DNA of 64,000 nt. It comes from Pseudophaeomoniella oleicola. Lineage: Eukaryota > Ascomycota > Eurotiomycetes > Phaeomoniellales > Phaeomoniellaceae. Shown here piece by piece: positions 1 through 64,000 of the stretch (position 1 is the stretch's first letter; each line of letters opens with the position of its first letter). The notes beneath the pieces are model-generated. The model saw only the letters and a list, made by a program, of their open reading frames with translations. It searched no databases and was not told where the DNA came from. The position numbers were made by a program, and so were the translations under genes. The stretch covers positions 364,186 through 428,185 of the forward strand of contig QWDQ01000018.1 in assembly GCA_003868215.1 (NCBI GenBank), given 5' to 3'.

Positions 1-9
1 AGCTCCCTT

Positions 10-21
10 CCCCCCCCCCCC
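10..21. repeat. Homopolymer run of 12 C
   Basis: Twelve consecutive C inside a longer pyrimidine tract. An equal 12-C run lies at 62662-62673 near the other end of the window. Such runs are prone to length errors in sequencing. Confidence 0.85.
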
Positions 22-288
22 TCTCGCTCTCGTCTTTCTCTTCCTCCTCCTCAGGTTATTAGGTTAATAAAGGTTAATTACCAATATTATCTACATTTAC
101 TTTTAATAACTTACCCCTCTATACCACACCACCACACTACACACACCCCATCAATAAGGCGTCCAATAAGAAATCATCATAATGTTTTGTAGTTTATATC
201 ACCCATGATTGAAACAAGGAGAGGACATGAATCTAATTGGTTAATGAATTAGATACCTCCCTGGTCTTGGGATCCTTGGATCCTTGGG

Positions 289-370
289 GGGGAGGGGACG
301 AGTTCAATGTTAAGCGCTCGGTGTCCGGAATCTACGGGGGTAAGAGGATGGAGGGGGGGGAGGGGGGGCC
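289..370 (+). repeat. G-run cluster
   Basis: Several runs of four to nine G occur within about 80 bases, separated by short spacers. The spacing would allow G-quadruplex folding, but nothing shows that this happens. No gene is nearby. Confidence 0.5.
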
Positions 371-3306
371 GAGTTATCACATTTCACAGAAAGTACCTAC
401 ATACATACATACCTCTTTACATAGGTAGATATGGGGCGAGAGGGGCCTTTTTATTTTTATTTTTAGTTGCATATACCGTAGTGTACATGTCTGGTTCGTG
501 GTTGTGGTCATGATCCCAAACAAAGATGTCGAAGGGGAGGGGAATGAATGTATTAGTAAATACGAAAAAAAGCCTTATGTACCTAGGTACGTGATTTACC
601 TTATCGGTGTGTTATTGCAAGCGAGCAAGAGAAAGGAAAGAGGATGTTGGCCCCGGTGGCAGCATACCATAGTGATCAATAGAAACACTGAATTCCTACT
701 ATAATATAATAACATTTGCCTGAAAGACAGGACCGTTTACATAGAAGGAGAGAATTGGGTTGGGAATAATTGGGATTACAACGGACGGGACACGGACCGT
801 GAGGGAGAGGGAGGGAAGAAGCGGAAGGGGGAATGCGTATCCTCTTTTTCCTTTGACCTAGTATTAATTAACTACAGCATGTACATTATGTAGGTACGCA
901 AAGTAGATACTGTAAGAAGTATCTTTGAAATGAAAATAAGACGTCAGTAGTTCAGAATTTATATGTAATATATAAAAGCCTCAGAAACACAAGCTGTCCT
1001 TCCTATCTTTACCAAGAAAAGGGAATAAAGGTGATATTCCCACTGACCACGATTTCGGGTGTGGACATTAAACATCATGTGTCCCCTTTTCATATCCACT
1101 CCCACCCTCCTCCATCGTCATCACCACCACCACCTCGGTCCCTCTTATCGTGTCTCTCAGGGATGATACCGCTACGTCCTACGTATGTACTTTGGGGAAG
1201 GCTCGACCTGGCCCTGGTTCCTGCATGCACGCACAGGCCAAGTCCTCGCCTGGCCCATAGTTCTTTTGGTCAATGCGGTATCTAGGTTGCTAATGTAGTA
1301 ATGTAGTGACGATTGTTTTCCCTCGGAAACCCTGTGGACAGGTAGCGAGAGGGGGAAACCCGGCTGCTGGGATGTGGCCGGACCGCTTTTCTGATAGGTC
1401 TGATATGCATCTGTTGATGCTGATTGGTAGAGACGTTTCGGGTATGTGCATTGATTATGTGCATGTGTGCATGTGTGCATTTGGGGTCAAGTACTTTTGT
1501 AGGTGTACTTACAGTGTGATACTTTCAGCTGTCGTTGATTCGCGTTGTCTACAGCACTGTGCAGGAGAGGCTGAACATAGATTGGATATAGAGATATCCA
1601 GCCCGTAAGTACACTGTGCCAAAAGGTGCTCGCTGCATATCACTCACCACCTGATCACTTCTATTGTATTCATTTCAGGGATGTGTTGCTGACCGTTGTG
1701 CTCTAAATTTGGCGTCACACACATTCAGTACGTGAACTTAATAACAGTGTTTTCGATGGGCGCTTAATGTGTTCATACTTACTGTAGTCTACGTAGAAAG
1801 TGTATGTGAGTAAGCTCATCACCTGCATGAACTTTCTCAACCTTTACCCCGGTTTGTTTCCGCAGCATGTACCCGTCCGTTACTTTCATGCAAGGACGGC
1901 AGAGAGCGACTCGATAGAGAAAATGCCACGGCTCTAAGTTTAGATGAGTGCTGCATTGCCAGTGAGCCATAGACTGTACATTCCCCACGTATCCAGTCGT
2001 GCAGATGCAGATGCAAGTAAGATGAAAAGAGATGCTGCCGCTTGTATTGAAGACGTTTCACTTAGGGAGCCACCGCATGACTCGAGATTGGGATGCAGCA
2101 TTGACTCTCCATTGTCGTCCATGTTTTTCCTTGGCAGGATATGAGGCTGGAAAGGTGATTATCGTCGTACCATTTGCTCCCCCACTGTTTCGGTTTTCGT
2201 CATGTTTTGTGATCGGGGCGGTATTATTGTTTCGCAGGCCTTACAAGACGTAGGGTCTTGATACTGCCAGAGCTTAGTTACCTTGTCTTTGATGATGGCT
2301 TTCTCCATCGGTTCCAGTTGTTCGCCTTTTTGATGGCCAATGTTTGATATGCCGGTCACAAGTCAAAATCATTAGCATGCTCTATCAAATTTGGCAGTCA
2401 TGCCTATTAGAGATGCAGCGCGAAGGAGAACACTGATCCATTGCTTCTTAGCCATTGTCAGCAATGGCCACATCTGTTGAGAAATAGGACTCTGGTTCCG
2501 ACAACAAGGAGTTCAATCCAGTCTCGCTTTGAGCACTCCTTGGAATGTCAGTGACAGCATCTAGGCGGACACAAGTCGCGAAAAGACGTCACATTAGCTT
2601 CGTTGTGAGAGCACCTTCGATGACCAGTCGAAGCCAGTTTTGAATGAATATGCCATGGCGTTACTATATGCCGTCATCGTGCTTCAATGTTATATCTTCA
2701 AGATGATTCCAGTGCTCAGGCGGATCGTCTTCATTCGGACATCGAGCAGAGTGCGAGCACCACATCTGCAACACGACGTCTGTGGACGCTCCAAAGCCAA
2801 TCCTCAATAAGCTGTCAAAGTCCATGTGCAGATTATATTCCGGAGTAGGCCGTTCTCCTTCGAAACAATGGCATCTCGCAGCATAGACACCCCTGAGTCC
2901 ACCACCGTCATGGAACCATGGTAGATGTGATGTTTCATGACCTTCCTAAAGTCGATTTTGGTTAGATATTATAGCATTTAGCAGCTCGTAGACAATGTTT
3001 ATGTCTCCGCAACAGACAAGCTTATGCAAACTTCAAAGCAGCCACGGTTGATGTCTCTGTGACTTAGACAGCGAGACTGGCTGGCTGAGTCTGATTTCAT
3101 GTTCAAGAAGCTGTCTCTCCATTCTTGGCAACATCAGCCGGAGTTTTCTGAGAGTGGCAAGACGTGGCGATGATGACTTGCATTCAACAGCGGGTGCGTG
3201 CGAAGGAAGGAGCATTTGAGACACGGGACATGGCTTCAACGGTGCGCCCGCAATTGCCGCAGGTTCTCGTCATGGCTCGATGGATGGTCTGTCGAAAAGT
3301 GAGTGT

Positions 3307-3320
3307 TTACTACGTAGTAA
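3307..3320. repeat. 14-bp palindrome TTACTACGTAGTAA
   Basis: A perfect inverted repeat around a TACGTA core. It is the first intergenic member of a recurring palindrome family in this window. Confidence 0.85.
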
Positions 3321-3844
3321 GGTGTACACGTAAGTAGTAGTTATAGAGCCTTGGCCACTGTCTGAACGCCTCTCTGTTTAGTTTGGCTATCAATCTCGCA
3401 AGCAGGTCGACTCCGCTTCATATTCCGATATCCGATACAAGACGTACGTACTACGGTAGTAGCTAACAAGGAGGACCAAGGAACCCCAGAGTTGTTGCTT
3501 GCACACAGATCTACGTACCGGCGAGCTAGACTTCAAGCTGTCGCTTTCGGGACCTCAACGTTGCCTATCTGGATACGGTTCTTCACTTGGCAGACTTACA
3601 TCGAATCTCGATTCCTTTGTCTCTTGAGAACCGAGGGGGTCATTATCTGGTGATTAGCTGCTTGGGAAGTGTCGGGGAAAGTTACCGGCCCTGCTTTGGT
3701 GGGACTAAGGTACGTGCGGGCTACGACGTTAAGCGACGAGGCGACCGCTGTCGTAGTAAAACGGCTCCCAGTATTCCCAATGGGGAACTTGTTATCGGTG
3801 TCTTTCGATTATCGACTATTTATCTACAATACGACGTAGTAAGT

Positions 3845-3856
3845 TACTACGTAGTA
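3845..3856. repeat. 12-bp palindrome TACTACGTAGTA
   Basis: A perfect palindrome, immediately preceded by a half-copy (GACGTAGTAAG), so the site looks like one and a half units. Confidence 0.85.
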
Positions 3857-4197
3857 TGCCCTTCTCCTCTCACACAATCCCTCTCCATCTCCCTGGTCCA
3901 GAGACTCTACTGATAAGCTTCCACAAAGAACTTCCATTGCCATTCTGCTGCATTGTTCCCTTCCAAGAGGATTCGTCTAGAAGGAGTCTGTTGTGCACCT
4001 TGCGTTGGTACTTATGAATACAATCCAGTAAGAGATGAGCCAGAGAAACATCTGTTCGGGAGTATGCTTGTGTAACAGGATATCCGCCTGGATGATGCCT
4101 AGACTATCTAAGAGCAAAGCCGATACATTTGGTTCCGTTTCTTGATGGCGGCGTGATCCAACCCCTTCTCTTCCTCCGAGGTAACCTCAAGTTCAGC

Positions 4198-4209
4198 TAC
4201 TACGTAGTA
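4198..4209. repeat. 12-bp palindrome TACTACGTAGTA
   Basis: A perfect intergenic copy of the recurring palindrome. Confidence 0.85.
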
Positions 4210-4614
4210 TTTCTGGGGTTTCAGTGCCTATGAAGGCCCTACAATCAATTGATGAGATAGGCATGGTCGGAGTCGGGATGACCGAAGAGAAGGGAACGCC
4301 TACAGTAGTTGGACAGTGAACAGGGGAAGCCTAAACGTGTGGAAACCTTCCAAGCATTGCCGAACGGAGTCAGGAAGCATCGTTATCTGGATGACAAGCC
4401 ATTGGAAGTAATGGTAATCGTAACTCTTAGCATACCCAAAGCACAGTGTGTATGTGTGCTCACCAGTCTCTCGAACCCCGGCGCTGTGACGGTATGCCAA
4501 TCTGCCATCTAGACCACCGATGCCATCAGTATCCATGTCAGCCGACGTTGCAATTATAATCTGCAAAGAAGCATGATATCTCGCTGGAGAAAGGTGTCGT
4601 CGTCCAAATCATGA

Positions 4615-4626
4615 TACTACGTAGTA
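4615..4626. repeat. 12-bp palindrome TACTACGTAGTA
   Basis: A perfect copy about 510 bp upstream of the zinc-cluster start codon. Confidence 0.85.
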
Positions 4627-5133
4627 CAATTGTCCTTATCTGCCGAGCTGCGCCTCACAGGATATTTCATCCCCTAGGACCCATCTCCCATCCCCTAAAA
4701 TCCCCAACTCTGCTACCGGCGCTTTTGGCTTTACTGGTGTCGGGTCTAACGACTTAACTCCAAAGTGTACTACCACTTAGGTCACGCCTCCCCGTGCGAT
4801 CTCCTCCATCTTAAGTGGTTTGTGCCCTGCTCATCTCCCGAACCCATGGCGATATCGATTCCCAAACTGTACCGTCTGCCCTTATCATATATGATCTGTT
4901 GCCTTGAGTGAAATCATCCCACTCCAATAAAGACTTGTGGTGGCGACGGAGCAAATACCAGTCGGGCGTGACAATTGCAGCAATCGTATCGCATTGCGTT
5001 TAAACCTTCAACTTTGACGGACGACCACACTGAGGTGGTGCCCAAGGTTCTCAAATTCAACGTCAGCATTGTTTGATCTCAGATTCGATATGCAGTGAGA
5101 TCGTACGATAACACCGGCATCGCTTCAGCGACA

Positions 5134-7815
5134 ATGGCCTCTACCTCTTCTCTTGACCAATCTGCGTCCGCCGAAAACCAATCGCAACCTCGCAAAAGGC
5201 GAAGGAGGGCACCTGCGGCTGGTGCTGCCGATGATTGCTTCACGTGTTCAAATTTAGGAATCATTTGCGACCGGAGACGGCCGTATTGCTCCCAGTGTCT
5301 CAATGAAGGCAAGGACTGTACTGGCTATAAAACAACATTGACATGGGGAGTGGGTGTCGCAAGCCGAGGGAAATTGAGGGGTTTATCTCTGCCTGTCGTT
5401 GGCACAGCGAAAGTGCCGCATACATCAAAGTCCACCAAGAAGAAGAATTCAACGCCATTTGAAGGGGGTAATATAAGCAATCCAACGCAGTCTCATCGGA
5501 CTGCAGCAGTCAAGTCCGATGCGAGCGCACCCAATATTCCGCGGCCATCTCCTGGACGGGGGCGACGTCCCAGTGGCCACGAGTCAATCGGCTCTACCTC
5601 TGCTCTCGCTCCTGGCCCTGCTTCCTGGCAAGATCAGGCCCAATCTCACATGTCCAGACCGCTAGACATTCCGAGCGTACAGCAGAAGCATCCAATGCAA
5701 CCACCACCTCTGCATACCACACAGATGCCAGTTTCAAATTCCTACGAGGGACCTACCGGCCCGGCATCTGCGTCATCCTTGGGAGGCTTCAGCAACTTTT
5801 CTTTCCCTTCTCCTGCCTTGTATTCTGCGACATCAGATAACAGCAATTACCTGAACATGGCCTCTTCAACCAATACGTCGCCTATGTCCTTAGCGAATAT
5901 AGTACCCAATTTTGGTCAACCGATAGATCAAATTTGGGCGCAGTCCCAGATGGAGTCTGTCATGGGCAACACAGTGTCCGAATTCGGAGGTCTCTCACAT
6001 GAAGATGATTCATATACTCAGTCTTCGCCTACTATTTTCCAGGAACCATCAGCCATGAAATCAGAGAGAAAGGAGGAGACTGAAATCGACGAGGTTGTCT
6101 ATGGAAACATAGCTTTCGATAACGGAGGCCAGCCAAAATATGAGCCGACTTTCCTGGATGACGCTTTCTCAGAAGACAGCATGATGATTTCGCCATTCTC
6201 AAACATTGCCATAGGAAAGACGCCAAGGATGCAATACCTTATTAATTACTATGCGGAGGTCATATCGCCTGTGATCGTTGCTTTTGATGGTCCTAATAAC
6301 CCATATCGAACACATATCTTGAGGTTGGCAATGGAAAGTGAAACGCTGCAACATGCTATCGCGGCTCTTTCTGCAAGCAACCTTCGACAGAGACGGGACA
6401 ATAATGTGCTCGTCTCTACCGGGAAGACACTGCCAGCAAGAAGGTCTTCGATGGCGCATTCTGCATTGACAAACAAATCCTGGCAGTCCGGCGTTGCGAT
6501 GATCAACCCGGAAGACCAAGCGAGGGAAGAGCTGCTACATAAGAGCATCTCCATTCACACCCTGAATAGCGCCCTCGCAGATCCGGTACGGCGGAAGGAT
6601 GACTCGATACTAGCCACTTTGTTGATCCTCTGCCTTTTCCACATCTGTGACTCCGGGGTAGCAAAATTCCAAACCCAGTTCGCCGGTGTGAAAAAGTTGT
6701 TGAGCCTGCGTTCGGCGGAATTGGCAGCATCAAACACCAACGCTTCTTCGTCACTGTCAAAGGAAACCAGTTGGTACACGAGAATGTTTACCTGGTTTGA
6801 CGCGTTTACAGCGACTGTCAATAACCGAGAGGGTCAACTTCAGGGCAATTATCTCGATATCTCGTCATTGTCCGATGAAGAGTGGGCCCTCGAGAATCTC
6901 GCTGGCTGTGATGGTCGTCTCTTCAAGATCATCGCTAAACTAGGACGTCTCAATGTCCTCAGTAGAAACGGATCAGTAGATCCCGACTCATCGCTATCTC
7001 AACCGCAAGTTCCCCATCCACACCCATTTGCCCATCTGGATGGAAATGGCTGGACTGAGATGGTGCCACCATCCCCTACTCCGCTATTCGCTATGCCTGC
7101 GCCATTACACGTCTCCCCTACGTTCGGTGACTCGCCGATCTCCGACTTGGAAGGTGTCAGCCCACCTCTTGAAGACAATCGTCCTCAGCAGTTTTGGGAC
7201 GAATGGACCTCGATTCGCACGGCCCTTTTGCAGTGGCACCTGTCGGCTTCGTCGCCAATCTTCTCTCCCTCTACTCCAACTTCCACGCTTCCTCTCTCCT
7301 TGACTCTCGACCAGAAAGCCGATCTGCTCAATATCTCGGAATCATTCCGATATTCGGCTCTTTTATACCTTGAACGTTTGGCCCGTCCATTTTTACCGTC
7401 TTCCGATCCACAAATTCAATCCTGGGTATCTAGAGCTTTGAACTATATCAAGCTTGTCAAGAGCGACGTCTACCTGCTGTGGCCACTATTCATCACGGGA
7501 AGCGAATGCGTGAAGGACGAAGACAGGCAGTGTATCAGACAACGTTGCTTGGATATCCAGAAAGATTCCGGTTTCATGAACAACTGGAGCACTCTCGAGT
7601 TACTAGAGAAGGTCTGGGCCCGCTCTCCTAGTAGAGAGGTTGCCGGGACAGACTCGGACAGTACCGTCAGAATTGGCACGAAGAGGAAGGCTGCTAGTCC
7701 CCCTTCCCCCACGGGTCCGAGCAGTAAAAAACCTATGGATACTCAGGAAGAAGGATTTCGGTGGAAGATGGTCATGGACTCAGAGAAGAATGAGGGGGAA
7801 TACATTGTTGTCTAA
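5134..7815 (+). CDS. Zn(II)2Cys6 fungal transcription factor
   Basis: A single-exon gene of 893 residues. I chose the ATG at 5134 (context ACAATGG); the frame is open about 39 bases upstream but has no ATG there. Residues 35-62 form an exact binuclear zinc cluster, C-X2-C-X6-C-X6-C-X2-C-X6-C, preceded by a basic run (residues 20-25, RKRRRR) and followed by LTWGVGVASRGKLRG near residue 70. This block and the roughly 900-residue length are what I recall from a conserved Pezizomycotina regulator family. A low-complexity Ser/Pro/Gln region follows. The middle and C-terminal half match a fungal-specific transcription-factor regulatory domain: helical, with LLHKSISIHTLNSAL and LLILCLFHICDSG. The expected role is a nuclear DNA-binding regulator; the target is unknown. 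The first zinc loop (SNLGII) lacks the usual basic residues. No gene cluster next to it suggests a pathway. Confidence 0.9.
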   Translation: MASTSSLDQSASAENQSQPRKRRRRAPAAGAADDCFTCSNLGIICDRRRPYCSQCLNEGKDCTGYKTTLTWGVGVASRGKLRGLSLPVVGTAKVPHTSKSTKKKNSTPFEGGNISNPTQSHRTAAVKSDASAPNIPRPSPGRGRRPSGHESIGSTSALAPGPASWQDQAQSHMSRPLDIPSVQQKHPMQPPPLHTTQMPVSNSYEGPTGPASASSLGGFSNFSFPSPALYSATSDNSNYLNMASSTNTSPMSLANIVPNFGQPIDQIWAQSQMESVMGNTVSEFGGLSHEDDSYTQSSPTIFQEPSAMKSERKEETEIDEVVYGNIAFDNGGQPKYEPTFLDDAFSEDSMMISPFSNIAIGKTPRMQYLINYYAEVISPVIVAFDGPNNPYRTHILRLAMESETLQHAIAALSASNLRQRRDNNVLVSTGKTLPARRSSMAHSALTNKSWQSGVAMINPEDQAREELLHKSISIHTLNSALADPVRRKDDSILATLLILCLFHICDSGVAKFQTQFAGVKKLLSLRSAELAASNTNASSSLSKETSWYTRMFTWFDAFTATVNNREGQLQGNYLDISSLSDEEWALENLAGCDGRLFKIIAKLGRLNVLSRNGSVDPDSSLSQPQVPHPHPFAHLDGNGWTEMVPPSPTPLFAMPAPLHVSPTFGDSPISDLEGVSPPLEDNRPQQFWDEWTSIRTALLQWHLSASSPIFSPSTPTSTLPLSLTLDQKADLLNISESFRYSALLYLERLARPFLPSSDPQIQSWVSRALNYIKLVKSDVYLLWPLFITGSECVKDEDRQCIRQRCLDIQKDSGFMNNWSTLELLEKVWARSPSREVAGTDSDSTVRIGTKRKAASPPSPTGPSSKKPMDTQEEGFRWKMVMDSEKNEGEYIVV

Positions 7816-8781
7816 ATAAGCGGAGAGAGGGGTACCCTTGTTTCTTTTTTTGCGGAAATCCATAACGAGGCTACGACATATGTGACTGGTTGATCTTTCT
7901 TGGAATTCAAAGGAATGTATGAAGAGCTGGAAAACATGCGACGCTTGGCAACCTGATGAGCTTCTGCAAATGATCGAATGAGACAATGGTGATGAGATCC
8001 ATAGCATCCACCTACCGTACATATATATATGCCTGGTATGTATACATATAAGCACCGATTCCTCAAGAATTGGCCTGATCCAGTAAACAAGGCTGTGCTG
8101 CTCATATGATTCGATCTGTGTTTGATCCTTGCCTTCGGACGGGGAGGACAATGACTCGAACAACACAATGTAGAATATACTTACAGGTAAGGTAGGGTAT
8201 GTATAGAATTAATATCTACAAGAGCCATACGATGGCCAGTCGCTCTCAGGGGACGCCGCCGAAATCATCTGCTTTGCCTTGTTGATAATGAATCTGGCGA
8301 TGGAGATCGTACAGTAGTCTCGGTGCCGTAGTAAGTCATCGATCGATCGACGTAGTTTACTGAAGAGCGGATGCTTGCATTAGGGGCCTATTCTCAGTCT
8401 CAGGGTCTTTTGACTAAAAGTTTGCTCTTTTGCTTGTCTGCCGAGCCTGGCCCCTCCACCTAAGTCCAAACACATGGCGTCACTGTTGATTAAGCCGAAC
8501 CAAATCTTCTTTGACATACTTTCACATGTGGACCGAATAACGTTGAGCAGTACCCAGGAGTGTCAATGCTTAGTGGTACAGCAGTTTTGATCCCCAACGT
8601 CAATCTCTTCAGTGCATCGAGGGGTTCATTCTTGTCAAGACTTCTTCCTCTGCGATCGACATAAGTTCTACAGTCTCTCCTGCCTTCCCATACAGTGAGT
8701 GTCTCGAGGAGAAACCTCTTGATCAACCCGTTAGCTATCTACCCCGCGCAACTGCGATAAGCAGCGCTCTCCATCGCCATC
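7816..8781. other. Intergenic: zinc-cluster 3' end and ALDH promoter
   Basis: About 970 bases without a convincing gene. Contains an AT-rich TATATATA stretch near 8022-8030 and a (CGAT)-like tract near 8338-8350. The last part should be the promoter and leader of the aldehyde dehydrogenase. Confidence 0.5.
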
Positions 8782-10345
8782 ATGTCTCTGGCTACTGAAA
8801 CCTTGACCACCATCTCCCCTACGACCAACAAGCCGATTCTCAGACGAGTCGCTGCTCCTCCGCAGGATATTGCTCTTGTGCCGTCAATTGCGCAGAGTGC
8901 CTTTCGTTCGTTTCGCAAGTCGCACCCCACCCTTGCTTCCCGCCAGGAGATCGTCAAGAAAGCCCTAAAGATATTGGGAGACAGGCAGGATGAACTGGCA
9001 AAGGAGCTTACCGAGCAGATGGGACGGCCCATTGCTTATACAGGAAAGGAAATAGCCACCGCTGTGAAGAGAGGAGAGTATCTCAACAGTGTTGCGGCCG
9101 AAGTGCTGGAAAACAATGTCCCTGGACAGGAAGAGAAGGGGTTCAGAAGGTATATCAAAAGGGAACCAGTAGGAGCAGTGCTTATAATCTTCGCGTGGAA
9201 CGTAAGTTTCGCTTGACCATGACGAACACTGTCATTGACGCTGACGGTCCAAGTACCCATACCTTATCCTGGTGAACTCCTTGATTCCAGCGATTCTCGC
9301 AGGTAACACCGTCATCCTCAAACCCTCTCCTCAAACACCCACCGTCGTTGAACACATGGCACGTATCTTCTCAGAAGCAGGTCTGCCTTCAAAGGTCATA
9401 CAATATTTCCATTGCGGTTCAATAGTCAACCTTGAGGCTATTGTTCGATCACCGAAAATCGACCATATCTGTTTTACTGGCTCAGTTGCAGGTGGTGTTG
9501 CTGTTCAGAGGGCTGCAGCTGATCGGATCGTAAACGTTGGTCTCGAGCTTGGTGGGAAAGATCCAGCGTACGTCCGTGGGGATGTTGACCCAGCTTGGGC
9601 CGCAGAGGAAATAGTTGACGGCGCCATTTTCAATTCGGGTCAAAGTTGTTGCGCCATCGAACGCGTATACGTACACACGGATGTCTATGATAGCTTCCTT
9701 GAGGAGGTTAAGAAAGTCCTCTCCAACTACAAGGTCGGAGATCCATTTGACAAATCTACACATATCGGTCCAGTCATCTCCAAGCGAGCAAAAGACACTA
9801 TCCTTGCACAGATCAAGGAGGCAACCACCTCAGGTGCAACCGATGAAACACCTGCCAACGACACGTTCCAGAACCTACCAACCGAAGGATTCTTCGTCAA
9901 GCCAACCCTGCTCACCGGGGTAACGCACGACATGAGCGTGATGAAGGAGGAGACGTTCGGTCCCGTTATCCCCGTTATGAAAGTTTCATCGGACGAAGAA
10001 GCCGTCAAGCTCATGAACGATAGCGAATTCGGACTGACCGCTAGTATCTGGACTAAGGACGTTGAGGCCGGCGAACAGCTATCAGCCGACGTCGAAGCGG
10101 GGACCGTGTTTGTGAACAGAGCTGACTTCCCTAGTCCAGTAAGTACCCAATCCCTTTCCCAGCATGGTGTCAGATTTGCGATGACCCCAGAAATTTGCAC
10201 TTCATTTACTGATGCCTTCCAATCATTACAGGATCTCGCATGGACAGGCTGGAAGAACTCCGGCAGAGGCGTCACGTTGAGTCGATTCGGCTTCGAACAA
10301 TTTGTGAAACTCAAGTCGATCCATCTGAAGGATTACCCAAAATAA
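8782..10345 (+). CDS. NAD(P)-dependent aldehyde dehydrogenase
   Basis: Three exons: 8782-9201, 9254-10138 and 10232-10345, giving 472 residues. Intron 1 (52 nt) is GTAAGT...CTGAC...AG and splices together the WNYPYLI motif. Intron 2 is 93 nt, in frame and free of stops (GTAAGT...TTACAG); removing it restores a continuous join of ADFPSP to DLAWTGWKNSGRG. The general base is E238 in LELGGK and the nucleophile is C272 in SGQSC; their 34-residue spacing is the family standard. ETFGPV and the SGRG end are present. The family oxidises aldehydes to acids with NAD(P)+; the substrate cannot be read from sequence, though the SSADH-like subgroup is possible. There is no targeting signal at the N-terminus, so it is probably cytosolic. 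The length is close to a standard ALDH (about 470-500). Confidence 0.93.
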
Positions 10346-11074
10346 AGAAACGGGCCCCGAAAAAAAAGGGGAATCGGTTCTGATTTGGTTTGATTCTGAT
10401 CTGATTCATCCACATCAAGTAGGTAGTCTTGTCTAGGTAGGTAGACAGGTAACTTTACACTACGAAATATTCTTAAAAAAAAGATCCCCATTGCGCCAGC
10501 CAAACCATTTGTGGTGCTTTTCCGGAAGGCAAAGGGGAGATAGATGGTATGAATAACATGCGAAGTTCCATGCATGCATCCATCGAATAGACCGGGGGCC
10601 ATGCAGACGTCTGACTTTACGAACAGATCCGTTGCCATTGCACCACCAACCAAATCTGTTCGATATGTTCAACTTTTTGGCGTGTTAAATAGATGGATGG
10701 ATCTCCTTCTTCTTCCAGGTTACCTAGGGAACTAGTACTTTACCTACGAATAGATATATATATATATACATATGTACATATGTACAGACAGGTCCATCAC
10801 CTTACCGCACCTAGGTTACCTAGGTACCTAGAATCCTAGATATAGGAAGATAGTTTTTTGATATGATCCAGGATTTAAATCCCTTCTTTTCTTTTTCTAG
10901 CTGGGTTGTTTGTTACCTGAATTGAAATTGACTGATTGGAATTTGAAACCCCCTTTTTTTAACATCCGTGTCTGTTCTGTTCGTGTATGTGCTTGTGCAA
11001 CTCCCTTATTCGTCCATTCGATAGATAGGTACATAGTAATTTACTTGTCTGTCGTTGACGCCGGTTCTTAGTTC
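10346..11074. other. Convergent 3' region
   Basis: This lies between the 3' ends of the ALDH gene (plus) and the acidic-protein gene (minus). It is AT-rich, with TACCTAGGTA-type palindromes around 10720-10840 and a TATATA run. No gene seen. Confidence 0.6.
10754..10785. repeat. AT dinucleotide and CATATGTA repeats
   Basis: A short (AT)n run followed by two copies of ACATATGT. It sits in the shared 3' region of two convergent genes. Confidence 0.6.
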
Positions 11075-14000
11075 TCAGATGGATGTAGAGTCACTAGTGG
11101 TGGTGGTGGCGATGTCATTCACATCTAGCTTTTCAAAGGATCTAAAGGATTCGTTGTCGTCGTCATCTTTTGCTGCTGCTGCTGCTGCTTCTTCATCATC
11201 GTCGTCAATGTCGATATCCACTACGCCTGTGCTAGAGGCGTCAGACATGCGCTCTGTTGGTGTGTCGTCATCATCGTTGTCGTCGTCGTTAAAGTCGTCA
11301 TCGTCATGGGTGTTGAAAAAATCATCATCGTCGTGATAACGTTGGTCAATTGTATCATGGTCAGAGCTGTATTGATATACTTCTGTCTCTTTTCCCTTGA
11401 CGTTTCTGGCATCGATAATGCTGATATCGTCTTCTTCGTCCTTGGCATCAGGGACAGTACTCTCGAAATCAGACAATCCTGGATAATCTTGTTTTTCACG
11501 GATCATTTGCCAGAGCGGATCCATGTCAGCTGCTGCAGTGGCCTCTCCGGCTTCGGATATGGTAGTACTAAGGCTCTTGACAGTACTGCCATTCTCCATT
11601 GTTCCGTCTGTAGCTCGGACACTAGCTTTTGCGATGGTGCTTTGCGCTTCGCTGTCAATGATGGAGTAGGATTCGCTGTCAGAAATATCACCATTCACCA
11701 TACTTCCTACTGGAGTCATCCCATTGTGGATATCAGGACCGGGAGCAGAGAATCCACCAGATTCGAGGTTGGGAACGTTACTTTCGTCGAACACTCCTCC
11801 TGTCCCATCATCATTGCCACCAGCCCACAACGGGAGATATTTCCATTCATTGTCTCCAAGATTCAAAAGAGTGTCGAGAAGACGGATGGGAATGCGGTCG
11901 GTGAGGTGATATAAGTGCGAAGGGTCAATAATGGGATGGGTCAGCACACCCATGGTTTTATTCACTGAGTGCAAAAACTTGTTGAGGGAGAATGAGGGAT
12001 GAGGTAGCGCTAGACCAGAAGAAGAGCCTGTCTGAATGTATCTGTCTTGTTGCGATGGGTCCGGCTGTGGGGAGGGACTGCCTCGTTCGTTATGATGGAC
12101 GTAGAGGGAGCCTTCCGAACGGTCCTCGGGGTAGATTTGTTCGCCAGAGGCGTAAAACTGTGCCTGCTCTGAATCTCCCAGCTGGTGGAGGCTTAGGTCT
12201 GGATTTCGGACTTGTAACCAAGGTGCTTGTGTTTGTGCTGTTGGGGTGCTAGTTTGCGGTTCGAAAGCTAGCCCATCTGAACCATCGGAAGATTCGTGAA
12301 TTTTGCCTTTTCGAGGTCGAATAGGAAGATCTTCGGACGCGAGATTCGCAACTGCATCTCGAAACGGGAGATGACTAGTAAAGCCTGTGGAAGTTGCATT
12401 GGACGGGCTATCTGTAGGTTCGAGGTCTTGCGAGACTCTGCGTCTCTTCAGCCAGGTCCTGGGATCATCAAATAAAAATGCAACGCCTTTAGGTCTTTTG
12501 GGGCTGACGGTATCGGATGTATTTGTTGCATTCTGAGCCTCCCACTTGTTGCTCGATGGTCGATATTCAGGTTTTTGATGTACAGCAACAGCCGCATCTC
12601 TGTCAGCCTCATTCCTCTCATCAATCATCACGTTATATGAGTCAACTAAGTTCTGTAGGCGGTCTCTTTTGATGAAGGGGAGCACATCAAGTCCGCTGGT
12701 CAGGCCACCTAATGTATCTGAAAGCTCTCTTGCAACGTCACTCTCGAAGAGGGCGAGATCATCTCGCCAAAAGTCTTCAAGCATAAGCGATGTCCAGAAA
12801 GTGCGAGTAAATATGCGCTCGTCCGCGGGCAAGTGGAAATATGTTTCTCTAAATGATGTAATACCGGAAATCAACTCTTTTAGTTCTCCAGTATTATGCT
12901 CAACGTGATCAGGAACCGCCGCACCAGGCAGGATGGATGAAAATTGCTCTGAGACCTTGAAAAGCACAGCCAACATGCGCATTCGTATGTAGCCACGTAA
13001 TGACTTTATGAGGGTTTGTTGAAGTCCTCGTTCCTCCTTGTTGCGTGGTTGGAAGTCCTTTAATAACGCGTAGTCTCCTGAACCATCAAACAAGTCATCC
13101 GATGCGTTGAGCAGAAAATGGAAATGTTCTTGCATTCTTGACACTAGCTGGTCAGCAGCATGAGTGACACGGTTTTGCTCGTCATCATCGAGATGCTCTC
13201 TTGAACGTCCATGGACCGAGACACTTCCCAGGGCCTGTCCGCGGCTGTGGACACGCATTAATGCTTGTTCTCCCACAAGTATCGCAAATGCATTTCGAGT
13301 CAAGACTTCCGATTTTATGCCTAGGCCAATACGATAGCAGACTTCTGGATTGCATTGGATGAAGTTCGAATTAGGAAAGGCATATAGCCACTTAGTAATC
13401 CAGCCGTTGACTCTTTCGTGAGTGGCACAATCAAGGTGCTTTGCGATGCCAAAGTAATTCCAGACTTTCGGGGCTGAGTCAAGACAAGGATCTTGGAATT
13501 CGATGGCGCTGAGAACACGCTCGATTGCCGATCTATGCCGCAGTGGTGAGTACTCAAGCTCGGGGACCTCGGGAGCCTCGCCATGGTGCAAGGTACGGAT
13601 TGGTTGGATCTGTTCTCCACGACCGTGGATATGATTGTCAGGACGATCGACCGTCATTGAAGCATTGTGTTCAGCTGAAGAACCCCCAGGTACCTCAGAT
13701 TCGAACGCAGGTTCTAGGGATGGTGGACGTGGCATGCAGCCTTCCCAGTTCCCTACTCTTGGCGGCTCCTTCCCTTTTGCTGTTGGATGCCAGTCTGAGG
13801 TCTTTGAGGCGGATGTTTCGCCGTCGACGATTATCGGAGTCCCCTTTTCTTTTTCAAGAACATCACTAGGATTTGTTGAAGGTTGTTGAGCTGGTATGTT
13901 GACTAATTGTAAGTGCTCGATGTCATCCCGTCCACCTTTCATGAGAGGTGACACTGAGAAGTGTTCGGCAATGTGACACCAATTTAACACGCCCCTCGTA

Positions 14001-14497
14001 CAGGACAGCTCGGTCAGTAGAAGAATGGCTTCTTCATCCTCATCCGGTGGTCGCAGGTCCAAGACATACTTGATGCCCGGAGGTTTACCTTCAGGAAGAA
14101 GCTTGCGCAGAAGGCGATTCAATCGGGTTTGCTTGTCTATTGACAGCAATTTTTCGAACTTTGGTGATCGCATCGACAGAAGTCGGTCACTGTGGATCCT
14201 GTGTTTGAGCGCAAAATGGGCTCTGGTTCGGCCATAAGACGAAGAACTCTGGCCATTGAGTCGTGGAGGTTCTCCAATTAAGACAATGGTGTCAGCATCT
14301 GCAAAATTCAAGAGTTCCACCTCCGCTCCTTGACGAAGTTTGAATTTGTCTAGAGTGCTGTCACGCCCAGGAGCAGCCCGTTGGTCTGGCGTAGACCGAA
14401 AGCCTTCCGCGAAACCGTTGAAGCCTTCTTCAGCATACTGACGGCGTGATGCCTCTAGAGCACGATCGAGATCCTCACGTTCAAGTGCCAATGTCAT
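11075..14497 (-). CDS. Large acidic-tailed protein of unknown function
   Basis: A single open exon of 1,140 residues from an ATG at 14497. I do not recognise the family with certainty. The N-terminal 180 residues look globular. A segment of β-strand-like and helical stretches (VELLNFADADTIVLIGEP, then HSDRLLSMRSPKFEKLL) resembles the layout of a BTB/POZ domain, which is a guess. A second globular part at about 330-660 carries conserved-looking WNYFGIAKHL and NGWITKWLYAFPNSNFIQC. Residues after about 690 are low-complexity, and the last 120 contain long Asp tracts and an Ala tract. The protein may act as a scaffold or adaptor, but no catalytic motif is visible. Extra 5' exons cannot be excluded. 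Confidence 0.8.
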   Translation of the reverse strand: MTLALEREDLDRALEASRRQYAEEGFNGFAEGFRSTPDQRAAPGRDSTLDKFKLRQGAEVELLNFADADTIVLIGEPPRLNGQSSSSYGRTRAHFALKHRIHSDRLLSMRSPKFEKLLSIDKQTRLNRLLRKLLPEGKPPGIKYVLDLRPPDEDEEAILLLTELSCTRGVLNWCHIAEHFSVSPLMKGGRDDIEHLQLVNIPAQQPSTNPSDVLEKEKGTPIIVDGETSASKTSDWHPTAKGKEPPRVGNWEGCMPRPPSLEPAFESEVPGGSSAEHNASMTVDRPDNHIHGRGEQIQPIRTLHHGEAPEVPELEYSPLRHRSAIERVLSAIEFQDPCLDSAPKVWNYFGIAKHLDCATHERVNGWITKWLYAFPNSNFIQCNPEVCYRIGLGIKSEVLTRNAFAILVGEQALMRVHSRGQALGSVSVHGRSREHLDDDEQNRVTHAADQLVSRMQEHFHFLLNASDDLFDGSGDYALLKDFQPRNKEERGLQQTLIKSLRGYIRMRMLAVLFKVSEQFSSILPGAAVPDHVEHNTGELKELISGITSFRETYFHLPADERIFTRTFWTSLMLEDFWRDDLALFESDVARELSDTLGGLTSGLDVLPFIKRDRLQNLVDSYNVMIDERNEADRDAAVAVHQKPEYRPSSNKWEAQNATNTSDTVSPKRPKGVAFLFDDPRTWLKRRRVSQDLEPTDSPSNATSTGFTSHLPFRDAVANLASEDLPIRPRKGKIHESSDGSDGLAFEPQTSTPTAQTQAPWLQVRNPDLSLHQLGDSEQAQFYASGEQIYPEDRSEGSLYVHHNERGSPSPQPDPSQQDRYIQTGSSSGLALPHPSFSLNKFLHSVNKTMGVLTHPIIDPSHLYHLTDRIPIRLLDTLLNLGDNEWKYLPLWAGGNDDGTGGVFDESNVPNLESGGFSAPGPDIHNGMTPVGSMVNGDISDSESYSIIDSEAQSTIAKASVRATDGTMENGSTVKSLSTTISEAGEATAAADMDPLWQMIREKQDYPGLSDFESTVPDAKDEEDDISIIDARNVKGKETEVYQYSSDHDTIDQRYHDDDDFFNTHDDDDFNDDDNDDDDTPTERMSDASSTGVVDIDIDDDDEEAAAAAAKDDDDNESFRSFEKLDVNDIATTTTSDSTSI
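11150..11335 (-). repeat. Trinucleotide-rich tract coding Asp/Ala runs
   Basis: GAT/GAC and GCA/GCT triplet runs inside the acidic C-terminus of the 1,140-residue protein. They encode poly-Asp and an eight-residue poly-Ala. Length variation between strains is likely. Confidence 0.75.
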
Positions 14498-15819
14498 GTT
14501 GCAGAGCACTCTGTGAAGCTGAATGTTGATACGACGAAAAGGGTTTGACTTCTTATGGCCCTCAGCCTACGTACTGTTGGGGTTGCAGGACGGAATAAGC
14601 GTAAATCGCGAATCAGGAAAGTAGAAGCAGTCTCAGATTGGAGCCAGTGTATGCTGAGGTTGTCTCCTAGTTTGACTTCTCCTACGTCTAAGTGGCGATG
14701 CTTTATGGTCCTGATTTGTCCGTCCTGGGGGTTGCATCAGATAGCTGGATGACTGGGAAATGGCTCTACTGCTTGCTGTCCATGCAATAGGTGATGAATG
14801 GGAAGGACAACTGAGCGAAGCATCAAGGACCCAGATGATGTACAAACGAGAGGCTAGGGCACATTGGTTATGAGATGTACAAGAAAGCTGATGCCTTGTC
14901 ATGTGGGTGTGGTGGAGAGGCTCAGCCTGACGCGGGTAGAGCAACCTCTGTCATCTTATTTGCCTGTCAACACGCGCGGCCATTGACTTACAGGCAGCAA
15001 ACCCCCAAGGTAGTCAAGACTCGACTTGGCCATCATATGACTCTATCATGCGGATTCGTGAAACGATATTACTCATCACTCGTTTCCCGTATGCCTTTGT
15101 AGTTTGGTCCCTGCAACGTTAGTCGACCTACGGAGTAGACCATCCAGATACAGACGGCGTTGTAAGATACAGACGCATCATCTCACCCCAGCAGTGTAGC
15201 GAGAGGTTATACGGTATTTAGAGATAACCACTGGGCAGACCTTAGACAACAAGAGGCTGAAAGTCAGCATGGTGGCTAGGGGTATCGTCCTTCCTCTACA
15301 GATGGTATTCTTATTGGCAGGTACCCAATGACCTGCCCACCTGCAAAGCAAGAAAGGCAGAGAACGAAGGGAGAGGCGATGTGGGCGAAGCTTGAACAAT
15401 GACTCCACCAAAGCCTAGAATCATGAAATTTTCAACCATCTGCCCAGGATCTCGAGAATAAATGACATAATTATTCTGGACACCTTCACGCTCACTACAA
15501 CGTTATATAGCAACGACGGCTTCATTTTGAATTGCTTACATAGCCGAGTCATACATAGGTAGCATAACTTTGTGGTAGCCTTATCGTGGTCATATTGTTG
15601 CTCATAAATGACGACCTAGTAATCAGCTCACGCTCTAGGGAGTCTTCCGAGTACAAGAACTCATGAAGGCTGCTACCCAAGAGTGAGGCGTCTTCAGGAA
15701 TATTTGGTTGGGTGGGCCGCTATCAGTCCCAAGTCAAGAGGCTCACGATATTGCAGCCCCAGCGCCATGAAAGAGTCCGAATCATAGAAAAAGTAGCTGC
15801 ATTCTCATATTTGCTGCTC
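14498..15819. other. Intergenic, no gene seen
   Basis: This covers the 5' side of the acidic-protein gene and the 3' side of p23, both on the minus strand. Only short unsupported open stretches are present. Confidence 0.55.
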
Positions 15820-16602
15820 TCATTCCTTGATTTCCTGAACCTTAGCCGTAGATGAGCCTTCCTCCTCAAGCTCGGGCATATCTGCATCTGATTCCTCGCC
15901 CTCGTCATCCCCAGCATCGTCATCAAGACCTGCACCTGCACCTGCTCCGGCGCCTAGCTTGGAGAAGTCAATGCCACCAAAGCCTCCGTCACCGCCCATG
16001 CCACCCATACCGCCCATGCCTTCCATGCCGGGCATGCCGCCGCCCATGCCACCACCAAACTGATTCATGTAGTCATCATCAGCGGCCTCGTCCTGCTCGT
16101 CTTCATCCACCCACTGTTTCACGTCAGCAGCTGTTTGGACGAAATTCGAAAACCACGCCACATACCTTATCGAAGTCGGTCTTGAGGAAGTGAACCTTGG
16201 CCTTGTCCTTCAGCAACCTTGGCCAATACTCCTCCTTGAGCTCCTTTTTCCGTAGGACCATCTCAATGTCGCGGGCAGTGTGGTGGGTCTTGCTGTTTTC
16301 GACATCGATCTCGTCAAAAAAGTCTATATCCAAATGATACGTTGTCTTCTTGGTGTCTGAAGTACCGGTAAAGGTCAACCCCGTTGGCTTCAGATCGAGT
16401 TTGAGCGATTTTGGAGAGACATCAGGTACGGAGATCGTGAGGTAGATGTAGTTTTTGGCGGGGTCATCATTGGACGAGCGCTGAGCCCAGAGCACTGTCA
16501 ATCAACAACTTTGTCAGCTCACAATCTTCGGCGACCATGAAATGGCAGTCATTGATCCTGCAGGAATAGCCTACCTTCTGGGGTTACCTGAGTGTTTGAC
16601 AT
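15820..16602 (-). CDS. SBA1: Hsp90 co-chaperone p23 (Sba1/Wos2 type)
   Basis: Three exons: 16602-16575, 16494-16166 and 16113-15820, giving 216 residues. Introns are 80 and 52 nt (GTAGGC and GTATGT donors). Exon 1 encodes only MSNTQVTPE plus one base; splicing creates the typical TPEVLWAQRSS start. The CS domain covers about residues 8-115 (NYIYLTISVPDV, LKLDLKPTGLTFTG, ending EYWPRLLKDKAKVHFLKTDFDKW), with the p23 signature at its end. The tail is Gly/Met-rich (GGMGGMGG repeats), followed by an acidic stretch, as in fungal and plant p23. The protein binds and stabilises ATP-bound Hsp90 in the cytosol and nucleus. A heat-shock-element-like array lies about 220 bp upstream of the start. The length is normal for Sba1 (216 in yeast). 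Confidence 0.95.
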
Positions 16603-17413
16603 ATTGTAGGAAGATTGGTGATCAATGAGCAGAGGCGCAACAGAAATCGGTCGTGTAGCAACTTCGTGGTAATCAAGAAGGTTGTATGTAGACGCAAGGC
16701 AATCTGGTCTAATTGTGCGAATTACAAAAGTGAGGTTGAGCAAAGTGGGAGGTGTACACAGAAGTGAAAGGTAAAGAGGTGCTTGATTGTTCAAGCTTCT
16801 CCGCCTATTAGCAGCTTAGAAGCTCCGCGAACTTGACAGAAGATTTAAGTATGCCGCCCCCAACGCGGATTCGAAATGACTGAAATGATTCAAGGCTGAG
16901 AGGGGCAGGATTACAGTTGTTCGAGCTAATGCTGTCAGGTATCTACCTAGGTAGGTACATGTGTTTTAAATATTATTTCTGAAGGTAGACCGTGGTCCTT
17001 GTCACTTTTCATCTTCCGTTCTCCTTCATTGCATCATTGGGGTTCTGTCTACTATGGTACCTAGGTAGCTCGGTAGGTATTGACGGTGGTTTTTGGGCAC
17101 GCAGCCTGGGCGCCTTGGTCCCCGCACGAACCTCCGAGTATCCTGCCTAATACGTATGTACCTTGCTACTACGTAAGTTAGTACGACTCTACTACGTACA
17201 GTACCAAAGAGCACTCTCCTATCAGCCTTATCTAATACCTGTAGTACGGTGTATATCGTACCTTACAAGTAGTTTCATGAACCGTCAACTTACCCCACGC
17301 CTTGCCTGTTGCATCTCTCAAGGTCCGACAGACATCACACTCACCTCACTGCCGCACCCGTTCTGCAGTATAGTGAACGCACGACCCAGCTTTGTAGTGT
17401 CATACCCAGCACA
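16603..17413. other. Divergent promoter of p23 and Vps24
   Basis: About 810 bases between two divergent start codons. It holds a heat-shock-element-like array near 16819, TACCTAGGTA palindromes at about 16945 and 17058, and ACTACGTA half-palindromes at 17165-17205. Confidence 0.6.
16819..16841. promoter_or_regulatory. Heat-shock-element-like array
   Basis: GAA pentamer cores occur at 16819, 16829 and 16839, exactly 10 bp apart. The middle inverted units are imperfect (TCC at 16824, TGA at 16834 instead of TTC). This is the phasing bound by HSF trimers. It lies 217-240 bp upstream of the p23 start, a gene class commonly controlled by Hsf1. Confidence 0.45.
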
Positions 17414-18151
17414 ATGGAATCTTTGAAAGCAGTATTCTTCAAGCCGGATCCAGCAGCACAGGTAACACAATTCTCTACCCGCAATGCGATAGAGTGGGTA
17501 TTGATGTCAGAACAGAAGCGCAAATGTGACGCATTGCTACGCTCACAGATGCGCAAACTCGATCGCGATATCAATCAGTTGAAGGTGTTGGATCAGAAAA
17601 CGAGGTCGTACATCCTACAGGCATCCAAGAGAGGTCAACGAAACCCTTCGCAAGCCAAACAAGCAGCAGCCGAAACCAGAATATTCGCCAAAGAATTATT
17701 ACGAGTCAGAAAGCAGAGTGCACGGTTGCATACGAGTAAAGCACAATTGGCAAGTGTGCAGATGCAAGTCACAGAAGCTTTTTCTATGCGAAAGATCGAA
17801 GGAAGCCTGAAGTCAAGCACAGCAATCATGAAAGATGTCAATACGCTAGTAAGACTACCGGAATTGACGGCAACTATGCAAGAACTCAGCCAGGAGCTTA
17901 TGAAAGCCGGCATAGTTGAGGAAATGGTCAGCGACATGATGCCAAACGACGAATTGCTGGAAGGTGAAGACGATGAAGCAGAAGAGGAGGTTGACAAGGT
18001 GTTGAACGAAGTTCTCCAAGGTAAACTAGGCAAGGCACCTGTCGCTGAAGATAGATTGCCGCAACAACCAGTGGAGGTAGAAGAAGAATTCGAGGATCAA
18101 GAAGCGAGTCTCGCCGATATGCGTGGGCGGCTAGAAGCGCTGAAGAGCTGA
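17414..18151 (+). CDS. VPS24: ESCRT-III subunit Vps24 (CHMP3)
   Basis: A Snf7-family protein. Two exons are proposed: 17414-17461 and 17516-18151, giving 227 residues. The 54-nt segment 17462-17515 (GTAACA...AACAG) is in frame and stop-free, so the region also reads as one 245-residue ORF. Its 18 residues fall in the middle of a conserved helix, and removing them yields DPAAQKRKCDALLRSQMRKL, as in Vps24 proteins. The core is basic at the N-terminus (helix 1-2) and acidic after about residue 170. A MIM-like end (DMRGRLEALKS) matches the C-terminal site that recruits Vps4 MIT domains. It polymerises on endosomal membranes with Vps2 during multivesicular-body formation. NTLVRLPELTATMQELSQEL and MKAGIVEEMVSD are family signatures. 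Confidence 0.93.
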   Translation: MESLKAVFFKPDPAAQVTQFSTRNAIEWVLMSEQKRKCDALLRSQMRKLDRDINQLKVLDQKTRSYILQASKRGQRNPSQAKQAAAETRIFAKELLRVRKQSARLHTSKAQLASVQMQVTEAFSMRKIEGSLKSSTAIMKDVNTLVRLPELTATMQELSQELMKAGIVEEMVSDMMPNDELLEGEDDEAEEEVDKVLNEVLQGKLGKAPVAEDRLPQQPVEVEEEFEDQEASLADMRGRLEALKS

Positions 18152-18922
18152 GTCACCTCAGACTGTTTATCTAACTACTGCATATAAAGCCTTTGCTCGT
18201 TGGATCACATTGATCTAGTACAAATAATGGGTTTGCGAATTTAAGAGTCCTGGCGTAAGGCGTTCCGGAATGGCTTTGACAAATGGTTAGATGGCGATAC
18301 TAGAGCATTCCAGCATTGGAGAGGGAGGACATCGAGATATCATCCTGCAGGTGCTTGGTTCATGTGGAACTCAACACAGTCTTAAGACCTTTCCCCTGCA
18401 CACTTCCTACATAGGTAGCGTCGACGCCACTGCCATGGTTTTCTGTGAACATCTATCATTTACGGAGGGTATCGCAACATATACAATAATATGGTCATTG
18501 CCGTCTTGTACCATAACGGACAAGTCGAGAACCTAGCTACAACAGATGATGCCACTTTCGGTTTAGCGCATAATCGCCTTTGGCGCCTGGCGGAAGAAGC
18601 TGTTGCCTCCATCACCTTCCTGCAGCAGATTCACTTTTCCCCTGTAATCAGCCTTCACTTCCAACTTCACTTTCCATCTGGAATCACTGTTTTCTTCCAT
18701 AAAACATCATCATCACTTCGTACATTCTTTATTTGACCAGTTTCAATCAATAACACCTCTGGGTTTCACTTGCTCACACTAAGCTGTCGTCTGAGATACT
18801 TGAAATATCGCATCGCGCCTTTTGGACACCTCAACTGCTGCCAAAGACGATCGCATTGTGTCGCGCAATCCCTCGTTGATTCAGTATTTTATACCATCAC
18901 TCCTCCAAGTTCCATTTCCAAG
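18152..18922. other. Intergenic, Yra1/Mlo3 promoter
   Basis: About 770 bases between two plus-strand genes. The second half is pyrimidine-rich, as in strong fungal promoters. No further gene seen. Confidence 0.5.
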
Positions 18923-20729
18923 ATGTCTGGAAAGCTCGACCAGTCGCTTGATGAAATCCTCAGCACGCGCCGCAAGGCAGGTCATCGCACCCGCCCCCGA
19001 GGCGCAAAGGCAGGAAAAACAAATGCCCCTCCTAGTGCACCAACCGGTGGAATCAAGAAATCAACGAAGCAATCTAAACCCGCTGCAAAGGCAGCTCCTG
19101 TCGCTCCCGCGTCAGTCCCCAGAGAAAGCAAGATCGTCGTGAGTGGCTTGGTGAGTTTCAACTTAGCTACGACTCGTTGCGTACCAAAAACTAACCCATG
19201 TCCTAGCCCACCGACGTAAACGAAGCGCAGATTAAGGTATGTGATTGAGAGGTCTTCGCCTTGGATTTTCGTCGCCGTACATTCCGAATCTGCAACCTGT
19301 CGAGATTTCGTGCAATTGCACTTTGCACCTCGCTTCCTCATTGGATTGACGAAGCACGTGTGTCATGCTGAAAAGGTGACACTGAGCCATCCCTCTGTTG
19401 TATTTCAACTCGCCAATATATGGTTTGACGCGAAAATATAAGAGGTCGATGCGCCGACCTTGCGATTTCAAGCGCTCATGCACAAGTATATCGAGCGAGC
19501 ATGAAAGCGCCTCTGATGCAGGTCACGTAATCTGGAGATCTCTGCATCCCAGGTACTCAAGCTGGTCACGGGACTGATTTCACCTATCTTCATGTGTTAA
19601 GGAGCATCAGTGAGCATTGCTACATCGAGCAAGCAGCTTAGCAAATATTCAAGTTCGGCTACGACAGTCCTGAGAGATCAAACGGTTTGTTTCCTGTTCG
19701 TCGCACCACGACACACGAGCGGTGACAGACCGTTTGTATTTATACAGCGCAGTGGTAACTCCACCTGAATACCCCGGCAAATTACAGTTTCCACACTTGG
19801 ACGAGCTATAACTATGCAAACAATGTCATCTGTTATCGTTCTCACCAAACATACAGGCTGTAGATGCTAGGGCTGGGTCGACATCTACTGTCCCGTATCT
19901 TCGGTCTTTGGTCATATCAAAGAGGACTGCTCATTACTAACGCGCTCAATTTGCTCGCTGATGCTCCGGTGCTATGGGGCCCTGGGTATATCTCCTTGGA
20001 TCGGCGGCTTCGTCCTTTTTTGAACTCGAGCTCGATACGATTTGTCACTTTCGCTTGTGTCTTACCAGAGAACTAATCGCACGGTCACCATGGTTAGGAA
20101 TACTTCCAAAAGTCTGTTGGCAGTGTCAAACGAGTCATCATTACGTACAATCAGCATGGTGTGAGCCGTGGCATTGCCCAGATCTTTTTCGGCAAATCAG
20201 ATGCTGCGGCAAAGGCTGCCAAGGACCACAATGGCATGCTTGTTGACAAGAAGCCTATGAAGGTACGGAATGGTCCCGAGAGTGGTTCCGAATCCAGACT
20301 AAAGTAGTACAACAGATTGAGCTGGTATTGGATGCTCAAGCCGCACCAACTCGAGCTGCTCCAAAGCCGCTAGGAGAACGAATATCGTACGCACCCGGCA
20401 AGAAGTCAGGACAGTTTGGTCCACTGACCAAGAACAGCGCAAACGCCAAGGCTCAGCCTAAGTCGGCAACCTCAGCAAAGCCCAAGGACGCTACCGCTGG
20501 ACGTGGTGGACGTGCAACTCGCGGTCGTGGTCGTCGAGGTCGGACCCCAGGACGTCCTAAGAAGACAGCTGAAGAGCTCGACCAGGAGATGTCGGACTAC
20601 ATGACCGGTGCAGCTGCTAACAATGATGCCAACGCAGCAAACGCTGCGCCTGCAGCTTCGGCGCAGACCAACGGGGAGGACCTCGGCATGGATGAAATTT
20701 CTGTTAGCTCCCTCAATTTCATTGTCTAA
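18923..20729 (+). CDS. YRA1: ALY/REF mRNA export adaptor (Yra1/Mlo3)
   Basis: Four exons: 18923-19150, 19207-19236, 20098-20262 and 20316-20729, giving 278 residues. The N-terminus has the REF box (LDQSLDEILSTRR). An RRM spans about residues 70-143: KIVVSGL as RNP2, SRGIAQIFF as RNP1. The C-terminus is Arg/Gly-rich (GRGGRATRGRGRRGRTPGR). Such proteins bind mRNA with the TREX complex and hand it to Mex67. The ending differs from the usual UAP56-binding C-box, so one more terminal intron is possible. Introns 1 and 3 are 56 and 53 nt, but intron 2 is 861 nt (19237-20097, GTATGT...CTAAT...TTAG) and splits the RRM. Yeast YRA1 is also known for one unusually long, poorly spliced intron used in autoregulation. 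Confidence 0.92.
19237..20097 (+). other. Unusually long 861-nt intron within the RRM of Yra1/Mlo3
   Basis: The donor is AAG|GTATGT and the acceptor GGTTAG|GAA, with a CTAAT branch site 24 bases before it. The next-longest intron assigned in this window is 175 nt. No ORF inside matches a known protein. The flanking exons join in frame to give VNEAQIKEYFQKSVGSVKR, the expected RRM helix 1. Confidence 0.85.
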
Positions 20730-21774
20730 ACCCGAAGTTGCCAAACTGACCCTCGAATCAGTAAATATTCACACGGAAATTCGCTACATATTTCCATTTC
20801 TTTTGGTCGTTCTCAAGGACTAGTTGATAGGTGTTGTGCTGGAGCAGGTAGTAGGAAGGCCGGATATTTCGAGATTGTACTCTTAACAGGATGAACTTTG
20901 GAAGGACTAGGACTTCATCAGGATGGATTAGTGTCAGATCAAACGCCTATCATAGTTTGTTTCCTCCGGTATCGATGACCAAGCGTTTGCAATAATAAAC
21001 AACAATATGTTATTGGATGACACCGGCTGCACTCTCCAAGAAACACTTCCTGACAGTGCTTGCGTATTGTCTTCCTCTGTGCAAAGCTGTAGTACTGCAT
21101 CGACGGCTTGATTGTTGAGAAAGAAAATGGAAGTACTGAGAACGAAGGACTGAGAAGTAGATGATGTGAAGCCAACATACGGTAGCAGTTATCTTGACAA
21201 GAGGCTACGCTATGCCTTGACAGTGAGTTAGTAGTACCTAACACCGTCTCATTCCTTCTGGATAGCACTGCTTGAATACTTGATTATTCACCGACAGAAG
21301 ATTTCGTCTGTATTCGTCAGCTCTATGCGAAGATTGTTTACTCTGTATACTACGGTATACACCCCACGATCACGATCTGCGTTGCCTTGGTGGAGAATCG
21401 TTGATATGATATCACTGACGTTATTCCTATGTATGTTTACCGCTGAAACGGAACGCACGCCCAATTGACTTCCATGTCATAACATGTCGCGTGCCAGCAT
21501 CATTGTCTACAATTCCGTTCCGTTGAATCCGTTTGCATGACTTGACACGTCAGGGAATAACCACGCTCGTTTTTCCCAAACGTTAGGAATCCTATCTTGT
21601 AGGAAGAGCAGTGAATATAAAAGTCAAACAAGGTGTTCCTAAGCACGAGTGCACGATTCGGGACCTCGGAAGGCACATGTGATACTTAATATCTGTGACG
21701 CGATATTTCTTGGATACTGCAGAGCTGTTACAGTCCCTCTCTCTCCTTTTCTCCAGTCCAGGAAGCACAGTACA
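20730..21774. other. Intergenic, no gene seen
   Basis: About 1 kb after the Yra1/Mlo3 stop. It includes a TATAAA at 21616 that may serve the small membrane protein gene downstream. Confidence 0.5.
21616..21621 (+). promoter_or_regulatory. Possible TATA box
   Basis: TATAAA lies about 155 bp upstream of the start codon at 21775. Position and sequence fit a fungal core promoter, with a pyrimidine tract between it and the ATG. Confidence 0.3.
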
Positions 21775-22198
21775 ATGACACAAACACCCCATCCGGGACA
21801 TCCATCAAGCTATACCCCTCCTTCATCTTCTCCGACTGGACGTTCCCCTTTCTTCAAGTAGGTACATCCCTCCCCTCCCTCTCCCCCTATCCCACAGCAT
21901 TCCGAAATCTGGTCCGACCCCTCCAAAAGAAAAGCATCAAAATCCCGGTTTCTCATCTCCTTCTCCCTCTCCCTCAACATACGCAAACACATCGATGCTA
22001 ACTGCTCCAACCATTTGCTTTTTGGTCTGTAGTCGTCGCATCTTCCTCTTAGCCGTTCTCACCTCCTTCCCGGCAGGATATTTTGCCGTAAAGTACAGCA
22101 CGATCCAGAAGAAGAATGCGGAAAGGAAACAGCACATGGATGCACAGAAGGCGGCAGACTATGGAGTGCAAGTAGGTCGGAGTGGTGGAGGATTTTGA
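21775..22198 (+). CDS. Small single-span membrane protein
   Basis: Two exons are proposed: 21775-21857 and 22033-22198, giving 82 residues. The 175-nt intron has a GTAGGT donor, a CTAAC branch at about 22003 and an acceptor TCTGTAG. The N-terminal 28 residues are Pro/Ser/Thr-rich. Exon 2 begins with RRIF and a hydrophobic stretch, FLLAVLTSFPAGYFAVKYS, the single membrane segment. A charged helix (IQKKNAERKQHMDAQKAADYG) and a Gly-rich end follow. The layout of one short transmembrane helix plus a basic amphipathic tail resembles small mitochondrial inner-membrane or ER assembly factors, but I do not recognise the family. The splice join preserves frame, and the branch and acceptor are good. 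Confidence 0.6.
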
Positions 22199-23249
22199 GG
22201 ACAGTATGGCTTCGGATGCGTTACTAGAGCCTTTGAGCTCGGGATGCCCGTCTTCTACATCACTTAGGGACTCTCTCTCTCTCTCTCTTTTGCCTAGTCG
22301 GGATGGTGGTATTGCAAGTCGTCGACTCTGAGGTTTCACACCGACACCTCAAAGGAAACAAGCAACGATTTCTCTCAGATCATGGCTTACAAAAGGACTA
22401 GATGGGGAGTTACATTGTTCATCTCTCTGTCCATGGATTACGGTTTGGTGTCCTATCTATACATAAGTACTCGATCACTTTCCCTCATAGGTCATGAAGG
22501 TTCATGCACCAGAACAACATAATCTCATCTCTCGTCCCAGTCCGATGATCAGTTCCTTCGTCTGTTCTGTTACCTCCCTCCCATTTCTCTGCAACCCTCC
22601 TTTCCCCACCTGACGAACAGAGGAGCCAATCCAAAGAGCGTGCTGTGAGGTTCGAGTGATATATACTCTGATAACAGTCTAAGTATTGAGCCTTGCACCG
22701 GGGATTGCTTGACGACGATCGAAACTTGATGACATGTCGTGAATTGTGTAAGTCTCTGACATTATGTTGTCGGTGGGATCGGGAGTGTTGAGGACGCTTT
22801 GGGCCTTAAGTGGGCTATGGATGAGTACTCGAGGTAGAGATGTGGTTCAAAGGTCGGGGACGGAGGAATTGGAAGGAAGAATGGTAAGATGTAGGCGCAG
22901 TTATGATAGGTTTTTAGTCCTATGGCATCTACATCGCCAATGGTAGTGTTACCGCTCTCTGAAGTCTCTCAGCCGTTGACTCTGTCAGTTGAGAACTCAT
23001 GATGCATTCAGTCAACTGCCGCATGATGCGATTCGACCTCTGCATCGTTGGTGCTTTCTGATAGCGTCATAAGCGATAGAGGATGAGTCAGCTTCGAACG
23101 TGTGCTCGAAGATGCTTTTCGGTTCGCCTTAGATGCTGTTTTTGACCCCGACCGGCCTTTGGCAATTCGAGTCAACCGTGGATTCTTGAGTATCTTCGTC
23201 TGTTTTTGCGCATGATGAGCACAGGTTCCTACAACGGATTAGTTTCATC
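22199..23249. other. Intergenic, no gene seen
   Basis: Contains a (CT)n run at 22271-22287. Open stretches here are short and unsupported. Confidence 0.5.
22271..22287 (+). repeat. CT dinucleotide run
   Basis: About eight CT units shortly after the stop of the small membrane protein gene, probably in its 3' untranslated region. Confidence 0.75.
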
Positions 23250-23716
23250 TCAGAATGACAGGACGCATTTAGACAGACTATGATGGCGTTTCCAGTAGTT
23301 CCAGAGATCCGTTACAAGACGAACTCTATCTTCCGGGTCGGAGCAGAAACTGTACTCTCCGATGCTCTTCTTGACACCGTTTGACCGTTGAGAGTAGATG
23401 TTGACACGATTCTCTTTTCCCTCAGGTGCCCAAATGTGTACCCGCCTCAAACTTCGTTCACTGAAGCAGATGTGGTCGTTATCATCGCCGAGGGCCGGGA
23501 ACCCTGCGTTGCATAGTGTCGAGTAAACAGCGTTTACATTTTTCCCCTCAGAAATGCTTTCGGGGACGAATGTGTCTTCTACGAGAGGCTTTTCGGAGCG
23601 TAGGTCGTTGAGAAACTCAGCCTTGGGCTGAGGTATTGAAAAGCACATGATTTAGTTTGTAGTTCAACTTGCCAAAAGGGTTCCCAAACATGGATTCCCG
23701 AAGGTCGTTCTTTCAT
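23250..23716 (-). CDS. Unidentified small protein
   Basis: The continuous ORF runs from an ATG at 23648 to a stop at 23250 (132 residues). I favour a longer version with an upstream exon 23716-23669, a 41-nt intron (23668-23628, GTTGAA...ACTAAAT...CTCAG) and exon 2 from 23627. That gives about 142 residues with a smooth join, WEPFWQPKAEFLNDL. The ACTAAAT plus pyrimidine-rich CAG just before residue 8 of the shorter version looks like a real acceptor. The product is soluble, with Trp-rich and charged segments near the end (DLWNYWKRHH). I see no known domain. A GTAACG donor near 23333 could start another intron, so the C-terminus is uncertain. Confidence 0.45.
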
Positions 23717-24255
23717 ATATACCAACTCGTTATTAGGTGACAGGCTGCTGTGTTGACATCAGCAACGCGATTGTTGACCTAGTCGCTCCTTTAGTACTTG
23801 CTATTGTCACACCAGGAGGTTTTGTGTAACCCCGTCACCATGGGCAAACTGCACCACCTCACATCATCATCGACTTGATAATGCTTCACCTCTGAGAACA
23901 CGATGAAATAGACCGTGAAATTGATCTGTTGGTTACTTGTGGTCCTCTACATGTAAAGGTTGTAAGTCAAGTGAGGTAATACTTAAGTCCATGGAAGAGG
24001 CAGGCAAAAAGCCGGTGTTGTTCTAGACGTATTGAGTGATTAGGTAATTATCAAATGGTACTTGGAACGACCACCAAGTGCGCTATTCCGTTTTGGTAGT
24101 AGCTCCTAAGCGCCGAACAACGACCTGATGTCTCATACATTTACAACATCAAACAACCTCGGGGGTATTGAGACAAGCACGCCCTCAAGCTTACTCGCTA
24201 TCTTTTCTATCTGCTATGCTATCGGACTCAGAAACCAGGGACAACTAGGTCAGAT
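23717..24255. other. Intergenic, no gene seen
   Basis: About 540 bases between two minus-strand genes. It should contain the promoter of the small unidentified gene and the 3' end of the PD-(D/E)XK-like gene. Confidence 0.5.
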
Positions 24256-25989
24256 TCAGTCCTGTTCACCTCCAACCTTGTACGTTCGAAGCAGTTCTGC
24301 TGAGTCTTCTGTGCGAACCAATACTGAAAGTTGGTGCAAGAAGATTTCCAGTAACGTCTTTATGAACAATAGTCGCTCTTCGCGGTCTTTGATATCGAAC
24401 CTAAAACTTCTTCTCACAGAAAGCCGATCTTTCAACTTCAGGGAGTCCTCCTGTAGAGTGCGAAGCCATGTATTGGTGATTTCAATGCAGGACACATATG
24501 CCTCTGTTTGATGCCACGACAGCAGGAAGATCTGTCCTTCGTTAGCAACATCATGATGATTCGCCCATTACTCACCTTGTAAGTCTTCTTCTTCAGATGA
24601 GTCTGGACTCTGTATTGAACCGCCTTCATAATCATCTCTGCTACCTCTTGCCCCAGGATTGCAGCAACACTCAGTCCATGCCGCTCTTGTTTGACCTGTC
24701 ATGTTTAGTCTTTGAAATCAGCAATAGCATATACCCCTACCTCTATTGGCATGCTATCTGTGTGTGCGCTGTCTTCGTTCTTTCTTCTAGGGTAACTCCA
24801 GTAGAAACCTGTATCTGCTGTCGACTGCAATTTGTAACCGTCAATCAGAATATCAATCTTTTCTGGTGATCTTCAATCTGGTCAGCCCGCGGTCCAATCA
24901 AAGGGGGATCATACATACCGCACTCTCATTGAATTCAGCACTTGCGCCAATACTTGAGCTGGCTGACCATTTGGTTCTTCCAAGAGCTTTCGAACTGTTT
25001 TGAGGATTAGCTTCTGGATGCGAAGCATAAAGGCATTGGCAAGATCTTGCACGTCCGCTTCTTTGATCTTCGCCAGCGGCCTTGTGGGTGTCGTTTGAGA
25101 CTCCGTGTCTATATATTCACTATGATCAGATGTGACGGATGTCTTTCCCTCGGAGCCCTCGTTGTCTAGAAGAGGGTGCATTGCAAGAAACTGTTGGTGC
25201 TGGCGAACGCTAGCTGGTGGATGCCTGTCATTGTTTGGTGTTATATCTGAAAGCGTCTCTCGAGGGCTTGGGTGAGCTGGAACTTGTGAGGGAGTCGCTG
25301 GAACCTCAAGGGTGCCAGAGTGGACAGCTCTCGGCTGTGGAGAGATGATGGTGCTGGTCCAAGTTGGACTCTGCGTATTGCCTTTTCTCAACGATGGGGA
25401 GATGTCCTCGTGCTTTCTCTTTATGGTTCTTTTCGGGGTACGAGGATCTACCATATACGGATCGACATTTCCAACGAATCGTCCCATACCAGGAGTAACC
25501 GAGATGCTCTCATCTTCCGATACCCCGTCAAGCCCCATTGTCGTCCCTGGCGGTGCTTCTTCCGGAGTATTGCGGCTCTGTGTACTCTGCTCGACGCTTT
25601 TCTGACTCATAGGATGGCGAGGTCCGGATAGTCAGGGGAGAACTTCTGAATTCCTGGGAGGATGAGAGGACATGCTCTTCATCCATCTTGGCTAGGGCCC
25701 ATAGCTTATGGTAAAAGCCCAAAACATCGACCTTGTCATCGAAGTCGCCCTCCGCATCTCGGATGTCGCCCCAAGTCTTGTCAAATCCCTCCTTGCACAG
25801 TTGATATAAGACGCCATCTTCGGGCAAGGGCTTCAATCCGAGTTCGCAGGGGTCAAGGTCAACCTCAAGGTCGACCCCTATCCATTTAAGCTCATCAACA
25901 TCCCATTGCGACCCAGATGGTCGGTTTTGGAAAGGGTTCCTTGCAGGATCGCGAACGCCCTCAAGGGTATAATGCCGCACGGATGCCAT
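24256..25989 (-). CDS. Fungal protein with PD-(D/E)XK nuclease-like C-terminal domain
   Basis: Best model: exons 25989-25672, 25601-24919, 24870-24741, 24695-24576 and 24531-24256, giving 508 residues. The last three introns (48, 45 and 44 nt) have good donors (GTATGT, GTAGGG, GTGAGT) and AG acceptors in matching phase. The first junction is weak: its donor reads GTCCTC, although a CTGAC branch and CAG acceptor exist. Without it the locus is two overlapping ORFs, 25989-25528 and an ATG at 25610. Residues 107-300 are low-complexity. About residues 335-450, only visible after splicing, read KIDILID ... PIEVK ... AAILGQEVAEMI ... IFLLSWHQ. This D...E-x-K pattern, followed by a helix and a strand, is the layout of PD-(D/E)XK folds. 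Catalytic activity is unproven. Confidence 0.55.
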
Positions 25990-27249
25990 TTTATTGACAG
26001 ATGATAGGGCCACTGTGCGATCCAATTGCTACAGAGACTTTCTATTATCTTCCCGGAGCAGGACGTCCCCTGGATATGTATACTCGCCCTCCCACCGTAC
26101 AACGGCTGTTGCACAGTAGGAGCTGAATAGTTGCATCTGTTTGTCCTACCATACTGGGGGTCGAGCAAACGGTGACGGAACAAAACAATGTCGCGTTCTG
26201 GGATCGGATGGAAAATGAAGAACTGATGGCTCATTGGTCCAACTACGTCCTCAAGGATGTCCATTTTGCTTGGTGACGTGAATGCACCAATAGCAGTGTA
26301 GGCTTCACCAAGCCTCCATATCATCTTGGGAGCACCGCCCGGAGTGGGAGACAACAAACAGTCAGCATGTGTAACCTCCTTCCCGCTCATATACCATGTT
26401 GATATGGGAACCGCGTCGATTGTTCCAAGACCGACGGTCTGTCCTACACACCGCGGGGCGGAAAAGAGACCAGCAGCAGGGTAGAACAGTGGTGATATCA
26501 GATTCTGTCAGCCGGTCAAGGTGGGTTCGGGTAACTCTGGGACATAAGTTCAAAGGCCTTGAGCGCGTCGAGGGTAAACATTGACGAGAATCCTGACAAG
26601 CCCTGGTCTTGTTGTTGGTCTTGTGTAACAGTGGCGGTCCTCCTTTCCCTTAGCCCTTTGGGAAACTTGGTGGCAGTGTTTTGGCCGATGTAAGACTCCC
26701 TGGCAACTGTGAATTCGAGGTGCGTTGTGTGTACATGTAGCATTCGGCTGTTGAGTGGTAGTCATCCGAGGTCTTCGAGTCCTGGTTGATCTACCTGCAA
26801 CCGCATGGCTGGACAGAAGCGGCATCGGTTCATACACCTCACGTCGATATGGGTGTGGATTTGCATTCCAAGTCGGGCGGCAGCGTGTCTTTTTGCTTTA
26901 TAACATTGATGAAGTAATTACATCCACTGGGTCATGGACCATGGAAATACTGATAGAACAGATAGGATGAGCAGAAACGAATGCTTTCGTGCTTTTCCTT
27001 GTCTTGAACGGTAGGTAGGGAGTGAGTGATTGGCTAAGGTACAATATACATGACATGATATATAAAAGGGCAAAACAAGAGTCGGTCAAGCTTGACCATT
27101 AGAGAACGAGAACCTAACCACCTTTTCCTAAAGGGAAAAAAGAGATGCCAAACGCCAGAGCAGCAGCAAAGAGCAATGGGTGTCTCGAACGTAAAATTTG
27201 CTATCGGAACCTGAAAGCTCCTGTATGACCACGCAAGGTGGAGGCTGCA
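25990..27249. other. Intergenic between two minus-strand genes
   Basis: This spans the 5' side of the PD-(D/E)XK-like gene and the 3' untranslated region of the WD40 gene. One 170-codon minus-strand open stretch overlaps its left part, but I found no motif or splice support for it. Confidence 0.45.
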
Positions 27250-30200
27250 TTAGAACATATTACCGTTGGTCAACTGCACCGTCGGCGGCATTGGAGGAAT
27301 ACTCTCATATGGGCTGATGGTGTTCTCATTCTCGATGGGAGGGCTTTTCGGTCCGCGCCCTCGACTGCTGCTCCGCATGCGATCTGCCATAGTCTTGAAT
27401 TTGCCAACCAGGTTCTCCCCGGTACCCTGGCTCATACCGGTGACACTTGTACTGATGCTCGTAGTGCTCCTCTGCCGCTGATGTTTGAAAACTGTTGGTG
27501 GCGGTGGAGGATCTAGAGTAACAGGCTCCATGGACCCCGAGTTCCTGCTTGTGTCTGGAATTTCGATTACTTGCACATTAGTGTCGTCCGTAGAAATATC
27601 GTCAAGACCAATATTGATGACTCCAATGCCGCCTTCTACTGATCGGTAGCCATTGTTCGTGCTGGGTACGGATGGCAGAAATGGCGGTGGCGGAGGCGGT
27701 GGCGGTAGCAGAGTTGGCGAGGCTAGATGCTGGAGCTCTGCCAGAATCGGTGGCTTGTAGTCCTTGTCGACAGCTCTTCCTTGGTTCTGTTCCTGGGATG
27801 TGGGTAACGCGGTCGGCGATATTCTCCGTTCACCTTTCGATCCTCTCCTCTGTTCATGACGGCTGGATGACCGACTCGCTGGGAGGTGATCCTGGAAAGC
27901 AGGATGGGCTGGCATACCACTCAAGTTCTGAGGCCGGTACTGTTCAGGAGGAGCGGACATGGAACGATCGATCGGGGCCAAACTAGGCCGATATACAGCA
28001 TCAGTCAAGGTCAAAAGATTGTTCGGCACATCGGGTACGTCAGGCACCGAACCACCAGCTATGGAATCATAGTTTGGATGCCGCATTGCACGTGGGGTTG
28101 ATGGTAATCCCGACTTTCCCGCCGCTTTTCGTGGAGAGCTTGACTCGGAGTCATTTGGAGACATGACGTTATTGATTTTATCGCTGGAAGAGGAAGATTT
28201 ACGATGAGATAATTGCGCTGGAGATGGCAGAGGTGGGGCGGATGGACGCCTCATTAGTGAGGCTCTGCGAGCTTCTAACTCCGCAGCTGCAAGTTCCTTC
28301 CTCCTCAACTCAGATACGAAACGCGGGTTTGCTGTTGCTGGCCTTACAATTGGATCATGCTGCGGAGGATCTATATTCGACAAGATCTGTTGGGCGACAG
28401 GCGGGATGTCGTCCACAGGACGAGGCGTGTTCTCTGTTGATCTCTGGACAATCCAGTCCTGTGCGGTCATAACGCTCCTCTCCGTCAGACTTGGCCTTCG
28501 TGACCGACTAGTTGCTCGACGGCTGCCGGACCGTGATCTGGTCCCTCTGCGATCCGGAGAAGGGTCCCCTCGTAAGCTGGTGCCCTTCAGTGAGCGTTGT
28601 GTTTTCTCCCGTCCATTTTGTGTACGCGCCATGTCTGCAGAGACAAATCGGAAAGGACCGTCTGACAGTGTAGCTCTGTCTTGTTCGAGTCCGGAGACGG
28701 ACATCGAGACTGGCGACTTCGGAGATTTCAGTGCTATGCCCCCTCTTTCTGAAGCGATCTTCCGCCCCCGAGATACGGAACGTTGCTTACGGGATCCCCG
28801 TTCGGGTGAAATCGCTCGATTTGACCTAGGGTGGCTGCGACTACGCGCTTTAATCGAGGACTTCTCGCTTTTTCGAGGTTTCGCTTCGCCTGATGTTTTG
28901 ATATACAACTTCATCCGGTCAGGAGACATGGGACGAGGAGAAGACGGTGAACGTTTGACCGCGGGTACACGATGATGGTGGTGTCGTCTGCCACGACTGT
29001 CCTCTGAGGGGTCACGATGGCGGTGTTTAGAGCGCCTGTAGTCGGCTATCTCACTGTCAAGGCTCTCATTTGTGATACTGCCTTGGACACTACGCTTTGA
29101 GCCTCGGATTTTGCGGTGATGCTTCGAGAAGTAGCTTGTCGAATCGTCCATACCGTTGGTGTAGCGATCTATACTCCTAGTAGTAATGCTAGGTGTCTGC
29201 GTGGTCTTGAAGCTCAAGGACGTGCTTTGGCCACTTACTATCGAGCCTGTAGCATCAAGCTGAGCGGTTGTGTAAGAGGCAGGAGTATCAGCACGAGTAT
29301 TGCTCATGTTCGACATATCAATTGACCACGGCATCGGCATTCCATTTGTTCTAAGATCGCTTGCCATAAATGACGCCATGCGCTCCTCAGCAAGAGCATC
29401 AAAGAACACCTGGGATGGCGATTGTGCCTCTCCTCTATTGAGAGCCGTCGCGGGGAGAGCCGTCAAAGGTGTTTCTTTCTTGGGCTCGATCGGTGTGTAT
29501 TTGGCGGAAGTCAACAACTGGGCAGGCTCTTCTGTGGAGTTTCTCGGCTTCTTCTTTAATTCCTCATCCTGTTTCTCAGAAGTATCTGGTGTTGGGAGAG
29601 GCTTAGGAACGATCGCAGCAGTTCCGTTAACACCAACTGGATTCAGACCTGTAGGGCTTTCGCCGATGGATGCCAATCGAGGACGCATCATCCCCCCAGG
29701 TGTTGTAACCCGCTCCCTCAGGCCACCAGCTGATAAGAGTGGTTCGATCGCGGATTCTGCAATTGGCGTCACCCATGGTTGCACGGTAGGCGTTCGGTCG
29801 TCCGACTTCAGGCCTGGGAATTTGAGATGCCGTTCAACTTCAGGAGGACCAAAAGTCGTGATCAGCTTGAGAGAGGGAGTAGCACGATTTGTGGGGCTCA
29901 GCTGCTTCATGCTGACGGACGGGACTGGGGTAGCCGTGGTGGGGACTGATGATGCAGTGTCTGAGATCACACTAGGAGTAGACGATGCCTTGAACTTTTG
30001 AGAAGGTAAGGTCGATTGTGCATAGGTCAGGAGTTGGGGAGGCGGTGCCGCCTGTGCCGCTCCATCGTCATCTTGGGGAGCCGCAACTGAGAAGCATCGA
30101 AGTGCAAGATGTTGTTGAGAGTTACTGACAACGTGCTCCCCCCATTGTCTGACTAGAGCAGATTGCCTCCTCCAGTCTGAACGTTTCATCAAGCACGTGA

Positions 30201-32295
30201 GCAGTATCGCCTCCATGTAGTAATGACCCTTGACATAAACATCTGTCGCGAGATCAACCTCATCTAGACTCAATAATATCGTGACCGCAGTGTGCACATC
30301 ACCCTTGGATAACATTTTCTGGGCGACAGCCTGCGCAATCTTCCTTGTCTTGTCTTGGTCACCCATCCCCGATAATGCAAGCAACATCCAGTCGAGATTG
30401 GAGTTTGATGAATTGGAGGTCAGCATTGAGGCAAGTACATCGGCTTCATCATTAAGCCATTTTGCTAAAAGCACCTGACCCTGGCTACCGGGTAGGTGAT
30501 GTTTCACTAGATGGCGTCAGCATTGCCCACGTATTTTCTCGGCATTACCTACTTTCTTCGCGCACGAGAGCCTCGATGTCGCCACCCGGATATCCAAATA
30601 CAACTTCTATCATCTGACTTCGTAAGGCATCTTTCGTCATTTTTCCAGAATCAAAGGCCGGTAGGGGTTTATATGTCATGTTATATAGTCGTTGCCTTGT
30701 GAACGGGAAAAGATCTGTCAAAGGCTTGTTGTCATCTGGACTGCGTACCACTTCATTGCGAAGTCGAGAAGCTTTGCGATACGATCTTGTGGAAGCGGGT
30801 GATTGGATAGATGACGGATAGCCGAGTGAACTACCGCTCAAAAGTGACCCACCACGAGTATATTGCGATGCAGTACCTAGAGAAAACGTAGTTCCACTCC
30901 GTTCGGTTCTCGGTAGTGAAGGCTGTCTCCCATTACGCCCGATCATGCTAGATGTGCGTGAGCTGGCAGACTCTGGCTGTGAGAGGTAAGAATTTGCCGA
31001 TGCTGTTCGTTCTATATCGGCACCCTGGGCAGCTAGACTGTTCTTATTCAGCATATCATAGGGGTCAGGAACATCGTCTTCACTTTCAGAGGCAGAAATG
31101 CTAGGAATCGAAGTAGAATCCTCAGGCCGACCGTTGAGAGGGAAATGCTGCATATTGGCAACCATTTGAGGGTGCTCTACATCGAATTGTTGAACGGAGT
31201 AATTCGGACCCAGGGTAAACAGCACCGCAGTAGGGCCATAACTTGCCATGCCACGAACACCTTCAATGGTAGGTATGGTTTCGAAGGAGACATTCTTAGT
31301 GCGGACATCCCAGGAGAAGGTTTCATCTCCAAACAATTAGCACGTATTCCATAGCAGGTAGAGGGTTCTTACGATCTGAATATTGGATGATCCGCCCGTT
31401 TTTGGACCATCCCATCCAGTGCGGCCCGGCCAAAACCTCCGAAGACCTTTTCAGGACCCGAATAACCCGCGGTTGTTCATTTACAGGCGGCTTTGCTACA
31501 CTCCAGACGCGCAAATCTCCATCGGATGTCTGTGTAGCAAGCATATCTGACTTTTGCTTCGAAGAGGAGGCATGCCAGGCTAAACCTGTTATCGGAGACG
31601 GAGTCCTTGCAAAGGACAGCGTATGAAGGATGTTAAATTGCGGCTGCACGACAGCCAGCAATATTGTCCCATTTTTGTAGCTGGAATTGGTCAGGATAGG
31701 CATAACTCGTGGGGAGGTCACACTAACCCAATGGCAAATGTCCGGCAGTCAGATGATGGAGCGAGGGCCGATATTGGGTCATAGATCGTTCGCGTAGAAT
31801 AATGTTCCCTTGTCGACGGTGAGAACAGGATGACCTCGCCCTTTTCATTGCCTGAAGATGGTTAAATCCTTCATAGTAAACCTCGAACGTTGAGATCTCA
31901 CCAAAAGAGACGTTCCCATTGCGCATCCAAGCAGCAACTGATATAGGTTCGAAAGCTTGAAACCGGGACACTTCACTACCGCTAAACAGATCCCATACTA
32001 TGGCTTCCTGCGTAATATCATAACTTACAACGAAGCGACCAGCTCCTCGCTCGCTAACGTTGTCCACACTGATCCATTTCACAGTGTCCACATGTTTCGC
32101 AAACCTTCGTTCAAGCGCCAAGGTATCATGATGGAGGCACAGTATGGTAGCGCCTTGCGCATAGAGTAACAACGATGCTGTCGCTGTACATGGCGTGAAC
32201 TCCAAACTTGTCTTCCCCTTGCTTTTGAGAGACGACTTCGAAATTGTTGAAGGGGGCTTTTGTCTCGTTTGCCGGGCGAGAAGGGCGGCAGACAT
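27250..32295 (-). CDS. WD40 propeller / alpha-solenoid protein with long low-complexity tail
   Basis: Five exons: 32295-31902, 31851-31728, 31680-31373, 31326-30553 and 30506-27250, giving 1,618 residues. All four introns are 46-50 nt and in phase. Residues 1-350 form a WD40-type propeller (ATILCLHHD, RFVVSYDITQEAIVWDL, DGDLRVWSV, ETFSWDVR). Residues about 490-660 are helical and repeat-like (LNDEADVLASML, LDWMLLALSGMGD, AVAQKMLSKGDVHTAVTILLSL, GHYYMEAILLTCL), like the solenoid that follows propellers in coat and Gemin5-type proteins. The remaining 950 residues are Ser/Arg/Pro-rich, with SR-like repeats and a proline run (PPPPPPPPF) near 1,450. The architecture suggests a scaffold in vesicle coats or RNA granules. 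I cannot name an orthologue. Confidence 0.9.
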
Positions 32296-34888
32296 TGTCC
32301 AGTGTGCTCTCGCCCGCCAAGGGCGACAGGAAGTTGTGTTGCCTCAGTGATTTCGGGGTGCTGCGCAGTATAGATGTGGTCTCAAGGTGACAAAGATTCA
32401 GTTTGCCAACTTCAAGGTGAGTACGACAGGTATAGTGGTAATTCAAGGACTTGCGAGCCGTGTTACACGATGATGCCTTATCTCGTTGATTCCGTAGGAG
32501 GATTCAGCAGCCGCCGATGTTGCACAAACTCCCAGCTTCTTTGTGATGAAATGAGCGATGTCGTACAAAATTCACCGTGAGGAGACTGTTGGGCGCTCGG
32601 AATGGGTATGATCCGTCACGAGTTGCAATAAACACAGATTACCCGCTCACTGGGTATACTTCCAGGGGGTTATGTGCAGTATAGAAAGCAAGAGCAACAG
32701 AGAATAGAACACTCTACGTCAGGGGCCAGGCAGTGTCAATACTGGACTCCTAACCATACAGGTCAAACGCAATGGCAAGAGGTATGGAAGTGGTCTCGAA
32801 GCTCGAAGCTCAGAAGAGCATCAAGACTGGTGAGGAGGCACAGTAGCAGCATTGTTGGAGGGTCCAGCAAGCGGCTGTAGGTTGATACTGGTCGACAGCG
32901 CAAATTGGCGGTCACTCTAGCCCCGAAGCCGAAGGGCCCAAGCCTCAAAACACGGAAATAGTACATCTGTCAGGACCTTACAAACCCTGCTGATGCACAG
33001 TTGGCGCGTTGAGAGGGTTCCTTCCAGGTCGCTCAACATGTGATGCGAATGGGACGTGAGCGTTGAGTGGCTGGACATTAAAGAGCAATAACAAGGTGTT
33101 AGGCGCTGGGCAGTGTTCCTCGCAATCTATTGGCTGATAGGATAGAGAATCAATTGTTTAGCTGCCGCCCTCATCACACGCTATTCCTCTTCCATTACCC
33201 ACCCATATGCATCTATTCTTGCTCAACTACGACCTTTCTGGGAACAAACCATTTGTGAGCTTCAAGCACGCTCTCGATTTCGCTTCAGTGACCTGTGTGG
33301 CCCTCCATGCGCGTCTATAATGTTCACCTTGTGGCAGAACATGGTCGTTGTGAAGCATGAGACTTTGTTGTACTGCGTCAATGCCTTTGTCCAGCGAAAC
33401 TCGAAGGAAAATCACGCAAGCCTTTCCTTTGGGACAGGTATCTCAGATGCACTAATGCTGTAAAGTGCTTGCATAGACAATAATCCAATAGTACACTTAT
33501 GTGTATCTCATGCATTGTTTCCTGCAACCACCCAGCCGACCGCTACATGCTGCATTTCCTTGTGGTACCAAAAGCACCCTCGGCGAGTTCATCGCCAGAA
33601 CCAGCGACTTGGGAAAGCTCCCGAATCTGTTTCACGGCATCCCAGCACCATGGAAATGATCCCTCTGTCCCAATGAGCCTCTATATGGACTCGAATAACC
33701 TCGGGTAAACTCAGAGCTACGCATAACATGTTATATAGCAACCGTTTTTCTATCTAAAGCTGACAAGGTTTTGTAAACTTCCGAATCTTCCATTCCAATG
33801 TCGGGAGAACTTGACGGCTCTTTATGCTCTTCATGAAACAGTTTACGAGTTGTGTAGCGCGGCAGGGCCACGTACATCTCGCTTCATCTATTCTCGGACA
33901 CACATCTGGGGAGACGAGTGCCCTGCAGCCAGCTCCTCTCAGCCACTTCCTCATGGATCTTTCACCGACCTTTGCCACATTCGGCTATCCGTCGAGTTTG
34001 AAGACATCATGGGAGTTGAAGCAGACTAAGTTAATATCAAGAGATATATTACGCAATCAGCCAATCCCAGTTGAAAGTACATTTTCATCTCAGAGTATTG
34101 GGTAGGAAAAATCGATGATGAACTACTCCGTATTACTTCGATGTATGATTGATACTCTGATATAGTTATATGAGACCTCACCCCTCAACACATCGACTAC
34201 GGATAGGCGAGGTTGAGTCATGCGTTGTGACTTTGTGATAGGCGCCCGCGCTAACTCCAATCACATTGGCTTCAGCAACTCCAAATTCCCTCCGGCAAGC
34301 GGATCGTTCCCTCTCCCCACATGCGCACCGCCTTTTCGTTCTTTTCTTTGCGTCCACGCATCTTCCAAAAATCGCCTGCTTCTTGCGGTCTACGGTATGG
34401 AGCATGTGATCTGCATTCGAAGCGAATGGACAGCTGCTCCAGACCTGGAGAACAATATTGCCTTCGGGCGATGATTCCTCCGTCTCTTATCAGCCATGAG
34501 TCCCGGACTCGGGCGTTTGTAGCTATCATTCAAAATTGATGCTCCTAACCCGAACATCGGTGATGACGTTCAGCCAGTGTAGCTTCCATCGTTGCACGGT
34601 TAGCACTGCTCGTAACACCGGTTTTACTCATCATCTGCACCCGATTATCGTGGTACATATTGCGACGAGTCACAATGTGCTGCATACAACGCAGGTACAT
34701 CGCCGCATGTGGCAAGATGCTGCATCATTGCTGCAGGTTCTTTGAGAACCCCGGGAGTGCAGCTCTGGCTGGAGATCGCGGCAATAGCAGCTGTCGGTGA
34801 TAGCAAGTATGCTGCCACATATGTTGTGTTTAGAATTGTTTTTGTAGACAAGACTCCTGGCTTATCTTTTCGTTACTTGGGAACTTTC
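32296..34888. other. Gene-poor intergenic region
   Basis: About 2.6 kb between the 5' end of the WD40 gene and the 3' end of the next minus-strand gene. The ORFs present are short, overlap one another in several frames and show no motif. Confidence 0.5.
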
Positions 34889-35344
34889 TCACACTTGAGC
34901 TTGTGCGGGTGAGGCAAAGATAACCTTTTTGGTCGACGATTTCTTTCTTTTTCCCATGGTTGGACGGGTCCTTTTCCTTTGCTCTTCTGGTTGAGACCTG
35001 GCTACCTTTCTGTCTGGTACCTGTTGCTGCTGATACCATTGTGGTCGTTGATCGGCAGCTTTTCTCAACATCTCAATGTGCTCTTCAGTGGAGAGCTCGG
35101 GTTGAGGGGACGCAACCACGTCGTCTTCGGGATCGAAGAGATCCTCGTCCGATAGATACGAGTTTGGTGCATCGGAAGATGCTGCATTGATAGTGCAGGA
35201 CCTATATGGCCACGCGGAGGATGCGGAGTTAGATGAAAGTGATCCTGACGAACGTGGACGGATGTCCATGGCGAGGGAAGATGCAGCTGAAGACGACATG
35301 CTGGAGACGGACGAGATTGTTGAGGTTGGAGATACGAAATACAT
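34889..35344 (-). CDS. Small Ser-rich fungal protein with LSDEDLF motif
   Basis: A single exon of 151 residues, starting at the ATG at 35344. The N-terminal half is Ser-rich (SSVSSMSSSAASSLAMD), followed by NSYLSDEDLFDPEDD at about residues 60-76. The C-terminal half is basic (EEQRKRTRPTMGKRKKSSTKK) and ends with VIFASPAQAQV. The layout of Ser-rich N-terminus, an LSDEDLF acidic motif and a Lys/Arg-rich end is one I recall from conserved uncharacterised ascomycete proteins. The basic end may be a nuclear localisation signal. No enzymatic domain is visible. An intron could still exist near the N-terminus. Confidence 0.65.
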   Translation of the reverse strand: MYFVSPTSTISSVSSMSSSAASSLAMDIRPRSSGSLSSNSASSAWPYRSCTINAASSDAPNSYLSDEDLFDPEDDVVASPQPELSTEEHIEMLRKAADQRPQWYQQQQVPDRKVARSQPEEQRKRTRPTMGKRKKSSTKKVIFASPAQAQV

Positions 35345-38300
35345 GATCAACCTGGCGTCCGGCTGTTGTTGAAGGCGATTTTCTTGGACCCTTTGGGTTT
35401 TTTACTTGAAGGAGATGACACAATCAAATGTCTTGTGTGTGCGAACTCTGGGTTGTATCAGCTGGATTGTGACTGCTGATATCTGGTGTCTTATGTGATG
35501 ATCACGTCGCGTATATCGTACGGTACCACCCAGGTGAGCGTGGGGGAAAGGGTGGGCGCGACTCGCACACGCGGACCGTGCTTCTCGTTGATCAGTCTGA
35601 TACTAATATCAGGCAGGTGATAAACACCCTCCCGCACTTGGGGATTGTTTGTGCTGATAGTGAGAAATACGATGTTATCTCTACCCGAGCAGATCGCAGG
35701 TCAAGAGGTGGGCGGTCGGTTGCTTTTATTTATTTGTCGTGTTTTCCTCTTCGCTCGCTCTATATTGTGCGGGATGAATCCACTCCCTGGACCGTGTCGG
35801 TCAAGACACCGCCCAAAGGCTAGTGAGTCAAGATTCAGGCAAAGAAATGAGTCGTGGGGCCGTCCAAATGGCTGGTTCAGGGTCTTTCTTCGGGGATTCT
35901 TTAGTGTTTTCCCGGTTAGGGATTTCAAATGCCTTTGTTGCAACGCTACCTGAGGGCTCACTGCCCGAAACCTTATCTCGTTGGTGGATCGACAGCCTCT
36001 GGACTCGAAAGCGGATCTCGTCGCAATGAGGCCGAACACACTCTGGCCCAATCGTCACACACGTGAAAAGCTGTTTTGCTCAACAGTACTTGGTTCTAGG
36101 TTCACCGTCCCCAGCAACCAAGATGATACGATGGGCAGGATTGTAATTGTTCGACAGCTCTGGATGCTTTGGATTGCTTCAACACCCCACTCGGATACTG
36201 TCTTGTGTATTTGCCTTGCCGGATGGCTCGATGGTTCTCTCCCTTGGACAGGAAGCACGGACTTCAAAGGGGATGTCAATGAGAGCTTTGCGGGGGTTCG
36301 TTGTGAATGCAGATAGTGCGTTGGATGCAAGGAGCTATCCACTCGCTTTAGATGTGTAATGTCGGCTGAAGTCGAAATGGCAGAGAAATCAATATGGTAA
36401 TCAATGTAAATGCGAATTCCATTTAACAATATTAGTTGACACCTCAAAATGATCTGGGCAGGTGCATATACATAGATATACAAATCGAGTCAGTCGGGAG
36501 GCGTTTGCCAAAATGCCACATATCTCGCATACCGAGTGATCATCTCAGGACTTACCGCCGGAATCTTTCTCAGGGGGCCTTGTGAGCATCGTATAGCAGT
36601 CATCATCACCTACACAGACGAGTGGTGGTTGCAACCAGCACAATAACATTCAATGCTCAGACCGGAAGATAGGATGTACGAGTCAGCCATCCATCGCGCA
36701 TTACCGGAGTAATCGATAATCATTTGAAGAAGAATCCTGGAGAAAAGCAAGTCTTGATGATACCTATCACTCGTCATATGTTGCGAACTTTAACGTTACT
36801 CGTCGGTAAAGCGCCCAGAAGCGTCCAGCGTTGACGGATGTCACACCCAACAGCCGGTGTCACCGTTGACGCTCACCGAAACAGTGATGGAAGATTTTTG
36901 CCATCACATCTCGTCGTCAATATACTGATCATCACTCGTAATAGAAGCTTTTGACGTTATGGCAATTCTGAGTCAACTTCCAGAAAAAGATTGATCGCGT
37001 TCACCCGGACTTTGGGACATTGGCGACATCCTCTTTGAATGAAAGATGGAATAGATTGCCTGCTCGCCTGTAAGGCCTTTAACTGAGGCAACATCTAATT
37101 ATAAGCCAGAAGCCCGAAGGCTTGGTCAGCGCCTCAACTACTACGTACATGGTAGGGACTGGGCGATGTTGCCTAAATAGTCTACACCGCAACATCACTC
37201 CGCTGACCAAAATATTGTCCGAATGTCACATCGAGACCCTTTATTGATTGCTCACCAAAGCATTATCTGCCAGTCGTCGTATCGTAGTCTTGTTGTCTTA
37301 TCCAGGCGACAAGCATACGAATGCAACGCTGACTCACGACCGGCTTAAAATATAAGTCGGTCAGCACAGGTGGTGTTTCTAATCATCATCAACATCATCA
37401 CTCTGGCACATACAATCTACATGTTTGTCCATCTGATGCCCTCCTTCCGGCCGGAGTCACCGGCTTAATGGGATCGACTTCTTTTCTTCCTCCTATGGGG
37501 ATCATCTTCCCGAGACCCTGAATCATCCGAAGGCGGCATCGTCAAAGTCCACCAACACCGAGGTCGCACTGCGAGAAAGTCCGGTTCATGGTGAATGTAG
37601 CTGAACCCCCGCAAGCCACTTGTTAAAGCGCATTGTTATCCATAAATTTGGGTTGAAGAAGCAGCTATAATATTGAGGATAACTACAAAGGCGCAAGACG
37701 ACCTAAGTAAAGCGAGCCGCGCCGTGTTGAAAACATTCTCGCTTCCCCCATATTACTCTTCCCCAATTCACAATAACAGGGCAGGTATTGGTAGGTCTCG
37801 CTCCACGATTATCGGTAGCAAGGCTTCAACGGCTGAAATCTCTTCTCTTTGTCTTGTTGCTCTTTTCCTATTTACCTGGTGTTTTCGCCAAGTCCGAAGT
37901 AGCTTGGTTCCAAATGCTATAACTGGTACCTACGCCCGACAGCTCAGAGCTACCCAATTGCAGACGGTCAACCACCGAGAACATGGGCTCCATAGGATCC
38001 ATTCGCCGTCGTCGCCATTGTTCTTCTCCATACCCTGAGCTCGAGTCGCATGGCACGTTCTTTCTATCTTCAAGCTCCACTAGATGTCGGCGTGGTGCGA
38101 TGTTGGGCAATCATTGCCTGCCTCCATACAATGCTACGCTGAAAGGTAGCATTCTTAGCTAATCGGCCCTTTCTTTTCCTCCCGGCAATGGACTTTCTCG
38201 GCACTTTTCCCTCATACCTTGCTGGAATTCTTGGCCAAATTGCAATCTGAGGCGGCATTCGCATACTACGTAGCAGAACTTGCAGGCATGTCCTAACAAA

Positions 38301-40209
38301 TGACGATGTTGGCACTTTAGCTGATCAGCAGCCAGCATTAAATCTACTTGACACTTTCAATTGTATCAGAATCTGGCAAGAGATCCCGTTACCGCTCTTT
38401 ACGTCGTGTACTACTTCACTAGATTTTACGTAGGGATGTTTGGTCCCTTGAGCACCTTTGTTTGCTGCATGACGCTGATCTCATCGTGCATGACATTGCT
38501 ATCACAGGTGATGGCTTGTGTCCTGGAGCTCTTTTCCTTGCAGCAGATGCAGTGGCCGAGATAGGACCAAAGTCAACAATGTTGACTACAATTGCCGAAA
38601 AGCTTTGTACTCTTACATTCTGCTGCGCTTTGATATCGACAGTAGGATTCATAACCGAAGGTAGCCTCGTAGGGACATTGTCAAGGCACGGCGTAGTTCC
38701 GGCACAAATGCCCAACTGCTTACCCACACGGTAGGATCTATCATTACATCCGGGTTCGTCATCACGCAATTTCGTCCTCGCCGACTATGCTTCGAATGTC
38801 ATGCAAGAGCCAACCCCTCACCTTCGTCGGGAGTCTCGCCGTGTGTGGGAGATCCTACTGCAATGTCCTCGGGTCTCTTCACCCGACAACAAATTCATAC
38901 TGTTAGAGAACACTAGTCTGCAAAGTGTCAACCCCATCTTCTCCTTCTTTTGCCCCAAAGTGGATTCACGATGCCCGCCAACTGGGTAACCAGCTCGAGC
39001 CATACTACGTAGTACGCTGATGGCTCAGTATTACCCTCACAGGCTGATCATCTTGCCAAAGTGGCCAATCGCTGACTGGTTTTCGGTTTAGAGAAGCATC
39101 GAGGCATCCTCAGGAATTTCTGCCGAATATTGCCTGAAATGATCAAAAAGCGGCTACTCGGAGTTCGACCGGCTTGCCGGCTAGGAGACTCTGCGTGCTA
39201 GACTTCCACCACGTGATTACAGTACCACCGAAGATCTGCCAGCCTTCAGCAGCAATCGTCCAATAAGGCAAGATCACCAATCCCGGCTAGGCCTCTCAGG
39301 ATCTCGAGAAATGCTCCCCCGAACCCTGTCCTGACTCGCTGAGCAGCTTGGAAGTCTCGCCGTTGTTTCTAACCAGTACCTTCTCTAGCTGTGCGAGATT
39401 CCATACCACCCAGCATCAACATGAAAGACGTATTCTTGTATTAGACACGGACACCGTAGAGTATTTTTACGTACTACGGTAGTAATTTGTGGGCATTTCC
39501 ATCGGAAAGCCGTTGATACTGCTTGAGTGTCAAAATTCCATAGGTTTTCCCGTACAAACACCGCGAAACCTTCTCCCCACGAAGAGCTGCGAACGGAGTG
39601 AATCTAGACCATCCCACACTTTCATATATCCTTTTCCAACTCTGAGCTGTGTCCATCACACAGTCCACGCTTCGATTCGAAACACAAACTGTTACTTACT
39701 TTTAATGGAGGACTTCTAGAAGCCACCCTCATCATCACTTACGTCGGTGTAGTTTTCCTGGCAAAGCTTCGGATCCACAGACTTTCAACCGCTTACGAGG
39801 AAGTTGATGGTGTCATGAGATCGAAGTCACTGTCTGTTTTTGGATTATCAGTGCTGTATATGTCATCACCTAAAAAGGTAATTGGTAGTCCTCAAGGTGA
39901 GGGAGGCTCTATTAGAAAAAGCAGGCAGATGTCAAGAGGCTCTGCAATCCCGGCCTTGTGGCTGATGTCGCTGGAGTGAAGCAGAGAAAGCTTCAGAGTC
40001 ACTTTCTTCATAGAAGACAGCCAAAGAGTGTGGCAACCCCTCGAGGCTACAGTCTACTTCCCAGAGTAAGGGTTGAATATGGTGATAGAAGCACAGTCCA
40101 TAGGATTGCTTCGATTTACGAACGAAAACGCATCGTTGCTGCTCCCACAGTCCCAAGTCGTTGATGATCGGACAAAGATAAGCGTATGAAGCTGTCGTAT
40201 AGTCTATAT
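35345..40209. other. Gene-poor region, about 4.9 kb
   Basis: No convincing gene. Several frames are open at once around 35.6-36.1 kb, which fits non-coding DNA of low stop density. ACTACGTA palindromes recur at 37141, 38265, 39003 and 39472. I saw no terminal repeats or transposase motif. Confidence 0.5.
39003..39014. repeat. 12-bp palindrome TACTACGTAGTA
   Basis: A perfect copy of the recurring palindrome in a gene-poor stretch. A related site with a GG centre (TACTACGGTAGTA) is at 39472-39484. Confidence 0.85.
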
Positions 40210-41126
40210 TTATCTCTCAAGAACACCTTCAAAGATGTTCCCTTCCTCTTTTCCAGCCTCCGCTATCTCATCTTCAATTCCAACTTCTTCCTCTCCAAAA
40301 GCACCCAATCCCATCCACCAATCTTCCACGTCCCATCCTTCGGGCATGCTCACTGGTGCAAGCTTCCTGAATCCGTTTTTAAGGTACATGGGTTGACCCA
40401 CTGGGCTCGCACAAAACATGATCGGTAGGTCATCCGTCTTAGCAAATCCCTTGCCCTGCTCAAGTAGCAACGTGCCCACTCCACACCGTTGATGCTGGGG
40501 CGATACACAAAGATAGCCGAGATGCCAATGCGGAGATTCTAGAGCCTTTGGTTGATTCTGTTCTGTTGATGCCGCGAGATTTGCATTTTTGCGAGGGTCT
40601 GCTGAGAGGTCTGGGCATAGCCATCTGCTATACAGGGAGTTGAGATGCAGAAGACAAAGTTCGATATCTAGTATCCGATGAAAGGGCAATGTAAGTGTTC
40701 GTTGTACAAGGAGCGGAGAGTGTGAGAGTAGTTGTACTATGGCATTTAAGGAAGAAAGACAACAAGGCCGATATCAAGTACTACAGAAGACTCATATATC
40801 AACTTACCACATCCTAGTCGACCGAGCTTCTGCCTCAGGTTGTGACACCGCGCATCTTTCCCAACCACAGACCACGTCGCATATCCCATCACCTGCTCCT
40901 CCTCTTCATCCCATCCAGGATCGCTCTCATCGGTCACCACGACGAAGAATTCGTGGCCGCTGTAGTATCTGGTCTTCAAATCAAGCAACCATTTCCTGCG
41001 AAAGTGCTCTGGATACTCTTTCCTACGCGGATTGATATAATCAAAAAGCGCGTCCGTGAAGAACGCTTCTGCTGTGATAGTTGCAATAGCTGAGAAGTCT
41101 GAGGGCCGGAATGCTCGTATGTGCAT
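40210..41126 (-). CDS. GNAT-family N-acetyltransferase
   Basis: Two exons: 41126-40808 and 40736-40210, giving 281 residues. The intron is 71 nt (GTAAGT...CCATAG). The start MHIRAFRPSDFSAIATITAEAF is typical of fungal GNATs. Motif A, the acetyl-CoA pyrophosphate loop, is HLGYLCVSPQHQRCGVGTLL, with Q-x-x-G-x-G in QRCGVG. Motif B follows with QPMYLKNGFRKL. The family transfers acetyl from acetyl-CoA to an amine; whether the acceptor is a small molecule or a protein cannot be read here. The acidic C-terminal extension (EEEVGIEDEIAEAGKEEG) is not part of the fold. The product is probably cytosolic. Confidence 0.9.
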
Positions 41127-41687
41127 TGCAGAAGGGAATCTTGATACAAACACTATGTGAGCATGTAGGCAACCAAACCAAAGATAATGCTCATTCAGAC
41201 GAAGATAGAGATCGTGTTGATTATATGCGATAGATCAGAAGATAAACAGACAAAGATCCTTCAAAACAGCCGACAGATTCTAGCACAAACCGGTACGCCT
41301 TATGACAATGCAATGCTACTTTGTGACTCAAAAACCTGCCAAGTATCGGTGAGCTAAAGAAGTTCCATTTGCTATTACCCCAGGATCAGCTGTAATCACG
41401 TGACCTTCGCGTCTTTGAGCGTTGACCATCGTCAGGCGGAGATCCCCGGTTGTTTGACCGAATAATTAGTTGCGCAATGTGCAAATGCGTGTACTTCCTT
41501 TCATCAATGAATCCACGGGTTTGGTGTTGGGGAGAGACAATTATTTCACTAATGTCTAAATATGTCGCCTTCAGCTATATCCTACACTCAGGTTCATCAT
41601 CGGGCCTATGCTCCCCGGCCCCCCACACGACCTTCTTGACCATAGTGCACTTGCGCCAGCTGATGCCTTTCTCTAAATTGACTCGCC
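41127..41687. other. Divergent promoter region
   Basis: Between the GNAT gene (minus) and the next gene (plus). About 560 bases with no additional gene seen. Confidence 0.55.
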
Positions 41688-43101
41688 ATGCCACGGAACA
41701 TCCCCTGGCTTTCAGGAGGCTTTGAGAAAGAAGGCGCATCTCGGAGTAAGGGTTCCGCGAAAAGAGCAGAGTCTCGTCCACACGGAAGATCGGGGTCCGA
41801 TCTAGACGATGGAGAAGAGACTAGACTACACCAAACTGCACCACCGAAGAAGAGGGTGATGCGCAAGGAAAGACTTCATTGTAGGCTATAGACGGGCTAT
41901 CGTTCGTGTCAGTGTCAAGTCTAATGTAGTTGCGTCCCAGCACGAACGCCGTCCACTTCTCCACCGCCTGCCCCTCCGCCGGAAGAGTGAGGACAATCAG
42001 TCGAAACGTTATGGGAAATAATCTTTCTAATTTGGTCTGTTCAGGTATATGCATCCCGGGTATTCCGCCGACGACATCTATCGCATGGTCGAAGATGAGT
42101 TTTATACCGTAGCCCAGCAATATACCTCTCATCTTCACTTCGCCGAATACCAGCGTCTCAAAGACCAAACGCGACAGAAAGCCTTCGACACAATCCTTAG
42201 CATGCGTAGACCTGTCGATGGGAAGACAAAGCTAAGCATCGAGGCAAAACGAAAGAGAGATTCTACAGAACAGATGAAGAAGACCACTAACGCGGTCAAG
42301 AGCTTAGCTTCCGGGGAAGCTATTGATAGCGATGGAAGCGTGGCACCAGAAGAAGCAGATGACCGTTGGAATGGGACCAGCTTGCATGGCTTAATGTTAG
42401 GAGACAAAAGAAAGCCGACGGCGCTTGTTGGATTAGAAGGCGTCAGGAGTGAGACCAGAGCGGCCAAAGGGTTTAGAAGTCCTCGGAAAGACAGAAGTGC
42501 GAAGCCCCTGTTCAGATCAAGAGCAAGGAAAGATGATAGTACTGGGCCCAGTAGCGAGGATGGCGACAGCGACGATCTCGCAGTGCTACCCCAGTCAGCT
42601 CCGTGGCGTTCCGCTGCCGAGGAGAGGGACGGGGCCCGTGAATTAGCCAGCATTGAAAAAGGTACCGCAAGATTAAATAATATATTCTCAGCTGCAGCAC
42701 GACGCAACTCCTCAAACCCGCCATCCGGAAACGACAATGACCACACGGCACGTCCCACCACAGCTACCCCTGCGTCCGACCATGCTGCGAAATTGCCGCA
42801 ATATACGTCAACATCATCCTCCCATACAAAGCCCAGCATGCACACCACCAAATCCGTACGCGTATCGACAACCGCCTCTTCAAAGCCTCGCCGCTCCGCC
42901 CTTGACCTCCTCGACGACTTCGACGACTCAGATCTAACTTTCCATGTGCAACCTCGTACCGAGCCTTCACGCCGCCGGAGCGTTCACATCAGAGAGGAAG
43001 AAGGACAAAGATCCTCCGAACGTCCCATCTCGGTCAAGCAGGAGCCGGACAACAAAGGTAAAGGAAAGCGGAGATTAGATGAGGTACCGCTCTTTCTCTA
43101 A
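41688..43101 (+). CDS. Conserved fungal protein of unknown function, basic and acidic
   Basis: Three exons: 41688-41880, 41941-41986 and 42045-43101, giving 431 residues. Introns are 60 and 58 nt (GTAGGC...TCCCAG and GTGAGG...CTAAT...TTCAG). The start MPRNIPWLSGG, the Pro-rich linker in the tiny middle exon (RTPSTSPPPAPPPEEYMHPG) and the helical block DDIYRMVEDEFYTVAQQYT with HLHFAEYQRLKD follow a layout I recall from a conserved family in filamentous ascomycetes. Most of the rest is low-complexity, with basic KR clusters. Near the end a LDLLDDFDDSDLTFH motif precedes PISVKQEPD, which contains a Ψ-K-x-E SUMO consensus (VKQE). A nuclear role is likely; the function is unknown. Confidence 0.85.
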
Positions 43102-44166
43102 GAGATACACACACATATCATCGGATTTTCTTGGGTCCTTCGGGCGTAGACATCTGCAGGGTGTCCCCTGTTCCCATCGGTTTATTCATCATCGTCATCG
43201 AGTCCTTTAGTGTAATATGGCGATAAGGCTTGTTTGGGTTGATTCGTCATATGAAAGTCATCGTTCATGGAGTTTAGTCATAGGTTCTGATAACTCCAGA
43301 AAGCAGAGGAAGGAGTAAAGGACTACACGGGACTTTCGTAGGACCGGTGTTGGGAGAAGAAAGGGGGTAAAACGAGGATAGATGAGTTGGACATGATAAC
43401 GAGAATGCATCATGAAACGTTTCTTTTTTTCGGATCGGAACCTTTACATTTGTGGGCGAGAGAAAAATGGATAGGACAATGAGATGACGATTCTATAGTA
43501 TCTTGGTACTCACTTTCCCGAGCACTCCATTTATCTCGAACCCTTTTCCCTTTTCTTCCCTCCCCCTTCAGATGGATCATTATCCAGAGCTGATGCTCTC
43601 CTCCGATGATGGTGATGCTGCTGCTGTTGCTAAGTCCCACAGCAGCACTTCCCACGCCCTCTTGTCTCAGGTTGCAAGTAGTAATCTATTTCAACAAATG
43701 CTTTTCCAAATCCCATTGTCTACGAAATCTCACAGGTTTCTGTTTTGATCTCGTAGGAAGTAATGTATATGCTTGTCGAGTCTACGTTTGGCGGTCGAGG
43801 TGCGGGAGAGGGAGGCACGCTTCTCTCTTGGAGGATGAAGGTCAGAGCAGAATGGTGGTTGGTGATTGGGAGGATCCGGAGGTGGTGGTATGAGGCCTGA
43901 AAGGGGTAAGTGTGATGGTGGTTGGTGGTGGTTTCATTCCTCCGGCTCCAGAACGCACGAGGACGATTGTGGGATTACGTCGAGACTGGACGAAGTTTTG
44001 GCTTGGGGCTCAGAGGTTAGAGGTGACCACTTTGGTGCTGGTCGGGGTGGGAACCATGTACTGACGCTAGGTGTCTAGACATTTGGCCAAGTATATCAGA
44101 GCAAATGCTGCGGCTGGCCATTCTACGTTCCAGTGTGCTCCAAAGTCTTGGGGCGAGGCGAGCCAT
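43102..44166. other. Convergent 3' region, no gene seen
   Basis: This lies between the 3' ends of the unknown-protein gene (plus) and TYW3 (minus). Open stretches overlap and show no motif. Confidence 0.55.
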
Positions 44167-45291
44167 TCAGTCCTCAAACATATCCGTATCAATTACCTCG
44201 TCTTCCTGGATCTGGACTGCGTTGTCGTTCACCGATGATTTTTTGGCGAGCTTTTCTTTCCTTCGCAGGCCTTCTTCCCTCTTCCTCTGTGCACGTATGG
44301 CAGCATCTTCCCATTCAGCACCATCTGCCTTTTTCGCTTTACGTCCGTGGGTATGTCCCGTACTTCCTTGGACGGATTTGGATATCAGCGCTTGTCTAAA
44401 CCTTTCTCTCCTTCTTTCGTTCTCTTCAAAGCGTTTCTCGATCTCGTTGACCATTGTGGCAAGATAGGCTTCGTCAACTAGACTTCGTCCAATGATATCG
44501 CCATCGGGAGTCTCTTCGACATAGCCAATGACTGTCTGTAGCCCCATGCCTAGACTCCGGACGCCAACGATTGGATGATGTGTGCTTGGCTGAGACAAGC
44601 ATGTTAGCGATTGCAGACCTGACTCCCGGAAACCCGAGGACATGGCTGCGGAGAGGGGTCCAGCTGCATGAGGCAGGGTAGCGCAGAGGATATGTAGCAA
44701 AAGAGGCTCGAATTGCAGACGTATGAAGCGCTTAACAGCACCGCCCTTGGCGCACAGTGGTTGATACGATGACTCTCTTGGCTGAAGCCCAAAAAGATCG
44801 TGGAAGTGCAACGGCGAATTGGAAGCATCCTGTTCCGAGACTTTTATGGGTGAATGGGAAACAAAGAGCCACCTCCCACCGTGCCCTTTGCCACCGGGTG
44901 CATTCGTCTTGCTGGTCCTTGCACCTCTCTCGGCGCTGTCTCCTGGTGATGTACCTGTATCTCTCCAATCATCGCTAATAGTTGCCTCTGGCGTCTGGGT
45001 TGAATTTCCTTGTAGTTCCCCTGAGGCAGTTCTTTCGGTTTCTTCGCTCGTCTTCTCACCCTCAAGGTAGACGCTGATTCTGCCTGCACAGCTAGATATC
45101 GTAACAAGCCCATCTATAGTATTGATCTCATCGATCAAATCACGGATGCCTTCGTCGACTGACCCCTTCGGAGAACGATCCTTATATTCCGACACAGGAA
45201 TCGAAAGATCGGAAAGAATTTTGTCTTTCTTTTTTTGGAAAGACAGTAACATATCTTCTGTGGGGAGTGCACAGTGTGACGATGAAGACAT
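44167..45291 (-). CDS. TYW3: tRNA wybutosine-synthesizing protein 3
   Basis: A single exon of 374 residues. The N-terminus matches TYW3: FQKKKDKILSDLS, then SVDEGIRDLIDEINTIDGLVT and the signature ISSCAGRISVYLEG (about residues 65-78), whose SSCxGR is the family hallmark. Later conserved parts are GGRWLFVSHSP, LRFEP-like LQFEPLLLHILC, GFRESGL and VGVRSLGMGLQ. The enzyme N-methylates a tricyclic guanosine intermediate at position 37 of tRNA-Phe with SAM, on the way to wybutosine. The C-terminal 90 residues are charged and coiled-coil-like, with an acidic end, making it longer than yeast TYW3 (273). It is divergent from MAK16, with start codons 617 bp apart. Confidence 0.95.
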   Translation of the reverse strand: MSSSSHCALPTEDMLLSFQKKKDKILSDLSIPVSEYKDRSPKGSVDEGIRDLIDEINTIDGLVTISSCAGRISVYLEGEKTSEETERTASGELQGNSTQTPEATISDDWRDTGTSPGDSAERGARTSKTNAPGGKGHGGRWLFVSHSPIKVSEQDASNSPLHFHDLFGLQPRESSYQPLCAKGGAVKRFIRLQFEPLLLHILCATLPHAAGPLSAAMSSGFRESGLQSLTCLSQPSTHHPIVGVRSLGMGLQTVIGYVEETPDGDIIGRSLVDEAYLATMVNEIEKRFEENERRRERFRQALISKSVQGSTGHTHGRKAKKADGAEWEDAAIRAQRKREEGLRRKEKLAKKSSVNDNAVQIQEDEVIDTDMFED

Positions 45292-45907
45292 TGTTCATCC
45301 AAGTGTTATATGGGAAGAGTATTGAAGGCGTGTTTGTTGCTGGAAATACTGCCTCTGCCACCGTATCCGAAGGAATATATTTCCACGAAAGCAGAAATCA
45401 GCAGAGAGTAGGCCCTATGCAAATGCTACCAGCATCCACTGACTACCGCCCCAACAGTCAAATCAATGATGTTATCATGTACATATCAAATAGGCATACA
45501 ACGACTCTGCACCAAGTACTTCATAACCCCTTGTCGGCTTATAGGGGGGCCATACTAATAGGGATACTCCCAATGGTATGCGAATATCTGTCGGTAGCAC
45601 CTCGGAACAGAACGCGGAAATCAAGTGATTGTGGTTGGCGGGGACAGGGAAGTCAAACGTAATTTTCGGGCGGTGACTGGCAGAATTTCTCGACGAAACC
45701 TTCTCCGCCAAAACTTTTTTGTGATAAGTTACAGTAATTAGCAGGGCAAGCAGTTCCGGCTGCACTTCCTGTCGTCGTCGTCAACACCAGCTACGTTGTG
45801 GCTTTTGACTTCAAAAAGATACCCGTGCGCATCTGTACCAGTCACCTAGACGGCTAAGATTCTGGGAGGCCACAAGGGGCAGAATCGCCGCCTGAAGAAA
45901 CGCCACA
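45292..45907. promoter_or_regulatory. Divergent promoter of TYW3 and MAK16
   Basis: 616 bases separate the two start codons, which point away from each other. I see no clear TATA box or named motif. Co-regulation of the two RNA-metabolism genes is possible. Confidence 0.5.
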
Positions 45908-46959
45908 ATGGCGTCCGATGAAATCGTCTGGCAGGTGATAAACCAGCAATTCTGTTCATATAAGCTGAAGTAAGTGGCCTCTGAACTGACGCATTGATCG
46001 AGCCCGCGCCTTCTTACACATGCACCAGGACCACCAAAGAGCAAAACTTCTGTCGCAATGAATACAACGTGACCGGGTTCTGCAACCGTCAATCATGTCC
46101 CCTCGCAAACTCCCGTTATGCCACCGTTCGCTCTGACCCAGCCACCGGTCATCTCTATCTGTATATAAAAGTCCCTGAGCGAACCCATCTCCCTTCGAAA
46201 TGGTGGGAAAGAATTCGACTCTCATCCAACTACACGAAGGCCCTCGCACAGGTCGATGAGAAGCTGATATATTGGCCCAAATTCTTAATCCACAAATGCA
46301 AACAGAGACTTACACGTTTGACGCAAGTCGCAATCCGCATGCGCCGCCTAGCGAAGGAGGACGAAAGACTGGGCGAACGCACCGTTGCCAAATTAGCACC
46401 TAAGATACGCAGAAGAGAAGAAACCCGTGAACGCAAAGCCGAGGCTGCCGCGAAGGTGGAACGAGCGATCGAACGGGAATTGATAGAAAGGCTACGCAGT
46501 GGCGCTTACGGCGACCGACCTCTCAATGTTGAAGAAGGAGTCTGGAAGCGTGTAATGCGCGGACTCGAACGAGCCGAGAAAGGAGAAGAAGTAGAACTAC
46601 AAGAAGGCGAGGAAGAAGCAGAGGCCGAGCGAGAACTCGAATACGACGAAGAATCCGACGAAGAAGGCGTCGGAGAAGTCGAATACGTCTCCGATCTAGG
46701 CGAAGACGAAGAAGATATCGAAGACGAATTCGAAGACTGGCTCGGCGGAGAAAGCGCCGACGAGGACGAAGAGGATGAAGATGAAAACTCTGATGAAGAA
46801 CCTACAAGCGGCGACGAAGATGCCGATGACGCTGACGGGAAACCGGGCGCGAAGAGGAAGAGACCGACCGCACCGCCACCGAAGGCCAGGAAGAAGCCCG
46901 CCAGAGTCGAGATCGAGTATGAGACCGAGGGACCACAACGGGAAAGTTTGCTTGCATAA
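45908..46959 (+). CDS. MAK16: 60S ribosome assembly factor Mak16
   Basis: Two exons: 45908-45969 and 46029-46959, giving 330 residues. The 59-nt intron (GTAAGT...CTGAC...CCAG) sits after SYKLK. The protein starts [21 protein letters not shown] and contains [27 protein letters not shown], the cysteine-containing Mak16 core. [16 protein letters not shown] and [20 protein letters not shown] follow, all nearly identical to the family. A ribosomal L28e-like domain covers about residues 1-120. The C-terminal 100 residues are strongly acidic with a final basic patch ([17 protein letters not shown]), likely a nuclear localisation signal. In yeast it acts in the nucleolus in early pre-60S particles with Rpf1. 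Confidence 0.97.
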
Positions 46960-47364
46960 AGAGCAGCAGTCGGTGGTGGGTTTTAGGACATCCAGAAAAG
47001 GGAGGCCAGGACGGTTTTCACGAGTGTTGGAGTTATTGAACCTGGGACAAATTTAGATATGATATAACGGAGCAGCTTTGCTTTATAGCGAGACTAAGAT
47101 TAGCACACCAATTTTGATCAATGAACGCTGTCGCATTCTTCTACTTCTACTTCTAAAGCTCTATGCATGCATCTAGCTGTGCGTCTATGCGGTACAATCT
47201 GACCTGGTGCTCGTGGTCATCCTTGCACCGCACGACTATCAGCTCTTGTCTAGGTCTTTGTCCCGTCTACTCGTTGTCTATCGTTGTCCAAACAAACCCC
47301 GCTATACATGCTCACTCCTCCTGAAGAACGGTAAAAGGTACGAATGGTCTGATTATCCCACCAT
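46960..47364. other. Convergent 3' region
   Basis: About 400 bases between the convergent stops of MAK16 and the peroxiredoxin gene. No further gene seen. Confidence 0.6.
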
Positions 47365-48162
47365 TTACAATTGCTTCAAGATAGCGTCAGCGTCGCTGAC
47401 CTTGAGCTCCTGGAGCTCAGGCTCGATCTCGGCATAGGTGACCTTGCCGTGGTCGACGATGAGGGCAGCACGGTTAAGACGGCCGGCTGGCAAGAGCCAT
47501 CCAGCAGCCTCGGCGAACTTCAACTTGTCATCAGACAGGAAGAGCTATTTGAAAAAGCATCTGTTAGCTGGAGCCGCTACTAAAACACAAAGGGAGATCT
47601 CCAAAGAGAAAATGCGCGGGGAGACATACAATGTCGTTGTGCTTCACGCCGTTGGCCTTAGCCCAGCCGTCCATGACGTACGCATCGTTGTGAGCAACAA
47701 CAGCGACGACATCGACACCCTTCTTCTTGATTTCCTGCAGCTTTTCGATGTAACTTGGAAGATGGCGTGCAGAGCAGGTTGGTGTGAAGGCACCTGTACA
47801 GACACATGTTAGCGTTCGATTGCGGAGTAGGATTCAAAGCCGTCAAATCATGAGATTCATCTGTGCGCACAAGTTCCCTTGCGGGAACTTCGAGGAGACT
47901 ACCAGTAAATCGACGAAAGCACAGGGTTACTAACCTGGAAGGGAGAAGACGACGGCCTTCTTAGTCTTCCATTCCTTGGAAGCGTTGTAGGCGATTGGAA
48001 TACCGCAGACGTGGAAATCCTCGGCCTCCTCGGTGTAAGGGACGTAGCTACGCAGCCAATCTGTCAGCACGAGTTCCTCAGCGGAAAGGGGGGCCCATCA
48101 GATAGGACATACGTGAAGGTGATGTCTTCTGGGAAGCTGTCTCCGGACTTGATCTCAGGCAT
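47365..48162 (-). CDS. Asp f 3-like thiol peroxidase (AhpC/TSA family, Prx5 type)
   Basis: Four exons: 48162-48113, 48047-47935, 47793-47630 and 47544-47365, giving 168 residues, the usual length of this family. Introns are 65, 141 and 85 nt. The peroxidatic Cys is C61 in [12 protein letters not shown]; a second Cys, C31 in HVCGIPI, sits where Asp f 3-type enzymes have their partner. LFLSDD, the GR and [14 protein letters not shown] are family motifs. The enzyme reduces hydrogen peroxide and alkyl hydroperoxides using thioredoxin, in the cytosol or peroxisome; the last residues KQL are at most a poor peroxisome signal. Homologues are well known as fungal allergens. I assign no gene symbol because the naming differs between species. 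Confidence 0.95.
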
Positions 48163-49741
48163 TGTGACGGTAGTTTATATTGATTTATAGCGATGAGCGT
48201 GGTAGGTTGTTGGATGTGGGAGGAGAGAATTGATCTCTTTGAAGGACGGTGGATGAATTGACTTGTATGGAAACGAGATTGAAAAGGAAAGACTTGAAGA
48301 CAAGATGAGACACGTTCTTATCTAGCCACGGTGGTGGAGGGGCAGTAGACTTCGTGAAGAGCAGGTTAGGTTAATTCCAAATAGTCTTTCGGTGTCTTTC
48401 TACCAACGTCTCCAATTGCCCCTCCAATGCCCACCAAAGGCCACACTGCACACTCACAGTGTCGCAATTGACGAGGGCTCCAACATGGTGGATGCCCCGC
48501 TACAGTTGCCCAGGTTAGGCACAACAGTCCTTTGTCTCCGTGTGAACAGTACGGGAGATGGAGTATTTGGTGCGTCAATCTTCAAGGATTGCGGCATCGG
48601 ATCCCTCCACCAAGCCCCTAAAGCCCCTGGACAGCGTCGCGACAGACAGGTGCAAATCTTAACTCACCTATCATAATTGACGTGATCCCACCAATCTGAT
48701 AAGATCGTCCGAGTTGTTCGTCCGAAATATGATGACAGCGACGTATTGCACAAATTCTTCGTCCGGTCCGTTTTGTCACGACAGACTTGCATTATTCTCC
48801 TTACCATTGGCTCTGATTTAAATCGTACGACTCGGCTGGAGAGCAAATCGACAGTGCTCCTCGGCGTTTACTGTCGCGACAGCACCGAACATCGGTAATG
48901 GCTCTTCCACGCGCTATGATCACCCAGCCCTGGGGCCAAGGAAGAAGAAAACAAAACAACAGGCAAACACAAAGTGGATATACGTAGTAGATATAAGCAG
49001 ACGTCGTTTATATAAAAGTACCAAGAGACCCTCCTTCACCTTGGCTTATGATCCCTGCAGAATTCATTTATATTACATACATAGTAGTACCTTTGGCCCC
49101 TCCCGAATATGCTGTGAACATATTCAACCGCCATTTCATCCGCCTATGCAATGTCTCCCATGGCGCGGGGTCAGTCCAAAGTGTTCTTCGCGCCGCCCAA
49201 TGAGATCAATGGCAGTCCCCAATTAGCATGTTCAATGTGTTTCAGAGTCTATTCTGCATGACATGTTGGATCAGCTAAGTAGATCGAGGTAAAAGCAGCA
49301 GTTGACGTATTCGCCACGCCCGTTGGAAAGGTGGTCATGATGATCTGTTAAGTACATAATCGAGGTAAAAGCGGGGATCCAGGAACGTGGAACGTCTGGA
49401 GAGGCACGAGTCCATCGTAAGCCAAACAACCAGCAAATGAAACTCTGGAAGGAGAACAGCAATGCTATAGAAGTGATCGCTGTGAGTTGTAAGAGTATCA
49501 GCCGCGGCTACTACCTCGTCCTTCGAAATTGAAGCCGAGAACTCCGCGGGAACCTGTAGCAACTGTGGAAGACCACAAGGGTTCAGAACCGAGGAGTACC
49601 GTATCGATAGCTTATTATCTTACACCCTCTGTTTCTCGTTGGATCTCTGTCATTGATCAAAGAGAGTCTGCAAATCTGCCCGCGACGCCAACAATCGAGA
49701 AGTGAAGTCTCCCACTTCTCTCTGTCACCACCAACTTCCAC
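48163..49741. other. Intergenic, no gene seen
   Basis: Divergent region of about 1.6 kb between the peroxiredoxin gene (minus) and the DUF1348 gene (plus). Several short open stretches occur on both strands, none supported. Confidence 0.5.
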
Positions 49742-50434
49742 ATGGCCACGCTCAAACCGCCGTTCACATTCACAACCGCAACCCAAAAACTCAAAGCCGC
49801 CCAATCCCTCTGGACCTCCCAATCGCCCACCTCCATCGCCAAAGCCTACACCGCGGACACCGTCTGGCGGAATCGCGACCGCTTCATCCGCGGCACCGAC
49901 GAGGTCGAGCGATTCCTGACGTACAAATGGAACAAGGAAGCCAATTACCAATTACGGAAGGAGCTGTTTGCATTCGAGAACCGCAAGATCGGTGGCGGGA
50001 AGGGAGAAGAAGGAGAAAGGTGGGAAGGAAGAATTGCGGTGCAGTTTTGGTACGAGTATCAGGATGGGGAGGATGGGATGAAGTGGAAACGATGTTACGG
50101 GCTGGAGGACTGGACGTTTGATGAAAAGGTGAGCTTCACCTCCACTCATCTATACATATTATCCCCTTCTGTCCAACCTTCTCAACTCCCTCCTACCACA
50201 ACTTCTACTTGCATTTACCTTCTATATCAACGACACTGGTGTTGGACCGACTCGAGACTAACAGATTTTGGATAGGATGGCGGCAAAATGAGAAAAAGGC
50301 AGATGTCAGCATCAGACATCGTACTGGGCAGTAATGGTGATGGGATCGCTGTGCCAGAAGAAGGGATTGAGGGGAGATGGTTTGTCGAAGGCGTGGATGT
50401 CGACAAGGTCGAGTTGACCGATCAACATTACTGA
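49742..50434 (+). CDS. DUF1348 / NTF2-like superfamily protein
   Basis: Two exons: 49742-50128 and 50276-50434, giving 181 residues. The intron is 147 nt (GTGAGC...GACTAAC...GGATAG). The nearer AG after GACTAACAG leads to a stop within nine codons, so the second AG is the one used in the coding form. Residues 10-130 form a SnoaL/NTF2-like cone fold: AYTADTVWRNRDRFIRG, VERFLTYKWNKEANYQLRKELF, AVQFWYEYQD and the ending LEDWTFDEK, all hallmarks of DUF1348. The final segment GRWFVEGVDVDKVEL is also conserved. Such proteins are small, cytosolic and of unclear biochemical role. A Gly/Glu insertion (GGGKGEEGERW) is species-specific. Confidence 0.93.
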
Positions 50435-50581
50435 CAGATAGGAAGTGCTTATACTGCACTACCGAGGATCACGAGGGGGTGAGGGATACGTGTTGAACAT
50501 TCATATATGCATAGATATACATTGATAGCCGCAATCAATAAAAAGGAGAGGCATTTAGATTACTGAGTTGTCGTTAATGTA

Positions 50582-51991
50582 TCACAACTCAATAGACCAC
50601 TCATCATCCTCAACAATATACGGCTCAAGCCTCTCTTTCAAAGCCTCCACGCTTAGCTCTCCTTCCATCTCATCGAATGACCCAGGCTCTTTCGGTGGAA
50701 TCAGCACACTGCTAAGAACGTGAATGACTCCATCTTTGGCAAGTCCGTCTGTAATAGCCACGCGATTGAAGCCGTTGATCTTGATTTCAACAAAGCGGCC
50801 AAACCGGCCGACATCGATAGAGAGTGACTTTCCGTGCAATGCTGTTGGTAGGTCAACGTGGTAACGACCTTTAGGAATCTGGTGGACGCTCCGAGTCTCG
50901 GTCTCTTCGCCTTTGTAAAAGGCATCAGAATACAAAGTGAAGTCGGGGACGAGATGGTACTCGAGCAAAGCTTTGAGATACTTCTCGCCGAACCTACTAA
51001 AGAGAAAGGCATTGATCTTCGGACCAAGACGTCTGAAAGCACTGTTAGTCGGAGCGAAGATAGTCCCTCCAGTATGCAGCGAAGTATCATTCATTTTTAA
51101 CCCAATCCCAGTTTTGAACAGAGCCAGATCCAGTGTACTGAATTCCCCTGGCAGTAATTTTAGGATGTCAATGACTTTTGGTGGAGGTAGGAGGATAGTA
51201 TCAATGCCATGAATGACACCGTTAGTGGCAAAGATATCGACGGCAACGATTCTCGAAAAGAAATTGATGGTTAGCCCCTTTAGACTGATTTGAGTGCTAA
51301 GCCTTTGTGGCTCATCACCAAGCGCCGGTGATTTATACAGTGTCGGAATGGTCCGAGTGACGAGCACACGCCCTGCAGGATAGAAGTCTGACGAGACGTG
51401 ATACGAAAGCAGCTTCTTAAGATCATCCTTCGATGGTTTGGGATGATGCTTTGGTATCTTCTTAAACGCTTTGTCAGTTGGGGCAAATAGTGTGTAGTTC
51501 GCAGCAGTGCCATTCAAAAGCTCCACGAGGTCTGGGTAATCGTCAACCAATTTGGCAAGGATGGTGGTATACTTGCTCTTCGAAATGAGTTGATACACCG
51601 TTTCGTTAGGCTTATGATGATGAGACGGGTGATGTGAAGGCTTTCCATGAGGGGTCTTGTCGAGTGGAAAGTCGAGAGTCTCGGATGTCGTGTCCGCAGA
51701 CTCGATCCAGGACTGATGATCGAAAGCTTCCTCAAATTTCTTTCCAGCCGCGCTGCTCTTGTCCAGAGCATAATCTACGGCGTCGCTGAATTTGTGGCGC
51801 GCACATCCAAATGCTTCCAAAACATTTTCTTCGAGGTCATGCCACTTCTGGGACGGCGAGAGTACGGGTTCGACCGATTCCTCAATATTGGACTTGTGCT
51901 CTTCGATGGAAATGGAGCTCATCGTCTCCTGATCCGGGATGACGAAGGTTGCGCCTAGCAAGGCGAAGGGAAGGATATCGAGCAGCTTCAT
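50582..51991 (-). CDS. Secreted protein with two fasciclin (FAS1) domains
   Basis: A single exon of 469 residues; the frame is open upstream but the first ATG is at 51991. A hydrophobic N-terminus (MKLLDILPFALLGATFVI) is a likely signal peptide. A linker with a His/Pro-rich patch (KPSHHPSHHHKPNE) leads to FAS1 domain 1 at about residues 125-265 (YTLFAPTDKAFKKIPKH, LLSYHVS, TNGVIHGIDTILLPP). FAS1 domain 2 covers about 266-440 (TIFAPTNSAFRRLG, LLEYHLVPDFTLYSD, KDGVIHVLSSVLIPP). There are N-glycosylation sequons such as NGT and NDT. FAS1 proteins mediate adhesion or matrix contacts at the cell surface. No C-terminal GPI-type hydrophobic tail is present, so it is probably secreted or vacuolar. 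TATATA occurs about 52 bp upstream. Confidence 0.93.
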   Translation of the reverse strand: MKLLDILPFALLGATFVIPDQETMSSISIEEHKSNIEESVEPVLSPSQKWHDLEENVLEAFGCARHKFSDAVDYALDKSSAAGKKFEEAFDHQSWIESADTTSETLDFPLDKTPHGKPSHHPSHHHKPNETVYQLISKSKYTTILAKLVDDYPDLVELLNGTAANYTLFAPTDKAFKKIPKHHPKPSKDDLKKLLSYHVSSDFYPAGRVLVTRTIPTLYKSPALGDEPQRLSTQISLKGLTINFFSRIVAVDIFATNGVIHGIDTILLPPPKVIDILKLLPGEFSTLDLALFKTGIGLKMNDTSLHTGGTIFAPTNSAFRRLGPKINAFLFSRFGEKYLKALLEYHLVPDFTLYSDAFYKGEETETRSVHQIPKGRYHVDLPTALHGKSLSIDVGRFGRFVEIKINGFNRVAITDGLAKDGVIHVLSSVLIPPKEPGSFDEMEGELSVEALKERLEPYIVEDDEWSIEL

Positions 51992-53875
51992 GATGAATGG
52001 ACCTCGCACACGCTCTTACATGAGAGAGTTATGGAATTCCTGTATATACGACTGTTGATTAGTGATCGAGTCTCAGATGCCACGTAGGCTTTCTCTCCTC
52101 TCTCAGCCATCAAAGGAATCGAGCTTACTCTTGGAGCCCAGATGCTGCACAAGATGTTTGATATAGCAAATGTCAGCCAGCAACAAGGTCTTTAGGTTGT
52201 GAAAGGAACCAGATAATTACAAGGAAATGAGAGATGAAACGAGAGAATCAAGGCAGCCATATTATACTAAGAATGACTGTACTCGTCATCCAACTTACTG
52301 TGTCAGCCTTTTTGCCGTTTGCACGGATTGTTCACCTCGTCATCATAGATCGGTGGGAAAACCAATGAGAAGGATCATTTATCAGGAGACTTTCCCCAGA
52401 TCCGACAATACACGGATACTTACAGACCCGCGTTCCACTATGCGCAAAGCGGCAAGTCGGCCCTTGGTCTCCGTGTGTAAGGGAGTTCAACTGGACCCTT
52501 CGGCGTATAACATATAATGCATAATTGAAGCCATTTCAAGAACCAGTGCACAGAAATGGGTAAGGAAATGTGTGAAGATGAAATAACTGCTTCTGCATGT
52601 TGAGATACTATTCATAGGTAATCAAGGGATTGGGGGTCTTTACGTGCCTCGAGCGAGAAACGCGTGATGTTTGAGGGATCCACCCGAGGAATGAAGGTTC
52701 TGGAGTACTAACCTCTATGAACATTTCTCAGCGGGCACCCAGGTCCACGACACGGCGACGAGGGCCTTGAACCATCAAATGTGAGACTCGACGACTTGAT
52801 TTCAGAGCGATGAAGATGAGGGAAGAGAGATCATTGATAGGTGAGACGTAACGCTGCTCGCAGATATTGGGGCATACCAGGAACTGCTCAAAAGATATAT
52901 AGAGCATTATCCAAGGCAATCTACATGATGGATAAGCCGTGGGCAAGCAGTAAAGACAGAGAGAGGAATTATCTCAGTGGGAGGAGAACCGGAAAGAGCA
53001 GGTAAACCTGGGACGATTATCGCAGTTGCCAGGATCTACATCTCCTTGGTTGGCGTGTGTTGATGGTGAAGAAAGAGGTGCCACAACAGTTCCGTGCAGA
53101 CCGTGTCAGTACCTAACCCATCTCTCAAATGAAGAAACAGTCTTTCCACCCGTTGGCGCTTTTTGGAAACTGAAAAGACAATCATGCACTACTTGTACCA
53201 TTTTCTTCGTGTTGTGATAACGGAGTTTGGAAACTGTACTTGGGTGTAACTTAGTCACATTCCTCATTCCCAACCCTCATTTGGTATTGGATCCAATCCG
53301 CAGCATTCTGATACCGAAGAGTCCGACCGCGACAGTAAACACTCTTACTTTCTGACACCTTCAAGACTCTTTGATCTCAATATCTCAGCACCCAACCGCC
53401 TACACGGCAGCTTCACGCTCGAAGATAGTCACTCATTTTCCAGTCACTCGTTTGATCACTCGCTTCTTTTATTGTTTATCCTTCTGATTACATCCAATCG
53501 TTAACTGGCATACTGATCTCATAATCTCTGTTAGTCTTCCTTTTCACGCGAAACACTGTCGAGTCCCGCGAGTCGTTTGGCAGACGAGCCGAAGGTCGCA
53601 GCCGATATCAACCAATTGGAACAGTACTTGACCGATAACCTCAGAGGATCTTTCAAATTTCCACCTGACACACTCCAGACCCTGGGGGACTTCTGCCAGT
53701 CATTCCACTAAGCATCTGCTTTGGAGACAAGGACGGATAGTGGTTTCTTCGATTCTAGGCTTTCTACAGCCGGTATATTTTTCAACAATCACATTACATG
53801 ATCATCATCGAGTATATACAGGGCAGCTGCAGGTGACGGAACTGCTGGCTCATACGTCTCGCGGAGCGTAGCGGG
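51992..53875. other. Divergent region, FAS1 gene to kinase gene
   Basis: About 1.9 kb. The kinase side probably holds a long 5' leader. A coding-like open stretch of 58 codons after an acceptor-like site lies at 53535-53711 (see findings). Nothing else supported. Confidence 0.45.
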
Positions 53876-56800
53876 ATGGAACCTTTTACGCCTCCTCATG
53901 GCACCTATCACAGAAGGGCCGTGTTGGCAGACAAGACATCTCAAGCGATCAATGGATCGCCACAACCACATACGGTAGATGCGCTAAGGGATTCGACCTT
54001 GCTACCACACCATGAGTCTCTCAAGCCTGAAGGGAACCTGGCCAGACATACGCGATCTGGTTCTCCTACTCACCCAATCGTTGAGAACAAACGTCTCTCC
54101 GTTATTGCGAATGACAGCCAACCAAACTCGAACAGGAACTCTGCCATCTCTACGACCTCAACAGCTTCAGGTGGGAAGTCAAGAAGAAAGACCCATGTAG
54201 GACCATGGCAGCTGGGGCGTACCTTAGGGAAAGGGGCTACTGGGCGGGTTCGCTTAGCCAAGCATAAAGTGACAGGACAGGCTGCCGCTATCAAGATTGT
54301 TTCAAAGAAGTCTGCAGCCCTAGTTCAAAGCGCCAGTATGGCTCAGATGGAGAAAGAGGTAGTGATGCCGCCCACGGCTGCCGGTTTCCGGTTGATGCCC
54401 TTCGGTATTGAAAGAGAAGTTGTCATTATGAAACTGATTGAACATCCTAATGTCATCAATTTATATGATGTATGGGAGAATCGCGGAGAACTGTATGCTA
54501 TGCATTTCGCTAAACTCAGGTCCACCGCTAACATCTGACTCAGATATCTTGTGCTTGAGTATGTCGAAGGCGGTGAACTCTTCGACTACGTTTCCTGCTA
54601 TGGAGCACTGCCAGAAGAGGAAGCCGTCCGTCTGTTTCGCCAGATTATTGCTGGACTATCATACTGTCATCGCTTTAATATATGTCACCGTGACCTTAAA
54701 CCGGAGAACATTCTACTCGACTCGAATCGCAATATCAAGCTTGCCGACTTTGGTATGGCAGCTCTTCAACCAGCGGGCCATCTTCTAAATACCTCATGTG
54801 GTAGTCCTCATTACGCTGCCCCTGAAATCATATATGGGAGAAAGTATAGGGGAGACAAGGCCGACATTTGGAGTGTCGGGATCATTCTCTTTGCCATGCT
54901 CAATGGCTTTCTTCCATTCGATGGAGGCGACGTACATTCTACTCTTCGCCTAGTGAAGAAGGGTGAATACTACCTGCCACCATCACTGAGCCCCGAAGCA
55001 GCGGATCTCATACAACGGATTTTACAGAAGCGGCCTGAGGACCGTATTAGTATGAATGGAATTTGGCAACATCCTTTGCTTAAGAAATACGAGAGATTTC
55101 ATAGTATCGGCCCTGATGGAACGGTAGTTGGGCCACCCCCAGCTTTGACCGCCAATGATTGCGGGCGTCCAGTGACGCGGCGATCAGAAATTGATCCAGA
55201 GTTGTTGAGGAATCTACAAGTCCTGTGGTATGGAGTAAAACAGGAAGAACTTGCTGCAAGATTACTGAGCGAAGAACCCAATCATGAAAAGCTCTTTTAT
55301 AAAGCCTTGATGCGATTTCGTGAAGAGCAATTGGAAAACTACCAAGGCCAACCATTGGAATATTCAGCAAGTGATTATCACCATATCTCCAAGCCAACCC
55401 CCAAACCTGCTGCCAAACGAGCGTCTGTCTCCCAAGCACGAGGACATCAACGCAGGAGGTCCCAGTTCTCAATTGTTAGCGATGATGGTCGAATGCGCGA
55501 CCACTACTACAAGGAACCTTCTGCGGCTGGCACCACCATCACTAATGAGAGCTATGACCCCTTCAGACCCTCGCGTAACCAGATGGCGGGACCTGAAGTA
55601 GAAGAGACAACCATCACAGTCCACGATGATAACGAGGCCGTTGAACAGCCGAAACCCTCTCAACCTGACGCTACTGTGGATGCGCATGTCGATAAGGAGC
55701 AGCGACCCGCTTCGAGTACGGCGCAGCAGATGGAGCCAGAGATACGGCCAATCCGTATTTCCCATGGTCCTGCTGTTTCAAGAACCTCCTTATCAAGCTC
55801 AAGGAGAATCGTCAGTGACGCTGTTATGCGACCGTCGACTAGCTATAAGCGACGTGTCAGTTTCTCGCACATCCGCCATCGGTCTACCGGAACACAATCA
55901 TCTCAATCGAAGGTCGCACACAGGCGGAGAGCTTCTACCATCGATAATAGTTCTCGCCCACCATCTCGCCATGACAATAGGCATAAGCCGAGCCCAAGTC
56001 ATAGTAGCCCAAGCTTGGCGGTTGATACTGCTCCGGCACCAAGCCCGCCTTCAGAGACCACACGTCAGCTCGAAATCAGAAAGCCCAGAGTCACAAGCAG
56101 CTACTGGAGGGAGGAAGCAAGGAAGGTCAGCCACGAGCTCGAAAAGATCTGCGAAGAAGCCTTCAACCGATCGTCAGTGTCTTCTGGTAGCGTAAATCAA
56201 ATACCTATGGACTCGCCTGCTACGACTGTCTCCATGGGAGACACCGCGGCATCCAGATCAACTTCCGCGAACGTCCTGATGAGTGACAGTATGAGGCGTC
56301 GAGCTCTACCAAAGCCTCCAACTGAGTCTCTAGGATCATTGACTTTACACGAGTTGGCAGAAACACGCCGACGCCTGATAGAGCATTGTGAAATGACCGG
56401 CTCGAGAGATATACCACCGTACATAGCAGGCGTCATCAGTCATCTCGACCGGTTGATGCAGCCTGAGATCACCGTTTCGGAGAGTGCTGATCGCCGTTCT
56501 GCGTCCGACCCATATCCCTCTACTAGCACTACGCCACGGTTGCCGTCTATTCTCGAGAGTAGTAACGTTCGTGACTCTGTCCAAAACATCATTGCAGAGA
56601 GTCGCAAAGATCAGACTTATCGGTCAGCATCTGACCCCCTCAGGACAAAACCGCTAGGACCACGGCCGGACAAGAAAACAATCCGTATCGTCGAGCCAGA
56701 AGCTCTGCCTTCCGTGGAGACCCCTGAGCCGTTGAGTATTCGCAAGCGGGGTACTACTCCTTACAACTCCTTACGTGGAGCTTCCACAGAATCAATCCCA

Positions 56801-57908
56801 AGCCTTCAGGCCGCTCCTTTCGAGAAGTTATATCCTACGTCATACGAGCCACGCCATCAATTTGGCCTAGACACGATTGAGGAAAATCCTAGATCCCCAA
56901 GACGACGCGGGATGGTTGGCTCTCCGGAGACTGCGAGGAAGTGGTCATGGTTTAACAAACGACGCACTGAGAGCAACTCGAGTGAATCTCCGCCGACTCC
57001 CCCGCTCAAAGACGGAGCTTCCAACCTTGCTCGCCTTGCTCCTAGTCAGTCTCACAGTTCACAGGGTTCTAGAGTGGCTTCCAATCCCATTGACGGTCCC
57101 ACCGCTGCTATGGCTCCAGTAATTGTTCAAGGTGGTCCAGAAGAAAAATACGTGGAGCCAACGGCCGTAGACGCGAAAACTGGCGCCGGCAAAGCTGGCA
57201 AGAAATGGTTCAGCAAGGTTTTCGGCAAGAACAAGACCAAAGCCGATGAACACGAAATCAGTAAGCATCACAGCAGTGCCAGCTTCTTTCTTCAACTAAC
57301 AAATCCAGTCATCAACGATACGGACTCACAGACAACGTCCCAGGAGATGATATCTGACTATCCACACCGCCAAAATAGCACCAGAGATACACCCCCATTC
57401 TCCCCACCAGGAGTATCACCACGTAACATCGAGATAAATCAGAACTGGTTTGCAAGGTTTTTCCATGTTAAGCCAGCTACGAAGATTATATGCTTCAACG
57501 TCAGCAAGCAGAAAGCGAAGAGGGAGATCTGTAAGATTCTGAGGGAATGGAGACGCTATGGCCTTAGGGATGTCTATGCGGACAAAGCCCGATGTGTTCT
57601 TTTCGGCCGTGTCGATGAGGAGAATTGTAAGTCCCCAACATACCCAAGAAGTGTTTGACTTTCGTTGACGATAAGCAGATCTCCAACTGAAACCTGTCCA
57701 TTTTGCCGGAGAGTTCTTCACAGTACTCGAACATGGGAAACGCGCGAATCTGAGTGTTGGCCGATTCACCCAGGAGAGAGGTGCAGCTAGTAGCTTCTAC
57801 AGGGTTGTGGAGACTCTGGCCTTGGTCTGCAAGGAGAGGGGCTTGCTTGTGGATGAGGAGAAGAAGGTGAAGAGGATGGGCAGGGAGATGGCCAGATGTG
57901 GTTATTGA
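53876..57908 (+). CDS. Gin4/Hsl1/Nim1-family Ser/Thr kinase with KA1-like tail
   Basis: Four exons: 53876-54492, 54544-57260, 57309-57626 and 57679-57908, giving 1,293 residues. Introns are 51, 48 and 52 nt; the second is a multiple of three and stop-free. The kinase domain covers about residues 110-390: LGKGATGRV loop, K140 in AIKI, HRDLKPEN with D256, DFG with D274, and SCGSPHYAAPE. The N-lobe carries a roughly 30-residue insert before FGIEREVVIMKLIEHP, which I recall as usual in fungal members. A UBA-like helical block follows (QVLWYGVKQEELAARLL). About 700 low-complexity residues lead to a C-terminal KA1-like domain (NWFARFFHVKPATKIICF to MARCGY). Family members sit at septin collars and control Swe1/Wee1 and mitotic entry or septation. 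Confidence 0.95.
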
Positions 57909-58845
57909 GAGTTGTGCTCGTCTGCAAGAAGCCGGCGAAGCAGGTTGTGATCTCGTGAATCTTGGTGTGACGGTTCAGATGGAGAGGAATGCAAATGGAT
58001 ACGATTGACAACACGGAAGGACACAGATGGATAACAGACGATGCACTCTTATTCTACTCTTCTTTGGACTTTTGTTTGTGCATTTCGATTTTCGTTATGA
58101 GAGGATTTCCTTACATGGCGGGGGATTTCTTCTTTTCAGTCCCTGTTCATTCTCTGCCCACAGCCGCACACACACAGCTTGACAGGGCGTCTTGCCCTAT
58201 TTTTGGGTCTCTGCATATTTGCAGAAGAGAAAAGAAAAGCGAGCATTCTCATTACATGTTACGGGGCGTCATATAATAGAACATGGACAGCCAACCAGTC
58301 AGTCGGTCAGACGGCGTATGAATTGCATATTCTCTCTCTTTCCCCCTTCTCTCTGTGTGTGTATAAGGTAGATATCTCCCATCTTCCTCTCTACGTCTTG
58401 GCCACGGCAAAAGGGAGGTGTTGAATATTCGGCTCGATAGCCTGGTTGATGATTGAGTTCTTGAGATGGTGGATTTCCTTTTTGCGGAGACAAGGTTCGT
58501 TCGGAAGAGCAGCGTTAATTTGGAGACTTGGATTTATTGATGTGTGTCAATGGCTTATGACGAGAAAACGTTGGGTTTGATCTCGTGAAGCTGGCGATGT
58601 GATGGTATAAGCTTTCAGCTGAAGCGGTGGAGGGGGTGTCGAAGTAGTTATCGATCGATCTTGCGTCCTTCTCTCGGTCAATGCAGGCTGATACGTGATC
58701 TGACTCGACCGGACGGTATACGCCGGTTGATAGTTTCGTCTGTCTGAGAGATGGTGACAGCGTATGGGCCACGCCAAATGGAGTCGGTTCGTGGATGCCT
58801 TCAGTGGCAGATCATCTGATCAGTCAATATTGCTGACGGCGTTTC
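57909..58845. other. Convergent 3' region, no gene seen
   Basis: About 940 bases between the kinase stop and the IPI1 stop, which face each other. Confidence 0.6.
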
Positions 58846-59862
58846 TCAATCCTCTGTATTTGTCTTCGCTGATTTCAAGGCAGCCGTAACTCCACTGATA
58901 CTCCTTCCAACTTCACCGCCTTCCCGCTTCGCTTGTTCAACTCCCATTTCAACTAAAGTGCGAAAGTTTCTGTCAAACACGGCGACCCTTTCATCTGTGT
59001 CTTCGAGCATTTGACTATCGTCGTCTCTGGAGGGACCAAAAAGGTTGAGGTATCCGTAGGCGTTTGAGCGGACGGGGATCATATGGTGTTCTGCTTGCCA
59101 GTAGGGCCATGTAGCCACTAGCTCTTCTTCGACTTGTCCTACATGAGTGGTACCATTGTCGTTGGAGCCAATAGAGGTGTTGAGGAATTTGCCGAAGGTT
59201 TGTAGTACCTTGGCCATGGACTTGCCTTCTGAACCAGCTTTGCCAAAGCTCGTCTGACCAGTACCCGGCTTGTTACTATGCCAATTTAAGATAGACATAA
59301 AGCAGTTCATTGTCTTCGTGAAGCCTCCTGGGCATGAGACTACGTCGTCTCCTGCAACGTCTAACAGCCAGGACAGAACATCCACTGCCGAGAGGCGGAT
59401 GTCAGCAGCGAGGTGGGTCATGCCTGCCCTGATGTATGGGAGCATGTCCGACGCCTGATCTCGAATTTCTTCATCTGGCAGAGCCCGCAGTAACTTCAGG
59501 AGTTGTGTTCGGACGCCATTGTTGCCATCCAGGATGAGAGGCCAGAGTCTGGGAAGCAAGAAACTTGTAGGCTGTGGAAGTGGACTATCCACTGGCCGAG
59601 ACGAAACGAATGTCGTGAGGAATGCAAGTGAATCTCGCCTCTGAGAGTCTGACTTTGAAGTCAGAAGCGAAGAGTGATGCGAGAACTGTGCTGACGATGA
59701 GGGAGCGGAGGTAGTCAGAGACTGTTGATTGAGAACAATAGCTTTAGAACGAAAACTGGTGTCGGTATGGTTATTTGATTTGGGCCTCGTTTTTCCGACT
59801 TTGAGCTTTTGCTTCTGGAAGTCCTTCTTCTTTTCACGTTTCTTCTTTGCGCTGGAACCCAT
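58846..59862 (-). CDS. IPI1: Ipi1, Rix1-complex subunit in pre-60S processing
   Basis: A single exon of 338 residues. The N-terminus is strongly basic (KKKREKKKDFQKQKLKVGKTRPK), characteristic of Ipi1/TEX10 and likely its nuclear localisation signal. HEAT-like helices follow: SDSQRRDSLAFLTTFVSSRP, LLPRLWPLILDGNNGVRTQLLKLLR and the conserved YIRAGMTHLAADIRLSAVDVLSWLLD (about residues 140-170). With Rix1/Ipi2 and Ipi3 it binds pre-60S particles and the AAA-ATPase Rea1/Mdn1 for ITS2 processing. The length is close to yeast Ipi1 (334). It is divergent from the roadblock gene, with start codons 370 bp apart. Confidence 0.94.
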   Translation of the reverse strand: MGSSAKKKREKKKDFQKQKLKVGKTRPKSNNHTDTSFRSKAIVLNQQSLTTSAPSSSAQFSHHSSLLTSKSDSQRRDSLAFLTTFVSSRPVDSPLPQPTSFLLPRLWPLILDGNNGVRTQLLKLLRALPDEEIRDQASDMLPYIRAGMTHLAADIRLSAVDVLSWLLDVAGDDVVSCPGGFTKTMNCFMSILNWHSNKPGTGQTSFGKAGSEGKSMAKVLQTFGKFLNTSIGSNDNGTTHVGQVEEELVATWPYWQAEHHMIPVRSNAYGYLNLFGPSRDDDSQMLEDTDERVAVFDRNFRTLVEMGVEQAKREGGEVGRSISGVTAALKSAKTNTED

Positions 59863-60231
59863 TTCGATATTCCTCCACCAATGACCAGTACTGTACTATT
59901 ACTTGCTCACTACCCCGTCCTACGTCTTCATGGATTACTTTTATCACGAAGAAAATTCGTGCGTGGCGCTTGAGCGTGGAAGTATCAAACCCCGCAGTAA
60001 TGTTCTCGTGTGCTATCTATTACCACATCCCTTATCAACCTACGGCCACGCACTGATAACACTATATGGAGACTTCGTCCCACCTGCACAACTGTTCGTG
60101 CTGTTCCGATTTGAGTGAAATAACAACACTGCACAACTTATGGTCGTAACGCTGCCAGTATCAACCATGTCTCCTTGACGTCTGAATACCTTCGCGTTTT
60201 TATTCGTGAAGTTTAGGAAATACCAAGCATT
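59863..60231. promoter_or_regulatory. Divergent promoter of IPI1 and the roadblock gene
   Basis: 369 bases between opposing start codons. No gene fits inside. No named motif recognised. Confidence 0.5.
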
Positions 60232-60914
60232 ATGGCGCAGAGTCTGGAGGTAAGGACTCGTTACATGCCTTCTACTCTTTCGTGGTTTAGGAGGTCCCTA
60301 TCCCTTCAGCGTAGGAGCCTTGACTAATTATACGATGTGTATAGGCTCGGGGCCTAGTGTCTTCACTTGAACATCTTGCAAATCGTCCTGGTGTCATCGC
60401 AACCTTGATCCTTTCGAGAAATGACGGCAGCGTTATTCGTGCAACGGGCATCCTGTTAAACCAACCACTGAAATCCAACGGTCAAGCACTGGATAGTGAG
60501 ACGACCCCATCGAACGGGCAGGCTGAGGCCACAGACGTCGAGCCTGCAACCATCAACGGCTCAGGGAAGGTCGGCGCTTCGGAACCGACGCCGTTAGAAG
60601 TCTTCGCAGCCTCAGTGATGGCATTTGTATCATCGGCGACCGCGATGAGTGATGCCTTGCTACCTTCTCTACTCGCCGACAATAACCACGATGGTCCTTA
60701 TAGACCGCTCACTGGCAATGGGGATCGGCAGAATATGCAAGCAGAAGGCGAAGACGGGCAACAGGTGATCCATGAAGCTTCTGATGTCCAATTGCTACGG
60801 ATGCGCACGAAGAAACATGAGGTCGTCATATTTCCGGATAACAAATTCCTGAGCTGCGTGGTCCAAGAGGTGGGAAAGCACATACATAATACCGAAGGTG
60901 CTTCTCGGGTCTGA
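60232..60914 (+). CDS. Roadblock/LC7-domain protein with insertions
   Basis: Two exons: 60232-60249 (only MAQSLE) and 60345-60914, giving 195 residues. The 95-nt intron has GTAAGG, GACTAAT and TATAG signals. The roadblock/LC7 fold is split. The start, LVSSLEHLANRPGVIATLILSRNDGSVIRATG, matches LC7 helix 1 and strand 1-2. EVFAASVMAFVSSATAM is helix 2, and LLRMRTKKHEVVIFPDNKFLSCVVQE is the final β-strands. Two low-complexity inserts (about residues 50-85 and 115-145) nearly double the usual 95-105 residues. Family members act as dynein light chains or as Ragulator/MglB-like GTPase partners; the inserts prevent assigning one. Typical LC7 dimer residues are retained. Confidence 0.85.
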
Positions 60915-62661
60915 TATCGACACATCAACAATCAGGAACCCAGGCCAAACAAAAATAACACTGCAAGGTCTCCCAAACTTCACAACAAGCACAATCTACC
61001 GTGTGCGAATCCTCTCGATCCATCTGGCAAAAGGCGACAAAATAGGAAGCAACGATTAGCTCCAGAGAGGAATACACTCTGACGGCGCATAACCGAGACT
61101 CGTGCGCCGTCATCGAAGAACAACACTATCTTGACCTGCACTAGCTGCGCGCGCACCCCTAATGGTTGCGGAGAGAGGCTGAAGGCGATCGCCGAGGAGA
61201 GACGATTACCACATGTATATCTTCATTATCTATGGAAACCTACGGTCAGGTCACAGGTTGGGTTCAAACTTAAACCCAGCACTTCGAGACTCAGGAAGAA
61301 CGAAATCATAGTTGTCTCAGCGACGCGTGTAACACGATGACTGGTCGTCCTTCTCGAAGAGATAAGGACTATTACCATCGGGGAATAATGTAACAGTAAT
61401 TATCTTGTGCTCTTCTGAGCCAGATAGGAAATTTATTCTAATTGAGCGATAAGGGGAAGCAATCGTTCCAAAGAAGACCCATGAAGGCCCTTATCGGGCT
61501 CTGGGGCGGCTCTAGGTGGTCATGCGAGACACTTTGTACCCTTATCTTGCCTCTGTTCCTGACCCTGAGATAGTGGACTTCCGCGTATCGGATCGCAGCA
61601 ACGATAGGCGAAGTTGCACATAATTGGGCAGGTAACATCTGCTATCGAAATCATCAAAGTCACGTAGAGATAACATTTCGTAGAAGCGATAGGATGTCAC
61701 GACATTTTCCAATTCTATGAGGTGCTCTTATCTTGTAAGGATTGCGCGAGGGAGATATATATTTCGTGCCCTTCCCCAGACATATCATGCTTCTCCATCT
61801 TACAATATGCAGGTGGCTTCTGTGCCCTAGTCCGCAACCGCACCCAGATAGGACTCACTCAACTGGAGCATCGATTTGACAGACACATCTCATAGCAGCT
61901 TCCTAAGGCAATGAAAGCAGCAATGGCCACCTGTGGACATACTTCCTATGTCTACTTAGGGCACTCGAAGCTCAGGTATCTGGGCGTTGATTGATCTTGG
62001 CTCTGGCCTCGATGATCAATGTCGATACTAGGATAGAAGCTGGTCACCTGCCTGGAGCTTGGATTGGCATTCTGGTACTGGACATCGAATACGACCCTAG
62101 GAGGTATCCCTGGACAAACTGAAGCCCGCGTAAAGGCGTCCCACATTATACGACTGCAGGCTATTGTCTAAAGACACTCTTCGATCGGAGGACGGGCTCG
62201 AAATGGGAGGATTAGCGGTTCACATCACTTTCAGAGGGTCTTGCTATAGTATGTCGAGGATCGAGGGCCGACATGGGCCCATCATCACGGCAAGTCGAAA
62301 GATGGTTGTCACCTCGAAATAAGCGAGACTCGCTTGTGGCATCTTAGTGTGGGGGTTCCAACAAGCCATTCGATACAGAGAACGAAAATCACTCAACTGC
62401 ATGAACTTCCGTCACCAACTCATTACCGACTCGTCTTCAACCTGGTCGTCTCGTTGCTTCAATTTCGTTTTCCATGTATTGCGCTCGCCTATTGACTGAA
62501 CGATCACTTTACTGCGGTACATTGATTCCAAGTCGCTTTGTTGAAGGATCCGTTCGACTTAGTAGGCCCGAAGATACGGAGATACCGAAAACAAAAAGGG
62601 ATCGGCCACCGCATTGTCCGCTAGTGTGGACCTGCTCCATGCAACCAATCCAAAGGGGTAT

Positions 62662-62673
62662 CCCCCCCCCCCC
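62662..62673. repeat. Homopolymer run of 12 C
   Basis: Twelve C in a row, preceded by AAAGGGGTAT. Matches the length of the run near position 10. Confidence 0.8.
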
Positions 62674-63370
62674 TTCGACATGCAACCCGCTCAAAGTATG
62701 GGTTCGGGGCAGACGACAGGTTGGATGCCTTGAGCGGAGGTTCAACTTTCTGTATCGTCGCTGTCATTGTTTGACCGAGCCAGGGTTGATACGCCTTCCA
62801 AATCCGTTAATTTGTGAAGAGTTGTTACTCGAGCTACGATGTGGAAGTAGCCGGCGCATAGTCTCGAGGTTTTAAGATGCGATCCAGTCACTATCGATGC
62901 GACATGGACTAGTCGTCTACTGACGGGGTTGGCACGGTCGGCATTGATACCATAGTGAGAAGGCCAAGTCTAATAAGCTCACGGTGGTTAGGCCATCGTT
63001 ATTCTTGCGATCTCTGGACCTTTTGCAAGCTGGACGGATCGATGCAATCCCAGGACGAGCTGGACGAACGACGAACTGGACATTGAACACCTGGGTAAGA
63101 CGTCGTCGGAGTCTGTCCACGGGAAATTCTCGGCAACGACATACGACGAGCATTACGAGAGGCTTCCCAATACCACTCTACATGGGTTATGTGCAACTAA
63201 CTGGCGCTCATGGATCGTTGGCTTGGTAATATCTCGAGAAGTTGGTGGTGGGTGAGATGGCTTCGTTTGCCGATGGGCCGGGTAATTCAGGGACGAGTCG
63301 GTTAGATCGCCTTGAACGCAGTACTGTCACATGCCCACCCTGTAATATATTTGATGAAAGTAGTAGCAGC

Positions 63371-63384
63371 ATACTACGTAGTAT
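63371..63384. repeat. 14-bp palindrome ATACTACGTAGTAT
   Basis: A perfect inverted repeat with a TACGTA core, close to the end of the window. Confidence 0.85.
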
Positions 63385-63923
63385 TCTTCAAGGCATAATC
63401 TCGAGCGTCGCAGCTGTCAACACTATTATTTCCATCTCCAATGTGACGCTGGAACCTGTAAAAATGATCAAGGGAAATTTGTAAAAAATCCCTGTTCCTT
63501 CTGGATTCTAGATCTCACCTCAAATAGACAGGCATCCTATGACCGTTATCCCGGGTGTAACTTAGGATGTGGGAAATATACCTTACCTCAAGCAATCATT
63601 TGACAATGGGCGCCGGGTATGGCTGCATGCGTTTAAACAGGAATCAGCCGGGACGCCATTGCCTATATACCCACCACTAACTTCAACTAATCCTACACTT
63701 GCATTTCGGCTGCACCATGGCCACTTTTCTCTTCGCCTTTAACATAGAACTAACGTAGTATAGGTGGCCACGGGCCAACTCGTGTCAAGTGCGGCGACTA
63801 CTACGGTAGATTGGATTTCGAACTCTGGGCTTCCCCCATCAAACATCGAGCCATCCGAGTCGCCATGTGCTCAAAAATGTACTACGTACTACGCGAGCTA
63901 CGGTAGTATGTTCGTACGTTAAC

Positions 63924-64000
<77 letters not shown>
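63924..64000 (+). repeat. (GTA)n trinucleotide microsatellite, runs off the window
   Basis: About 25 perfect GTA units (77 bases) up to the last base of the window, so its true length is unknown. It follows directly after a cluster of ACTACGTA-type palindromes whose half-site GTAGTA is the same triplet. Confidence 0.95.

Follow-up and report, generated by a model that had tools for sequence, protein, structure and literature searches.

The window, meaning here the whole stretch of 64,000 nucleotides that was analysed, carries on its forward strand (18923–20729) a gene of four exons encoding a 278-residue homologue of Yra1/Mlo3/ALYREF (table 1). The four exons, joined in silico, form an open reading frame of 837 nt with no internal stop, and all three introns lie in phase 0. 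The joined protein matches the Pfam family RRM_1 at residues 71–140 (profile positions 1–69 of 70, E 1.2e-11) and also matches FoP_duplication. Its best relatives of solved structure are REF2-I and ALYREF, with an alignment that spans the N-terminal box through the RRM. By its domains and alignments the host gene is a Yra1/ALYREF homologue. The original prediction, that an 861-nt intron interrupts the RRM of Yra1/Mlo3, is borne out by exon joining and by the intact RRM_1 match. Skipping of exon 2 (window 19207–19236) would delete ten residues of the RRM and keep the reading frame. The genome looks like that of a member of the Pezizomycotina, judging from the scores of its uL3 protein: 565.5 bits against 7olc/8oo0 (Chaetomium), 558.8 against 7r81 (Neurospora), 486.1 against 8esq (fission yeast) and 479.5 against the 4u3m/3j6x group (budding yeast). 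Elsewhere in the window, matches to the protein kinase domain are found at 54209–55078 on the + strand (C23:418394–419263), in a large gene that starts near 53876.

Table 1. Features of the YRA1 homologue, with positions counted from the first letter of the window.
Feature	Position	Strand	Description
Exon 1	18923..19150	+	ATG start; N-box MSGKLDQSLDEIL; placed by exon joining and homologue alignment
Intron 1	19151..19206	+	56 nt; GTGAGT...ACTAAC...CTAG
Exon 2	19207..19236	+	30 nt, phase 0 on either side; encodes PTDVNEAQIK at the beginning of the RRM
Intron 2	19237..20097	+	861 nt, phase 0; GTATGT...ACTAAT...TTAG; shares its site with the YRA1 intron of S. cerevisiae
In-frame TGA	19246..19248	+	K/V C D stop on retention; frame-0 translation, frame from exon joining
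Predicted hairpin	19679..19736	+	58 nt, -27.1 kcal/mol, with an outer helix of 13 bp; intron 2 has no stronger local structure
Branch-point-like CTAAT	20073..20077	+	A is 21 nt from the 3' end of intron 2
Exon 3	20098..20262	+	Remaining RRM
Intron 3	20263..20315	+	53 nt
Exon 4	20316..20729	+	RG-rich tail, FoP_duplication, C-box-like EELDQEMSDYM, stop

An artefact of the gene model or the assembly is barely credible as the source of the long intron. With one penalty setting the gene finder omitted the 30-nt exon 2 and drew a single intron at 19139–20097, but a looser setting of the same program itself picked 19237–20097, exon 2 is required by protein homology, and the 861 nt contain not a single N. 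The REF2-I/ALYREF alignment is ungapped at the junction of intron 2, its nearest gap lying a few residues later, so that no exon is apparently missing within the intron.

The donor of intron 2 is strong, the branch site is ordinary and the acceptor is adequate, in keeping with the earlier claim of a normal donor, branch and acceptor. The branch motif is CTAAT, not CTRAC; among the 22 ab initio introns with good flanks, CTAAT occurs in 3, of which intron 2 is one. A TACTAAC also occurs at 19935–19941 of the window, followed by its first AG at 20029–20030, and a CAG stands at 20066–20068, 29 nt upstream of the 3' site used; this TACTAAC and this CAG possibly represent an alternative branch point and acceptor, or chance. 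Retention of the intron places a stop at the fourth intron codon.

Fifteen 150-nt windows over intron 2, scored in six frames, are all negative for coding signal, the best reaching -1.1 per 100 nt, where the fifth percentile of coding windows is +0.54; the in-frame scores of exons 1, 3 and 4 are +2.9, +4.1 and +1.5. Nine open reading frames of 50–96 residues, on both strands of the intron, give no match to any Pfam family at E<=1, and Rfam scans of the whole window and of 18900–20800 return nothing at E<=5. These results argue against intron 2 being host to some other feature, whether a gene for a non-coding RNA or on the antisense strand, or an exon that is skipped or acts as a poison exon. 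That explanation could draw on two weak acceptor-like and two donor-like sites within the intron and on its strong local predicted hairpin, but at 19610 the internal acceptor and donor have one base in common and thus define no exon; we consider it improbable. A repeat or mobile origin was dropped, as the 26.1-Mb genome holds the DNA of intron 2 in one copy only, its sole match being itself. Scanning a collection of viral contigs gave two pattern matches, neither of them a relative, and scanning the genome contig collection gave two short bacterial matches (L029, L030), which are not fungal Yra1 genes.

The length of intron 2 was set against the gaps between consecutive exon matches in searches for kinase, p450, RRM, DEAD and Dbp2-like proteins, the rows being chosen by eye from the listings and forming a sample rather than a census. 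These 48 homology-placed, domain-splitting introns or gaps have a median of 55.5 nt, and 44 of the 48 do not exceed 104 nt; the remaining four measure 191, 271, 495 and 506 nt. The longest lies in a kinase, presumably SRPK-like, and reads mostly as open coding spacer, while the 495-nt intron, in DBP2, is the only other long intron read. At 861 nt, intron 2 is longer than every member of this sample, and the unusual length noted for it is thereby upheld. The ab initio gene finder proposed several introns of more than 861 nt, up to 1890 nt. These long candidates look like fusions of neighbouring genes, and ab initio lengths, being noisy, were set aside as a basis for any claim about length. Genuine introns of about 861 nt may occur elsewhere in this genome.

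The YRA1 intron of yeast, 766 nt long in S. cerevisiae, is a textbook autoregulatory intron whose story is usually told for intron-poor yeasts, and an excess of Yra1 is toxic in yeast. In the yeast protein (226 residues, the last 30 of which agree with 5sup_G), exon 1 presumably ends between R95 and E96. Alignment of this sequence with the window protein sets VR/EFF over IK/EYF, ungapped around the junction, with intron 2 falling between K86 and E87; the ten residues of exon 2, PTDVNEAQIK, align to PRDIKQDAVR of the yeast protein. The YRA1 intron sequence of S. cerevisiae starts at nucleotide 286 according to PMC2864733, and the yeast exon 1 is therefore 285 nt, or 95 codons, long. Because of this start and of the ungapped alignment, intron 2 is placed where the S. 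cerevisiae intron lies, at the same codon boundary and in the same phase. By our arithmetic, three introns in 837 nt would match a given nucleotide position by chance in about 0.4% of cases. As site and phase are equal, in a comparison with one yeast sequence, intron 2 was probably inherited from a common ancestor with the S. cerevisiae YRA1 intron. The kinship with the yeast intron that had been proposed is supported both by this shared boundary and phase and by an unusual predicted structure.

The predicted fold of intron 2 has an energy of -278.3 kcal/mol, with z-scores of -3.28 (20 shuffles) and -3.6 (60 shuffles); its antisense strand gives -2.44. Random 861-nt segments of the genome reach no lower than -2.3 in one set (n=24) and -1.66 in another (n=30), and intron 2 is predicted to be more structured than all 54 of them. 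The 120-nt window around the hairpin of table 1 has a z-score of -3.75, the lowest of 120 control windows being -2.66. The hairpin was rejected as a rare element in itself: helices of 13 bp were counted 157 times in 528,000 strand-bases, and 60-mers of equal stability (-26 kcal/mol or lower) 97 times in 525,480 strand-nucleotides, about one per 5.4 kb of strand. Sequestration of the donor as a property specific to intron 2 was likewise dropped, all three donors of the gene being predicted to be largely paired. In sampled regions of the genome, inverted repeats on AGGTAGGTA or ACTACGTAGTAGG motifs occur at L013:8532–8614, L016:6635–6664 and L011:9457–9515.

The DBP2 homologue carries its 495-nt intron, in phase 1, on the minus strand of contig C69 (455969–456463; L026:848–1342). 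This intron interrupts the codon that matches D425 of yeast Dbp2, and exon 1 of yeast DBP2 ends one base into codon 425. Its RNA is predicted to be structured (z -3.38 or -4.4 in two runs), but since two of its 70 control segments have scores of -4.1 and -3.84 the support from predicted folding is weaker here than for intron 2 of YRA1. PMC4695336 describes a dbp2 intron kept in position and length, and states that yeast Dbp2 may be autoregulated via its intron. Intron 2 of S. pombe dbp2 offers a parallel: it too is long, its position and length are conserved, its gene encodes an RNA-export partner, and its counterpart is present in this genome. It differs from the case at hand in belonging to another gene and in that decay in S. 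pombe is nuclear and proceeds through Mmi1 (PMC4695336).

Intron 2 may be no more than a long intron, sharing its site by homology, grown by neutral insertion, spliced efficiently and without regulatory role. A good donor, an adequate branch and acceptor, and the want of any Rfam element matched in it at E<=5 would suit such an origin. Against it stand the high predicted structure of the intron, the background of introns and gaps, almost all of about 50–100 nt, and the position of the sole other long intron read, that of DBP2, at a site reported to hold a regulatory intron (PMC4695336). This explanation is therefore regarded as unlikely, though it is the strongest of the competing ones.

Long YRA1 introns are established in yeasts. 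According to PMC2911113, every hemiascomycetous yeast has a long intron in its YRA1 homologue, and the branch point of this intron is nearly always divergent; the first YRA1 intron of Yarrowia lipolytica measures 850 bp in the same paper, its retained transcripts being seen in NMD mutants. These Yarrowia transcripts go to NMD, and Yarrowia probably does not share the Edc3 route known from S. cerevisiae (PMC2911113). In Cryptococcus neoformans, mutation of upf1 is accompanied by more retention of the YRA1 intron (PMC5006051). Saccharomycopsis has YRA1 introns of 850 and 748 bp (PMC13148404), and for the Saccharomycetaceae PMC4937481 lists a structured intron in YRA1. In the text searched, PMC11694984, on Cladosporium, does no more than cite the yeast paper. 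Long YRA1 introns are thus already in print for yeasts, and retention for Cryptococcus; what would be new here is the filamentous ascomycete, since searches of an open-access library returned no report of a long YRA1 intron in such a fungus. The founding papers (Preker 2002, 2006; Rodriguez-Navarro 2002) may mention filamentous fungi.

The intron described here resembles that of S. cerevisiae (Preker; Rodriguez-Navarro; Dong, Jacobson and He) in its orthologous gene, equal codon boundary and phase, similar size and immediate in-frame stop. It differs in being the second of three introns and in its other branch motif. The first YRA1 intron of Y. lipolytica is close in length (850 bp against 861 nt), and its host gene, also a Yra1 homologue, has other introns besides; retention and NMD sensitivity were measured in that yeast (PMC2911113). 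The likeness to C. neoformans lies in the Yra1 homologue itself, regulated retention being described as a feature of Cryptococcus; that organism, however, is a basidiomycete (PMC5006051).

By analogy with these systems, we infer, with a probability of about 0.6, that intron 2 corresponds, in a filamentous ascomycete, to the regulatory intron of yeast YRA1 and acts through slow splicing, retention, NMD and feedback. Against this stand the strong donor and ordinary branch site, the pairing predicted for the donors of both short introns as well as for that of intron 2, and the commonness of hairpins as stable as the one in intron 2. The proposed sequence of events is as follows. (i) The length and structure of the intron would slow its splicing. 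(ii) Part of the YRA1 transcript would keep the intron. (iii) The retained transcript would encode only an 89-residue stub. (iv) This transcript would be removed, most likely by NMD. (v) An excess of Yra1 would lead to less splicing, so that Yra1 would limit its own level. UPF1 is encoded in this genome. An Edc3-like open reading frame is also present, combining FDF and YjeF_N in one 672-residue frame (C25:992287–993378), and the Edc3_linker profile has no matches in a genome search run without a working control.

The full S. cerevisiae mechanism, with export of the retained pre-mRNA by Mex67, translational repression by intron modules, decapping dependent on Edc3 and transcripts spared by NMD, has little probability here. 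The Edc3-like frame speaks for it without itself showing the pathway; the blank Edc3_linker search, with the limit just given, and the Yarrowia precedent, in which YRA1 transcripts go to NMD instead (PMC2911113), speak against it. An Edc3 variant is less likely for intron 2 than the NMD route, because Yarrowia seems to be without the Edc3 route.

A broader and more tentative proposal, which we would not put at even odds, is that the structured, retention-prone introns of YRA1 and DBP2 form an ancestral autoregulatory pair of mRNA export, older than the divergence of Saccharomycotina from Pezizomycotina, with NMD as the old route of decay and Edc3 as a late replacement. That the YRA1 intron has the yeast site and a size like that in yeast, in a filamentous ascomycete rich in introns of which nearly all those sampled are about 50–100 nt, suggests that selection has kept it long. 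If so, ideas on how the switch arose, and on how its NMD and Edc3 forms did, would be testable by comparative genomics and with existing RNA-seq. A long intron at the yeast site hints at an old self-limiting switch that is not confined to the yeasts.
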